Source: Simmondsia chinensis (Eukaryota; Streptophyta; Magnoliopsida; Caryophyllales; Simmondsiaceae). From it: 64,000 nt of DNA. The translations under genes were made by a program, and so were the position numbers. The stretch covers positions 24,265,172 to 24,329,171 of the forward strand of contig JAGTTD010000008.1 in NCBI GenBank assembly GCA_018398585.1, given 5' to 3'. Under the pieces are notes generated by a model. That model saw only the letters and a list, made by a program, of their open reading frames with translations, made no database searches and had not been told where the DNA came from. Position 1 is the stretch's first letter. Each line of letters begins with the position of its first letter. This document shows positions 1 through 64,000 of this stretch, piece after piece.

Positions 1-1041
1 TGAAGGATCGGTGGCAACTCCATCAGCAGAGATCACATGGCCGAGGTATTCTAGATGTGTTTGGGCAAATGAACACTTGGATAGCTTAGCAAACAATTTA
101 TGCTTACGCATGAGCAAAAATACCTCTCTCAAATGTTTCAAATGTTCCTCAAAGGTTGCACTGTAAATGAGGATGTCATCGAAGAAGATCAATACAAATT
201 TCCTAAGAAATTGTTTGAAAGTATCATTCATGAGAGCCTGGAATGTAGCAGGTGCGTTGGTCAAGCCAAATGGCATAACCACAAACTCAAAATGTCCATG
301 ATGCGTCCGGAAGGCAGTCTTATACACATCAGGCTCACTAACTCTGATCTGATGGTAACCTTGTCCAAGGTCCAGCTTGGAGAAGACTTGAGCCCCATAC
401 AATTCATCCAACAAGTCATCTATAACTGGTATAGGGAACTTGTCCTTCACAGTCATAGAGTTAAGTTGCCTATAATCAATACACATGCGTGCTGTACCAT
501 CTTTCTTCTTCACAAGTATGACCGGGGAAGCAAATGGACTATGACTAACTTGTATGAAGTTAGTCTCAAGCAATTCATCTACTTGTTTCTCTATTTCAGT
601 TCTGTGAGCATGAGGATGTCTATAGGTTCTGATCTTCACAGGCTCTGCCCCCTCCTTGAGAGGAATCTCATGATCGAAACTCCTTTTAGGAGGCAATGAC
701 TTAGGCACTTCGAAAACATCTTCAAATTCAGCTACCAGGTTCTGCACTTCAAGTTCTGTGATGGCATTTAGTTCTACTGATGCAATGGCAAACAATTGGC
801 CAACCCATTGATAAGCACACCCTTGAAGACCCTTCTTGAGCTTACTGCCTTTAATGACTTGCAAATGAGTTGGTTCAGCAATCCCTTACAGTGTAACTTT
901 GGATCCTTGAACATCAAATGATACTGAGAGGTTTGCATAATCAAACAATACCGGGCTATAGGATCTCATCCAATCCACCCCAAGCACCATGTCACACCCT
1001 CCCAAAGGAAGGATTCTAAAGTCGTAGCTGAACTTACGGTC
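1..1041 (-). pseudogene. Gypsy A reverse transcriptase region
   Basis: Minus-strand translation gives a well-preserved Ty3/gypsy RT. Visible blocks include KKKDGTARMCIDYRQLN, DLGQGYHQIRV, the MPFGLTNAPATFQ block, and the active-site block FFDDILIYSA (about 150-190), followed by EYLGHVIS near base 40. Upstream, 700-1040, is the protease-RT linker with the gypsy motif GGCDMVLGVDWM. A stop lies near 886 and another at 1042-1044, so it cannot be read through from protease. RNase H and integrase would lie left of the window. Confidence 0.9.
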
Positions 1042-1791
1042 TTACATCAGCCAAGAGAATCCTTGGCATTTGTTCTGGGTGGTCACTGTCTTCCCATCAG
1101 CAACTGTAACTGCAAGCGGGTGTGTTTTGATCACCTCATGCCCCACTTTCTTGACCACCTTGGGATCTATGAAACTATCAGTACTCCCACTATCAATGAG
1201 AATGATAATGGATCTCTTACAAGCTATTCCTCTAATCCGGATTGTACTATGAGCCCCATTGCCAGTGAGAGCCTTAACAGAAATCTCAATCGCAGCATCA
1301 TCTAGACTTTGCACACTTTCCTGATCAGACTCAGTATCCTCATCCACAATTTCCACTTCATCAAGGTGTTCATCAGCATTAGTACCTTCCACAGCCATGA
1401 GGAACCTGGGATTGCACCTGTGACCAAACTGATAAGGCTGATTACAACGAAAGCACAACTTCTGCTGCGGTTTGTCCTCTCCCCTATTGGATCTGTTTCT
1501 GCTCGAATTCTGCTGAAATCTAGAGGTACTTCCATGAGATCTAGAAGTCTCACCTGCTGTTATGACCGTGGCCTTATAGAGTTTTGCTTTAGAAAAAGCT
1601 GTGGATAAATCAATTGGATCAACAGCCTTAACTAAGTTATTCAACTTGGGCTTCAATGCACTTATGAAAGCTGACACATAGTAGGATTCAGATGCTTCTA
1701 TTTCAGTCACAATGCTAGCTCGAAGATTCTCAAACCTAGTCATGTACTCTTTGACAGTTGAATCTTGCTTCACTTTGTTAAATTTATCCAC
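1042..1791 (-). pseudogene. Gypsy A gag C-terminus, zinc knuckle and retropepsin
   Basis: The minus-strand frame of 249 codons starts in the end of the gag domain (FENLRASIVTEIEASE, near residues 20-35). It passes through an Arg/Ser-rich stretch, then a zinc knuckle (CFRCNQPYQFGHRC, near residues 110-125), an acidic linker, and a retropepsin with the catalytic DSGST motif (near residue 200). This is the usual plant gypsy gag-PR arrangement. It ends at a TAA (1042-1044) where related elements continue into RT, so the polyprotein is broken. Confidence 0.9.
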
Positions 1792-1799
1792 AATATCAC

Positions 1800-2759
1800 T
1801 ATCATCCTCATCACTATATCGAACACATAAGGCTTGGAAAATTCATACCAAGTAATGGAAGGTCTACTTCTAATCAAGCTATAAAACCACACTTCATGAT
1901 CACCAAGCAAATACACAGCCGCAATTTGCACTTTTTCTGATTCATCAATTTGATAAAAAAGGAAATAACACTCACACCTTCTCAGCCATGAATGAGGTTG
2001 CTTTCCATCAAATGCATCAATCTGTACTCTCGGCTGTCTGTGATTGTTGCTTCAACTATTAGATGATTCCTCATTGCTGCCAGATCATGGATGTTGCCAA
2101 GAATCAGGAGGTCTGTCCGGCTGACCAGCACTGACCCCTTGATTTCTGAAAGTCGGATCCATTCCTGCTGTTCGACCCTCTGCAACTTCAGTCCAGTTTG
2201 AATGTCGACATCGATCTTGCTCATTGCGCTCAGGTCTTTCAGGAATAACTGCCTCCTGTGACCCAACATGAACTCCCTCATCACGAATTAATGTCTCAGC
2301 TCTCACAGAAGTACCAGCCTGAAGCATACTAGCTGGTATCAAAGGATCCAGAACCAATGGAGGATTAGGCCTCCTGAACTGCTCCCGCATTTCAGCTAAT
2401 TTCACATCCAACTGCTGTAATTTACGATCAAACCTCATTGCAATCTTCTCTTCCAGCTCTTGTGTCTGTCGTGTGAGCTGATCAGAGAATTTCAATTCAA
2501 CCTGTTGAGATCGTTGTTCCAATTTCTCCTCCCATTGCTGCTGAAACATCTAAAATGATTCCACTTACGACACTTTGAGTCGATCGATCATGTATTCACT
2601 CCAAGCCTTAAATTGATTCTCCAAAACATTCTTTGTAACCACCTCCTGACCTGCAGGATCATGGCCACCAATTGCTTCAGACACCGGGGGTCTGGAAGCT
2701 GCTCTAGCAGCAGCTGATCTGGTGGTTACACCACCGGCCACCGCTGTTTCGGCTGACAT
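1800..2759 (-). pseudogene. Gypsy A gag N-terminal part (degenerate)
   Basis: The likely gag start is the ATG whose complement ends at 2759, 33 bp inside the primer site. It opens MSAETAVAGGVTTRSAAA, a low-complexity N-terminus common in plant gypsy gag. A stop follows after 64 codons. The next segment (2085-2549) is rich in Gln and Glu and looks like a coiled coil. The 1800-2084 segment still shows gag blocks such as DGKQPHSWLRRCECYF and DHEVWFYSLI but is interrupted. Identity rests on position and on these blocks. Confidence 0.8.
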
Positions 2760-2791
2760 TGCTTATTGCTACTGAATTTGGGAAGCCACGA

Positions 2792-2804
2792 GGCTCTGAT
2801 ACCA
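2792..2804 (-). other. Primer-binding site of gypsy A (initiator tRNA-Met type)
   Basis: On the minus strand this reads TGGTATCAGAGCC, the complement of the 3' end of plant initiator tRNA-Met. It sits two bases inside the LTR, the normal position for minus-strand DNA priming. It fixes the element orientation as minus. Confidence 0.93.
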
Positions 2805-2806
2805 AT

Positions 2807-3120
2807 TGTTAAGATCTAGATTGAATCTTGATCTTAACTTAAGGGGAAAAGAGTAAGGGATGAGGAAGAATTGAAAGTAGATGAGGAAATAGAGAGATTA
2901 AGATGAGAAAAGAAGTTTATCTCAAGGAGATAGGTAAATTTCATTGAATACCTCAAAATTACATAAGATCACTCTATTTAAAGGTAAATTGAAACAAGCC
3001 ATAAAATCCCTTGCTTAAACTAGACTCCCACCAAAAACACTACCGGAAGCCAAGCCTAACTAACTTTGGCGCCTAAATTGCTTAATTCAAACCCGGCTAA
3101 GACTTAAGTGTCTTATTACA
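2807..3120 (-). repeat. 5' LTR of gypsy A
   Basis: On the plus strand it starts TGTTAAGATC, directly beyond the primer site, and ends TCTTATTACA, giving the expected TG...CA termini. Length is 314 bp. The second LTR is outside the window, so the right border is inferred from the termini alone. Confidence 0.75.
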
Positions 3121-3206
3121 TCAAAATATCAAAGGAAAACGTAACATAATACTTATTTTTATCAAAAGGATATTTGATGTATTATAATTTGCTGAACTTT
3201 TAATTA

Positions 3207-3530
3207 AGATAGGATCCGAGATGGGATCCTACTTATTGAATCCAATTTAACACAAATCCAATCCAATCACAATATTGAATCCCATAGTTATGAGATAGCT
3301 AGATCGCTATCCCGGATTGTATATATATGTAAAGTATAACCCTAATCGCAAGTATAGAAGAGGGAGGGGGGGGGGGGGGGGGGGGGGGGGGGTTAGGAGA
3401 GTACACTTATTTATACTAAGTAAGGCTAGTTAGTTATGATGAAGTGATGTCGGTACTGAAGTGGCTAGTTGATAAGCCTAGTTGAGCTGGGGAACCCGGT
3501 TGGCGAGTGGACGCAGTGCCATTCGTGACA
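3207..3530 (-). repeat. 3' LTR of gypsy B
   Basis: Aligns along its length with the LTR at 16836-17216: shared blocks include GATAGGATCCGA, CACAAATCCAATCCAATCAC, GTAAAGTATAACCCTAAT and GGCTAGTTAGTTATGATGA. It ends in CA at 3530. Compared with its partner, about 80 bp in the middle are replaced by a run of G. The first base pair is AG rather than TG. Confidence 0.92.
3366..3392 (+). repeat. Poly-G tract of 27 bases
   Basis: An uninterrupted run of 27 G inside the left LTR of gypsy B. The partner LTR has a mixed purine-rich sequence here instead. The run length may be unreliable in assembly. Confidence 0.9.
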
Positions 3531-3531
3531 A

Positions 3532-3552
3532 TACCCCCCATAGGACTTGACC
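3532..3552 (+). repeat. Left target-site duplication of the 5S-headed SINE
   Basis: A 21-bp segment (begins tacccccc, ends gacttgacc) repeated at 12226-12246 with 18 of 21 matches; all three differences are transitions. It overlaps the polypurine tract next to the 3' LTR of gypsy B, so the SINE entered the element at that tract and duplicated it. Confidence 0.85.
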
Positions 3553-3672
3553 AAAGAGGTTACCAACACACTGTCACCAGATCTTATTAAAACTCCGAAG
3601 TTAAGCGTGCTTGGACGAGAACAATATCAGGATGGGTGACTTCCTAAGAATACCTCACCCTTAGGTTGGAGG
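3553..3672 (+). mobile_element. 5S rRNA-derived SINE, left part (5S head)
   Basis: About 110 bp align with plant 5S rRNA from near its 5' end, including ACTCCGAAGTTAAGCGTGCT and GGATGGGTGAC. The three internal RNA polymerase III promoter parts of 5S genes are recognisable: box A (3598-3615), intermediate element (3628-3634) and box C (3631-3649). The 5S part fades out near 3660, and a short segment matching the RTE LINE tail (aggttgg, 3663-3669) follows. Copia C1 begins at 3673; the rest of the SINE resumes at 12107. Flanking 21-bp duplications show it moved as a unit. A diverged 5S gene alone would not explain the tail or the duplications. Confidence 0.82.
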
Positions 3673-5903
3673 TGTTGGGAAAAAGAATATGAATTTTGTT
3701 GAAAAATAAACTCTGATGCCGATTATTGGGTTCATAGTTTTCAACTATCGTCACAACAGTAGGCACCTATTAGAGCACTTAGAGTATGAGACTCTTCTCT
3801 TTACCTAAGCCCCTGGTCGGAGAGTCTAGTGACACCTCATGTGCGAGAGTTCCCGGGAATAGATTTATCTCTATAAACCCTTTGCCCTAATACTAGTTGT
3901 TGGGATAAATTTAAAAAATTCTCCTTAATTTTATAAAGTTTACACAGCGGAAGGGGTTTAGAATTCATAATTCTAACCTGTGTTGATTTAAAATTCCTAA
4001 TTTTAAATCTACAGTTTTAAATTTATAATTTAAATCTACATATCTAAATTCTTAATTTAGATCTACAGGCCTTTTACTCAAATACTTTCATAATAATACA
4101 TAAACTTAAACAAGCATAATAATGAATACTGTTAATAAATAGAAGAATAAGGAAAGAAGAACATATATGGAATTGCTCCAATAATAAAGAATACCAAGAA
4201 AATCGAGACCCCGCGATCTTCCACGCAATGACCTCGAACTACCCAGAGGGTGGGCTCCAAAAAATTTTAAACCGAGGAAAGAAAAATTTCAACCAAAATT
4301 TTTCTCTCCAATTAGGTTTCCGAAATAATTTTCAGAAACCCAAAAAATTAATTTCAATTGAATGCCAAACCTCTGGAATAGGTACCCCAATTTATAGTGG
4401 TGTACCGGAGCGAAATATAGGCTGATTTTTTATGTGGGATTTGCCCAGTTAAAATCAAAACGCATCGTTTCAGGTTAATAATGGTCAAAACGCCGCGTTT
4501 CACTTAAGCAAAAGCCCACATGTTTTTTGGCTTATCATGGCTTGCCATGTGGCGGCACGCGATTGGTCGGCGCCCAAAGGTGAGGATCATGCCCTGACAC
4601 GTGTCGTGCGTTGGTTGGCCGATACGCGTAGACACGGATTGATACCTGTGCGTGTATATTTTGTGATTTTTTTTTCTTTTTTTTTGGGCTTTGTTTCTCA
4701 CATGTAAAAATTCATCTTATGAATTTTAATTTTCCAAAATTATTTTATTTTATAATTTTTAATTTTTATTCATCTCATGAATAATGTTTGGCAAAATTAA
4801 TTTACCCATCTTATGAATAAATAATTCATCTCATGAATTCTTTAATATTTTTTCGATGGCAAAAAATATAGAGGCTTGCGCAGGGACCTCGGGGACAATT
4901 TAAATCTAGCTCCAAATGGGTTAAATTAATTATCTCATGAAATAATTTAATTACCATTTAATGAGACTTAACTCCACTAAATAAATCTCACTATACTCCA
5001 GACTTAAATTATTTATTCGATATCTCCCTAATGGACTGTATTTATGAGAAAAATCCCTCCACTAGATGTCAATGACAAAGGATAAATATAACCACTACCA
5101 TTATCCTTCTCACAGTTTCTCCATTAGTTACCGACTCTCCCTTCACTAAATAATTCATTTATACTTGAACATATTCATAGTATAAATTCCAATTGTCAAA
5201 CACTTAGAATACTTTGGCCAAAGTTTTTGAACTATTTAAATATTTGCGAATCACCTAAGGGGACATCTGTATCTCATAAGAGACTGTAAATTCCCTATTG
5301 AATACCCAATCCTTGTCACACTTCATGCCGCTATCCAGTGTACGTGGGATTTCAGTTATTCGTTTAGACCTTACTTATAGTATACCAAAGTAACTAATGC
5401 TCCATGTACAAGTGCATGATATCCTCAGGATTCAAAGTCGTCATTCAAACAGTACATCGTGAATCACTCATCTCCTATAGTAGTCTAGAAATAAGTAACC
5501 CACATGGTCCAACTCAGTGTGTCAATCTTATTAAACACACTAACCTAACACTTTTGGATCTCCATCCACAGGACCAAGATAAGTTATCTAAAGTATCACA
5601 TTATAGTCTTAACATACAAGTGATCCAAACTTGTCTTCGACTACGAGTCTTTCAAACAACAATCCATACCATTTGTTCGTAGTCTATTTGTGGCTTAGTC
5701 TCATAAACCACTTAGAACAAACATGTAAATTGCAGTCTGAAGACTGCACCCATCTCATGGATGTCTCCCAAAAGAAAACCACATGCAGTATAAATGCTCG
5801 CTTACACAAATTTAACTAGGAAATGACTGGGACTTCAATTTTATTTATTAATTAAAATAATATATTCAGAATAAATCTAGATTTCAGGACACTGCTCCTA
5901 ACA
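3673..5903 (-). repeat. 3' LTR of copia C1
   Basis: Starts TGTTGGGAAAAAG and ends CTCCTAACA. It aligns with 9867-12106 over its whole length. It contains several copies of the palindromic motif attcatctcatgaat and an AT-rich repeat of about 30 bp near 4000-4080. The first 222 bp (3673-3894) are missing from the related LTRs of copia F, which start at the internal TGTTGGGAT equivalent near 3898. Confidence 0.92.
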
Positions 5904-5918
5904 ATCTCCCACTTGTCC
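5904..5918 (-). other. Polypurine tract of copia C1
   Basis: On the minus strand it reads GGACAAGTGGGAGAT directly before the 3' LTR. It is the plus-strand DNA primer site. The same sequence occurs in copia E (50073-50087) and, less perfectly, in F (45936-45955). Confidence 0.85.
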
Positions 5919-5929
5919 TAAATTTAATT

Positions 5930-6960
5930 TATGACAAAGTCTATACTCACCCCTTTTAAGTTTGAACCAAAGGTCTACTGAGCCTAACCCTTAGTGAGCA
6001 CAATTAATCTATTGTGTAGTCAGCAATATAATACTGCTTGACATTCCTCTCACTAATGGCTCCCACTCCAAGGGTAAAGACATGCTTAGACGTCGAACGT
6101 CTATCATATATATTTGACTGGAAGTCTTAAAACAATATATCCAACTGGAACCAGCTCGTCACTTTAAAAGATCAGCATATAACTTCTAGTCCTTCTTAAG
6201 TACTGCAGAAGACGCTTCATTACCACCTGGAGCATCGGACCCAAGTTAGACTGACACCTGCTTACTGTACCACAGCATAGCAAATATCTGGTCTCATACA
6301 CAGCATGGCATACATGAGGCTCCCACTGCCAAAGCATATGGAATATTCCTCAACTATTCCTCATCTTGAGGTGCCATGGAATACTGCTCTAAAGAGAAAA
6401 AGGGACTCCATGCCTGAAAGGGAAAAAAAAAAAAAAAAAAAAAACCTTTCTTAGAGTCCTCCATGCAATACCTTGACAATATTTTGTCCATATAAGTGAC
6501 TGGAGAGAGATCCAACGTCCTACTCTCATGACCTTGCAGAAGCTTAATCCTAAGAGTAGAGTTGCCTTCTCCTATGTCCTTCATATCAAGCTATCCTGAC
6601 AACCACCCCTTTACAGCTAATGACACCCCTACATTATTCTCAATGAGTAGTATATCATTGACGTATAATACTAAGAAAGTCACTACTTTCTCTTAATATA
6701 GATGTACACTCATGGATCGATCAACCAATTGCTCAAAACTATAACACTTGATTGCTTCATTGTGGCTAAAGGGATCAGATTCAAAACCACGGTTAACAAC
6801 TAAGGCTCCCGCTATGAACCTGTCAGGTGTCCTGACAATCCTTCTACCACACCTAAGCTCTCGCGCGCCTGGAACATTCTCATTCCTATCAGTAGGTGCA
6901 TCTAATGCATCCATTATGTCTTAAGTTCTGTCTAACTGTTCGGAATTTTTGTCAATGTCC
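5930..6960 (-). pseudogene. Copia C1 reverse transcriptase remnants
   Basis: Two minus-strand pieces resemble copia pol. One at 6693-6914 starts MDALDAPTDRNENVPGARE and matches a segment of copia F at 46774-47001. One at 6354-6584 has the late RT block MKDIGEGNSTLRIKLL and TYMDKILSRY. The join between them deletes most of RT (from after AIK to near VTFLVLYV). A 22-base poly-A run (6423-6444 on the plus strand) interrupts the second piece as a phenylalanine run. Clearly non-functional. Confidence 0.8.
6423..6444 (+). repeat. Poly-A run of 22 bases in copia C1 pol
   Basis: Homopolymer inside the former RT/RNase H coding region; it looks like slippage expansion because the flanking minus-strand codons (SKKGF, then FPFQAWSP) otherwise match copia pol. 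Confidence 0.85.
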
Positions 6961-7259
6961 TTTTTATGCTATTTTATTTTTGCTTTTGTAGTTTACTTAC
7001 AAAATTCTTCTCTAAGTATTTCGCATTTTTCACGTATAGAAGGAGAAAAACATTAATAAATCATAAACACATGTTCCTTAGTAAATAAAAATTTTATTTC
7101 TTGTAATAAAGGTTCACAACCATATTCAAACTGAATAACAATTATTTGTCAAACCACATAAATCAAATTCATGTCCAATGCAAGGACAAATCAATAAAAA
7201 TTTTTAAGAAGCAAAAACAAAATTCTAACACTAAAATCTAAGCTATTGCTTCCTACTAC

Positions 7260-8160
7260 TGAGACTGCTACTCTTGTACAGCCTTTAGTTGTCAGGTACA
7301 GCGCCCATCATGTAGTCTCCTGGTTGGCCTGAGCCCCTGTAACATATTATAGACTTGGTCAGTTGAACCTGAGTCCACACACCGGGAATCTAGGGGACTC
7401 GCAACTGCACAAGGCTCAAATCAGTGTGATATCAACATACTTTCACCAGATAGTTTAGCAGTCTTTGCAGGAAGAGTAGCCATGTCCTTTACGTAGTTCT
7501 TTCCGCAAAAGTAACACTTTCCTTTTGCTGGCTTTTTGTTAGGATTAGTCCCTACACTAGCAACCTTGCATTTGCCTTTCTTTCCAGTCGGTCTCTTATT
7601 CTACCTGCTCCCACTAGTCCTCGATACCTGAGTCAAGTGGACACTCCCCTTGGCTCGCATAACACCCTCTGCTACCTGTAGCTCTTTCATCAGCTCAGGT
7701 AATGAATAATCCTTATTATTCATGGTGCAGTTTAGCTTGAACTGAGTGAAAGAGCTGGACAGAGAGCTGAGGATGATGTCCTGTTGACGCTGACTATCAA
7801 TAATAGCACCTATAATCTCCAACTTAGACAAGCACGCCATTATTTTCATGACGTGCTCTTGAACTGGGGACCCTTCTGACACCCTCATGCTCAAGAACTT
7901 CCCCATCAACTCTTGCCTAGATGCCCTATCTTGACCACCAAACATTTTCTTTAAATGTTTGATCATCTCAGCTACTGTTTCCATCTCAAGCATTTGATGC
8001 TTGAGTACATTGGTCACAGAGGCCAAAATGTGGCATCTGGCTAACTCATTAGCCTTATTCCAGCATTCATAATGCTCTTTAATAGCAGTTGTAGAATTAT
8101 TAGCAGGCACTGTAGGTCGAGCTTTAGTGAGAACAAACTTATATGAGTCATGTATAATGC
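7260..8160 (-). pseudogene. Copia C1 gag with protease remnant
   Basis: The minus-strand frame 8110-7601 (169 codons) is a copia gag of the UBN2 type: KEHYECWNKANELARCHI, then LKKMFGGQDRASRQELM and VSEGSPVQEHVMKIM. In-frame codons continue upstream of the first ATG as DSYKFVLTKARP, so the true start is upstream and has been lost. Beyond 7600 a zinc knuckle is reduced to CYFCGKNYVK without the His and last Cys. A protease motif VDSGSTD remains near 7360-7380. Integrase is absent. Confidence 0.85.
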
Positions 8161-8249
8161 AACGGTATATATTCTTTCAAATTTAGCATACACAATAAGT
8201 CATATATCCGCCAAATTGTACTATCATGCATACAACGATGACCCAAACA

Positions 8250-8645
8250 CACCACTCCTTACTCCCTAACTGCGGGGTTGCACGAAACTAGCTCGGGTGA
8301 GAACTATTCTCAATTAACCTGTTTTCTTGTAACCCTTACTAAATATGATTGGCTCACCACTTTACTTTAGTTTCTAACATGACACAACAGAGCTTCTCGG
8401 GGAGGCTAATGCATCACACTAGTCAAGTGTAAACCATTACTTAAACCTCCATATAAATATACAAAATACTCAACGGCAGCATGGTCGCATCGCTTCTTTG
8501 CATTTTGGTTTATCACAACAGAAGTCTAACCCTATAATCTGCAAACCAGCATCCTCCGCAGGAAGGTCTATCAATCCACTATACTGCTAGACCGATAATG
8601 AAGACCGTGAGGTTATAACAATTGAAACCTCGCTCCCACTTGATT
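8250..8645 (-). other. Conserved copia leader segment
   Basis: Non-coding stretch upstream of gag in copia C1. Read on the minus strand it contains AGTGGGAGCGAGG, GTCTAGCAGTATAG, GGGTTAGACTTCT, and TTAATTGAGAATAGTTCTC in this order. The same ordered blocks appear twice in copia E (40983-41463 and 41464-41880). No ORF accounts for the conservation. Confidence 0.7.
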
Positions 8646-8686
8646 TTTATAACTAGTGGTTTTTAATTAACTTGTATATATAACCT

Positions 8687-9357
8687 GGATTATCTCATAA
8701 AATCTCATTCTAAAATTAACCAAAATTAATTAATTAATTCAAAATATTATCATTTTACAATATCGATTATCTCATAATTTTGCTTTAGAATCTTACTCCA
8801 AATTTATTCAATAAAATTAATTAATTAATTTTACCTTTTAAAAACGTTACCATGGATTATCTTATAACCTATTATTTAGAATCCCATTCTAAAATTAAAT
8901 AAATTAATATAAATTAATTTAACTATTTTAATTTAAAATAATACCAAAATTTAGATTATTTTATAATCTATTTTTAGAGTTTAATTCTAAAATTAAATTA
9001 ATTAATAAAATTAATTTTATTTAAAATAGTAATGTCCTAAAATTTAGACTATCACATAGTCCACTATAGAATCTCATTCTAAGAGTTAAATAAGCTTAGA
9101 CTATCAAATAGTCTAATTCAGAATCTTATTCTAAAATTTAATTAATAAAATTAAGATTTTATTTTAAAAATAAAGTTAACGATTTAGACTATCTTATAGT
9201 CTATTTTAGAATCTTAATCTAAGACCAATTTAAAAATAACTTTTATTTAAAATAATACTGATTTACAACTTAGATTATCTCATGATCTAATTTAGAATCT
9301 CAATCTAAAAGAAAATTAATTAATAAAATAATTAATTTATAATTATTATGTAATTCA
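8687..9357. repeat. Degenerate tandem repeat in the copia C1 leader
   Basis: About eight units of 55-95 bp. Each carries a short palindrome of the type GATTATCTCATAATC or GACTATCTTATAGTC, followed by AGAATCTNATTCTAAAATTAA and an AT-rich spacer. Units start near 8687, 8763, 8853, 8950, 9044, 9097, 9183 and 9270. It lies between the primer site and gag, in the RNA leader. Confidence 0.75.
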
Positions 9358-9851
9358 GTACTGACGTCTACACGTCCCAAAAATAAAATAATAAAAAAAT
9401 TTTAATTTTTTTATTGCTGACGTCAGCATCTGCTAACAATTTTTTTAAAATTAAAATATTTAATTTTAAAATAAATTAAATCTAATCTCATTAGATTAAT
9501 TTTATCCATTATTATCAAAAATATTTGAATCTAATCTTATTAGATCAATTTTGTCCGATTTCGTAAATCATGACTGAGAATGTACAATCTCATTATACGA
9601 ACAACATAATCACAAATTTATGGGTTGTTCCTAATTAATGATTAATTCATTAATGATTTAAATAATTTAAATCCTTACTTTAAAACAGTCTAATTAACAA
9701 TTAATTACATTAATGATTTAAACAATTCAAATCACTAATTCAAACAAAATTTTCCTTCTTTAATAAAATCTCTATATTATTAAATCGTAAATCTATTTAT
9801 TTTTGATTTTATTATATCTATTTATGTATATTATGAATGTAATCAGAGGCT

Positions 9852-9864
9852 GGCTTTGATACCA
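9852..9864 (-). other. Primer-binding site of copia C1
   Basis: Reads TGGTATCAAAGCC on the minus strand, one base different from the canonical initiator tRNA-Met site, two bases from the LTR. Confidence 0.88.
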
Positions 9865-9866
9865 AT

Positions 9867-12106
9867 TATTAGAAAAAAGAATATGAATTCTGTTGGAACA
9901 TAAACTCTGATGCCGACTATTGGGTTCACAATTCTCAACTATGGTCACAACAGTAGGCACCTATTATAGTACTTAGAGTAGGAGGCTCTTGTCTCTACCT
10001 AAGCTCCCGGTCGGAGAGTCATGCTTCGTGACATCTCACATACTAGAGTTCCCAGGAATAGGTTTATCTCTATAAACCCTTTGCCCTAATACTGGTTGTC
10101 GGGATGAATTTCAAAAATTCTCCTTAATTTTATAAAGTTTACGCAGTGGAAGGGGTTTAGAATTTATAATTCTAAACCTGGGTTGATTTAAAATTCCTAA
10201 TTTTAAATCTAGAGTTTTAAATTCATAATTTAAAACTACAGATCTAAATTCTTAATTTAGATCTACAGTCCTTTTACTCTAATACATTCATAATAATACA
10301 TAAACTTAAACAAGCATAATAATGAATATTGTAAATAAATAGAAAAGCGAAAAGAATAAGGAAAGAAGAACATATCTAGAATTGCTCTAATAAAAAAGAA
10401 TACCAATAAAATAGAGACCCCACGAACTTCCACGCAATGATCTCGAGCCGCCCAGAGGGTGGGCTCAGAAAAATATTAGACTGAGAAAAGAAAAATTTCA
10501 GCGAAAATTTTTCTCTCCGATTAGGTCTCCAAAACAATTTTAAAAAACCCAAAAATTTAATTTCAGTTGAATGCCAAACTTTTGAAATAGGTTCCCCTAT
10601 TTATAATGGTATACCAGAGCGAAAAATAGGCTGATTTTTCATGTGAAATTTGCCCAGTTAAAATCAAAACGCATCGTTTCAAGTTAATAATGGTCAAAAC
10701 ACCGCGTTTCACTTAAGCAAAGGCCAACGTGTTTTTTGGCTTATCATAGCGTGCCACATGGCGACACGCGATTGGTCCGCGCCTCATGCCCCGGCAGCCC
10801 AGCGCGCGACACGTGTCACTTGTTGGTTGGCCGATACTCGTAGACGCGGATTGATACCTGTGCTTGTAAATTTTGCGATTTTTTTTCTTTTTTCTTTTGC
10901 TTTGTTTCTGATATGTTAAAATTCATTATGAATTTTAATTTTTCAAAATTATTTTATTTTATAATTTTAAATTTTTATTCATCTCATGAATAATGTTTGG
11001 CAAAATTAATTTACCCATCTCATGGATAAATAATTCATCTCATGAATTCTATAATATTTTTCGGATGGCAAAAAATACAGAGGCTTGTGCAGGGACCTCG
11101 GGGACAATTTAAATCTAGCTCCAAATGGGTTAAATTAATCATCTCATGAAATAATTTAATTACCATTTAGTGGGACTTAATTCCACTAAATAAATCTCAC
11201 TGCACTCCAGACTTAAACTATTTATTCGATATCTCCCTAATGGACTGTATTGATAACTAAAACCCCCTCCACTAGATGTCCATGACAAAGGATAAATATA
11301 ATTACTATCATTATCCTTCTCACAGCTTCTCGATTAGTTGCCGACTCGCTTTTCACTGAATAATTCATTTATACTTGAACATATTCATAGTATAAATTCC
11401 AAATGTCAAACACTCAGAATACTTTGGCCAAAGTTTCAGAACTATTCAAATATTTGCGAATCAACTAAGGGGACATCTGTATCTCATAAGAGATAGTAGA
11501 TTCCCTATTGAATACCTGATCCTTGTCACACTTTACGCCGCTACCCAGTGTACGTGAGATTTCAATCATTCGTTTAGACCTTACTTATAGTATACCAAAG
11601 TAACTAATGCTCCATGCACAAGTCCAGAATACCTTCAAGATTTATATTCGTTGTTGAAACATTACAACGTGAATCACTCATCTCCGATAGTAGTCTAGAA
11701 ATAAGTAAACCACATGGTCCAACTCAGTGTGTCAATCTTATTAAACAAACTAAACTAACACTTTTGGATCTCCATCCACATTACCAAGACAAGTCATCTA
11801 AAGTGTCACGTTATAGTTTTAACATACAAGTGGTCCCAACTTGTCTTCGACTATGAGTCTTTCAAACAACAGTCCATACCATTTGTTCCAAGTCTATCTG
11901 TGGTTTAGTCTCATAAACCACTTAGAACAAATATGAAAATTGTAGTCTGAGGACTACACCCATCTCATGGATGTCTCCCAAAAGAAAACCACATGTATTA
12001 TAAATGCTCGCTTACACAAATTTAAACGATTGGTACTTCAATTTTATTTATTAATTAAAATAATATATCCATAATAAATCTGAATTTCAGGACATTGTTC
12101 CTAACA
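9867..12106 (-). repeat. 5' LTR of copia C1
   Basis: Partner of 3673-5903, about 2240 bp. Its plus-strand start has drifted to TTATTAG; its end CCTAACA is intact. The two LTRs differ by scattered substitutions and small indels, so the insertion is not recent. Confidence 0.92.
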
Positions 12107-12225
12107 AGAGGCACTTAGAAACAACCTCTCTTCAGGGCTAATACCCTAAAGGGGGAAGGCTGCGTATATCCCCCCCTGCTTGGGCGGGAGCCCTTGAGGC
12201 ACTGTGTATGCTATTGATTTGCTTT
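12107..12225 (+). mobile_element. 5S rRNA-derived SINE, right part (RTE-like tail)
   Basis: Continuation of the SINE split by copia C1; 12107-12111 is the copia target duplication. The tail has the blocks ACAACCTCTCTTCAGGGC, GGAAGGCTGCGTA, a C-run, and GGGAGCCCTTGAGGCACTG. These blocks recur in the same order at the 3' ends of the RTE LINE (27264-27418) and of the truncated RTE (35711-35865). The end has decayed from a TTG repeat to tattgatttgctttt. The 21-bp duplication follows at 12226. The tail also resembles what I recall of the 3' end of the plant Au SINE family. Confidence 0.82.
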
Positions 12226-12246
12226 TACCCCCCGCAAGACTTGACC

Positions 12247-12395
12247 CTTGTCCACGAGGGTCAAAATGTGGGAAACGGAGTTGGAGATCGTAAAGGAATT
12301 CCCAGGTGGCGTCATCACTGGATTGACCCACCCACTGAACCTGTACTTAAGTAGTGGCTAGGCATATGCGAGGAACCATTCAACGATCTAATATG
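12247..12395 (-). pseudogene. Gypsy B C-terminal chromodomain
   Basis: Minus-strand codons read VGQSSDDATWEFLYDLQLRF then PHFDP, matching the end of chromodomains in plant chromovirus integrases (an aromatic and acidic WE motif followed by an RFP-F block). It is the last part of pol, ending just before the polypurine tract where the SINE inserted. Chromodomains of this group are thought to steer integration toward heterochromatin. Confidence 0.8.
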
Positions 12396-12649
12396 CGCTT
12401 TGGCTAAGGAGCGAGAGGACTGGCAGCGACATATTCAGAAGCAGAGTAGTGTAAGCGGGAACTATGCTGCATCATTTGAGGAGCGAAACATGTATAGTGT
12501 GCTAAATGGTGGCATGGGCAGGGAGATCAAGTTTGTAGGCGATTGGCCCGACACGATCAAGGATTTGGAAAGGGCCATAGAACCGTGGAGCAAGGTTGTG
12601 GAATTGGCGGTTGGCGACACTGTGTTGTTGGTAAGATTGAAGTTTTAAC

Positions 12650-13474
12650 CAAACAAAGTCTCTAACTTGGAATTCTTGATCAGAGTGATGGTGATTTGCC
12701 TACTGTTTCATGCGGTTCTGTGCGGGATGGAGATGATGTTTAAGGCGACTTCTAGATTCTTCCCGAGCAGTGAGGATACAGTCTACCACATCGATGGCTA
12801 CGGAAGATGAACTGGCGGAGATTTCCCATAAAGGACCTCATAAGGAGTCGCCTAAGAGGCTGAATGATAAGAGGTGTTATATCGCCATTCAACTAACGGG
12901 AGCCAGCGGGGCCAATCGCGAGGACACTCGCCAGCCATACAACGTAAATACGTATTAAGGCATCTGTTGAGAACCTCCGTCTGACCATCGGACTGTGGAT
13001 GGTACAAAGAGGAAAGATTTAGTTGAGTTCCGAGGCGAGAAAAGAGTTCTTGCCACAGAGTACTTAGGAAAATCTGATCACAATCACTGATTATGGAATT
13101 AGGCAATGCATGTAAGCGGTATATCTAATCCAAGAAGAGTTGCGCAACATCAGCATCCGATTACGGATGTCATAAAGCATGGAAGTGGGCTTACTTACTT
13201 AGGCAATCCACAACCATAAGGATTACCGTGTACTTAGAAGAGGACGGAAGCCCGTCTATAAAGTCAAGAGAGATACTACTCCATACGGTACTCAGAATAG
13301 GTAATGACTGCAGTAACCCGGGTGAGGCAACCTTCTCGTACTTATTTTGTAGACACATGGCACGGTTACAAACTTACTCTTGGATGTCTTTTTTAAGGCC
13401 AAGCCAGTAAAAAAGCGTTTGGGCTCGCCTATATGTTGCTTCAATTCCGGAATGCCCTCCTTGAGGGGAGTCAT
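12650..13474 (-). pseudogene. Gypsy B integrase
   Basis: The catalytic core is clear at 12852-13106: SDCDQIFLSTLWQELF, then LNLSSLYHPQSDGQTEVLNR with the catalytic Glu, and GECPRDWPRWLPLVEWRYN. The upstream zinc-binding part (13292-13474) is visible as KEGIPELKQHIGEPK and FFTGLALKK, with the usual residues partly lost. Frameshifts separate the pieces. Confidence 0.85.
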
Positions 13475-13611
13475 GTGTCCAAAGGAGGATTGATAGAAGC
13501 GCCCACAGCGTCGCTCCCATGGTGGCGGAGTTGATCATGATGCTAAGTTAAAGGAGGGTGGGACAGAGGTTCTACCAATTTGTTACTGATAATCTGGCTG
13601 AGACCCTGATC

Positions 13612-14163
13612 TTAGGGCCAAGAAGACTGTAGGACATCATAGAAGTCATATGAGATAGCTGATAACGCCATGCATAAGACCTTTGAACTTGATAAGCAGG
13701 ACAAAGCATCAACAACCCAGTTCTTGGCACCCTTCGTGTAAACGATATCATAATCGAATCCAATCAAACTAGAAAGCCATAAAAACTGAAGAGAGGTGGG
13801 TAGGCACTGTTTTAACAGAAATTTGAGACTCTGTTGGTCTTTGCACATGATGAAGTGGCGGCCAGTCGGGTACTGTTGCCATTTCTCAACTGCGAAGACC
13901 ATGACGAGAAGTTCACGTTCATATATCGACATAGATTGGTGCCTTTGGGACAAAGTCTTGCTAATAAAGGTGATGGAACATTCTTCCTGCATAAGAATGA
14001 TGCTAATGCCAAATCTAGAAGCATCCATTTCAATAACAAACCTCTTTCTAAAGTTGGGCAGCGCTAATACCGGAGCAAATGTTAGAGCGCGTCTGAGGCA
14101 CTCGAAGGCAACTTCAACCTCTTGATTCCACACGAAGTTATCCTTCTTTAACAACTCAGCCAA
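13612..14163 (-). pseudogene. Gypsy B RNase H
   Basis: A minus-strand frame of 183 codons: FVWNQEVEVAFECLRRALT, FVIEMDASRFGISIILMQ, YERELLVMVFAVEKWQQY and FDYDIVYTKGAKNWVVDALS. These are the RNase H-like blocks that follow RT in gypsy pol. The usual active-site Asp in the EMDAS block is present. Confidence 0.88.
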
Positions 14164-14235
14164 AGGGTGAGCAATGATTCCATAATACTAAATAAAATGC
14201 TTGTAGTAGCCGGAGAATTGCAGGAACCCTTGGAG

Positions 14236-15115
14236 TTACTTTATTGTTGAAGGTCGGGGCCACTTAACTACTGCCTCCAACCATTTGGGATCCACTGCGA
14301 CCCCCTCACCCGATATAAAGTGATTGAGATATTCGATTCGGCAAGACCCAAAAGTGCATTTCTCCTTTTTTACCACGAGATGATGTTGGCGGAGGACACC
14401 CAGTACCGAACATATATGCATCAAGTGTAGGGACCAAGTGGCGCTGTAAATAAGTATATCGTCAAAGGAGACCAGCACATATTGACAAAGGAAGGAGTGA
14501 AATATATCATTCATAAGGCTTAAGAAAGTTGATGGCATGTTGGAAAGGCATGATGGTAAGCTCATAATGGCCTGAATGAGTACAGAAAGCTGTTTAGTAA
14601 ATGTCTTCGGGCACCATATGGATTTGCCAGTATCCAGACTTGAGGTCAAGCTTGGAGAAATATGAAGCTCCACCCAATTCGTCTCAGAGTTCTTCCACGA
14701 TTCGAATGGGAAACTTGTCCTTGATCGTCATTTTATTCAAGGCATGACAATCAACACATAGCCACTAAGATCCATTTTTCTTCTTGACAAGGACAACTGG
14801 CGAGGCAAAAGGCGAAGTACAGTAGCGATCACGCCTGCCGTGAACATTTATGAATTAGGGCATCAATGATATCCTTTTGGAACACAGGTATCAGTAAGGG
14901 TAAAGATTAACCGGGTTGCTTCCTTCCTTGAGACGGATGCAGTGGTTAAATCCGGACCTAGCTGGTGAGGATTTCGTACTCGGAGTGAACACCTCATCCA
15001 GTTCTTTCAAAAGTGCTTGAAGAGCAAGAGGGTCCTCTACGTAGTCCAACATGATGGTATGTAAATGGAGGAGCGAGGGTTGATCATGGTGATCAACCAT
15101 TAAGGCATAAAACAA
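14236..15115 (-). pseudogene. Gypsy B reverse transcriptase
   Basis: Minus-strand fragments carry the RT active-site block VSFDDILIYSATW (within 14236-14673) and downstream CSVLGVLRQHHLVVKKEKC. The segment 14891-15115 (DYVEDPLALQALLKELDEVF) is the linker leading into RT. Several frameshifts are needed to join them. Confidence 0.85.
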
Positions 15116-15193
15116 GGCCGGCTGACTGAGAAGCGTTGAGAAGGTGCTTTTCAGGACAGCCTTGAGACCAGTATTACGGATTCCGCATAAGGT

Positions 15194-15520
15194 CTATTCC
15201 CGGTCAGCCAAGCGGAACTTCATAACCAGCGCATCAAGGTTCCAACAAACCTCCCCTAAGGAATGGAGCCATTGGATGCCTAAGACCATATCACAGCTAA
15301 ATAGAGGAATCAGCAATACATTCGAAGAGAACAGAGCATTCTGAAGTGTCCAACGAAAACCGCAGCACAAACACACGCACGAGATCTGTTTACCATCAGC
15401 AATTATGATCGGCAGTTGGTGATCACCATCAACCAAACACCCCAGGCTATGGCCTAGGTGGACATCAAGAAAGTTGTGGGTACTCTCGCTGTCTACGAGG
15501 ATACTCGAGGGCCACTTGCC
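15194..15520 (-). pseudogene. Gypsy B protease
   Basis: Reads VDSESTHNFLDVHLG (about 15460-15505), an aspartic protease motif with Gly changed to Glu in the usual DSG triplet, followed by CDMVLGIQWLHSLGEVCWN. The substituted glycine predicts loss of activity. Confidence 0.8.
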
Positions 15521-15639
15521 ATAGTGGCCTTACACCCTCATATTCTGACACTGAGTCATTCCATGGAGAGCATGTATGGATATATGGGGGTTTGGAGTGG
15601 GTTTAGGCTCGGGCTCCAACAATTCATAACCTAACTCAT

Positions 15640-16790
15640 CATCTGAAGCATTGACCGAAAACATTTGTACTAAGCGTCACATTGGGCACAAATGACCTGG
15701 CAAGAAGGACTCACAACAGTAAAAACAAAGGTTTTGTGCCCATAGATCATCAATGTCAGCGGGTGATAAGCCCCGCATAGAACGAGCAGCTGGCGAGATC
15801 GGGTGGGCGGAGCTGGTAATGCTAAGGGTCTAGTTGGAGATAGCCTATTTGGCATATTTTGAGTCAACTTTGCTGAGTTACTTGGTAAGGGTAGAATTGG
15901 AGTAGCCTTGCCGGGGTTCTTTCCAGTCACTCGTTCAATATACTCACAATTCTTCTCTTGTAACTAAGCTAGAGTGATGGCCTCTTGTAACGTGTTTGGC
16001 TTAAATAACTTAAGCCATCCCACCAAATCCTTACACAGCCCTCCCATGAAGACGCCAACTCTCTGTTCTTCATTTAACTCACTATGGCTAACCAAGGGCT
16101 CAAACGCGGTTAAGTACTCCTCTAGACCACTCCTTTGCCTAAGTTTAGTTCGCTTAGTGAGCGAGTTCTGGGCGGTTTTGGAGAATAGCCTCCTAATCTC
16201 AGCTGAATACACATCGCAAGGGATAGCTTCTTCAATGGGCAATGATTGTTGATAGGCATTATGCCAGCCAAGGCCGGTGCCTTCCAGAGCCACACTAGCC
16301 AACATCATTTTTAGATCCTCAGGTGTTTGATCAAGGATGAAATACCGTTCACATTGATATAGACAATTCACCACATCACTCCCATTAAACCTTGGAAAGT
16401 CTATTTTCGTAGCGAGTTGGGAACTAGTAGTTACCTCTCTGGTGGTTTTGCTCGGGAACAAGGGAAAGTGATCAATGCTCCGATTCTTGATCTCCACTAC
16501 GCTATGATGGCGGCTGGTGGTGCTGGTACATCAATTCTTCTTTAACCAATAATTAATAAAAATTAAATATCTGAATAAGTATCCTAGTGGTGAAGCAGAG
16601 AGAAAGGCCCTCGCTCTACGGTCTCTGTTCCATTGGTGTAGTTCATTCCTACGATTGTCCTCATCTGCAGTGACAGTTCATTCATCATTTGTCGCATCTT
16701 AGCCATAGATTCAACCAAATCATCACAACGCCGATCAAGCTTTTCATCCAACTCCCTCATCGACATTCGCTGTCTAGTTTCGTCAGCCAT
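15640..16790 (-). pseudogene. Gypsy B gag
   Basis: The likely start is the ATG complement at 16790, 30 bp inside the primer site (MADETRQRMSMRELDEKLDR). The main gag domain at 15964-16497 includes IDFPRFNGSDVVNCLYQCER, LEEYLTAFEPLVSHS and EQRVGVFMGGL. A zinc-knuckle remnant with a CFC...GHLC pattern lies near 15660-15730. Stops and frameshifts separate these parts. Confidence 0.85.
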
Positions 16791-16820
16791 TTATACCAAT
16801 AATGCTGAGCCGAGGAGCTT

Positions 16821-16833
16821 CCCTCTGATACTA
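16821..16833 (-). other. Primer-binding site of gypsy B
   Basis: Reads TAGTATCAGAGGG on the minus strand, a mutated initiator tRNA-Met site, two bases from the 5' LTR. Confidence 0.85.
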
Positions 16834-16835
16834 AT

Positions 16836-17216
16836 TGATAGGATCCGAAATGGGATCCTATCTACTCAACCCAATCTAGCACAAATCCAATCCAATCACA
16901 AGACTAAATCCAATAGCTATCAGAAAGCTAGACTGTTGCCCCAGATTGTATATGTATGTAAAGTATAACCCTAATTACAAGTATAGAAGGGGGGAGAAGA
17001 TCTAGAAGAAGAAGGGGAGAGATAGAGAAAATTTGGGGGAGAGAGAGATAAACACATATCATCAACATGAGCAAAACCCTAGGAGAACATACTTATTTAT
17101 ACTACTTAAGGCTAGTTAGTTATGATGAGGTGGCGTTGGTGCTAACGTGGCTAGTTGATAAGTCAAGTTGAGCTGGGGAACGCAGTTGGCTAGTAGATGC
17201 AGTGCCATTAGTAGCA
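16836..17216 (-). repeat. 5' LTR of gypsy B
   Basis: Partner of 3207-3530. Plus-strand termini TGATAGGATCC...TAGTAGCA; 381 bp. Followed by aatta, identical to the bases left of 3207. Confidence 0.93.
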
Positions 17217-17492
17217 AATTATGTAGGAATGGTTTTAAGAAAACGTTTTAGCCAACCCAAACTTATAAAATTTTGCTAATCCTTTCCTTAAAAGCTAGTG
17301 TAGCTTTTCCATGGCGAAAAATGTTTAAGGCAATCCTAGACATATTCAAGTGAGTTAGTCCCCTTTTGGTCACTAAAGTAATAAAAAATTTGGAAGATTT
17401 AGTCACTCAGTTCTTAATAAAAGGCTTTTTTATTTACCCAAGTGTTTTAAAATAGAGAGGTTGGTCACCCAAATTAAATTTTGAGAGACTTA

Positions 17493-18516
17493 GGCTCCGT
17501 TTGTTTTGTAGGAAAATGTGATTCTAGGAAATAGTTTTCATATTTTCCTACGTTTGGCGTGCTTTCTTTGACAGAAAAACTTTTCCTACGGAAAATGTTT
17601 TCCCCCTAATGGAAGGAAAATGACTTCCCTTATAAAACAAGAGAAGTCCTGATTCCAAGTGGCACCAGAGCTTTCGCAGTAATTATCATGCGGATAAGGA
17701 TCGAATCGAAATGAACTGAATTGAAATGTAAACTTTAATGTCATAATGTTGGATAAGAGTTGGACCAAATAATCAAATAGAGCCAGATGTTATTTTATTG
17801 TGGTTCAAAAAAAAAAATTTCATCATTTTGAATTACTATATAATATTATATTGGAAAGTTATCAATTAGGTACCTCGGGATTTGAACATTTGTTACACAG
17901 GTACTCCGATATTTTGTTAATATATAATAATATACCCTGAAGTTTAAAAGTTTTATCACCCAAGTACTCTAAAGTTTAAGAATTTTATAAATAAGGTATT
18001 TTTCGTCAAAATTGGGTAGATTTGAAATAAAAAATTATTGATGTGGAACACAAGAGTTTCAACAACATATATGTATGTCTATCATAATCCGGTGATTTGT
18101 TTTGTCAGAAAATGCTAGCATGACACATTAACAAAAATTCACCGATTCGAATGAAGAGCATATTTAGGTGATAGATTATCGTATCTCGGGTACCTTATTA
18201 TTTATATTAAAATAGAATACTTAGGTAATAAATGCTCAAACTTTAAGGTACACTAAGAGATAATTTTTTCCTATTTTATATGCCTTTGATAGCTAATTTT
18301 ATCCTTCAATTACTTTTCTTATATGTTGTATTGCTACTTATATTGCCCTGTGATACTATTTCTTTTAAGCTATATAAGAAAACATTAATGTGGAAGCAAG
18401 TTTTCCTTTGAAACAAACGAGGGAAAACCTCACTCGAATTTCAATTTTCCTTGGAAAATCTTTTCCAATGGAAAACTATTTCCTAGAATCCACTTTTCTG
18501 CGGAACAAACAGAGCC
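17493..18516. mobile_element. PIF/Harbinger-type MITE
   Basis: Inverted termini GGCTCCGTTTGTTTTG and the complement GGCTCTGTTTGTTCCG, extending about 45 bp with shared ATTCTAGGAAATAGTTTTC. Flanking TTA at 17490-17492 and 18517-18519 is the 3-bp duplication typical of PIF/Harbinger. It has no transposase and sits inside the foldback element. A further MITE (17853-18271) sits inside it. Confidence 0.82.
17853..18271. mobile_element. AT-rich MITE nested in the Harbinger MITE
   Basis: Inverted ends ggaaagttatcaattagg and the complement ggaaaaaattatctcttag, with repeated inner blocks of the type TTATCACCTAAGTAC. The same family occurs at 19014-19567. Exact borders and target duplication are uncertain. 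Confidence 0.6.
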
Positions 18517-19013
18517 TTAGTCTAATAAAAGCCTTGTTTAGTGATTTAAGTAGTTTAAAATGAGTAAGTTAGCCACGCAAGTAATAAATTGAAAACTTTT
18601 ATTCCCCCAGCTTCAAATACAAACCCATTTTGGTTGCTAAAGAGATTTTAAAATGATCAAATTCATCTTTAAAATAAAAATTAACAAATTTATGCTCTTG
18701 TCTTATTTATTTCATTGGTCATAATTTTTAAAAATATTTCATGTTTTATTTGTACCAAATTGGTCATTGTTTAGTTATTGGCAACAGGTAAAACTAAAAG
18801 TTATAAACTAATCTTGACATTATATAAAATTTGATAAAATATTTTAAAAATCGTGGATTATTTAGAAAGAGAGAATCAATAAACGCAAGTGCATTTAAAA
18901 TGATGAAGATTAATTTGGTTTTAAAATAACATATTTTTTAAATATTCTAATTTTTAAAGCACTTGGTATTCTTTTATTCTCGTTTCTTGAAATATTTTCT
19001 CATGTTTTATTTA

Positions 19014-19567
19014 GAAAAATTATCAGTTAGGTACTTGAAATTTAATGATTTATCACCTAGGTACCTGATGTTTTAATACATACAATGAGATAGCTTAAGG
19101 TTTAAACATTTTATCACTTATGTACCTTACAAATTTAAAATTCTATCAATCAAGAACCCTTTTGGTCAAAATTTGACAGATTTTTATTGAAAAATTCTAA
19201 AATAGAACATGATTATGATAATATAGTATATTTACTAGAATTTAATATTTTTGGCCAAAATACCAACACGACGCATGATTTTGGCAATATTTTGGTAAAT
19301 TACATCAACATCGATTAATTTTTATTGAACTTTACGGAATTTTTATATAGAATATTGACATGGCTTATACATATTATCATTAATTATGTATTATATTTTC
19401 ATTCCTGTACAAACTCATTCAGATTCGGTACAAATTTTATCAAATTCTAATATGGGGTACTTAAGTGATAAAACATTCAAACCACATTGTACCTCATATT
19501 AATATTGAAATGTAAAATTACATATATAATAAATGCTCAAATTTCAGAATCCGTGGTTATAATTTCC
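19014..19567. mobile_element. Second copy of the AT-rich MITE
   Basis: Ends gaaaaattatcagttaggta and complement gaaattataaccacgg, with inner blocks TTATCACCTAGGTACC and TTTATCACTTATGTACC like those in 17853-18271. Borders are approximate. Confidence 0.58.
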
Positions 19568-20043
19568 CTTTAATTAATATCAAAATTTGTTTCTTATCCT
19601 TTAATTTTACCTGATGCTAATAATCAGATGAAGAATAATTTGGTTATAAATAAAACATAAAGAACTACTTTGAAAAGCGGATGAGGACAAGAAATAAATC
19701 AGTTAATATATAATTAATTTTGTAATTTCTTACTTGGATGATAAATTTAATCATCGGTTTAGAAACCAAAATGAGTTTTTATTTGAAGTTGAATGATATA
19801 ATTTTCTAAACATTTACTTGGGTGACCAATTTGTCTATTTTAAATCATTTGGACAGTTAAATTTAGCAAATTGGGTGACTAATATTTTAAAATTTAACTT
19901 AGGTGACTAATTTGTCTATTTTAAACTACTTGGATGACTAAAAGGGGCTTTCATTGAGACTTGTGACTAAGTTCTTCAAAATTTGACTTAAATGACTAAT
20001 CTTCCATCTTTGACTACTTTGGTAACCAAAAGAGACTTAACTC

Positions 20044-20656
20044 CACATTCAAGCACCTGGCCACATTTCAAACTAAACCTTTTCCTCTAGACAAAAATAT
20101 AGAGAGAAACCTTACACGTTGCCCTTGGACAATCTTGGTTTCCATACTTTCTAAACAAAAAAGATCCAACTGTGCATTGGATTTCTAAAATGAAAGCAAA
20201 TAGATACATCATCCTCTACAACCTGCTGATCAATCAGGGAAAGTATACACAATTGCTAATAAATTTTTAAGAAAATGTGTAATATTAAAAGAGCATTCAG
20301 CCCGTTAAAGAAGCATAGTAGTCATGAAAAAAAATAGAACCCTCTTAAAACTCTTTCCAATTGAAAAGAAACTAAGAGAAAAGGAATATATAACTAATAA
20401 GGATAACATGTCCTAAAAAGTGAATAAAAGCAAAAATACAAAGAATAAAAGCCAGCAACATAAGACCTTTTAGTCTCTCTATAGATCAACCAAGGTCATA
20501 TCAACGAAACTCCCATAGCTTTTTTGTCTAGAGAATTCCTAGAAAGACCATCTTTTCGAATAGCAAATTCATTGGTATGTACTGGCATCTAAAAATCCGT
20601 GCATTTCTCTGTAACTAATATACCATTTAATTTCAAATCTTAGAGTAGAAGAATGA
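20044..20656. other. Interval with no recognised gene or repeat
   Basis: About 610 bp of AT-rich DNA between the foldback element and copia D. No long ORF, RNA gene or repeat end was seen apart from the flanking target duplications. Confidence 0.6.
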
Positions 20657-20950
20657 TGTTAAATGTATTAGAATATTAAATACTTGTAAATAGTAATTTG
20701 GTAAATAATGTAAGGGCTAATTGGTAATTATGTATTTAGATTTAGGTTTAGGGTATCTCTATATTTAAGCTCTTTTCCTTTCGGGCAGTAGCATAATGTT
20801 AGCTGTCACTTTCATCTTCATTGTACTTCTCTCTCACTATTCCTTCTTGGTCTCAATTATAATGTAAAGCAATTTCTTCATCAACTAATAATTTTCTTTT
20901 ACGATTCGTTGAGATCTGGTGTTATTTTCTAGTAATCTAAGTTTCCAACA
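20657..20950 (+). repeat. 5' LTR of copia D
   Basis: Starts TGTTAAATG, ends TTTCCAACA; 294 bp. Its last 50 bp recur at 32321-32370. A TATA-like stretch (atctctatatttaagctc) is near 20756. Confidence 0.88.
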
Positions 20951-20963
20951 TGGTAACAGAGCG
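20951..20963 (+). other. Primer-binding site of copia D
   Basis: TGGTAACAGAGCG, directly after the LTR; two differences from the canonical tRNA-Met site. Confidence 0.85.
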
Positions 20964-21057
20964 AATATGCTCTTCCGCTATGCTGTTTGTTTAATTCATC
21001 ACGTCTCCATTTGGTTCTCGGTGAATCACTTCAGATTTGGGTTTTGATTTGCAAATA

Positions 21058-22090
21058 TGGTGGAGGAAGGGGTTCTTGTCTAGAAATGAGCCGATCAAAG
21101 CTTCACTATCCGAAAATCGGGCTATCAATCCATTGTAGGTCTTCATCCAAATGAATCCTTTTCTCCTTTTTACTGAGGAAATTTGGATAATCTTGGGTCA
21201 ATTCTTGTTACACAATAGTTGATCAGTCCAAAGAATTTTAATACATGGATTAAGTCTGTGACTATAGCAGTAAGGGCAAAGAATAAACTAGGGTTTGTGA
21301 CTGGAAAAATTTATCCACCTAAACCAGAAGAGGGACTCCATGAAAAATGGGGAAAATGTGACTCAATTGTAGATCACAAATTATGTTTCAAAGGAAATTG
21401 GTTCTACTATCATATACGGTAATACCACCAAAGAGTTATGGGATGATATTAAGGAACGTTTTTCCTAGGATAATGACCCACGTCTTTTTGAACTTAGGGT
21501 TGCACTTTCCTCTTTAAAATAAGAAAACATGAGTGTTATTACATATTATGGTAAAATGAAAGCTTTATAGGAGAAGTTGAATGGCTATCTCCTGGTTCTA
21601 GAATGCTCATGCGGGCAATGTTAGTGAAATTATCACATGACATTCTTAGTAGTTCAGCAAAAGGATCATATTATGTACTTTTTAATGGGATTAGATGAGA
21701 GCTACATCCCTCTTATAGAACAAATCTTAAATATTGATCCACTTTTTTCTATCAATCAAATATTTTCCAAAATTGTGAAGCAAGAAAAGTAAAGACAAAT
21801 AGGTCATAAGCCTCCCATTGTGAAATTTTTTTGGTAAGCCTCCCATTGTGAACACTGATTCAATGACTATAATGAGTAAAATGAGTGAGCAAAGGGGCCA
21901 AAGTAAGCCATATAAGAGAGACAGATCACAATGTACCCATTGTGGTATCGCTGGCCATACTGTTGAAAAATGCTACAAGCTGCATGGATACCCTCCAGGA
22001 TATAAAGGAAAAGCAAGATCGAATCATATTGTTACAGCTGATAGCATCCAAATGCCAAATGCTAGTCAGGACCATGGTTTGACATGAACA
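21058..22090 (+). pseudogene. Copia D gag
   Basis: Visible blocks: FNTWIKSVTIAVRAKNKLGF near 21230-21290, then ELWDDIKERF, a degenerate middle, and an intact zinc knuckle CTHCGIAGHTVEKCYKLHGY (21934-21993). Several TAG/TAA stops interrupt the frame. A duplicated segment of 18 bp (taagcctcccattgtgaa) near 21807 and 21835 shifts the reading frame around 21820. Confidence 0.87.
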
Positions 22091-22145
22091 AACAATACTC
22101 TCACCTTTAGTGGGGACAAATGCCAATAGTTGCTATCTCTTTTAA

Positions 22146-22510
22146 GTGGCATTTGGCCTCTCAAAACCCAAGTGTGGCTGCTTTCAACCAAGTTCAAATT
22201 GTTCCCTAAGCACTAATGCTTCAACTGCAATGAGAATGTCAGGTATGATTCTTCCCCCTTTTGGTTATTCTTATGAAATACATGTCATTAAAAATGTTAA
22301 TTCCTCATGCAACTTTTGGATTTTTGATTCTAGGGCTACCCATTATATATGTGGTATTAAGAATCTTTTCAAGTCTCTCACACCATGTGTCGCATCTTAT
22401 GTCCAAATGCTTATTGATGATCAATCCTGTGTGATTCACACAGGCACGGTTAGAATTATGTCGGACTTAACTGGAAAATGCTTTATTTGCCCTAAGATTC
22501 TAATTTAATT
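22146..22510 (+). pseudogene. Copia D protease
   Basis: Contains NFWIFDSRATHYICGIKNLF, the copia protease active site with DSGA changed to DSRA. The change of the conserved Gly predicts inactivity. Confidence 0.8.
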
Positions 22511-22654
22511 TAATGTTAGTGGCCCAATTACTTAAATCATCAAATTTTTTTTGTCTATGTATTCTCACGTGATTCTTATTTGATTCAGGACCAAACCGAA
22601 TCAATAGTGATTGGAGTGGCTAAATGAGATGGGGACCTTTACATTGTTGAAGGA

Positions 22655-23102
22655 TCTGAACATGTGATAGCATCGAACATGTGATAGCATCGAAGCCTTG
22701 TTTTTCTAGTCTTTCTAATAGTAGTGTTGAAGTTAGTCATGAGTTTTGGCACATTAGACTTGGTCACCCATCGGACCAAAAGTTGCGTATTCTGCCTTTG
22801 GGTAGTGTCAATTTTGATGAAGATAAGGGAACTTCTAAGGGTTTTCCCCTAGCAAAACAAAAGAGATTGCCTTCTGATTCAAGTAATAGGCCTTCTGATT
22901 CAAGTAATAGAGTTTCAACTTCTTTGTTTGAAATTATTCACTGTGATATTTAGGGTCTGTTTCATATAGAATCTATTAACAAATACAGATTCTTTCTAAC
23001 TCTTGTTGAGGATGGTAGTAGGACTACTTGGGTTTATATAATGAAATCCAAAGCTGAGATGTCTACTGTCATCCTGGCATTCTACCAACTTGTTTTGAAC
23101 CA
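22655..23102 (+). pseudogene. Copia D integrase, first part
   Basis: GAG-pre-integrase block HEFWHIRLGHPSDQKLRIL, then the start of the integrase core FEIIHCDI...YRFFLTLVEDGSRTTWVYI. A stop replaces the Trp codon expected after HCDI. Two short tandem duplications are present (17 bp at 22664-22697 and 21 bp near 22870-22911). The reading is cut at 23102 by the RTE LINE and resumes near 27432. Confidence 0.87.
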
Positions 23103-23144
23103 TTTTTTTTTTCTGGTCAATGTTTTTTTTAATTGTTTGCTTAC

Positions 23145-23155
23145 ACACACACACA

Positions 23156-23202
<47 letters not shown>
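23145..23202 (+). repeat. CA and CT microsatellites
   Basis: Seven CA units followed by about 22 CT units, then degenerate CT, near the 5' end of the RTE LINE. Confidence 0.92.
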
Positions 23203-23212
<10 letters not shown>

Positions 23213-23229
23213 TCCCTCTCTTCTCTGCG

Positions 23230-23820
23230 CCTTGCAAACGGTAACCTGCAACCCCCATGTCACGTCGGCCAACTCGCCTACAACTGCTGCCAGCCACCAC
23301 TCCAGTGACGACCGGCCCCCACGGTGACAGCCTGCCGCCGGCCATAGCCCTCGCGTCCCACCATCTCCCCCACCCTACGCTGTTCGCTCCCCTCCCTCCC
23401 TCCTGCCTCCTCCACTCCCCACCTCCCCTGCCTTGAACCCCAACCCCCAACCCCCAACCCCGGCTCACCACCACCGGCCTCCACTAGGCCCCCACCCACC
23501 CACACACCACCACCACCAGAGAGCTCACCCTCCCAACCCTCCCATCCCCTCCCCTCCCCTCCCCACCACACCTTACCGCACCACCTGCTGCCACCCCATG
23601 CACCACCTTCAACCCCCACACATACCAGCCCTGCCACCACTGCTACCCACACCCCACCCCAACCCAGCCCTATCGTACCTCACCCCGCCCCCCACAACCA
23701 CCACACCACACCAGCCCTCACTACCACCGTTATCATCCCTCACCACCACCATCACCACTGCCACCACTCCAAAGCCAGCCCGCAACTGTCAACCAAGAGC
23801 GGGCCCAGGTAAGTATTAGC
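23230..23820 (+). other. C-rich 5' region of the RTE LINE
   Basis: About 590 bp with almost no G between 23390 and 23760, rich in CCACCA and CCCCAA. Long frames in both directions here are low-complexity (Pro/His/Thr or Gly/Trp) and are artefacts of composition. The segment 23438-23461 has four runs of four or five C separated by AA, so the minus strand could form a G-quadruplex. Confidence 0.7.
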
Positions 23821-24058
23821 CAGGTCAGAGTATCAACTGCGCACCAACCCCAGGTTTGATCTATCCTTTATTACAGTAGGGTAGTGTTTTAATTTATCAT
23901 TGTTGGGTACTTTTCATTTGGTTCTTTCTCCTAACATTATTTGTCATTATTATTTTGAATACAGTGATCTTTGATTGTGGTGGTACTTTCATGCATTCCT
24001 GTTATAATAAGTTTCTTGTCTATGTCCATCACTTACCCATGATAGTCACAGCTAGTGG

Positions 24059-25624
24059 ATGAACGTTACCAGTTATGGAACTCAAAGATTGAGGCCATCT
24101 TCAAAGAGGTTGGGGAGGGGGAGGGCGGGGCAGAAGGGGACAGGGAACTTGAGACTAGGGGCACTAAATGTCGGGACACTAACGAAGAAGAGTTTCGAGG
24201 TGGCCCAAATGATGATGAAGAGAAAGATCAACATCCTTTGTCTGCAAGAGACTAAATGGGCTGGCGCGAAAGCCAAGGATGTGCTGGGGCACAAGCTCTG
24301 GTATGCGGGCAAGGTCAGAGGAAGGAATGGAGTTGGTATCGTCGTGGATAGCAACCTTAAGGATAAAGTAGTTGGAGTATCAAGGGCTGGTGATAGGATC
24401 ATAAGTATCAAGATGGTCCTAGTTGGAGAGGTATTGAATGTAATCAGTGCCTACGCACCTCAAACTGGACTAACGAAGCATGTGAAGGCAACATTCTGGG
24501 AGGACTTAGACATAATGATGCAAGGCATACCCTAGGCCGAACAAGTGATGATTGGCGGGGACTTTAATGGGCACGTTGGCACGACGGATGATGGTTACGC
24601 TTCTTACCACGGAGGATTCGGTTTTGGAACCAGGAATGCAGAGGGCAAAGCCCTACTAGACTTCGCGGTCACATACGACCTAACGGTTTCCAACACCTTC
24701 TTCAGGAAGCGTGAGCAACACATCATCACATACCAAAGCGGTGGGACAAGAACATAGATTGACTACATACTATTAAGGAAAAGGGTGCAAAGAGACCGTA
24801 GGGATTGCAGGGCTACCCCAGGAGAAGACCTGTCTACACAACATATGGTGCTGTGGGAGGATATACAGGCCAAGAAGAGGGCCAAAAGAATCTGCAAACC
24901 CGGGCAGACGCATACCTACTGGAGGGATTTGAAGGGGGAGAAGTATAGGGCATATAAGGAGAGAGGGGAGGCCGAGCTCGGGTGGGACTTTGAGGGAGAT
25001 ACAAACCAGATGTGGAACCAAATGGCCCAAAAGATCAGAGAACTGGCATGGGAAGTTCTCGGCACGTCAAAGGGAAGGGCGCCAAGCAACAGAGAGTCAT
25101 GGTGGTGGTGCGACGAGGTCCAAGAGAAGATTAAGGTGAAACAAGTTTGTTTCAAAGAGTGGGATTACAGCAGAGATGTGGATAAGAGATATCGGTATCT
25201 GCAAGCCAGGAGAGAAGCAAAGAGAGCAGTCAGAGAAGCATAATCAAGAGCTTATGAAGGCTTCTACAAAAGGCTGGAGACCAAGGAGGGTGAGAGGGAC
25301 TTATATAGAATCGCCAAAGCTAGAGAAAGGAAGACTAGGGACTTGGACAGAGTACAATGCATAAGAGGGCAAGATGGACAGGTACTCATGGATAGGCAAC
25401 CGATTAAGGCTAGGTGGAAGACGTACTTCCACGACCTGTTCAACAAAAAAAGAGGCACAAAGATATCCTTAGGTGATGTTCAAACATCAGAGGAGCATCA
25501 GAACAACTGTTACTGTGGGTCAGTTAGCCCCGAGGAAGTCATGGAAGCCATGAAATTCATGGGAAGGGGTAAAGCAGTTGGCCCGGATTGCATACCCATA
25601 GAAGTATGGAAAGACCTTGGATAG
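24059..25624 (+). pseudogene. RTE LINE endonuclease and RT N-terminal region
   Basis: One frame with four in-frame stops (24533, 24755, 25241 and 25622 areas). The APE endonuclease blocks are clear: LNVGTLTKKSFEV, CLQETKWAGAKAKDV with the catalytic Glu, NGVGIVVDSNLKDKVVGV, SAYAPQTGLTKHV, and GGDFNGHVGTTDDGY with catalytic Asp and Asn. The segment 24785-25620 covers the spacer and the first RT block (GKAVGPDCIPIEVWKDLG). The element provides target nicking and reverse transcription in living copies; this one is dead. Confidence 0.92.
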
Positions 25625-27020
25625 AAGGGCATCAGTTGGCTGACTAAACTATTTAATCAAATCCTTATGGGGGAGAAGATGCTTGGGGAATGGACCTGGG
25701 GAATGGAGGACAAGCACAGTGATCCCGATATATAAGAACAAAGGCGACATTCAGAGTTGCGCCAACTATCGGGGTATCAAACTAATGTGCCACACTCTGA
25801 AGTTGTGGGAACGGGTCATAGACAGGAGGTTAAGACAATAGACAGAGGTGTCCGAGAGCCAATTCGGATTTATGCTTGGGAGATCTAAAATAGAAGCCAT
25901 CCACATCCTTAGGTGAACGATAGAGCAATACAGGGAGAGGCAAAAGGACCCGCACATGGTTTTTATTGATTTAGAGAAGGCATATGATAGAGTGCCAAGA
26001 GAGGTCCTTTGGAGAGTTTTGGACAGGAGAGGTGTCCCCGTGCCATACATTCGAGCCATTAGAGACATGTATGAGGACGCAAAGACTATGGTGTGTACAG
26101 AAGACGGGGAGCCAGACGCTTTCCTGATAATAGTTGAGGTACACCAGGGGTCTGCTTTGAGCTCCTATCTATTCATTCTGATTATGGACGAGCTCACTAG
26201 GCACATCCAATGATGTGTACCTTAGTGCATGCTTTTTGCAGATGACGTAGTGTTGGTGGGGGAGTCGCGGGAAGAGGTACATGAGAAGCTGGAACTATGG
26301 AGAAGGGTACTAGAGTCGAAGGGTTTACGACTAAGTAGAGCCAAGACCAAGTACATGGAAGTCAAGTTCGATACCGCCACCACGCCTAGCCGGGAAGATG
26401 TCAAGATTGGAACTGAGGCCATATCGAAGAAGGAGAGCTTCAGGTACTTGGGGTCCATGGTACAAAACAACGGCGAAGTTGACGAGGATGTCAACAACTG
26501 GATTAAAGCGGGATGGCATAAATGAAGGATGGCCTCCGTGGTATTTTGTGATAGAAAGTTCCCCTTGAAGCTAAAGGGAAGTTACTATAAGACGGTTGTG
26601 AGGCCAGCCATGACCTATGGGGCGAAGTGCAGGGCGATGAAACAACAGCACACACAAAAGATGGAGGTGGCGAAGATGCGAATACTAAGGTTGATGTGCG
26701 GACAAACGAGGAAGGATAGGATTAGAAACGACGTCATAAGAGGCAAATTGGGCGTAGCCCCCATTGAGGATAAATTGAGGGAGCAACGTTTGAGGTGGTT
26801 CGGACATGTTAGGAGGAGACCGGAAGACGCCTCAGTTAGGAGGTGTAAACAGCCCCTTACTACACTAGGCAGGAGAGGAAGAGGCAGGCCAAAAAAGAGA
26901 TGGCTGGAGACGATCCAACAAGACCTCATCCACCTAAACCTTCGGGAAGAGATGGCCTTAGATAGGGCCCAATGGAGGGCTAGTATAGGGGTTATAGATG
27001 CTCTAGCTAGAGTAAGGTAG
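25625..27020 (+). pseudogene. RTE LINE reverse transcriptase and C-terminus
   Basis: The frame changes after 25683-25708, where a 13-bp segment is duplicated in tandem. Downstream: [50 protein letters not shown], the active-site block CLLFADDVVLVGESREE, YLGSMVQNNGEVDEDV, and the C-terminal LRWFGHVRRRPEDASVRR. Stops remain at several places. The C-terminal part from about 26720 matches the truncated copy at 35150. Confidence 0.92.
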
Positions 27021-27263
27021 TTTAGCTTATTAGTGCTAGGCCTTGACAGCCTCCGAGCGTACTTAGGTGTATACATGTTCGCATGAGCAGGTACTTGCCC
27101 GCCTACCTGCCTACCTATCCTGTGATTTCCACTTGGTTTTTTCTTTCTGCTTGATGTGGCTTGCTTAAGTTTGTGTTTTTGCTCGCTGTGTGTCCTGCCT
27201 TACTCATGCGTTGATGATCTCCTGCTGACAGGTCATATGCGCTATGCTGCGGACCAACCTATC

Positions 27264-27328
27264 AGGTTGGGGGTCCTCGAAAATAGCCTCTCTTCAGGGC
27301 ACCCCCTGAAGGCGGAAGGCTGCGTACA

Positions 27329-27366
<38 letters not shown>

Positions 27367-27418
27367 AAAGACCCTGCTTTTGTAGGAGCCCTTGCAGGCA
27401 CTGGGTTTGTTGTTGTTG
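27264..27418 (+). repeat. RTE LINE 3' tail, shared with SINE elements
   Basis: Begins aggttgggggtcc, contains GCCTCTCTTCAGGGC, GGCGGAAGGCTGCGTACATC, a 35-base C-run (27330-27364), TAGGAGCCCTTGCAGGCACT, and ends in TTG repeats. It would be the template site for RTE reverse transcription; equivalents lie at 12107, 33449 and 35711. Confidence 0.85.
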
Positions 27419-27431
27419 TTGTTTTAAACCA

Positions 27432-28212
27432 ATTTAAACAAAGTACAAACGAACTAACAATGGACAAGAATTCTTGCTTGGTAATTTTTATCAAAGAAAT
27501 GAGGTTATACATCAATTATCTTTCGTTGGAACTCCGCAACAAAAATGTTGTTGTTGAGAGAAAACACCAACATTCGTTGAATGTTGCTTGTGCTTTGAGA
27601 TTTCAAGCTAATCTACCTTTATGTTATTAGTATGACTGCTTTCTTATAGCGGCCTATTTAATAAATAGGTTGCCATCTCCTTTGTTGAATGAAAAGTCGC
27701 CCTATAAAGTGCTTTATAAGGTCAAGCCAACATATGACCATCTACTTTTGGTTGTCTATGATTTGCTTCTAGCATTAAGGCTCATTGCCATAAGTTTGAT
27801 GCCAGAGCTGGATCATGTATTTTGCTTGGTTATCCCTTTGGCATCAAAGGGTATAAATTTCTTGACCTTGACATTGGTTTTGAATTCATTTCTAGACTTG
27901 TTTTTCATGAAAATATTTTTCCTTTCAAACAACATGAACCATATCTAGACCCATTTTGCGATTTAGTTCTCCCTAAAATGATTGATGGCTATGACTAACT
28001 TTGGGAATGAGACAATTATTTTCCGAGAGACGGAAAAATCAAATCAGAGGCACCATGCTTCTAGTTATCTTCAATTGAACTTGAAATAGGAGAGGGCATG
28101 GACCGTGACTGTAATACCTCAGATAGCTTGGGTGTTATTATACATCATATGAGCATGCCTAGTGAAATCCAGGCTTCCTTGAGGAGTAATAGAGCCCACA
28201 AGGAACCCTCTT
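27432..28212 (+). pseudogene. Copia D integrase, second part
   Basis: Continues the integrase after the LINE: the core blocks with VVERKHQHSLNVACALRFQA (catalytic Glu region), then AYLINRLPSPLLNEKSPYKV, KVKPTYDHL, and the C-terminal part in shifted frames. Frameshifts near 27740-27900 break the reading. Confidence 0.85.
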
Positions 28213-28226
28213 ATTTGAAAGATTAC

Positions 28227-30878
28227 CATTTTTTTTCCGATAATTAGCGACAAAATTGCGAAATAAGCAGACTACTCGCCAAGCGAGGCCTGAGTCTAGC
28301 CATAAAAAAAAAAGGGGACCAAAACAACCAAAACAAAAGAAAAGAAAAAAGACAACACAACAACAGAGATTGAACAATGGGCAAAGCACAAGCCCCAAAA
28401 TATAACAAAACAAGGCACCGAAAACAAGGCCAACCAGGCACAGAGAAACAAGACAAGTAATGCGCAAAAACAAAAGGATCCGGGAATTCAGCAGTAGAGC
28501 AAACTTTCCCCATCTTCATCTTCTATCAAGCATGGCTTTCACCAAAGGTGGATAGAACCCTTCAAAATCTAGGCCTAGCCTTTTTCCCATTTCTGTTGTT
28601 CTCTCCGCTTCTAGAATCTTCTCAGCATCAGAAGCGCTATCTCCCCAATTCCCCCTATTTCTCTCTTTTTTTTTTTCCAGTGATCTTTGTCGTTTTTCCT
28701 GCACTACTTCTAGGTGATATGTCCTTCAGGAATTCATATAGCTCTCGCTTCTCTCTTTCCTTCATCTTACGGTTCAGTGCTCTCCTTCCCTTTTTTGTTG
28801 TCCGCAGTTTTTCCTTTTTTCGCCGATCTGTGCTAGGTCCTTTCATAAATGATACTGTTTCGAGGTGGTTCCCGGGCATACTATCTTCTGCATGTGGGTG
28901 TCTGATCAATGCAGAGGGAATTCCTGGCCAGAGGCTACAGAATCATTATCACTAGTGTTTCCCAAAGCTTCATTATCATGAGGAGTTATATGGGAACAAC
29001 GTTAAACTATTACAACTTCATCATCCTCGACCCATGGAGGTAGAAGAGGAGGATGTTGATTTTCTCGATCGTCCTAATGCGGTAATTGGGCCACAAGTTG
29101 TGGAACGCAAGTGAGCAGTACGGCGTGCGGGTAAAAGCATTCCATGGCCCATCTCCCAAGGATCTGACCATTGAGATGGATAGAGACCTGTCGTCGCAGC
29201 TGCCATGTAGCATCCAGCCCTTCATTCACTGACCATGGAATAGGAGTTCCAGGATCCTCATAAACAATCAAGACATCCGTTATGTGCTCATCTGGAGGTT
29301 GAACCCGTGATGTATGCCGTGCTACTGTGGTAAATAACTTTCTTCATGGGACTGTGTCAAAAAAGGTGCCTGCTCCCTAGCCAATCTAGCTGAGACAGCT
29401 AGGGCAACAACTCTAGAAGAGTAGTCTGGGATCAACACAGAGGTACCTTCTTTAACGAGGACTAAGCGGGATCCCCCGTTATACTAAACCTGGACCATCT
29501 GATGAATGCATGTTGTGTAACAGGTGTCAATCAGAATCCTAGCAATGCCAGCACACCTCATAGTGGAAGTTCTCAAATCCACCCTTACGAACTTCCAATA
29601 CTTTGGCGATGTCAGCAAAACAATCATTAGACCAACATTGGATAAGCAGTCCATGGACCTCATGCCACACTCTTTTGTTAAGGGATCCAAGGGTCTCACC
29701 AGAGTACTTGTACACCTCTCTGAACTTTCATAGTAGAGTCTCCTTCTAGGGGCCAAGGTAGGAGTCCATGGTGTCAACAGAGTCACATACCAAGATAAAG
29801 GTAGTGTTGCTTAACCCTCTAGGTGATAGCCCGTAGAGATCGTTCTCCGTGATAAATGTAAGAATATCATCAAGACTGACCTCATCTGACGAATGGGAAA
29901 TAATTGACGGCTGAAGCCATGCCTCCACACTCTTGTTGGTATTTGAAACCATAATCCTCGGAATATTTGTACTCACATCTTTCCCACCCCGATTAGGAGG
30001 TGTATTCCCCTGCTCCCGAATACCACTTGCGTTTCTGGGATGTTGGACTTCCCTTTGCTATGGCTGGCTTTGTGCAGATAGAGGTATTGTTCTTCTATCT
30101 AGGTTAGCCCATTGCACTCTAAGCTTGACACCCACCCCCCATCTACCATTCATGGATGTAACTGTCCCTACAGCTTCGTTCAAGTCATGAAACCTAATAA
30201 AGCCATAAGACCATCTAGACCTCAACCTTTTCTTCACAGGAACAAAGGTGTCATAGATTGACTTGAAATCACAGAATGCAGCCCTAAGCCATGAGTTTGT
30301 CATTCTTTTTGGTAGGCCATCAACGAAGATGGACACCCTTGCATCGGCACTCGGCATTTCAAGAAATGGGGTCTAATGGCGTCGGGTGAAAGAAAAGGTG
30401 GACGATGATGGGGATTAGTGACCGGGGGGCAAGGGGTTGGCCGAAGGGAGGACGAGGTGGGGATGGCGGTGATTGGTAGTGGAGATGGAGGTGATGGTGG
30501 CTGTAGGTGGAAATGGAGATGTGGTGAAGATGGTGGTGTGGAGAGGGTGTGAGCCGGTGATGGGTGGTGGAAATTGGGGGTGAGAGGTGGAGTCTGGTGG
30601 TGGTTATTACGGGATGCGATGATGGCATTGCTGTTGCTAGGACGGAGGTGTGGGTGGTGGTTGAGGATGTCCAGCCCCTCTAAATGTCAACGAATGGCGT
30701 CGAGAGTCGTACGACCTGAATGGTAGGACGTGGGTGAGTCCGGCACTGAACCTCCGGCCCCTTGGTTGCCTGTAACGCGCTCGCAAGCGCTGGGAAGTTG
30801 GCGCGTGGGTGGTGTTGTTACCATTGGGGATAATTTGAATTCAGGAGAGAGAACTATGCTGGATATACGCTAATATAC
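28227..30878 (-). mobile_element. L1-like LINE derivative with ORF1 only
   Basis: A perfect 14-bp duplication atttgaaagattac flanks the insertion (28213-28226 and 30879-30892). A poly-T run next to the left border is the poly-A tail of a minus-strand element. The minus-strand coding matches plant L1 ORF1-type proteins (RRM followed by gag-like blocks). No endonuclease or RT is present, so the 2.65-kb element lacks ORF2. It lies just before the copia D reverse transcriptase. Confidence 0.82.
28516..30357 (-). pseudogene. L1-like ORF1 protein with RNA-recognition motif
   Basis: Starts MPSADARVSIFVDGLPKRM (complement at 30357). An RRM covers about residues 8-90: VSIFVDGLP (RNP2-like) and SRWSYGFIRFHD (RNP1-like), then LRVQWANLDRR. 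Downstream pieces (29484-29800) show KRVWHEVHGLLIQCWSND, as in DUF4283-type gag proteins of plant LINEs. The C-terminal end resembles ORF1 ends (AERTTEMGKRLGLDFEG, 28516-28704). Stops and shifts break it. RNA binding is the expected role. Confidence 0.75.
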
Positions 30879-30892
30879 ATTTGAAAGATTAC

Positions 30893-32310
30893 TAATGTTT
30901 TGCCACATGTGGGATTGATATGAATTCTAATCATAACCAAGAGTGTGCTCTACATCCCTTATCTAGTGTCATTGGATATGTTAAGCCTTTTGGGTCCTTT
31001 AAGGCTTTAGCCTTATCTATCTCCACTCATGATGAACTGGAATTTTATCATCAAGATTTTAAGAATCCTCCTTGAAGCGAAGCTATGAAATTTGAAATTG
31101 AAGTTTTATAATAAAACAATACCTGGACTGCAGTCTCATCACCCCCCTTATAAGCATCCTATTAGGTGCAAATGGGTGTGTTAAGATTAAATTTAAATAA
31201 GATGGTAGTGTTAAGAGGTATAAGGCTAGATTGATAGCTAAGGGATTTACCCAACAAGGAGGAGTAAATTTCTTAGACACATTCTGTCCAGTGGCTAAAA
31301 TAAATAGTGTTAAAACTTTGCTTGCAAACTGTTAGAAAGGATTGGCTCCTAATGCAACTTGATGTGGATAACACATTTTTACATGGAGATCTCCATGAAG
31401 AGGTATCCATGTCTTTGCCACCTTGTTTTAAGGTTGATGATGTTGAGTCCATGAGAAGTAGGCCTTTAGTTTCAAACTTAAAAAGAGCTTATATGGCTTA
31501 CCTTAAGCCAGTAGACAATGGTTTGCCAAATTTTCTAGTGCCCTTATTGATCTTGGCTTTGCCAAAGCCGTTTCTGAAAGTAGTTTATTTGCTTGTTGTG
31601 ACTCAAAGGGTTTCTTGGTTGTATTGATTTATTTTAATGACATTATTATAGCGGGTGATAATATTGAAATGGCTAATAAAATAAAGAGTATGTTGAATGA
31701 TAGGTTAAGCTCAAGGACTTAGGTCTTCTAAAATATTTTCTTGGTTTAGAAGTTGCTAGAAATGAGAATGGTACAACCATATGGAAAAGGAAGTATATTT
31801 TGAAGCTACTTGAGAATGCAAAGATGAAGGAGAACTCCTCCTTGATCCGTCAATTTATCGGAGGATGGTGGGTAAGCTTTTATTTCTTACCATTATCTGA
31901 CCTGATATCACATTCGTTTGTTCACAAATTAAGCCAATTCATGGCTCAACCCCGCATGCTGCATTTACTAGCGTGTATCGGGTTATGAGATACCTAAAGG
32001 GAGCCCCAGTCTAAGGCCTATGCTACCCAAAATCATCACCTCTTCATCTGATGGCATATACAAATGCAAATTGGTGAAATTGTCTTGATTCCCGACATTT
32101 AGTTTCGGGGTCTGCAATTTTCTTAGGTGACTCTTTAATATCATGGAAATCAAAGAAACAAAACACAGTTTCTAGATCTACCACTAAAGCTGAGTATAGA
32201 AGTATTGCAGTGGTAACATGTGAAATCCTTTGGCTTTTATATCTTCATAGAGATTTGCAAACGAAGCATGAAAAGCCAGCTTTAATATTTTGTGATAATA
32301 TCACACCACA
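30893..32310 (+). pseudogene. Copia D reverse transcriptase and RNase H
   Basis: RT blocks: MQLDVDNTFLHGDLHEEVSM (31351-31410), then a shifted region, FNDIIIAGDN in place of the usual YVDD-type motif, and LGLEVARNENGT. RNase H near 32130-32300 shows QNTVSRSTTKAEYRSIAV and ILWLLYLHRDLQ, then CDN before the deletion that removed most of the 3' LTR. Many stops. Confidence 0.85.
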
Positions 32311-32370
32311 CATATTTTTTACAATTTGTTGAAATCTGGTGTTATTTTCTAGCAATCTTAGTTTCCAACA
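32310..32370 (+). repeat. 3' LTR remnant of copia D
   Basis: The last 50 bp (32321-32370) match the end of the 5' LTR with few differences. The rest of the LTR and the end of RNase H are deleted. Confidence 0.85.
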
Positions 32371-33150
32371 AATAACATTTCAACATTTTCCCTCTTTCTT
32401 GTTCGATGCAATTAGATCATACACACACTTTTGACATACCTTGAAGACACCAACATCTAGCAAATTTCACAGTAACATACACTATAATCTAAAGTTGTTG
32501 GACAGGAAAAACAGGATGATTTTTCAAAATAGCACGCTTGGTAATTTTTGTTTTCAAAATAGTGCGCAAAAATTTGAAATTACCAAAATAGCTCCCGAAA
32601 AGTCAAAATTACCAAAATAGCAAGTCCAGCATTCCACATCGCCCACATGACACACAAGCAAGGGCAAAAAGGTAATTTGCACTTATTTAAAAAAAACAGA
32701 GAGAGAATTAGTTGGGGTGTGATGGAAGGGCACGTGAGAAAGAGAAAAGATGAGTGGTTTGTTGAATTTAATAAGAGTTTTGATGTAATTTGATAACGAC
32801 TAATTAAAAATAAAAAAATTAAGTAAGTATTACACATTATATAATGTGTATTATACATATATTTATAGGTATTGTTATATATTTAACTTTATATTAAATT
32901 TGAATAAATCATATATTAAAGTTAATATTCTATAAATACTATTACTGTATAAAAAACCTAAAAATAGATAAGACATTATCATGAAATGACTGATAAAAAG
33001 TAGTAGAAATATTTAACATTTCTGTTGCATAATTTCACACTTTGAATGCATACAATTGTACTTTAAAACAATGAAGCAGATTTTTCGTAACAATTGTGAT
33101 AACCTTATATATTTTACATCAATGTATTATTCAATATATATATTATTCTA
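32371..33150. other. Interval without recognised features
   Basis: AT-rich sequence right of copia D. A short motif of the type AAAATAGC with ATTACC recurs at 32530-32620 and could be a MITE end, but no partner end was found. No gene seen. Confidence 0.5.
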
Positions 33151-33448
33151 AAATAAGTAAATTAATTTAAAATTAATAATTTATAATTATTATGTTATAG
33201 AAAAAGAAAAAAATTGACAAGACAAGACTTACATCGTTTAATGACTAATACATAAGGATCAAAAAAATTATTTAAAATATTTCATTGTCAATGATAATCT
33301 TAACATTTTTTTAGTGTTTTTTATTTTCTATTATTGTGTATCTATATATGGATATATAGATATGTATGTATTTGGTTTAAGAATAATTTTTCTTATTTCA
33401 ATAGTAAATAACTGTTATTTAAAAATAATATTTTAAAAATATTATTGT

Positions 33449-33554
33449 TCTCAGACACAACCTCTACCCTCAAGGGGTAAGGCTGCGTACATTTCACTCC
33501 CCCTCATACCCTGCATTGGCAGGAGCCCTTGTGACACTGGACTTGTTGTTGTAC
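33449..33554 (+). mobile_element. Truncated SINE or RTE 3'-tail insertion
   Basis: A 106-bp insertion flanked by a 17-bp perfect duplication (33432-33448 and 33555-33571). It holds only the shared tail: ACAACCTCTACCCTCAAGG, GGTAAGGCTGCGTACAT, GGCAGGAGCCCTTGTGACAC and TTG repeats. It could be a 5'-truncated SINE or LINE; there is not enough head to tell. Confidence 0.83.
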
Positions 33555-35149
33555 TTTAAAAATATTATTGTATTTAGAAAAGAAAAAGGAACGTTGAAAC
33601 TATTATATAGCTCATGTATTTTATAAAATATGTTTAAAGAAACGTTAGTAAATTGTGGTCATAATATTATATATGACAAAGAGTTATGAAAGGCAAGGTT
33701 GTGTTATGAAAAATGCTACTTTTTACCACAAAACGGAACTTTTCACCAAATAGTACTTATGGGCAAGCACGTGGTACCTTTGACTAGCAAATTCAAACTT
33801 TTTACCTTAGCAATGGAACTTTTGACTATATATACATGTGTATAATATTTCTTATTTAAAGATTAAGTAAATTAACTTTATAATTAGTACTATGAAAAAA
33901 TACATAAAAATATTTGACAATACAAGACTTAAATTATTTAATAACTAGCACAGAATGATTACAAAAAAAAATTTAAATATTTTGTTGTCCATGATAATCT
34001 TAGCATTTATTTAGTGTTTTTCAAAGTCCATTATTATGTTACATGTGTATTTTATTTACAACTAATATTTATCATTTCAATATAAATATTTGTTATTTAA
34101 AGATATTATTGTATTGAAAAAAGAAAACAAAATGTTGACACCGTTATACTGTCCATTTATGTTTTAAGGTTATGTTTGTAGAACTATAGTAAATTGTAAA
34201 TTGCAAAGAGTTACGAAATGCAAGGTTGTGCAATGACAACATGTTACTTTTCACAACGAAATGGTACTTTTCACCACATGAATGGTATCTCGAGCCACAA
34301 TGGTACTTTCAGGGGAGCGGATGGTACATTTGACCAACAAATTTGAACTTTTTACTATAGTAATGGAACTTTTGACTATATATACATGTATATAATATTT
34401 CTTATTTAATGATTAAGTAAATTAAATCCATAATTTATAATTTATAATTACTACTATGTTAAAAAAAAGATTTTAAAAGACAAGACTTACATCATTTAAT
34501 AACACATAAAGATGAAAAGATTTATCTAAAATATTTTGTTGTCTATGATAATCTTAGCATTTATTTTGTGTGCTTCAAAGTCCATTATTATGTTATGAAT
34601 GTGTTTTATTTACAAGTAATATTTATCATTTCAATATATATTTGTTATTTAAAAAAGAAAAAAGAAACATTGACACCATTATATTGTCGTTGCATGTTAT
34701 AATTTTATGTTTATAGAACTGCAGTAAATTATGGTGAAACTATTATTTATCACAAAGAGTTATGAAATGCAAGGTTGTGTTATAATAAAGTGCTACTTGT
34801 TACCACAAAATGGAAATTTTCATCATACCAATGGTACTTCTGTGAGCCCAAATGGTACTTTTGACCAAAATATTGGAGCTTTCTACCATAGTAATGAAAC
34901 TTTTGACTACATATATATGTGCTTAATATTTCTTCTTTAAAGATGAAGTAAATTAACTTTAAAAATTTTTAATGTATAATTACTTCCCTATTAAAAAAAA
35001 AAGAACAAAGATGATAAGATAAGACTTACATTATTTAATAACTAACACATAAAGGTCAAATAATTTATTTAATTATTTTATTGTTCATCGTAATCTTAAC
35101 TACTTTCGTAGTGTGTTTTATTGTCTATTATGTTGTATCTATATATGTA

Positions 35150-35460
35150 GGATATGATCATAAATGACGTCATAAGATGTAAATTAGGCGTGGCTCTAAT
35201 AAAGGATAAGTTGAGGGAGCAACATCTACGGTGGTTCGGGCATGTTAGGAGGAGAGAGGGAGAGGCAAGCCAAAGAAGAGTTGGATGAAGACAATTTGTC
35301 AAGACCTCGCCTATCTCAACCTAAATGAGGAGATGGCCCTACGTAGAGCTCAGTGGAGGATTAGTATATGTGTAAGTGATAGAGCAGCGTAGAAGCATCG
35401 AGCACTTATAAGCTCGTTCTAATGCCACGAGGCTGCTTGCATACTCTATACTCCTCCAAC

Positions 35461-35492
<32 letters not shown>

Positions 35493-35865
35493 TTCTCTAC
35501 TATCTCTACTTTCTCTCTCTCTATCTCCTTATACTCTTTATACGCCCTATTTTCTCTATTTGATTGCATTATGTCGCATGTAAGATCTCTCCCCTAGATG
35601 CTTGTTTGCTTTTGCCATTCGCATTTGATGCTATGCTTCCATGCTTACTTGCTTACATGGTTTATATAATTCTCATGATCTCTATGCTTTCCACGCTTTT
35701 CATATCTTTCAGGTTGGGGGTCGTTGGAAACAACCTCTCTTTAGGGTCCTACCCTAAAGGGGTAAGTCTGCTTATACACCACCCCCCCCCCCCCCCCCCC
35801 CCACCCCCTGCTTATGTGGGAGCCATTCAGGCACTAGGATTGTTGTTGTTGTTGTTGTATGTTTA
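35150..35865 (+). mobile_element. 5'-truncated RTE LINE
   Basis: Corresponds to the last part of the RTE at 26720-27418: codons ISYIYR-type flank apart, it shows the block matching DKLREQRLRWFGHVRR (as DKLREQHLRWFGHVRR) and then the non-coding tail with TTG repeats. Flanks atctatatatgta (35137-35149) and atctatttatgta (35866-35878) are a 13-bp duplication with one change. It contains two C-runs (35463-35492, 30 bases; 35782-35802, 21 bases). Confidence 0.87.
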
Positions 35866-36019
35866 ATCTATTTATGTATATACAGGTATGTATGCGTTTC
35901 TTCAACCTTAATATTCTTCACTTCAATATTAATCTCACTTGAATATTAAGTAATTATTACTTAAAAATATACCTTTCTTTCAAAAAGAAAAGGAACGTTA
36001 ACACCAATATACAAGCCAT

Positions 36020-37093
36020 TACTGGAATAATACAGAGTCAGTGAGCAGCAATCACAATACAAACTCAGGATAAACAAGTCGACTCAAGATGCCTGAATTG
36101 AGTCTAAGTGAGGAATATATACTGACATTTGAAAAGAGCTATTCTTTTTATGAATGACATTTATCTCCATAGTATTTAATCTTAAGTTCTCACATAATCA
36201 AACTTATATCAAAAAGAATTAGATTTGAGACAAACAAAACCGATCCTAGGTTTGAGCAATATAAGTCTCAAGTTTAGTTGACAGTTGAATAAAGCAATCG
36301 ATATCACTAAACAGAGGCATGAATAAGATAAATGACAGAGCAAGGAATTAATTTAAGAAATGGCGCAATGTGGGAAATCCACCGCCCTAACTCATTTATA
36401 CCCCCACAGAGGTATAATAGGATGAATTGCACTCCGACCCCTGAGGTTAAAACAACACCCATCTCTGCAGTGTATTTCGGGGAGATGGGTTGAAGTATAT
36501 GCCCCAACTTGCTCAGTAAAAGAGGAGATAAAGATTGTATTTTAGAGAGAAAGAAACCAGGAAAAAGAACGAGCGTTTCTAATAGTTTTTTTGTGCATTG
36601 AATGACCCACTAGAGCACGATATATATAGATGAAAATACTTACAGGTTAAGGAAATAATTGTGCCTTAGAATCCGGCAACATTAAGGAAAGTGGCGGATA
36701 TGGAAGAGCCTAAATCCCGGCTTTTGTTAAGGGGAAAAATTGTTATGGAAAGAGCGGAAATTGATAGTGTCAAAATGCATACTCGAGCTCTAGCTTGTAG
36801 CCTCGAGACCCAGAGTATAGAAAACCCCTCGAGATAGCACCCTCGAGCTTGAGCCAAAGGCCTTCAGCACTACCCAATGATTAGAACTCATCTCGAGTTC
36901 ATTTACGACAACTTATTTAAAAACAATTGGGGAAAAATAAAAAATTCAAGTTATAAACTCTAGGCCCACAGGACTTAAGTATAATGACAAGGGGGTATTT
37001 AAATAAGGCTCCCATTCTCTAGATTTCCTATGTGGGATTGAGATATTTTCACAAAGCATCAAAATTGAAGCACATTACCCCCAAATTCCAACA
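36020..37093 (-). repeat. Solo LTR inserted in the satellite array
   Basis: A 1074-bp unit with imperfect inverted ends TACTGGAAT...ATTCCAACA; the satellite sequence is interrupted precisely here. Flanks gccat (36015-36019) and acgat (37094-37098) are in the right register for a 5-bp duplication but match at only 3 of 5 positions. The TGTTGGAAT end suggests minus orientation. Five CTCGAG sites cluster at 36780-36895. No coding region. Confidence 0.65.
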
Positions 37094-37865
37094 ACGATGT
37101 ACGTTATCATGTTATGTTTATAGATTGTAGTAAATTGTGGTCAATATATTATAAATGACAAAGACTTAACGAAATTTTAGGTCATGTCACGACAAAATGC
37201 GGCTTTTCACAACGAAATGGAACTTTTCACCACATGAATGACACTTTGCTAAGCTAGAATGGTACTTTTGGCTAGCAGATGATACTTTTGACCAACAAAT
37301 CGGAAATTTTTATCATAGCAATGGAACTTTTGACTATAAATACATGCTTATAATATTTCTTATTTGAAGATTAAGTAAATTAACTTTAGAATTAATACTT
37401 ATCATTACAATTATGCTAAGAAAAAAGAAAATTATTTAAAAAGATAACATTTACATCATTTAATGATTAACACATAAGGATAAAAAATTTATGTAAAATA
37501 TTTTGTTGTCCATGATAATCATAGCATTTATTTAGTCTTTTAAAGTCCATTATTGCGTTATGTATGTAATACATTTACGAATAATATTTTGCTTTTCAAT
37601 ATTAAATATTCGTTATTCAAAATCAACAATTTAAAAATGTTATTGTACTTAAAAAGGGAAAAGGAAAGTTGGCAAAATTATACTGCTGATGTATGTTATA
37701 TATGACAAAGAGTTATGAAACGCAAGATTGTGTTAAGACAAAGTGCTACATGTTGGGGAAAAACGGAAGTTTTCACCACATCAATGGTACTTTTGTAGCC
37801 TAAATGGTAATTTTGACCAAAATATTGGATCTTTCTACAATAGCAATACAACATTTTGGTTATAT

Positions 37866-39792
37866 TGTTAGAATTGGTATCTAGAAAAACCCAATTAGTC
37901 ATTTTTAAATATTAAATAAATAAAATTATTTATTTATTGTCTGATTATGTTTTACGAGTCAAACATGCCTGTGATTATTTTTTAAAATGTTCCATGAGAT
38001 GGACGTAGTCCAAGATGACATGTCGGGTTTTGAATAGTGGTCAATGAGATTGAGCCACAGATAGACTTAATCAAATAAGTGGTATATTGTCAAAATATAT
38101 GTTAATATTCAGTAATGAGTTTGGACAACTTGTTTGATAAGACTATAATATAATACCTTAGATAGCTTGTCTTGATCATGCGAATAAGGATCCAAAAGTA
38201 TTATGTTGGTATTGTATATATGATGGGAACACTAAGCAGGATCACCTGAATTAGTTGTTTCTTTAACTATTATCAGAAATAATTAACTCTATAAGACAAT
38301 AACGCTAAATCCAGTAAACAGTCTGAACTCGTACATGGATTTTTCGTTGCTTTGATGTGCCAAAAGAATTACTCAAAGTGCATTGACTTGAACCTTACGT
38401 GCGTTGGGCAACAGAATGAAGTGTGGCGGGACAGTTGTTTTACGTGGAAATCTATAGTCTCTAACGAGATAAAGATGTCCCTTTAGTTGATTTGCAAATA
38501 TACGAATAGATTCTAGAATCTTTGGACAGAGTATTTCATATGTTTGACATTTAGAAGTAATACAAAAATCATTTTTTTATTATTGAATTATTCGAGAACG
38601 GCGAGTCGGGAACTACGGCGAGAGATGTGGGAAAAGTAACAACAGTAGTTAAAGTTACCTTTGCTTACGCATATCGAATACAGGGGTTAATTGTCGCAAT
38701 AAAAGTCATTTGGAAAATTCTTGAGTAAGTAAATTTAATTTTAGAGTGCAGTAAACTTATTTAGTAGAATTAAGTTTTGCTAAATGGTAATCAATTGTTA
38801 TTATGAGATGATAATCAGATTTGACCCATTTGGGGTCACAGCTAGATTGCTCCTAAGGTCCCTTCGCAAGCCTCTACTTAAAAATTGTTTGAAAATATTT
38901 AAAATAAATTAATGAGATGAATTATTTGTTCGTAAGATGAATAAATTAATTTTTCTAAACATAATTCAGGAGATGAATTATTTATTTATAAGATAAATAA
39001 ACTTATTTTTACCAAATATTATTCAAAAAATGAATTTATACATATGAGAATTTATACCAAAAAAAAAAAAAGGCTACACAGCTAACGCAGGCATGTCACA
39101 TACGACGCACATGCCGAGGGTGTTATCCGTGGCTTCACCCAGCGACCAATGGGCCAGCTCATTAGTTCCCCTAACCACGTGACCATGCGCGAATGAATTG
39201 TAGCGCGGCACGTGGCATTATAAATTATTATAAATATGGGGAGGTTTTGAGCTGTGTAAGATTTAAGGTTTAAAGTTTTGGAACCTGGTTTTCTTCCACG
39301 ACAAATACTCTAAAATTATTTTAGAATTTTTCTAAATTATTGTTTAGCATAATTTTTCTGAAAATTTGTTTTTGGAAAGATTAATGTAAAAATTTTGTTC
39401 CAAAATTTTTTCTAAGTTAAATATTTTTGGGGGCCCACAATTCCAATGCTAGAAGAGGTCATTGCGAAGAAGATCTTGAGGTGTCAAGAAATCTTCTACC
39501 AATTTCAGATCTTCATGTTGGAATCAGAATTCACGATTCAGGTATGTCTAATTGAATATATTATATTTAATTTATTTTCCTTTTATTTCGTTTATCTACA
39601 TACCATGTTTGTACTTGTTTTATCGATGTTTTTATTTGTTATATTATGAACTTGTTAGAGTAAGATCTAAATCTAATTAAATAGTTTAATTAGGTCAGGG
39701 CTTTAGATTTAAAATTTAGAATTTTAAATTGGTATTCCGCTGCGCCCGCTCTAGTCAATTCGAGAAACTATTTTTATAATATGTTCCCAACA
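37866..39792 (+). repeat. 5' LTR of copia E
   Basis: Starts TGTTAGAATTGG, ends TTCCCAACA. It shares blocks with the inverted LTRs of C1 and F (for example the GATGAATTATT-type palindromic region near 38920), so the three families are related. Confidence 0.92.
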
Positions 39793-39794
39793 AT

Positions 39795-39807
39795 TGGTAT
39801 CAGAGCC
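39795..39807 (+). other. Primer-binding site of copia E
   Basis: TGGTATCAGAGCC, a perfect initiator tRNA-Met site two bases after the LTR. Confidence 0.93.
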
Positions 39808-40286
39808 ATCTCTAAATACGTTTATGATTGATATTAAAAGCATCAGGTTTGATAAAATTGGAGTATGTAAAATTATAAAACTATTAAATCGGGAATTTCA
39901 TTAAAGAAAAAGGTAACACTAAAGTTTGTTGTTAAAGAGTTTAATACCAAGGTTGAATCTTTATTAAAGTTTTAAATTGCTTAAAATTTTATATAAGTCA
40001 TGATTCAGGCAAGGAGCGTAATTCTAAATCGTATCTAATGAGATTAGATATTCAGAGAGTTGAACGATTCAAATTGTTTATCTAATGTGATTTGATTTTG
40101 AACCAAGATGTGAATATTCAATTATTAAATATTTTATGATAATGCAAAGCAAACAATATCTAATAGGATTAGATGTTTGATTTTCGATCTAATGAGATTA
40201 AAATTGGATTTAATGATTTATTTAATAAAAATAAAAAATTAATGAAATATATATAAGGGGAGCACTGGGCACGCCCCTCTTCAATT

Positions 40287-40444
40287 GTCTCTTAGGGACA
40301 TAGCAAAGTGGTAGTTAACGCCGGATGCCAACGGAGTGGCCCGGGTTCAAATCCTACTAAGCTCAAAAAGTGGCCTTTTTATGAAGCAATTTAGGGGTAT
40401 TATCCCCTCCCCCTCCCCTGTCCTTACCATCACTAAACAAAAAA
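40287..40444 (+). mobile_element. tRNA-derived SINE in copia E
   Basis: A 158-bp insertion flanked by a perfect 14-bp duplication gcccctcttcaatt (40273-40286 and 40445-40458). The head has a polymerase III box A (TAGCAAAGTGGT, 40301-40312) and box B (GGTTCAAATCC, 40344-40354) with tRNA-like spacing. The body has a C-rich stretch and ends in a short A-run. It does not share the RTE-type tail. Confidence 0.88.
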
Positions 40445-40982
40445 GCCCCTCTTCAATTAAAAATAATTATTTTAATTTAATTTTATTATTTAAATAATTA
40501 ATTAATTAATTTGGAGGATATCCTAATTAAGACTATATGATAATCTTTTCTAAAAGAGTTGAGAAAAATGTTTAATTATTCCAACCTTTAGGCCCTTAAA
40601 AGTTGTTATTCAAATTGTTTGTTAATAGGATACTTATTAAATTTTGTTCACTTGCTTTATATTATTTAAATAAGTTAAATATTATGTATAATGTAAATAA
40701 GTTAGAAGGCCATGTAAATATATAACTTAGTGAAATATTTGATTTCATCAAGTGCGAGAATTATTTCAAATAGATCTAACTTGATTGGATAATTCAATAG
40801 TTGAATTATTTGAAAGAGAAAATTCTCATAATGTATCTGATAAGATTAGATTACATAGGCTTGACAATTAAAGTAATCTAATTGGATTAGTGTTTTTATT
40901 TAATGGTTAAATAAAAATTTAGAATGTGATTCTAATCTTGATAATGAGATAATCAACTTTAAAAGAAAGATCTGTCATTGTA

Positions 40983-41880
40983 AATTTCAAGTGGGAGCAG
41001 GGATCAGGAGTTGATTCCTTACTGTCTCTATTGCTAATCTGATAGTATAGTGAATAGGCGCTACTCCCCGAGGAGGGTCTTTGTTCACTGAATGCAGGGT
41101 TAGACTTCTTAACAATAGCTAGTGGTACGGGAAAGAGGAGTGCAGCCATGCAGACATGGAGTATCTTGTTTACTTTTACTAATATCTAGGTAGTGGTATG
41201 CACTTGATTAGGACAGTTTAATAATCTCCTAGGAAGTATTGTGATACTGTCTTAAAGATCAAGGAAGAAACAGTGAGTTAAATATGTTTAGAAAACATAT
41301 TAATTGAGAATAGTTCTCGCTTAACTAATTACTTGTTACGCCACCTTTCCCATATTAACGGGTAGATTGGTTAGCTTATCGTTGCACACATACAGAGAAT
41401 GGTTAGGTAGATTCCATGTTTTATTTGTTGGCTAAAATTATTAAAAGATTCTACGACTCAAAATATCAAGTGGGAGCAAGGTTTTAAGTGAATGCTCATG
41501 GCCTCCATTGTTAGTCTAACAGTATAGCAGGTTGCATTACTCTCCAAGGAGAATGTTAATACGTGCAATACAGGGTTAGAATTTTGTCAAGTCCAAGCAA
41601 TTGAGTACCGCCACGCCGATTTATGGATGTTCAAGTAATGGTGTGCACTTGACTAGGGCCCACATTAGCCTCCTCGAGGAGCTCTGTTTTAGGACCTTAG
41701 AGACTGAGGGAAAAGTGGTGTTTTATATATGTTTAGTAAAGAGTTTACAAGAAAACATATTTATTAAGAAATGTTCTCACCCCTCTAATATCTCAATTCG
41801 GCCTCGCCGACAGGGAGTTTTGAGTAGTTCAGCTGGGTCGCCACGGCATACATGTAAGCGTCGAATTGTGAACTTCGAAT
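40983..41880 (+). repeat. Duplicated copia leader segment (two units of about 480 bp)
   Basis: Units near 40983-41463 and 41464-41880 share AAGTGGGAGCA, TCTAACAGTATAG-type, GCAGGGTTAGA-type, ATGGTGTGCACTTGA-type and AAAACATATTAATTGAGAA-type blocks in order. The same series occurs once in the leader of copia C1 (8250-8645, minus). Confidence 0.72.
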
Positions 41881-43389
41881 TTTGATTGTTCGCTTAAAGT
41901 AAGAAAAGCAGTCCTGTATGTTATATGATTTATTTTACAGTTTTTAATTTCAGACTAGTTGTTATACTTTTGCATTACGATCATTATTGGTGTGTCTTAC
42001 TTGTCTGTTATGTGATGCTCACTATGATATGATATGTCTTAGTACATGAAGAGCACTAAGAGATGCTCAAAGTTCTCTAGATAGCTGCTAGTATATCTAC
42101 TAAGTTGAAAAGAACTTTCGAAATGTTAAACTAGACAAAAGAGTTAGTCGGATGCAAGATTCGGACATTAGATGTCGAAATTATTCGAGTATTAGATACT
42201 TCAATTGTCAACTATAGAAAAGATTATGTGTTTGGTTAGAGAACTAGTAGCACGAGAACAGCTAATAAGAAAAATGATAGACACAAGATTGTGTTAGGAA
42301 AGTTCAATTTAAGAGTGCGTCATATGATGATGGCTCATTTAATTGAATTGGAATTTTCCATGCAAATATTCATAGCCAATCTCAATGGGATATGATCCTG
42401 ACTTGCCTATCAAGGTTTTTCAATTGGTTTAGGTTGGATAAATTGAGTAATAGAGATTGCGCATTGTCTAAACTGATGAAAGTACAGTTTGAGAGAACAG
42501 GTGTCATGAGAACTAAGGGAAGGGTCCACTTAGTGTAAGCATCTATCTCAAGAATTAGGAACCTAAACAGGATAAAGTAAAACATGAACCAAAAAAATTT
42601 TGTCTCTTTTACAATAGCAATGGACTTTGAAAGGAATTGCAAAGGTACTTAGATACTATTGTTGCTAAGATCGAAAGCCAAATATGGTAGGGTATTTGGG
42701 TATTTGATATCCTATCTCATCTAGTTGTAAGTAATAGATAATTCATTAGTGTTCTGGTGAATGGATTTTCAGTAAGAGTATCAAGAGATAGTAGTTTAAG
42801 TTAGAGAATGTAGTTCTAAATTTGAGTAACTATCTTAATGTACTTTGGAAATTTGATTTCTACCCACTATTTGTTTTCAAATAGTCTTTCGGTTATTTTT
42901 CTAAAAATAGGCTGATAGTTATATAAATAAAATATTTATTTAAAGCATATATTTGTAGATAGTTGACTTATTTTAATCAAAACAATGTTAATGGCGATTC
43001 ATTCATCTAATATAAACTAGGTTGCGTAACCATATAAAAGATGAATTTCCTAAAAATCATATAGCTTTTAAGTTGTACTTATTTTTAGGTCACATTAATC
43101 AAGTATGATTTAAAAACTGGTTTGCTATGTCTTATGCGATCGTTAAATACTACGATGATAACCAGTATGTGAATCATGTTCGAATTAATGGTAACTGAAA
43201 GTGCCTTTAATAGTAAAGGCAATAGAACCACTAAGTTGTAAGGACTTGTTCATAATATATTTATGGACTACTAAAAGTTCAAGTGAGTGGAAGCGATTGG
43301 CATTTCATAAAATGTTTATAAACGACAACTCAATTAGTTGATGTATGAATATAGCTATGAAAATTGAAGTCTTGAATTCTTTGAAAGGT

Positions 43390-44365
43390 TCAAAGAATTA
43401 AAGACTTAAGTTGGAATCAGTTAGGTAATTATATCAAAGTGGTGGTGTTAGGCTATCTTATTTTCCTCATTACAAAGAGTTGTAGAAAGGATCAATAATG
43501 TTTTATTGAAAATGGTAAGATTCATATGACGAGTCACGTTTACATATCAAAAGATTTGTTATGTAAGATGTTTTAGAAAGTGTTCTAAACGTACAACATA
43601 TGACTTGTGTTAGATAAAGTGATAGTATGAGATACTGCACAGCTTGATACAACTTATAGTGTAGATTATGTATTAGATATATCAGCAACCATGTTATTGC
43701 TACACTAAGTACGTGAGAGCTTTGGTGTAGTGGGAGGATTGTTAGGGTCACTTGACATATTTATGTCTTCAATCTTAAAGGTTAAGCATGATGGTGAATG
43801 TGATCCTTTAGACTACACTGAAATTCTTAAGTATAAAGATGGAGATCGATTGGTTAGGTTAATAAAAGTTAAGTTAAAGTAATTGTATTTTAAGTAAGTC
43901 TGGAAATTTATAGAGGTGTCGAAAGGCATTAAGTCCATTAGATTGGATCTGAATGGATCTACAAGAATAAAGAGTTAAGTGGACGAGAAGGTTGAGACTT
44001 TCAGGGCTAGATTGAAGGCAATGGGTTATATACCCTAAAGGAAGGAATCGTCTTTGATGAGACCTTCTAGCCAGATGCTATGCTTAAGTCCATAAGGCTG
44101 CTCTATCTATTCTATCTCATTGTGATGAGGTATGGGAATGGAAATCAAGAGGGCATTCTCTGAATGTTCATCTTGGTAAGCTTACGTATATGATACAACC
44201 AGACAAGTTTGTTGCCAAGAGTCAGGAGCATATAGTATGCAAGTTGAGGAAGTCTATTTGAAGACTTAAATAAGCATCTTGTTCATTAAATAGTAAATTT
44301 AATGACAAGAATCAAGTCCTAGTGATTTGAATCAATGGTTAGTGAACCATGACAGTATGCGTGGC
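43390..44365 (+). pseudogene. Copia E integrase and RT remnants
   Basis: Strongly decayed. An integrase block is recognisable near 43480-43540 (LLKMVRFI, compared with LLEMVR in copia F). RT pieces include VETFRARLKAMGY (44000-44040), DETF, MLKSIRLLY-type and a QAS block near 44275. The reading stops at 44365, where copia F inserted, and resumes at 49573. Confidence 0.7.
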
Positions 44366-45935
44366 CATTGGGATGGATTTCAAAACTTTTCCTTAACTTA
44401 ATGACTTTAACACAGCGGAAGGGTTTATAATTCCTAATTCTAAACCAAAGGTTAATTTAAAATTTTTAATTTTAAATCTATAAATTTAAATTCCTAATAT
44501 AAATCTATAGGCCTTTACTCTAATACATTCATAACAATGACATGAACTTAAACAGGCATAGTAAGAAAACTGTAAATAAATAGAAAAGCAAAACTTAAAA
44601 GAGAAGAAAAGAAGAACATATGCAGAATTGCTCCAAAATAAGAATACCAGAATAAATAATAAATCTCCAAGAAAGCTAAGAAAACCGAGACCCAGGGGCC
44701 TTCTACGCAATGACCTCGAAACGCCCGGAGAGTGGATTCGAAAAATATTAAACTTAATTCATTTATACTTGAACACAAACCTTTGAAATAGTTACCTCTA
44801 TTTATATTAGTATATAGGAGTGAAAACTAGCAATTAATTCGATGTGGGATTCACGAACTAACAGAACAAAACATAGCATTCCATTTAAAAATTAGCTCAA
44901 AATGTCACATTTTAGACATAATTCATACCGCGTGCTTAAATCGATGTGCCACGTGTCGCCTTCTTGTTTGTCGATGCATGTATATGCGGATCGCCACAGA
45001 GGACTTGCCAGCGCGCGACACCGTGTGCACTCTAGACTTAAATCATTTATTCGATATTTTCCAAATAGACTATATTGATGACAATAACCCCTTCACTAGA
45101 TGTCCATACCGAAGAGTAAATATAACTACTACCATTATCCTTCGAATAGCTTCTCCATTAGTTACCGACTCGTCCTTCACTGAATAATTCATTTATACTT
45201 GAACACATTTATAGTATAATGCCAAATGTCAAACATCTAGAACACTTTGGCTAAAGTTTCCGAATCATTCAAATACTTGCGAATCAACTAAGAGGATATC
45301 TGTATCTCATAAGAGACTGTAGATTCCATATTGAATATCTGATCCTTGTCAGACTTCACGCCGCCATCCAATGTACATGGGAATTCAATCATTTGTCTAG
45401 ACCTTACTTATAGTACAAAAAAATAACTAACACTCCATGCACAAGTCTAGAATACTCTCAGGATTTAGAGTTATCATTCAAACAATACAACATGAATCAC
45501 TTATCTCCGATAGTAGTCCAAAAATAAGTAATCCACATGGTCCAACTCAGCGTGTCAATCTTTTTAAACACACCAACCTAAAACATTTATATCACCATCC
45601 ACATCACCAAGACAAGTCATCTAAAGTATCATGTCATAGTCATAGCATACAAGTGGTCCAAACTTGTCTTCGACTATGAGTTTTTCAAACAACAATCCAC
45701 ACCATCTGTTCCAAGTCTATATGTGGGTTAATCTCATAAACCACTCAAAACAAACATGTAAATTGTAGTCTGAGGACTATACCCATCTTATGGATGTAAC
45801 CAAAAGGGAAATTACATGCTGTATAAATGCTCACTTACACAAAATTAACAAGGAAACAACCTGAACTTTAATTTTATTCATTAATAAAATAACATTTAAA
45901 GGACAAATTTGGATTTTAGGACATCATTCCTAACA
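44366..45935 (-). repeat. 3' LTR of copia F
   Basis: Plus-strand start CATTGGGATGG (the TG appears changed to CA), end TTCCTAACA. Aligns with the C1 LTR from its position 3898 onward and with 48217-49567. Confidence 0.83.
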
Positions 45936-46235
45936 ATTTTCCACTTGTCCTAAACCCAATTTATTACAACCTTTACACCCAACCCTTCTACGTATGATCT
46001 AAAGGTCTACTAAGTCAATTATTCTATCTGAACGAACATGCCCTGTTTTCCAAGTTCTGAAGCTACAACGTATTCAGCCTCTATGGTAAAGTCAACAATA
46101 CACTACTAGTTGACATTCATCCCACTAATGGATCCTATATCGAACGTCTGGCATCTTTATCTTACTGGAATTCTGAATTAGTATATCCAACTAGAACCAA
46201 CTTGAACTGACTTGACAACCAAATCTTTACAGCTA

Positions 46236-47001
46236 TTAACCCCCTACATCACTCTGAATGAGTAGTGTATCATCGACATACAATGCTAAGAAAGTCACTA
46301 CTTTCTCTTGAAGTTGTTTGTACACGCTTGGTTTGTTAACCATTTGCTCAAAACCATAAGACTTAATCGCTTTATTGAATCTAACATTCCATGAGCGTGA
46401 TGCTTGCTTCAATCCATAAATGGATTTCTTCAGTTTGCATACCATATGCTCCTGATTTTTGCATAAAAACCATCTGGTTGCATCATATAGATGTCCTCTT
46501 CAAGATGACCATTCGAAAAAGGCCGTTTGGACTTCCATTTGCCAAATCTCATTATGAGATGTAATGGATGGATGTATCCTTATGGACTTTAGCATTGCTA
46601 CTGGTGAGAAGGTCTCATCATAATGGATTCCTTCCTTTTAGGAAAAACCCTTGGTAACCAGTCTTGCCTTGAAGGTCTCTACCTTCCCGTCCACTCCTCT
46701 TTTCCACTTGTAGACCCATTTACAACCAATGGGCTTAATACCAAAAAGCTCCTCTACAAGATCCCAGACCTGATTAATACAAAAACCTTATCTCACATTT
46801 CATTGCTAAGACCCATTGGTCAGCATCGTTGTCTTTAATTGCCTCACTGTAGCTAAGAGGATCATATTCAATATAACGGTCAGCTACTAAGGCTCCTGCC
46901 ATGAACCTATCAAGTGCCCTGACAATCCTCCCACTACGCCTAGGCTCTCGTGTACCAGGAATAGTCTTGACCTTATTCGTAGGTGCATCAAATGCATCCA
47001 C
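46236..47001 (-). pseudogene. Copia F reverse transcriptase
   Basis: RT blocks on the minus strand: MVCKLKKSIYGLKQASRSWN, the active-site block ALYVDDTLLIQSDVGG, and upstream linker MDAFDAPTNKVKTIPGTRE with EAIKDNDADQWVLAMKCEI. Several stops. RNase H is missing or very degenerate between 45956 and 46236. Confidence 0.87.
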
Positions 47002-47018
47002 TATGTCCCGAGTTGTCT

Positions 47019-48216
47019 CTAGTTGCTCAGAACAAGTGTCATTTTTTTTAATTCCTCTAACACTATTCTGCTTTTGCTTTTGTAGTCTATTACAAAATCC
47101 TCCTCTAAATATTTCACATTTGCACTTACGAAAACTTTTTGATCAGAAGGACTATAGCAAAGACCGCCCCTTGTTTCCTTAGGATAACCAAAAAACATGC
47201 ACGCCTCCGTCCTCCATTCCAGCTTGTTAGGATTCTTTTTCAACACATGTGTTGGGCACCCCCAAATATGAAGGTACCCTAGACTTTACTTTTGCCCAGT
47301 CCATAACTTCACAGGTGTTTTAGGAACCGACTTAGATGGAACTAAGTTAAAAAGATATGCAGCTGTCTCTAAGGTATAACCCCAAAAAGAGATTGGTAAA
47401 GTAGCATGACTCATCGTGGACCTTACCATCTCTAACAATGTTCTATTCCTTCTTTCTGCAACACCATTTTGCTGTAGTGTACCCAAAGCAGAACGCTGAG
47501 AACTTATCCCATTTGCAGTTAGGAAATCCAGAAACTCACCCGAAAGATATTCACCACCTCGATCTGATCGAAGTGACTTAACCTGTTTAACTAATTGCCT
47601 TTCAGCTTCAGATTTGTACTCTTTGAATGTTTCAAAAGAGTCTGACTTATGTATCATTAGGTAAATATATCCATACTTCGAGTAATCATCAGTGAATGTG
47701 ATGAAGTACTCATACCCACCTCTTGCTTGAACATTCATTGGTCCACATATTTTTGTGTGAACTAGCTCTAGCAAGTCACCAACTATGTTGCCTTTATTCT
47801 TAAAGACAGACTTGGTCATCTTACCTTCTATGCAGGATTCGCAGACTAGTAATGACTTCAAGTTCAAAGGTTCTATCAGTCCATCTTTTACTAATCTTTG
47901 GATCCTATTCAAATTAATGTGACCTAATCATTGGTGTCATGTGTAGGCAATATTCCTTTCAGGTTGTTTTCTCTTAGGAGATAGAACAAGTGAGCTTGCG
48001 TTAAATTCATTTAAACAACATTAGAGTTTCAATCAGGAAATAACATGAATAGACCGTCCACACTTGTGCCTTTGCAAATAAACAATTTATTTCTCATAAT
48101 AATTAGTTCAGAACTGAAATTCAATGAATAACCATTATTCACCAAATGCGAGACAGGAATTAAATTTATGCGCAATGCAGGTACAAATAAATAGTCCTTC
48201 AAAAACGAAACTCTAC
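47019..48216 (-). pseudogene. Copia F integrase with pre-integrase domain
   Basis: The 208-codon frame at 47286-47912 carries the three catalytic residues in context: FTDDYSKYGYIY (Asp), LRSDRGGEYLSGEF (Asp), and GVAERRNRTLLEMVR (Glu), after the zinc-type motif CESCIEGKM. The C-terminal part is at 47019-47246 (ACMFFGYPKETRGG). The pre-integrase segment 48029-48216 (LRINLIPVSHLVNNGYSLNF) is fused to LTR sequence at 48217. Best-preserved copia integrase in the window; stops lie between the pieces. Confidence 0.9.
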
Positions 48217-49567
48217 CAAGACCCAGCAGCCTTCTACGCAATGACCTCAAAACGCCCGGAGAGTGGGGTCCGAAAAATATTAAACTTGAGGAAAGAAAAA
48301 TTTTGAGAGAAAATTTTCTCTCCCACTAGGTCTCTGAAAGTCAACATTTTCAGAAACTTTTAATTTTAAACTGATCTAAACCTTTAAAATAGATACCTCT
48401 ATTTATAATAGTATACCGGAGCAAAAAATGGCAATTAATTCGATGTGGGATTCACAAACTAACAGAACAAAGCGCAACATTCCATTTAAAAATTAGCTCA
48501 AAATCTCGCATTTTAGACATAGTTCATACCGTGTGCTTTGGCCTGGCACCGTGTGCCACGTGTCACCTTCTCATTTGCAAACGCGTGTATACGTGCATAG
48601 CCACAGAGGACTTACGAGGGCGCGACACCGTGTGCACTCTAGACTTAAATCAGTCATTCGGTATTTTCCAAATAGATTGTATTGATGGCAACAACTCCTC
48701 CACTAAATGTCCATGACAAAGAATAAATATAACTACTACCATTATCCTTCTCACAGCTTCTCCATTACTTACTGACTCGCCCTTCACTGAATAATTTATT
48801 TATACCTGAACATATTCATAGTATAAATTTCAAATGTCAAACGCCTGGAATACTTTGGCCAAAGTTTCTGAATCATTCAAACACTTGTGAATCAACTAAG
48901 GGGACATCTGTATATCATAAGAGACTGTAGATTCCATATTGAATACCTGATCCTTGTCACACTTCATGCCGCTACCCAATATAATGGAAATTTAGTCATT
49001 TGTCTAGATCTTACTTATTGTACACCAAAATAACTAACATTCCATGCACAAGTCCAGAATACTCTTAGGATTTAGAGTTTTTTTTTTTTTTTTTTTTGTA
49101 ATTCTCTTAGGATTTAGAGTCATCATTCAAACAGTACAACATGAATCACTTATCTGCGATAGTAGTCTAGAAACAAGTAATTCACATGGTCCAACTTAGC
49201 ATGTCAATCTTATTAAACATACCAACCTAACACTTTTGGATCACCATCTACATGACCGAGATAAGTCATATAAACTATCATGTCATAGTTTTAGCATATA
49301 AGTGGTCTAAACTTGTCTTTGACCAATCCATACCATCTGTTCCTAGTTTATCTGTGGGTTAATTTCATAAACTACTTAGAAAAAACATATACATTGTAGT
49401 TTGAGGACTACACCCATCTAATGGATGTAACCAAAAGGAAAATCACATGCAGTATAAATGCTCGCTTACACAAATTTAACAAGAAAATGACTAAAACTTC
49501 AATTTTATTCATTAATAAAATAACATTTACAAGACAAATTTGGATTTTTAGGACACCATTCCTAACA
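48217..49567 (-). repeat. 5' LTR of copia F, inner part deleted
   Basis: Aligns with 44692-45935. A T-run (49078-49097) with a short duplicated segment (tcttaggatttagagt) lies inside. Ends CCTAACA. Confidence 0.83.
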
Positions 49568-49572
49568 GTGAC

Positions 49573-50087
49573 ATGGCAAGAAAGTAGAGACTTTCTAAGT
49601 GTTGTATATAGATGACATTCTACTCATTAAGAATGATGCATAATTGTTATGAGTTGTTAAGAGTTAATTGTCCAGTTAGTTTAAAAGTAAAAGGCCTAAG
49701 ATGAGCACACTATGTTCTTAGGATCAAGCTTACATGAGATTCAAAAGAAAGAATGCAAGTTTGTCATGGGTCGCTTGTTTTAAAAGCGAGTTTAGATGTT
49801 AGGCGTCTGAAATTTGTGTTTACTCTTCTAATGGAAGTCCTTATATGGTGAAGAGTGAAGTAGTCTTGTATTGCTTATTTCACTATGGGAGTCGGGTACT
49901 TGATAGCTATGAAGTTGTTGAATAGACTGGTTGACTCCGAAGGTTCCTAGTAGATTAAAGTTTGTAAGCAAAAGAATGAGTCAGTGGCAGATCAATATTG
50001 GTTAAAGTTTATAGTCAAAGAGTTGACAGATTCCTATGGGATATTTATGCAATGTAGGACTAATTGAGTTTAGGACAAGTAGGAGAT
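49573..50087 (+). pseudogene. Copia E RT/RNase H remnant after copia F
   Basis: Starts with RT codons including a VVYR*H version of the YVDD-type block (49600-49620) and continues with decayed RNase H up to the polypurine tract (GGACAAGTAGGAGAT, 50073-50087). Confidence 0.65.
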
Positions 50088-52036
50088 TGTAGGAATTTGT
50101 GTCATAAAAAATCCAATTAGTTAGATTTTAAATATTAAATAAATGAATTATTTTATTTATTTATTGTCTGATTATGTTTTACGAGTCAAACATGCGTGTA
50201 ATTTTTTCTAAAATGTTCCATGAGATAGACGTAGTCCAAGATGACACGTCGGGTTTCATTTAAGTGGTCAATGAGATTGAGCCACAGATAACCTTAAATC
50301 AAATAAGTGATATGTTGTCAAAATATATGTTCTTAGTCGGTGATGAGTTTGGACAACTTGTCTGATAAGACTATAATATGATGCTTGAGATGGCTTGTCT
50401 TGGTCATGTGGATAGGGATCCAAAAGTATTATGTTGGTGTTGTATATATGATTGGAATACTGAGCGGGACCACCTGAATTTGTTATTTTTTTAACTGCTA
50501 TCAAAAATAGCTAATTTCATAAGAAAATAACTCAAAATTTAGGAAACAGTTTAAACTCGTGCATGGATTGTTCGTTGCTTTGATGTGCCAAAAGGATTGG
50601 TCAAAGTGCATTGACTACAATCTTACATATGTTGATAACGGCATGAAGTGTGGCAGGAACAGTTGTTTTGAGTGGAATCTATACTCCCTAACGAGATAAA
50701 GATGTCCCCTTAGTTGATTCATAAATATACAAACAGATTCTAGAATCGTTGGCCAGAGTATTCCACATGTTTGACATTTGAAATTAATACGAAAATTATT
50801 TCTGTGTTATTGAATTGTACAAAAAGGGCGAGTAGGGAACTACGGCAAAAGATGTGAGAAAAGTAGCGATAGTAGTTAAAGTTACTTGTGCTCATGGATA
50901 TCTAATAAAGGGTCAATTGTTGCAATAAAAGTTATTTAGAAAATTCTTGAGTGAATATATTTAATTCTAGAGTACAGTAAAACATATTTAATGGAATTAA
51001 ATTTTGCTCAATGGTAATCAATTGTTATCATGAGATGATAATAAAATTTGTCCATTTGGAGCTAGAGTTAAATTGTTTATGTAGTGCCTTCACAAGTCTC
51101 AACTTAAGCACTGTTTGAAAATATTTAAAATAAATTTATGAGATGAATTATTTGTTCATAAGATGAATAAATTAATTTTGCTAAACATAATTCATGAGAT
51201 AAAATTTATTCATAATAAATTTATTTTTACCAAATAACATTTATGGGATGATTTATATATGTGAGAATTTAAACAAAAAAAAAAAAAAAAAAACCCACCG
51301 CATAGCTAAAGTCTGCATGTCAATTGCGGCGCACATGCCAGGGGTGTTATCCGTAGCTTTACCCAGTAACCTATGGGCGTGCGACACGTGTTGCACAGCT
51401 CATTTGTTGCCCTATCTACGTGACCATGCGTGGTCGAATCGTAGCTAGACACTTGGCGTTTTTTTATTTTTTATAAATATGCGGAGGTTTTGAGCCACGT
51501 AAAATTTAAGATTTAGGGTTTTAGAAGTTGGTTTTTTTCCTAAGACAAAAATTCTAAAATTATTTTAGGAGTTTTCTAAATTATTATTTAGCATAATTTT
51601 TCTGATAAATTATTTTTTGGAAAGATTAAAGAAAAAATTTTCTTCCAAAAATTTTCCTAAGTTAAATATTTTGGGAAGCTCACACTCCCAATGATAGAAG
51701 AGGTCATTGTGAAGAAGGCCTCGAGATGTCAAGAAATCTTCTACCAATTTCAAATCTTTAAGTTGGAATTGAGATTCGAGCTTCAGGTATGTCTTAAATA
51801 TATGATATTTAATTTATTTTCATTTTATTTCATTTATGCTACATATAATATTTATACTTATTTTATTCGATATTTTTATTTGTTGTGTTATGAACCTATT
51901 AGAGTAAGATTTAAATCTAATTAAACAGTTTAATTAGGTAAGTGCTTTAGATTTAAAATTAAGCATTTTGAATTGGTATTCCGCTGTGCTCGCTCTTGTC
52001 AATTCAGGAAAAACATTTTGAAATACGCTCCCAACA
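50088..52036 (+). repeat. 3' LTR of copia E
   Basis: Partner of 37866-39792; starts TGTAGGAATTTG, ends CCCAACA, 1949 bp. Contains an A-run at 51276-51293. Confidence 0.92.
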
Positions 52037-53520
52037 TATATATACGCGCATAATATTTCTTATTTAAAGGTAAAGTAAATTAATTTTAAAATGTCTTAGT
52101 TATAATGACTTCTATATTTAAAAAAAAAAAAAGAAAAAGAAAAAGTTGATAAGATAAGACTTGCATCATTTAGTGACTAACACATGAGAATCAAAGAATT
52201 GATTTAAAGTATTTCCTTGTCCATAAAATCTTGGCTACATCTGTAATATTTTTTATTGTCCATTATTGTGTACCTATAGACATATATAGAGATATCTATG
52301 TATTTCTGTAACGCTTAATGTTTCTGACTTCCATATTAAATAATTGTTAATTAAAAAATATTATTTTCTTTCAATAAGAAAATGGAAGGTTGACAACATT
52401 ATACTTGCCATGTACGTTATAATGTTATGTTTGTAGAACTATAGTAAATTGTGGGCAAAATATTACAAATGGCAAAGAGTTACAGATTGTGAGATTGTGT
52501 CACAGCAAAATGCTAACTTTCACAATGAAATAGAACTTTCGACCACATAAATAGTACTTTTTAAAGCTGGGATGGTACTTTTGTCCAAATGTTGGAACTT
52601 TTTACCATAGCTATGGAGCTTTTGGCTGTAAATACATATGGGTGTCATATTAGATTAAATAAATTAACTTTAAAATTTTTAATATATAATTATTTATGTA
52701 TAAAAAGAAGAATAAAAATTGACAAGACAAGACCTACATCAGTTAATTACTAACACATAAGGATAAAAAATTTAATTTAAAATGTTTTGCTGTCCAACAA
52801 GTCTTACACCATTAAATGACTAACATATAAGAATCAATTTCATTTAAACTTTTTGTTGTCCATGATAAATTTAACATTTATTTATTGCTTATTGTCCATC
52901 GTGTATCTATATATGTATATATAGGTATCTATGTATTTCCTTTACATATTAAATAACTATTGTTTAAAATAATAGTTTACAAATATTATTATATTTAAAG
53001 AAGAAAAAGGAATTTTGACACTATTATACTGGCCATGCATATAATTTTATGCTTATAGAATTGTAGTAAATTGTGGTCAAAATATTATAGAGGTGCCATA
53101 TACAAAGTTGTATTATGACAAAATGCTACTTTTTTACTAGGAAATAGAACTTTTCACCTTATGTGTGGCACTTTTGGAAGCCCAAATGGTACTTTTTTAC
53201 CGGAAAATGGAACTTTTGACTATAATAATAGAACTTTTGACTATATATATATATGCACATAATATTTTTTATGAAGAGATCAAGTAAATTAGCTTTAAAC
53301 TTAATAGTTTATATATCTTATTATATTACAAAGAAAAAAGCAAATTTTCACAATATAAGACTTACACCATTTAATGACTAGCATATAAAGATCTAAAATT
53401 TTAATTAAATTTTGTCATTGTCCATGCTGATCTTAGTATTCTTTTAATTTTTTTTATTGTCTATTATTTTGCATCTACCTTATATTTCCATAACCGTTAC
53501 ATTTTTGTCTAATAACCCAA
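52037..53520. repeat. Satellite-like array, right block
   Basis: Continues the array interrupted by copia E; markers recur near 52141, 52713 and 53345, and 52472. One unit carries a partial internal duplication (52797-52860). Subrepeats of the type ATGGTACTTTTGNCC remain visible. Confidence 0.78.
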
Positions 53521-53565
53521 GCATATGGAAATAACCAAAAAAAGAAAAAAAGTGTTTTTACCTGC

Positions 53566-53590
<25 letters not shown>
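53566..53590 (+). repeat. TA microsatellite
   Basis: About 12 TA units between the array and the organelle-like sequence. Confidence 0.85.
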
Positions 53591-53597
<7 letters not shown>

Positions 53598-53949
53598 TTG
53601 AGATGTTTGGATTTTTCAAAACTCCATGGACATGCAGAAGCGAACTGTTATCCCCACTCGAACCAAGACATAACTTTTACTTGTTTAAATAACAATTAAG
53701 ATGAAGCAGGGTCAAGAACATACGTGCTTGATTCTAAGCATCTGGAGGTTGTCGAATGTTCAGTCTGTAAATCCTTGCGTTTACGATTCAAGGAAATATT
53801 AAGGATTATAGGAGTAGAAGGACTCGTTCTAGTGCGTTGTAGATTGCTATCCAAGACTTGTATCATTTGATGATGCCATGTGAATCGCTAGAAACATGTG
53901 AAGAGATAAAAAATCATTAGAAATTTGTAATTTCTTAATTTTTCTAAAT
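53591..53949. other. Unidentified non-satellite segment
   Basis: Less AT-rich than the array and with a texture like plastid DNA (for example CGAATGTTCAGTCTG, CATGTGAATCGCTAGAAACA). I could not place it in a gene. It may belong to the same organelle-derived insertion as the atpI fragment. Confidence 0.35.
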
Positions 53950-54222
53950 GAATTTGCCGGAGAATCAACATCAAATTTGAAAATAATTTCTTTATTTCCA
54001 GAACAAAGGCAACTTGGTTCTTAGAGTTTGTTCTTTCTTCTATAGAATCTTTACTTTGACTTTAATTAAATTAAGAAGGAATGCCTTGGTCTAACCCAAA
54101 AAATAGACTCTTTCAAAAACTAATCAAATGATGTCCCTCCATAGATTCGCCTATTTAAGCTGCGGCTAAAGTTGCAAAAATAAGAGCTTGAGTACCACTT
54201 GTAAATAATCCAAGCAACATGA
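53950..54222 (-). pseudogene. atpI: Plastid atpI 3' end (NUPT)
   Basis: On the minus strand, codons read MLLGLFTSGTQALIFATLAA followed by A, then a stop, then IGESMEGHH and a terminator. This is the C-terminus of the chloroplast ATP synthase CF0 subunit a (AtpI). A Tyr codon (TAT) has become TAA before the final nine residues, so it is a decayed nuclear copy. The sequence beyond the stop (about 53950-54120) would be the atpI-atpH spacer. The upstream part of the gene is missing beyond 54222. Confidence 0.8.
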
Positions 54223-54900
54223 TCTCGTAGTTCTTGGTCTGTGAAGATGCGTTGTTAGGTGCTCCATTTTTTCCCGTTGAGGCCGAACCTAAACCTGTGC
54301 TCGAGACATAGCTGTCCATACATTGATAAGGGATGCATAGGTTCTCCGCCAGAAGCAGAACCCCGCATTTCTTCTAGAGAATCTCCTAATTTTTCCAGAG
54401 CAACTAGAAAGAGAGAGTCAGGATTCAATAGGTCAGGTCCACTTACTTTATTATTTATTGATTTCTAACCTTTCCAATGGATTTGAGTGGAATAATTGAA
54501 AGAATAAATGATTATCTGATAATGAGCAAGGAATATCCGTCTTTCTGCTAAATAAGATGTATTGAACTCATAATTCATTAGATACTTTTTATGAATGTCA
54601 ACTAAGTATCAAAAGATGCACGTACGATTGCTCAAATCTATCATTAAACTTTTTATTTTATTGTTATTCTTTATCATTTCTCTTCACCTCATCATGCAAG
54701 ATAGAAGAACCTTTTTTATGGTATATCATTAGGGCAACATATATATATATATATGTGCAACCCCCACCCACTTGAACTTACTTGAACTCCTCTTTAAAAT
54801 TCTTAGCTCATATACATCAAAGGTCGTTATTTCTAGTAAAGGTAATGAAGTTTGATTTTTATTTTTTATTTTTTCTGGTTTTCCCCTACATTACAAATAT
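54223..54900. other. Unidentified segment right of the atpI fragment
   Basis: 54250-54470 has balanced composition unlike the surroundings and may be another organelle piece, but I recognise no gene. 54480-54900 is AT-rich with a short TA repeat near 54740. Confidence 0.35.
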
Positions 54901-55690
54901 AATAGTTTTCTTTGCAATAATTATTTTGGACTTTAATTGCTTATAAATATTATATAGAAAAGTTGCCACTGATAGTTTCCACTATTAAATTGTAACTAAA
55001 CATAAGTTATGATAAATGGCAAAGTGTTACGAATTCTAAGTGGTACCATGTGCATAGCATCTTTTACGGGAAATTGTATTTTTGATCATAATAGAACTTC
55101 TGACTATAAAGAGAGTATTTTCTTAAGGCTAAATGGTACTTTTGATAGGAAGATGGAACTTTGACCATGTGGAAATGCATTTTTGGAGATATGGTTTTTT
55201 ATGGAATGATATTTTTAATAAGTTCACAATTCCTTTCTGAAATAAATGTAACTTTACAATTATTAAATAGAAAGCTATTATTCATAGTTCCCACTGTTAA
55301 AATGGAGCTCTAAAAAATATTTTATTTTGGTCTTAGAAGTCACAGACAAATACAAATGTTCAAAGAGTGGTATTATAGAATTTACTCAATAAACATAAAT
55401 TATGATAAATGGAAAACTATTTCAAAATGTAAGGTCGTGTTATGGCAAAATTGCTAGATTTGACCACGAAATGGAACTATAGAATGATGCACATAGTAGT
55501 CTTTTACGGAAATGGTGCTTTTGACCACAAGATGGAACTTCTAACGATAAAATAGTTCTTTTTAAAGACAAAATGGCTCTTTTGACCAACAAATGGAACT
55601 TTGACAGCGTGGAAATGCAGTTTTCCTCCAAATTGTTGCACACATTTATATCTATTTTGACCAACAAATGGAACAAATAATTAAGCAATA
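54900..55690. repeat. Degenerate edge of the satellite-like array
   Basis: Subrepeats with the core GGAACTTTTGACCA-type sequence are frequent (55070-55180, 55450-55680), but the 550-bp unit is no longer complete. Confidence 0.6.
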
Positions 55691-55810
55691 TGAATACAGT
55701 AGTTTAAATAAAATTCTATTTTAATAAAATATCACACATTTATATCGTGAAAAAAGAACTTCTATTTTAATAAAATATGTGTACAATGTACAACTATAAT
55801 ATTTAAATAA

Positions 55811-55935
55811 AATTACATAGATAAAACCGCGTCCCATGGACGCATTTTACTAGAACTTAAACCGCGTTTCGGAGACACGGTTTACTCTATAAACCGTAAA
55901 TCGAAAACACGGTTTACTTATAAACCGTGTCAGTA
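55811..55935. repeat. Left subterminal-type repeats of the CACTA element
   Basis: At least five copies, in both orientations, of AAACCGYGT: 55826, 55863, and around 55880-55935. Dense short inverted motifs near an end are typical of CACTA elements, where they bind the transposase. They differ from the motif at the right end. Confidence 0.55.
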
Positions 55936-56941
55936 AAACGCAGTTCAATTGCCTAAAAAATGGGTCTTGTTAACGCGGTTTTCTTCGCGCTGTCATCCCC
56001 CTCACCCTGCCCTCTTCCCTCTCGATTTTCATCTCTCACTCTCTCAAATTTCATTCTCCCGCTCAAATTTTATTCTCTAAAATTACTTAAACTGCACGAT
56101 TTTTTCATTCTTTTAACTTTCTTCATTTTTCCTTTTCTTCTTCATATGTTTGCTTATTCACGTTTCCATTCTCGTCGCCTGCGAGTGAGTTAATCCATGC
56201 TATTTGTTGTATTTTAGTCTCTTTTTTTGTTCATATGTTCTTCAATTTATCCAATTTTTTTGTTAAATTCGTTGGATTTTGATTTAAATTAGGGTTTAGA
56301 AGTGAATGAAGCTGTTGAAATTAGGGTTTTAAGTATACATTTTTGGTGTATTTTAGGGGTTTTGGTAACTGTTGAAATTTCTTGTTACTTTTACATGAAT
56401 GTTCATTTGCTAGCTGTTGGTGGTAATGTTCACTTAATGTGACAACTAAAAGTTCCGAATTTTCCATTCGGATTTTAGTTGAGTTCTCTATTGGGATGCC
56501 AATATGTATGTAGAGAGTGAGAGAAAGGAGAAAATAATTGGAAATTTGCTATGTTGGTGAAGGTATTTCCTTTATAATTAATTTTTGATTATTTTTGGTC
56601 AGAAACTAGAGATTGAGAAAATTAAATATAAAAATTAGAAGTGAAATTTTAATTGAAAAGTGAGCTTGTAATTGATTATACTCATGAAGATGATGCAAAT
56701 GAGGTTCAAGTTTGTTGAATATGACATGTTGTTATCTATTATTATTTGATCTGCAACATTTGTGATATTGTTGTACTTTGTTGTGCTAATATATGGTTGA
56801 TATCTTGACACTAATATACGTTTCTATGTAAGAAGATTTTATACTTGGAAACTTTTTGTATTATGAGTATAGACTTTAATATAGTTATAAGAATTAACTA
56901 ATTTGTGATGCTTCTCAATTTGACTTCTATAGGAGAAGTGA

Positions 56942-59900
56942 TTGATGGATGGTCAAAAAAGTTGGATAAATTTGCCCAGGTTTAGTCAAGAATTTATGAA
57001 TGGAGTGGAACAATACATAAGCACTGCAAAAAATACTACATTTTTAAATGGTAGGATCAAGTGCCCATGTAGGATATGTGGTTCTGTGATGTTTGTTCAA
57101 CCAGACATTGTTCGTGAACACTTAGTTTGGAAGGGTTTCATACAAATTTTTCGATTTTTCGTGGAGATGAGTTATTATCTGCCGATGTCAATGATGAGAG
57201 TATTGAAGATGGAGAGTCAGATGATCCACTTGATGATATGCATGGGTTGTTACATGATGCATTTGGGATGTCAGGCAATGAGAACCTTATGGATGAATAT
57301 GAAGAAGTAGATAGGACATATGAAACATTAGAAGTCAAAAAATTTTACAAGTTGGTTGATGATGCTAAGAAAGAAGTGTATTCTGGGTGTAAGAAGTTTA
57401 CAAGGCTTTCTTGCATTATTCGCCTTTATCATATGAAATGTCTTCATCGTTGGAGTGATACATCATTGAGTGATCTGCTAGATTTTCTCATTAAGCTTCT
57501 CCTAGAAGGGGCTAACTTGCCAAAAAAACTTTCATCAAATGAAAAAAACCATATCTGATTTAGGCTTAGGCTACACCAATATAGATGCATGCCCTAATGA
57601 TTGCATGTTATACTAGAAGGAGAAAGCTAATGATTCTACATGCTCTGCATGTGGAGCTTCAAGATGGAAAAGAGTTGATGACAGAAAAACTAAGATTCCA
57701 TGTAAGATTTTACGTCACTTTCCATTAATACCTCACTTAAAAAGGCTTTTTAAGTCTTCAAAAACATCAATTTCGATGAGATGGCATGAAAAGGGACGTA
57801 GTAAAGATGGGACAGTAAGACACCCAGTTGATTCAATAGCATGGCAAGATTTTGACAGCAAATACCCAGAGTTTTCTAAGGATGCTCGGAATATTAGGCT
57901 TGGTTTGGCAAGTGATGGCTTCAATCCTTTTAGCACAATGAGTATCACTCATAATACATGGCCAGTCATGCTTGTGATATACAATTTGCCTCCTTGGTTG
58001 TGCATGAAAGATTCCTACTTTATAATGTCCCTCTTGATCTCTGGTCCACAAGCCCCTAGCAATGACATTGATATTTATCTACAACCATTAATAGATGAGT
58101 TAAAGGATGAGTTGTGGGTAGATGGGGTTGAGACTTATGATGCTTTTACTAAGGGAACCTTCAATATGCATGCTGCTCTTCTATGGACAATAAACGATTT
58201 TCCAGCATATGGTAACTTGTCAGGTTGGAAATCTAAAGGCCGATTTGCTTGTCCTCATTGCAACATTAACACTTGTTCTCGTTATCTCAAGAGGAGCAAA
58301 AAAATGTGCTTTATGCGCCATCACATATTTCTTGATCCTACTCATAGGTTTCGAAGAAAAAGGGCATCTTTTTATGGTACAATTGAGAAAAAAACTGCAC
58401 CGAAGTTACGCTCTGAATTTGATTTGTTAAAGCAAATGCGTGACATCAATGTTGTCTTTGGGAAGCCAAATGTTGAGACTAAAGGTCATAAGAAGAAGAG
58501 GAAGGCAAGAAGGACAATTCATAAAAATAGTCCTGAAACAGGATTGAAAAAGAGAAGTATATTCTTTATATTACCTTATTGGAAAAATCTTTTAATACGA
58601 CACAATTTGGATGTAATGCATATTGAGAAAAATGTGTGTGATAGTGTGATTGGGACTTTATTGGATATTGAGGGAAAATCAAAAGACTCTCTGAATGCAC
58701 GTCTTGGTCTTAAAGACATGAGTATCAAAACTCATCTTCATCTAGTTGATTAAGGGGAGGGACAGAAACATTACTTGCCACCTGCACCGTATTTTATGGA
58801 TCAAAAGCAGAAAGAAATCTTTTTCAAAGTGTTATCTTTGGTGAGGGTTCCCGATGGTTATGCTTTCAACATATCGCGGCGTGTGGATTTGGAGAAAGGC
58901 AAAGTCTTTGGCCTCAAAAGTGACGATTGTCATATTCGAATACAACAATTGCTACCTGTTGCTGTCCGGAAGGCCTTGCCTAGGGAAATCAGTCTGCTAT
59001 TAATTGAGCTTAGCAATTTTTTCAGGGAAATGTGCTCTAAAGATGGTTCTGTTAATGACTATGAGCAGCTAGAAGAACGGATCATCTACATACTTAGCCG
59101 TATGGAAGAAATCTTTCCACCGATCTTTTTTGATGTCATGGTGCATTTAACTGTTCATTTACCATTCGAGGCTACCACTGCAGGACCGGTACACTTTCGC
59201 TGGATGTATCCAATAGAGAGGTGAGTTTTATACAAGAAAAATGAGTTTTGATATGATATTTTGTCCATGCATTAAATAAATGAAACTAATGTAAGGTACT
59301 TGTTTGTGAACTACAGGTTCTTGTATCGATTGAAGAAGTGTGCACGCAACAAAGCAAAGCCAGAGGGGTCAATTGCAGAAGCTTACATTGCCGAAGAATG
59401 CATGATTTTTTGCTCAAGATATCTAAATGAAATCCAAACCAAGCAGGATAGATCTATAAGGAATTATGACGGCGGTGATTGTGGAATACGAAATGGTTTA
59501 TCCATCTTTTCCATATGTGGCCATGCTTTAGGGAAGCAAGATTCAGTGCATTTGAACAATGATACATGGAAGCAAGCACATGAATATGTTTTGTTTAATT
59601 GTGATGAAGTGAATATGTAGAGTAAGTCCTCACAGCTAAATCTATTAAAATATTTTTATAATTTGTTGAACACATCTATTCTTCTTACTAACATATGTAT
59701 GATGCAGAGAACATAAAGTCGCAATTTGTCTTGAACATAGCAACATGCAAGAAGAAGATATTGACAACCTTCACAAAGACACGTTTGTTGAGTGGTTTAA
59801 AGTGAACGTATGTGGGCAACTTGAAACTTTAGTTGTAATTATGTAAATTAAAATTTTTTTTAATATATTAACTTTTTTTTTGGCTCTTTTACCAGGCTGG

Positions 59901-60615
59901 GAATATAAGTCATGCATATGATGATGAACTTTATAGGGATCTTCAATGGCTTAGTAAAGGACCAAGTAGACTAGTAAGGAGGTTCAAAAAGTTTAATTAC
60001 AATGGCTTCAAGTTCCGCACAAGAGATGTAGAGGCTAATTCTCCCACCCAAAATAGTGGAGTGGCTGTGAATTCAATCATTTCTGATGAAGATCAAGTCA
60101 CATACTATGGAACTTTGGTAGAAATGTTGGAATTAAATTACTATCAGAGGAGGAAAGTTGTTCTACTTAAGTGTGACTGGGCTGACTTGGGAAAAGGGGT
60201 TAAGCAGGATTTACTGGGCTTGACTTTAGTAAATTTTCAACACTTGTTGAAAAGTAATGAGCCATTTGTGTTAGCATCTCAAGCATTCTAAGTGTTTTAT
60301 ACACCTAACCTAGTTGAGGCAAATTGGAATGTTGTTACAAAGACAAAACCTATAGATGTTTTTGACATGGGAGATGAGGATCCCAACGAAGATACCAAGA
60401 CTTACTTTGATTGTGAGCCCATAATTGATCATAGTTTGCTAAATATAAATGAAGTTGAAGTTTGTCCTGAAGTCATTGAAGAAGACGATGATGGAAACAA
60501 TTTAGAATTAGATAACAGTGACAATGACGAAGACTCTGATTATGATTCAGAAGATGAAAGTGAAGAGGACCCCACTTTACATGATTATGATGATTATACT
60601 GATGATGAGAGTTGA
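56942..60615 (+). pseudogene. CACTA transposase (TNP2 type), broken
   Basis: Order: transposase-associated domain (56945-57130; KSWINLPRFSQEFMNGVEQY, RCPC-like CPCRICG); TNP2 domain (57610-58753; CSACGASRWKR, MRWHEKGRSKDGTVRHPVDS, FACPHCNINTCSRYL, LDVMHIEKNVCDSVIGTLLD); DUF4218 (58775-59620; ICRMEE-like LSRMEEIFPPIFFDVMVHL); and DUF4216 (60061-60400). An intron with GT-AG borders is clear at 59221-59315 and others are likely at about 59623-59707 and 59810-59896. Breaks: frameshift near 57130, frameshift at an A-run near 57525, stops near 57617, at 58751 and 60289. The acidic C-terminus ends at 60615. Cuts and pastes the element in living copies. Confidence 0.9.
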
Positions 60616-60805
60616 CTGATTTTTGAGTTATTTGCGTTTTTGTTAGTTCATGCGGATGAAAGTGAGTATTGCTAGTATTTAATGTAATTGGCTTTGTAAA
60701 TGACTTTTTAAGTATTGGATTGATCTTTGTAATTATTTTTTGATATTATAATGAAAATTATGTTGTTATAGCTTTATGTTTACATGAAATGCAATGTAGA
60801 ACACA

Positions 60806-62830
60806 ATGATCAGAAACATTAGAAAGAGTCTAGCAAGTGTTAAGGGTGGAGATCCAGAAGTTGTGCTCCAACCTAATGACCCTTCAGAGGATGGAAGCTC
60901 CGACGATGTAAGTTCGGGTTTTGAAAGTTTTCGAGATGAGACTTCTGATGACGAATCAATTTACGAAGAACAGAATGTAGAAACTACCTCTAAAACTTCT
61001 CAAGCATCCAGTGGCAAGGGTAACATAAGCCTTGCTTTGTTATTTTTTCCAAGGTTACCTATATAGAGAAGATCTTTTCATATTTTACTATTTGTTTATT
61101 ATTTCTTATGATTGATAGATGGTTCTAAGGAGCCACGTCGAGGACCAAATAAGTGCTCCAACTTTCGAGGTGATGAAAAAATTGTTGTTGAATTGAATAA
61201 TGATGGACAACCAATTGGTAAATCAGGAAGATGTTTTTCTTCATACCTTGGGATATTGGCTAGAGATCCAAATTTAGTGCCTTTTGATATGAAGAATTGG
61301 AAGATATTTTTAAAGGAAACAAAAAAGAAAGAGTTATGGGATATTATTGAGGTAAAATATGTTACTTTATATTTTATCAATGATATAAGATTAGATTATC
61401 TAGTTATAGTCTTGTGGTTATATTATTTTCTAATGTTTGGTTGTGATTGAAATATTGTAGTCGAGGTTTACTTTTAGTGCTCCAAGTCCAAAAGAATGGG
61501 CATTTGAGAAGATGAATCATTGTATGAGATCATGGAGAGCTAAGTTGAAAAAGAAACACTATAGAGTTGTAAAGAGTCATGAACTGAAGTTAAAACCACC
61601 AAATGACAGAGTGGATCCACAACAATGGAGGAATATGGTATATCGTTGCGAATCTACTAAGGCGAAGGTATCTTCAAACGTGTTGTTATATACATTTATT
61701 TGTCATATTAATTTATTTTCCTATTTAGCCTTTTCATTTCTTTGTTTATGAATTATGTTATAGAAAATAGCTGCTCAAAACACTGAAAATCGTGGCTCGA
61801 GCAAAATGGTACACCACTTGGGGACTAAAACCTATGCTCAAAAACAAGAAGAATTAGTTAGTGACATGTTCTATGCATATACTTTAGTGCTTTTATGTTG
61901 TCTTTGATATTTCTTTTAATGTATTTGTGTTTTATTTATTGGATCTAGAAAGAGAGCAATGGAGGAAAAGAACCAGATTGAGTGAAACTTTTTCAAGTGG
62001 CATATGGACAAGCCAAAAAAGCATTTGTGGATCCGGATTCGCAGACAAAGCATATATGTATCTTATAATTTTTGCAATTAATCAATCTATAATATTGAAC
62101 ATGTTTATTATACAATGTGAATTAACTCAAATGTGGATTCAAATACAGGATGCCATACAAAGAAAGTTAGCTGTAGTCCCGTCAGATTCTGATGTAAATG
62201 AGGAGCGAGATAAAATTTATAAAGAAGTTGTTGGAGAAGACAAATACCCATATAAGAAGACATGCGGAATTGGAGTGAAGAGAAGTTGCATTGGTGGGTC
62301 AAAACATAAAAATCATGAGACACTAATGATAGTTGCTGAAGAAGTGCAAAACAGAAGAGCATTAGAAGAAGAAATAGCTACTGAGAAAGAGAAAAGACAG
62401 AAACTTGAGAAAGAATTTTCTATTAAGACAAAAGCTATGGAAGAAAAACAACAGATGTCGGAGGAAGATTTTGTTAATAAGACGAAAGCCATGGAAGAAG
62501 AAATACGCATGCTAAAGGAATTTCTTTTCAAGTCGAAATCATCTAGGAAAAAGGTATTTTTCTTCCTAATGATATTTTTATTGTACTAATATGATTGTCA
62601 TATAATTTCCTAATAATGGTCTTATTGAACGTTGGATTGTCATGGACTTGCTTATTTTTCTGTATCTTTCTTAAGTGATACACAAAATTGTTATTGGTTT
62701 TTTAATTTTTGGTTATACTATGGCAAATATTTGGTTGTACTATACTATTGTGCTGATCAATTTATTTTTCATTTTTGCAGAGGTCAAGTTCAAACTGAGG
62801 ATGCGATCAATGTCATGAGGATGTTTTTGT
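60806..62830 (+). pseudogene. CACTA second gene, Transposase_24 type
   Basis: Several short exons with plausible splice borders: 60806-61018, 61118-61351, 61462-61667, 61764-61860, 61950-62057, 62150-62552 and one from 62782. Blocks: acidic Ser-rich start; VVELNNDGQPIGKSGRCFSS and LARDPNLVPFDMKNWKIF (plant En/Spm Transposase_24 region); EKMNHCMRSWRAKLKKKHYR; DPQQWRNMVYRCESTKAK; and a Glu/Lys-rich coiled coil near the end. No clear stop was found inside these exons, so decay may be less than in the first gene, but the gene model is my inference. Likely the accessory DNA-binding protein of the element. Confidence 0.75.
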
Positions 62831-62959
62831 GGTCTTGTTGCATAGTGTTTATGGATTGGTTTTTTTGTGATGTGTTCAAAGTTGGTTTGTTCGTGATGCT
62901 AAAACACGTGTTTGGAAATATTTTTTTTGGAGACTTGGTCATTTGTAATGTTTTGTACT

Positions 62960-63610
62960 AGGAATTTAGAAAGATTTGATGTAGAACTTTTAAATACCTT
63001 GAACTTAGTTTGCTTTACCTACTATATATTAAAGTGAATATTTTGGATTATAATAGAAATTGGTAGTATTAAATTATAGTTTCGTGTGAAGTAATTGCTA
63101 TTGGTTATTTATATTATGCTTGTATCTAAATTTGGATGCTACTGAACAATACAAATATCACAAAAAATTAAATAGAATATAAAAGTTGTTTTCTATTATA
63201 GTGGTCTTTTGCATCAATTATTAATTGATACTAATCATATTAATAGTATTGGAAAACAATCTGATACTATTATGGCTAAGCCAATAGTATCAGAAAGGAG
63301 ATTTTTGATGATATTGTATTAACCTTTGGCAACGGAAAGACGCCTATACTAATGGCGTTAATAGTATCGGAAATAACCATGAATTGATACTATAGAAAAT
63401 TAGTTTGCATCAATAAACTTCGATACTACATCCGATACTATTGGGACATCCGATATTATTGCTCTAGATTCATTAGTATCGGATAAGTTTTATCTAATAC
63501 TAGGGCAATAGCCACCCCAGTATTGCAATCGAAAAAATTTTCCGATACTAAAGGTCTATAGTATCGGAAAATAAGCTTTTTAGTATCGAAAATTTTCTGA
63601 TACTAAATCG
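62960..63610 (+). repeat. CACTA 3' region with subterminal repeats
   Basis: No gene. From about 63220 to 63610 the core GATACTA / TAGTATC occurs at least 15 times in both orientations, often as TCCGATACTA. This is the repeat zone next to the right terminus. Confidence 0.8.
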
Positions 63611-63626
63611 TATTTTTCTTGTAGTG
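63611..63626 (-). repeat. Right terminal inverted repeat of the CACTA element
   Basis: Complement reads CACTACAAGAAAAATA. The next three bases, tga, would be the target duplication; the left copy was not identified. Confidence 0.85.
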
Positions 63627-63639
63627 TGAGAATAGAGGT

Positions 63640-64000
63640 ATGTTTGATAGGGCTTATGCCAACAATGATTCTGATGTATCCGATGGCGATGCAAATGTAG
63701 GGGTTGATACTTGTGAGGCTGCACCAATTAATATTGACAGGCCTACAGTTGCCCAAGCCCCTGTTCTTGAGTTTGAAAATGTTACTTGGGTAGACCAGGT
63801 AGTTTGTTCTAAATGGGAGAATAGTAGAAGACAGAGGTCCACAGGATCTGGCATGGAGCAGGGACTATTGTTCCAAACCAAGAATGACTTAGTAAATGCA
63901 GTAAGTTCGTGGCACATTAAGAACAAACTGAAATATATGTTTGATAGGGCTTATGCCAATAATGATTCTGATGCATCCGATGGCGATGCAAATGTGGGTG
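63640..64000 (+). pseudogene. MULE transposase N-terminal region (partial, runs off the window)
   Basis: Open frame from ATG 63640 to the window end, 120 codons. The segment GMEQGLLFQTKNDLVNAVSS plus WHIKNKLKY resembles the MuDR-type N-terminal domain of plant Mutator-like transposases. The preceding part is acidic. The frame contains a direct repeat of exactly 297 bp (99 codons): MFDRAYANNDSD starts at 63640 and again at 63937. The CACTA element ends 14 bp before the first unit. The right end is outside the window, so whether it is intact is unknown. Confidence 0.65.

Follow-up and report, generated by a model that had tools for sequence, protein, structure and literature searches.

A nested set of retroelements was identified in the analyzed window, a stretch of 64,000 nucleotides from Simmondsia chinensis. 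A match to 5S rRNA lies on the plus strand at positions 3550–3667 (Rfam RF00001, model positions 1–120, 40.7 bits in cmscan with a cut-off of 38) and is followed by the first part of an RTE-like tail (GGTTGGAGG, 3664–3672, plus strand), which was recognized by aligning SINE copies with RTE 3′ ends. The tail is interrupted by a copia element and resumes on the plus strand at 12112–12225, where it aligns to RTE 3′ ends and finishes with the letters TTGCTTT. Without the copia element the two parts form a unit of 234 bp, within the SINE length range of 100–700 bp given in the accessible text of PMC10886601. Direct repeats of 21 bp flank the unit on the plus strand at 3532–3552 and 12226–12246 (18 positions identical, three transitions). 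The sequence-only reading had joined the two halves into a single SINE with these repeats, and both the unit and the repeats were recovered here, with one adjustment at the left boundary: positions 3551–3552 may count as SINE as well as repeat because CC opens most other SINE copies.

As that reading had also stated, the head keeps the 5S promoter boxes, which, judging from 5S genes, we take to lie at 3599–3613 (box A), 3616–3621 (IE), and 3629–3646 (box C). Compared with the host 5S gene, the window copy differs at 0 of 15 positions in box A, 1 of 6 in IE and 4 of 18 in box C, and its box C differs from the majority of its own family at 2 of 18 positions. No tRNA family in Rfam matched positions 3450–3800 up to an E value of 1, and ARAGORN identified no tRNA gene within the window. 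An identity as a tRNA-headed plant SINE, such as TS, was ruled out by the 5S head and the missing tRNA match.

The copia element that interrupts the SINE, an LTR retrotransposon in minus-strand orientation (3673–12106), was recognized by its LTRs (3673 to about 5904 and about 9868 to 12106, 90.5% identical over 2208 columns) and by a minus-strand gag of the copia type (PF14223, E = 3e-20). Its target-site duplications, read on the plus strand, are GGAGG at 3668–3672, within the first part of the SINE tail, and AGAGG at 12107–12111, identical at four of five letters. The SINE in turn inserted at the end of a Ty3/gypsy element on the minus strand, whose LTRs occupy 3195–3529 and about 16825–17216 (82% identical), with pieces of gag, reverse transcriptase and RNase H on the minus strand within 13615–16530. 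As a possible empty site, a further LTR of similar sequence in the window was considered and rejected: being the second LTR of the gypsy element, it matches the left flank only.

A degenerate RTE-type LINE is located on the plus strand at 24056–27426. It comprises an endonuclease-like ORF (24056–24535, a weak match below the cut-off), a reverse transcriptase at about 25500–26520 (PF00078, E = 4.1e-34) and a 3′ end (27259–27426) that carries (TTG)n; another RTE-type 3′ end with a terminal (TTG)n was found by sequence alignment at 35706–35859 (plus strand). The blocks that the SINE tail had been said to share with this LINE were confirmed: the tail block 12119–12176 matches 27281–27336 at 84% and the second block matches 27372–27426 at 76%. 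When aligned with 15 host RTE 3′ ends, the window tail reaches 79% identity with its best match over 120 columns, and the tails of 12 copies together with the window copy reach 72–85% over 120–131 columns. The head sides of five copies, in the same comparison with RTE, are identical at just 26–29 of 62 positions. A hairpin in the tail lacked covariation support (double change in 1 of 12 pairs). The LINE in the window, named earlier as the candidate for mobilizing the SINE, has a reverse transcriptase domain; this particular copy, however, is unlikely to be an active partner because stop codons interrupt its reverse transcriptase.

Overall, 9,153 matches to the 5S–RTE junction pattern at up to three mismatches were identified in the host genome (831 Mb), compared with none for the reversed control. 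Nuclear rbcS, matched in this genome as separate exon-like pieces, indicates a plant. These copies are referred to as family I, the family of the window copy. The tail was present in all 39 other scored matches found by the head only, and the same fuzzy tail test was passed by 2 of 2,000 random window places; the pattern in the window exceeds chance. Target-site duplications, counted at a score of 9 or more, were found in 49 of 63 copies (69 loci minus 6 duplicates) against 8 of 315 pairs with swapped flanks. They are mostly 12–23 bp long and, in the majority of the 49 copies, adjoin the 5S head; a clear duplication is missing from the remaining 14 copies. The expectation of the sequence-only reading, many copies with a common junction and duplications of their own, is thus borne out. 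The first family I copies, taken as the 40 best scorers among 3,062 and among 5,349 candidates, are by this choice biased towards the window copy. A second family I sample was drawn, like the family II loci below, from the listed exact pattern matches, which cover some of the contigs. Twelve of its 20 loci contain both ends, one (L167) lacks the 3′ motif, six are 5′-truncated, and one (L152) is full length, yet was missed by the motif. All 12 loci with both ends have duplications, compared with 7 of 240 controls. Of the six 5′-truncated copies, L151 and L153 carry perfect duplications near the truncation (16/16 and 14/14, at distances of 7 and 2 nt), and the other four (L150, L156, L159, and L166) lack one there. 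The exact family I patterns had no match in viral and prokaryote contigs, which says little because the element belongs to a plant.

All six SINE loci tested of the 69 score as 5S in Rfam (60.3–77 bits). The family I majority is identical to the host 5S gene at 15 of 15 positions in box A, 6 of 6 in IE and 16 of 18 in box C, and head cores equal the host gene at 76–77 of 80 positions. The pairing of helix I in the head showed no covariation beyond shuffles (106 of 500 shuffles were equally good). A run of at least three T within 4 nt after the tail was found in 46 of 60 family I copies, and 34 of 60 have at least four T within 8 nt, with TTTT absent there from 26 of 60; an internal TTTT is absent from 56 of 63 copies. 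A second 5S stretch on the same strand within 900 bp was seen at 2 of 63 family I places (477 and 685 bp), in flanks of about 500 bp or 1,500 bp.

A second family, family II, has a fuller 5S head than family I and shares the (TTG)n end of the LINE, whereas family I ends in a T-run. The family II junction has 4,611 matches in the host genome and none in the control. Family II was encountered with a 5S pattern meant to favor Cassandra over family I: among 100 listed of 10,376 matches, 34 places were fetched and all of them, with junction and RTE body in 34 of 34, are family II SINEs (five without the usual 5′ start, one having been retrieved without that start). None of these 34 is a Cassandra element, and the rest of the genome may hold Cassandra. 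Of 2,000 random window places, 3 passed the junction test and 8 the body test. Target-site duplications were present in 23 of 26 family II copies against 4 of 520 controls; the count covers 26 of the 34 loci, and those left out are L149, two loci that lack the end motif and five that lack a 5′ motif. The majority sequences of both families are close in length to the window copy.

The two families are linked by their heads and by their junction. The core of family II is identical over 80 nt to that of family I subfamily B, the two having three common differences from the present host 5S genes and subfamily A having four (the subfamily medians were taken from 26 and 28 of 64 rows, of which one was shared and 11 were left out), and both families join the RTE sequence at one and the same place (AGGTTGGGGG). 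These two observations speak against the alternative that the families represent separate 5S–RTE fusions, or that family I is a family II element with an exchanged RTE tail. In its favor, the tail letters CTCTCTTCAGG are common to family I and the sampled RTE elements, whereas family II has CTCTCGGCAGG there. Furthermore, a tail tree including 15 RTE 3′ ends close to the RTE copy in the window and one more from the window recovers families I and II each as a supported group (99/96 and 96/90), and groups I plus II against RTE with a support of only 77/25, which does not resolve a single origin. Such separate or exchanged tails are a minority possibility that has to be taken seriously. The simplest history, which is not proven, is that 5S RNA was fused once to an RTE 3′ end, giving rise to a family II-like founder from which family I may have been derived by a short hinge deletion and a new 3′ end.

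Cassandra elements have a 5-bp target-site duplication. A further alternative reads the 5S part as a Cassandra element (TRIM), complete or reduced to a solo LTR, with the RTE tail as its neighbor. Cassandra is the sole plant 5S retroelement named in the accessible parts of PMC10886601 and PMC10853983, its 5S core carries the same promoter boxes as the SINE head, and the two family I places with a second same-strand 5S stretch would fit. However, the 5S directly joins the RTE tail in every scored head match of family I and every fetched family II place, 61 of 63 family I places are without a second same-strand 5S within 900 bp, and the duplications are mostly 12–23 bp with the 5S head next to them in most duplicated copies. 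No examined copy showed 5S in paired LTRs together with a tRNA primer site and a 5-bp duplication, leaving Cassandra a very improbable explanation. It is just as difficult to believe that 5S rRNA pseudogenes scattered through the genome, or segmental copies, came to lie beside RTE fragments by accident. The heads do score as 5S rRNA in Rfam, but the junction is fixed across the 9,153 matches, copy-specific duplications enclose head and tail together, 46 of 47 high-scoring 5S genes among those listed are located on one contig (C8) in arrays, and none of 36 distinct 5S gene stretches contains the junction or the tail. Horizontal transfer of an animal 5S–RTE SINE could be considered since animals have the same architecture, a 5S head with a BovB tail in Ped-1 of the springhare (PMC3747384) and a 5S head with an RTE tail in HaSE3 of a moth (PMC3272025), as described in the accessible portions of these sources; the likeness is one of architecture, in other hosts. 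Against such a transfer, which seems highly unlikely, the head core follows the host 5S genes at 76–77 of 80 positions and the tail matches host RTE elements in a comparison restricted to host sequences.

The element in the window is therefore, with high confidence, a SINE composed of a 5S head and an RTE LINE 3′ end, flanked by 21-bp duplications and later split by copia, that was likely transcribed by RNA polymerase III and likely copied by RTE. Its dispersed composite copies, variable duplications, LINE-shared 3′ end and short length are those of a SINE, and the 5S-homologous head with boxes A, IE, and C would place it in the SINE3 class. Judged from these boxes, transcription by RNA polymerase III and TFIIIA would likely start from the internal 5S promoter of the head, and family I transcripts may end at the terminal T-run. 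The RTE enzyme would recognize the tail common to SINE and RTE, and target-primed reverse transcription by the RTE protein in trans, to which the common tail points, would likely produce new SINE sites.

According to the portions of the literature available, members of the SINE3 class (zebrafish SINE3, SINE3-1_TC, HaSE3, and PxSE4/5) likewise combine a 5S head with boxes A, IE, and C, a LINE tail, short duplications and many copies. The members named there are from animals, and an abstract mentions a fungal one, in agreement with the sequence-only reading that 5S-headed SINEs are known mainly from animals, whereas here both the 5S head and the RTE tail are of plant type. A feature of HaSE3 is that its body and tail are also found in a tRNA-headed SINE. 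In the accessible text of PMC3747384, the three land-plant SINE/LINE pairs tabulated are all tRNA-headed, and the TS SINE of tobacco has an RTE-1_Stu tail that ends in TTG repeats, comparable to the (TTG)n of family II, but differs in having a tRNA head instead of 5S. The parts of two further sources that concern 5S promoters in SINEs ascribe them to animals (PMC10853983) or to vertebrates and some insects (PMC7245038). No plant 5S-headed SINE was found in the open-access literature, a scope that excludes Repbase, Dfam, and SINEBase; a plant 5S-headed SINE is probably new, with 5S-headed SINEs recorded mainly from animals. As described in part of PMC10886601, Cassandra is likewise a plant retroelement with a 5S promoter region but differs as an LTR element (TRIM) with the 5S in its LTRs, whereas in the SINE the 5S part is continued by an RTE tail and the duplications are longer and variable. 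A SINE-type donor of the Cassandra 5S region is proposed there, and the corresponding part of PMC10853983 prefers capture near a 5S array.

It seems probable that the SINE represents a plant-born SINE3 lineage, built from the plant's own 5S rRNA and RTE LINE and convergent with the animal 5S–RTE SINEs, that has amplified into two families totalling about 13,760 junction matches, one family having exchanged (TTG)n for a T-run, and that is of the kind suggested as Cassandra donor. The 5S–RTE fusion thus occurs outside animals too, likely with an independent origin. SINE copies may inflate 5S annotations because they score as 5S rRNA in Rfam (all six tested). Families I and II form a natural comparison of T-run and (TTG)n ends. 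A plant example is now available for the class of elements proposed as donor of the Cassandra 5S region, and the existence of a plant 5S–RTE SINE therefore makes that proposal testable by a comparison of heads across species.

The 5S rRNA head of the SINE at 3550-3667 was a full-length match to the Rfam 5S rRNA model (40.7 bits, curated cut-off 38 bits), and the blocks of the tail at 12112-12225 were colinear with two LINE 3' ends (27259-27426 and 35706-35859). Head and tail are separated by a copia element with LTRs of ~2.2 kb (90.5% identical), a minus-strand gag of copia type and a 5-bp duplication within the SINE (GGAGG/AGAGG), and the direct repeats that bracket the whole SINE, at 3532-3552 and 12226-12246, are identical at 18/21 positions. 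The sequence-only reading of a 5S head and an RTE LINE tail, split by a copia element and enclosed as a whole by 21-bp direct repeats, was thus borne out. A short segment at 33465-33552 is also related to the RTE/SINE tail.

A degenerate Ty3/gypsy element on the minus strand surrounds the SINE (3195-3529, 12247-17216). The SINE lies just inside one of its LTRs, because pieces of gag, reverse transcriptase and RNase H (within 13615-16530, minus strand) are flanked by LTR-like stretches at 3195-3529 and about 16825-17216 that are 82% alike; the insertion site would be a putative polypurine tract. The nesting gives the insertion order gypsy, SINE, copia, and the LTR identities (82% for gypsy versus 90.5% for copia) are consistent with this order.

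The composite 5S-RTE structure was established by a search of the 831 Mb host genome, in which the window is located on contig C3. The host is marked as a plant by RuBisCO small-subunit hits split into exon-like segments on C3 and C29. The earlier reading had called for many copies sharing one 5S-tail junction, for variable flanking duplications and for a tail that aligns with host RTE elements, and all three were found. When the best 40 of 3,062 candidates from a head-only search were scored, one was the window itself and the same tail continued behind the head in the other 39 (39/39, by eye and by a fuzzy test passed by 2/2,000 random window places); the best 40 of 5,349 candidates were scored in a joined-element search. 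A 34-base junction pattern of family I, the T-run-ended family of the window copy, had 9,153 matches with at most three mismatches (reversed control 0), and Rfam called 5S in 6/6 SINE loci tested. A direct repeat scoring at least 9 flanked 49/63 distinct family-I copies versus 8/315 swapped-flank pairs, leaving 14/63 copies without one. In a second family-I sample (20 copies from exact junction hits), duplications were present in 12/12 copies with both ends versus 7/240 swapped-flank pairs; six of the 20 were 5'-truncated, and close to the point of truncation a perfect duplication was present in two of these and none in the other four. Target-primed reverse transcription yields both variable duplications and 5' truncation.

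Median divergence from the subfamily majority was 8.7% in one family-I subfamily (26 rows) and 5.4% in the other (28 rows), and single copies diverged by as little as 0.8%, showing a mixture of ages; the window copy (14.8%) is old.

A pattern designed for Cassandra, a plant TRIM with 5S in its LTRs, matched 10,376 places, which include family-I copies and probably also 5S genes. Cassandra identity was rejected for the 34 places fetched (of 100 among the matches listed), in all of which (34/34) a 5S head runs into RTE sequence. These loci represent a second family (family II), in which the 3' end of the 5S part is more complete; 32/34 have a (TTG)n-type end. The family-II junction pattern had 4,611 matches (control 0), giving 13,764 for the two families together, based on two different patterns. 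In controls, junction and body were found in 0/36 distinct 5S gene stretches and at 3/2,000 and 8/2,000 random places, respectively, and duplications flanked 23/26 copies versus 4/520 controls. Family II looks nearer to the founding 5S-RTE fusion than family I. A single origin of both families is favoured because they share the core and the same RTE breakpoint; the tail tree (support 99/96 for family I, 96/90 for family II and 77/25 for both against RTE) does not decide the matter.

The 5S head itself is derived from cellular 5S RNA. The core matched the host 5S gene at 77/80 positions in family II and family-I subfamily B and at 76/80 in subfamily A. At what we take to be the positions of box A, IE and box C, identity to the host gene was 15/15, 6/6 and 16/18 for the family-I majority and 15/15, 5/6 and 14/18 for the window copy, and 10 of the first 24 positions of the majority were identical. 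Host 5S genes on contig C8 read TAAGAT...CTCTTGG and both SINE families CAGGAT...CTCCTGG, the latter presumably nearer to the 5S form of other plants. High-scoring host 5S genes lie in arrays on C8 (46/47 among the matches listed, one on C29), with tandem genes at about 4.69 and 6.41 Mb. Two fetched loci (L004 and L016) contain a second same-strand 5S stretch 685 and 477 bp away, respectively, probably further SINE copies.

The window LINE encodes a reverse transcriptase (PF00078, E 4.1e-34) that contains stops, has a weak, below-cut-off endonuclease match and ends in (TTG)n. According to one study, RTE LINEs of flowering plants terminate in a (TTG)n or (TTGATG)n repeat and nearly all L1 LINEs in poly(A) (PMC3747384); on this basis the LINE, and with it the SINE tail, was assigned as putatively RTE-type from the LINE 3' end. 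Across 120-131 aligned columns, the tails of 12 of 63 SINE copies and of the window copy each shared 72-85% identity with the closest of 15 host RTE 3' ends, and the head side matched one RTE at 26-29 of 62 positions in five copies. Within the RTE 3' region, the 5S-RTE junction falls at AGGTTGGGGG. RTE and SINE tails contain a C-rich tract of variable length, with anything from a few C to some 30 or more (window 27326-27362 and fetched loci such as L101, L005 and L038).

In the mechanism we propose, the 5S head would recruit pol III via its internal promoter, family-I transcripts would terminate at the T-run behind the tail, and the RTE enzyme would act on the tail common to SINE and RTE. The T-run comprises at least 3 T within 4 nt in 46/60 family-I copies and at least 4 T within 8 nt in 34/60, and internal TTTT is absent from 56/63. 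A tail hairpin was predicted (whole-sequence z-score -2.15), and no covariation supporting it was found.

By comparison, the architecture equals that of animal 5S-RTE SINEs, namely Ped-1 of the springhare (PMC3747384) and HaSE3 of a moth (PMC3272025). SINE3 elements are placed in vertebrates and some insects (PMC7245038), a study on Cassandra speaks of such promoter gain by SINEs "in animals" (PMC10853983), a fungal 5S-headed SINE is described (PMC5063351), and in one plant paper 5S-homologous SINE3 are said to occur "including plants", although the reference cited there is a Cassandra paper (PMC3095306). No plant 5S-headed SINE was found among the titles and abstracts listed in searches of the open-access literature, and a 5S-headed SINE in a plant is probably new.
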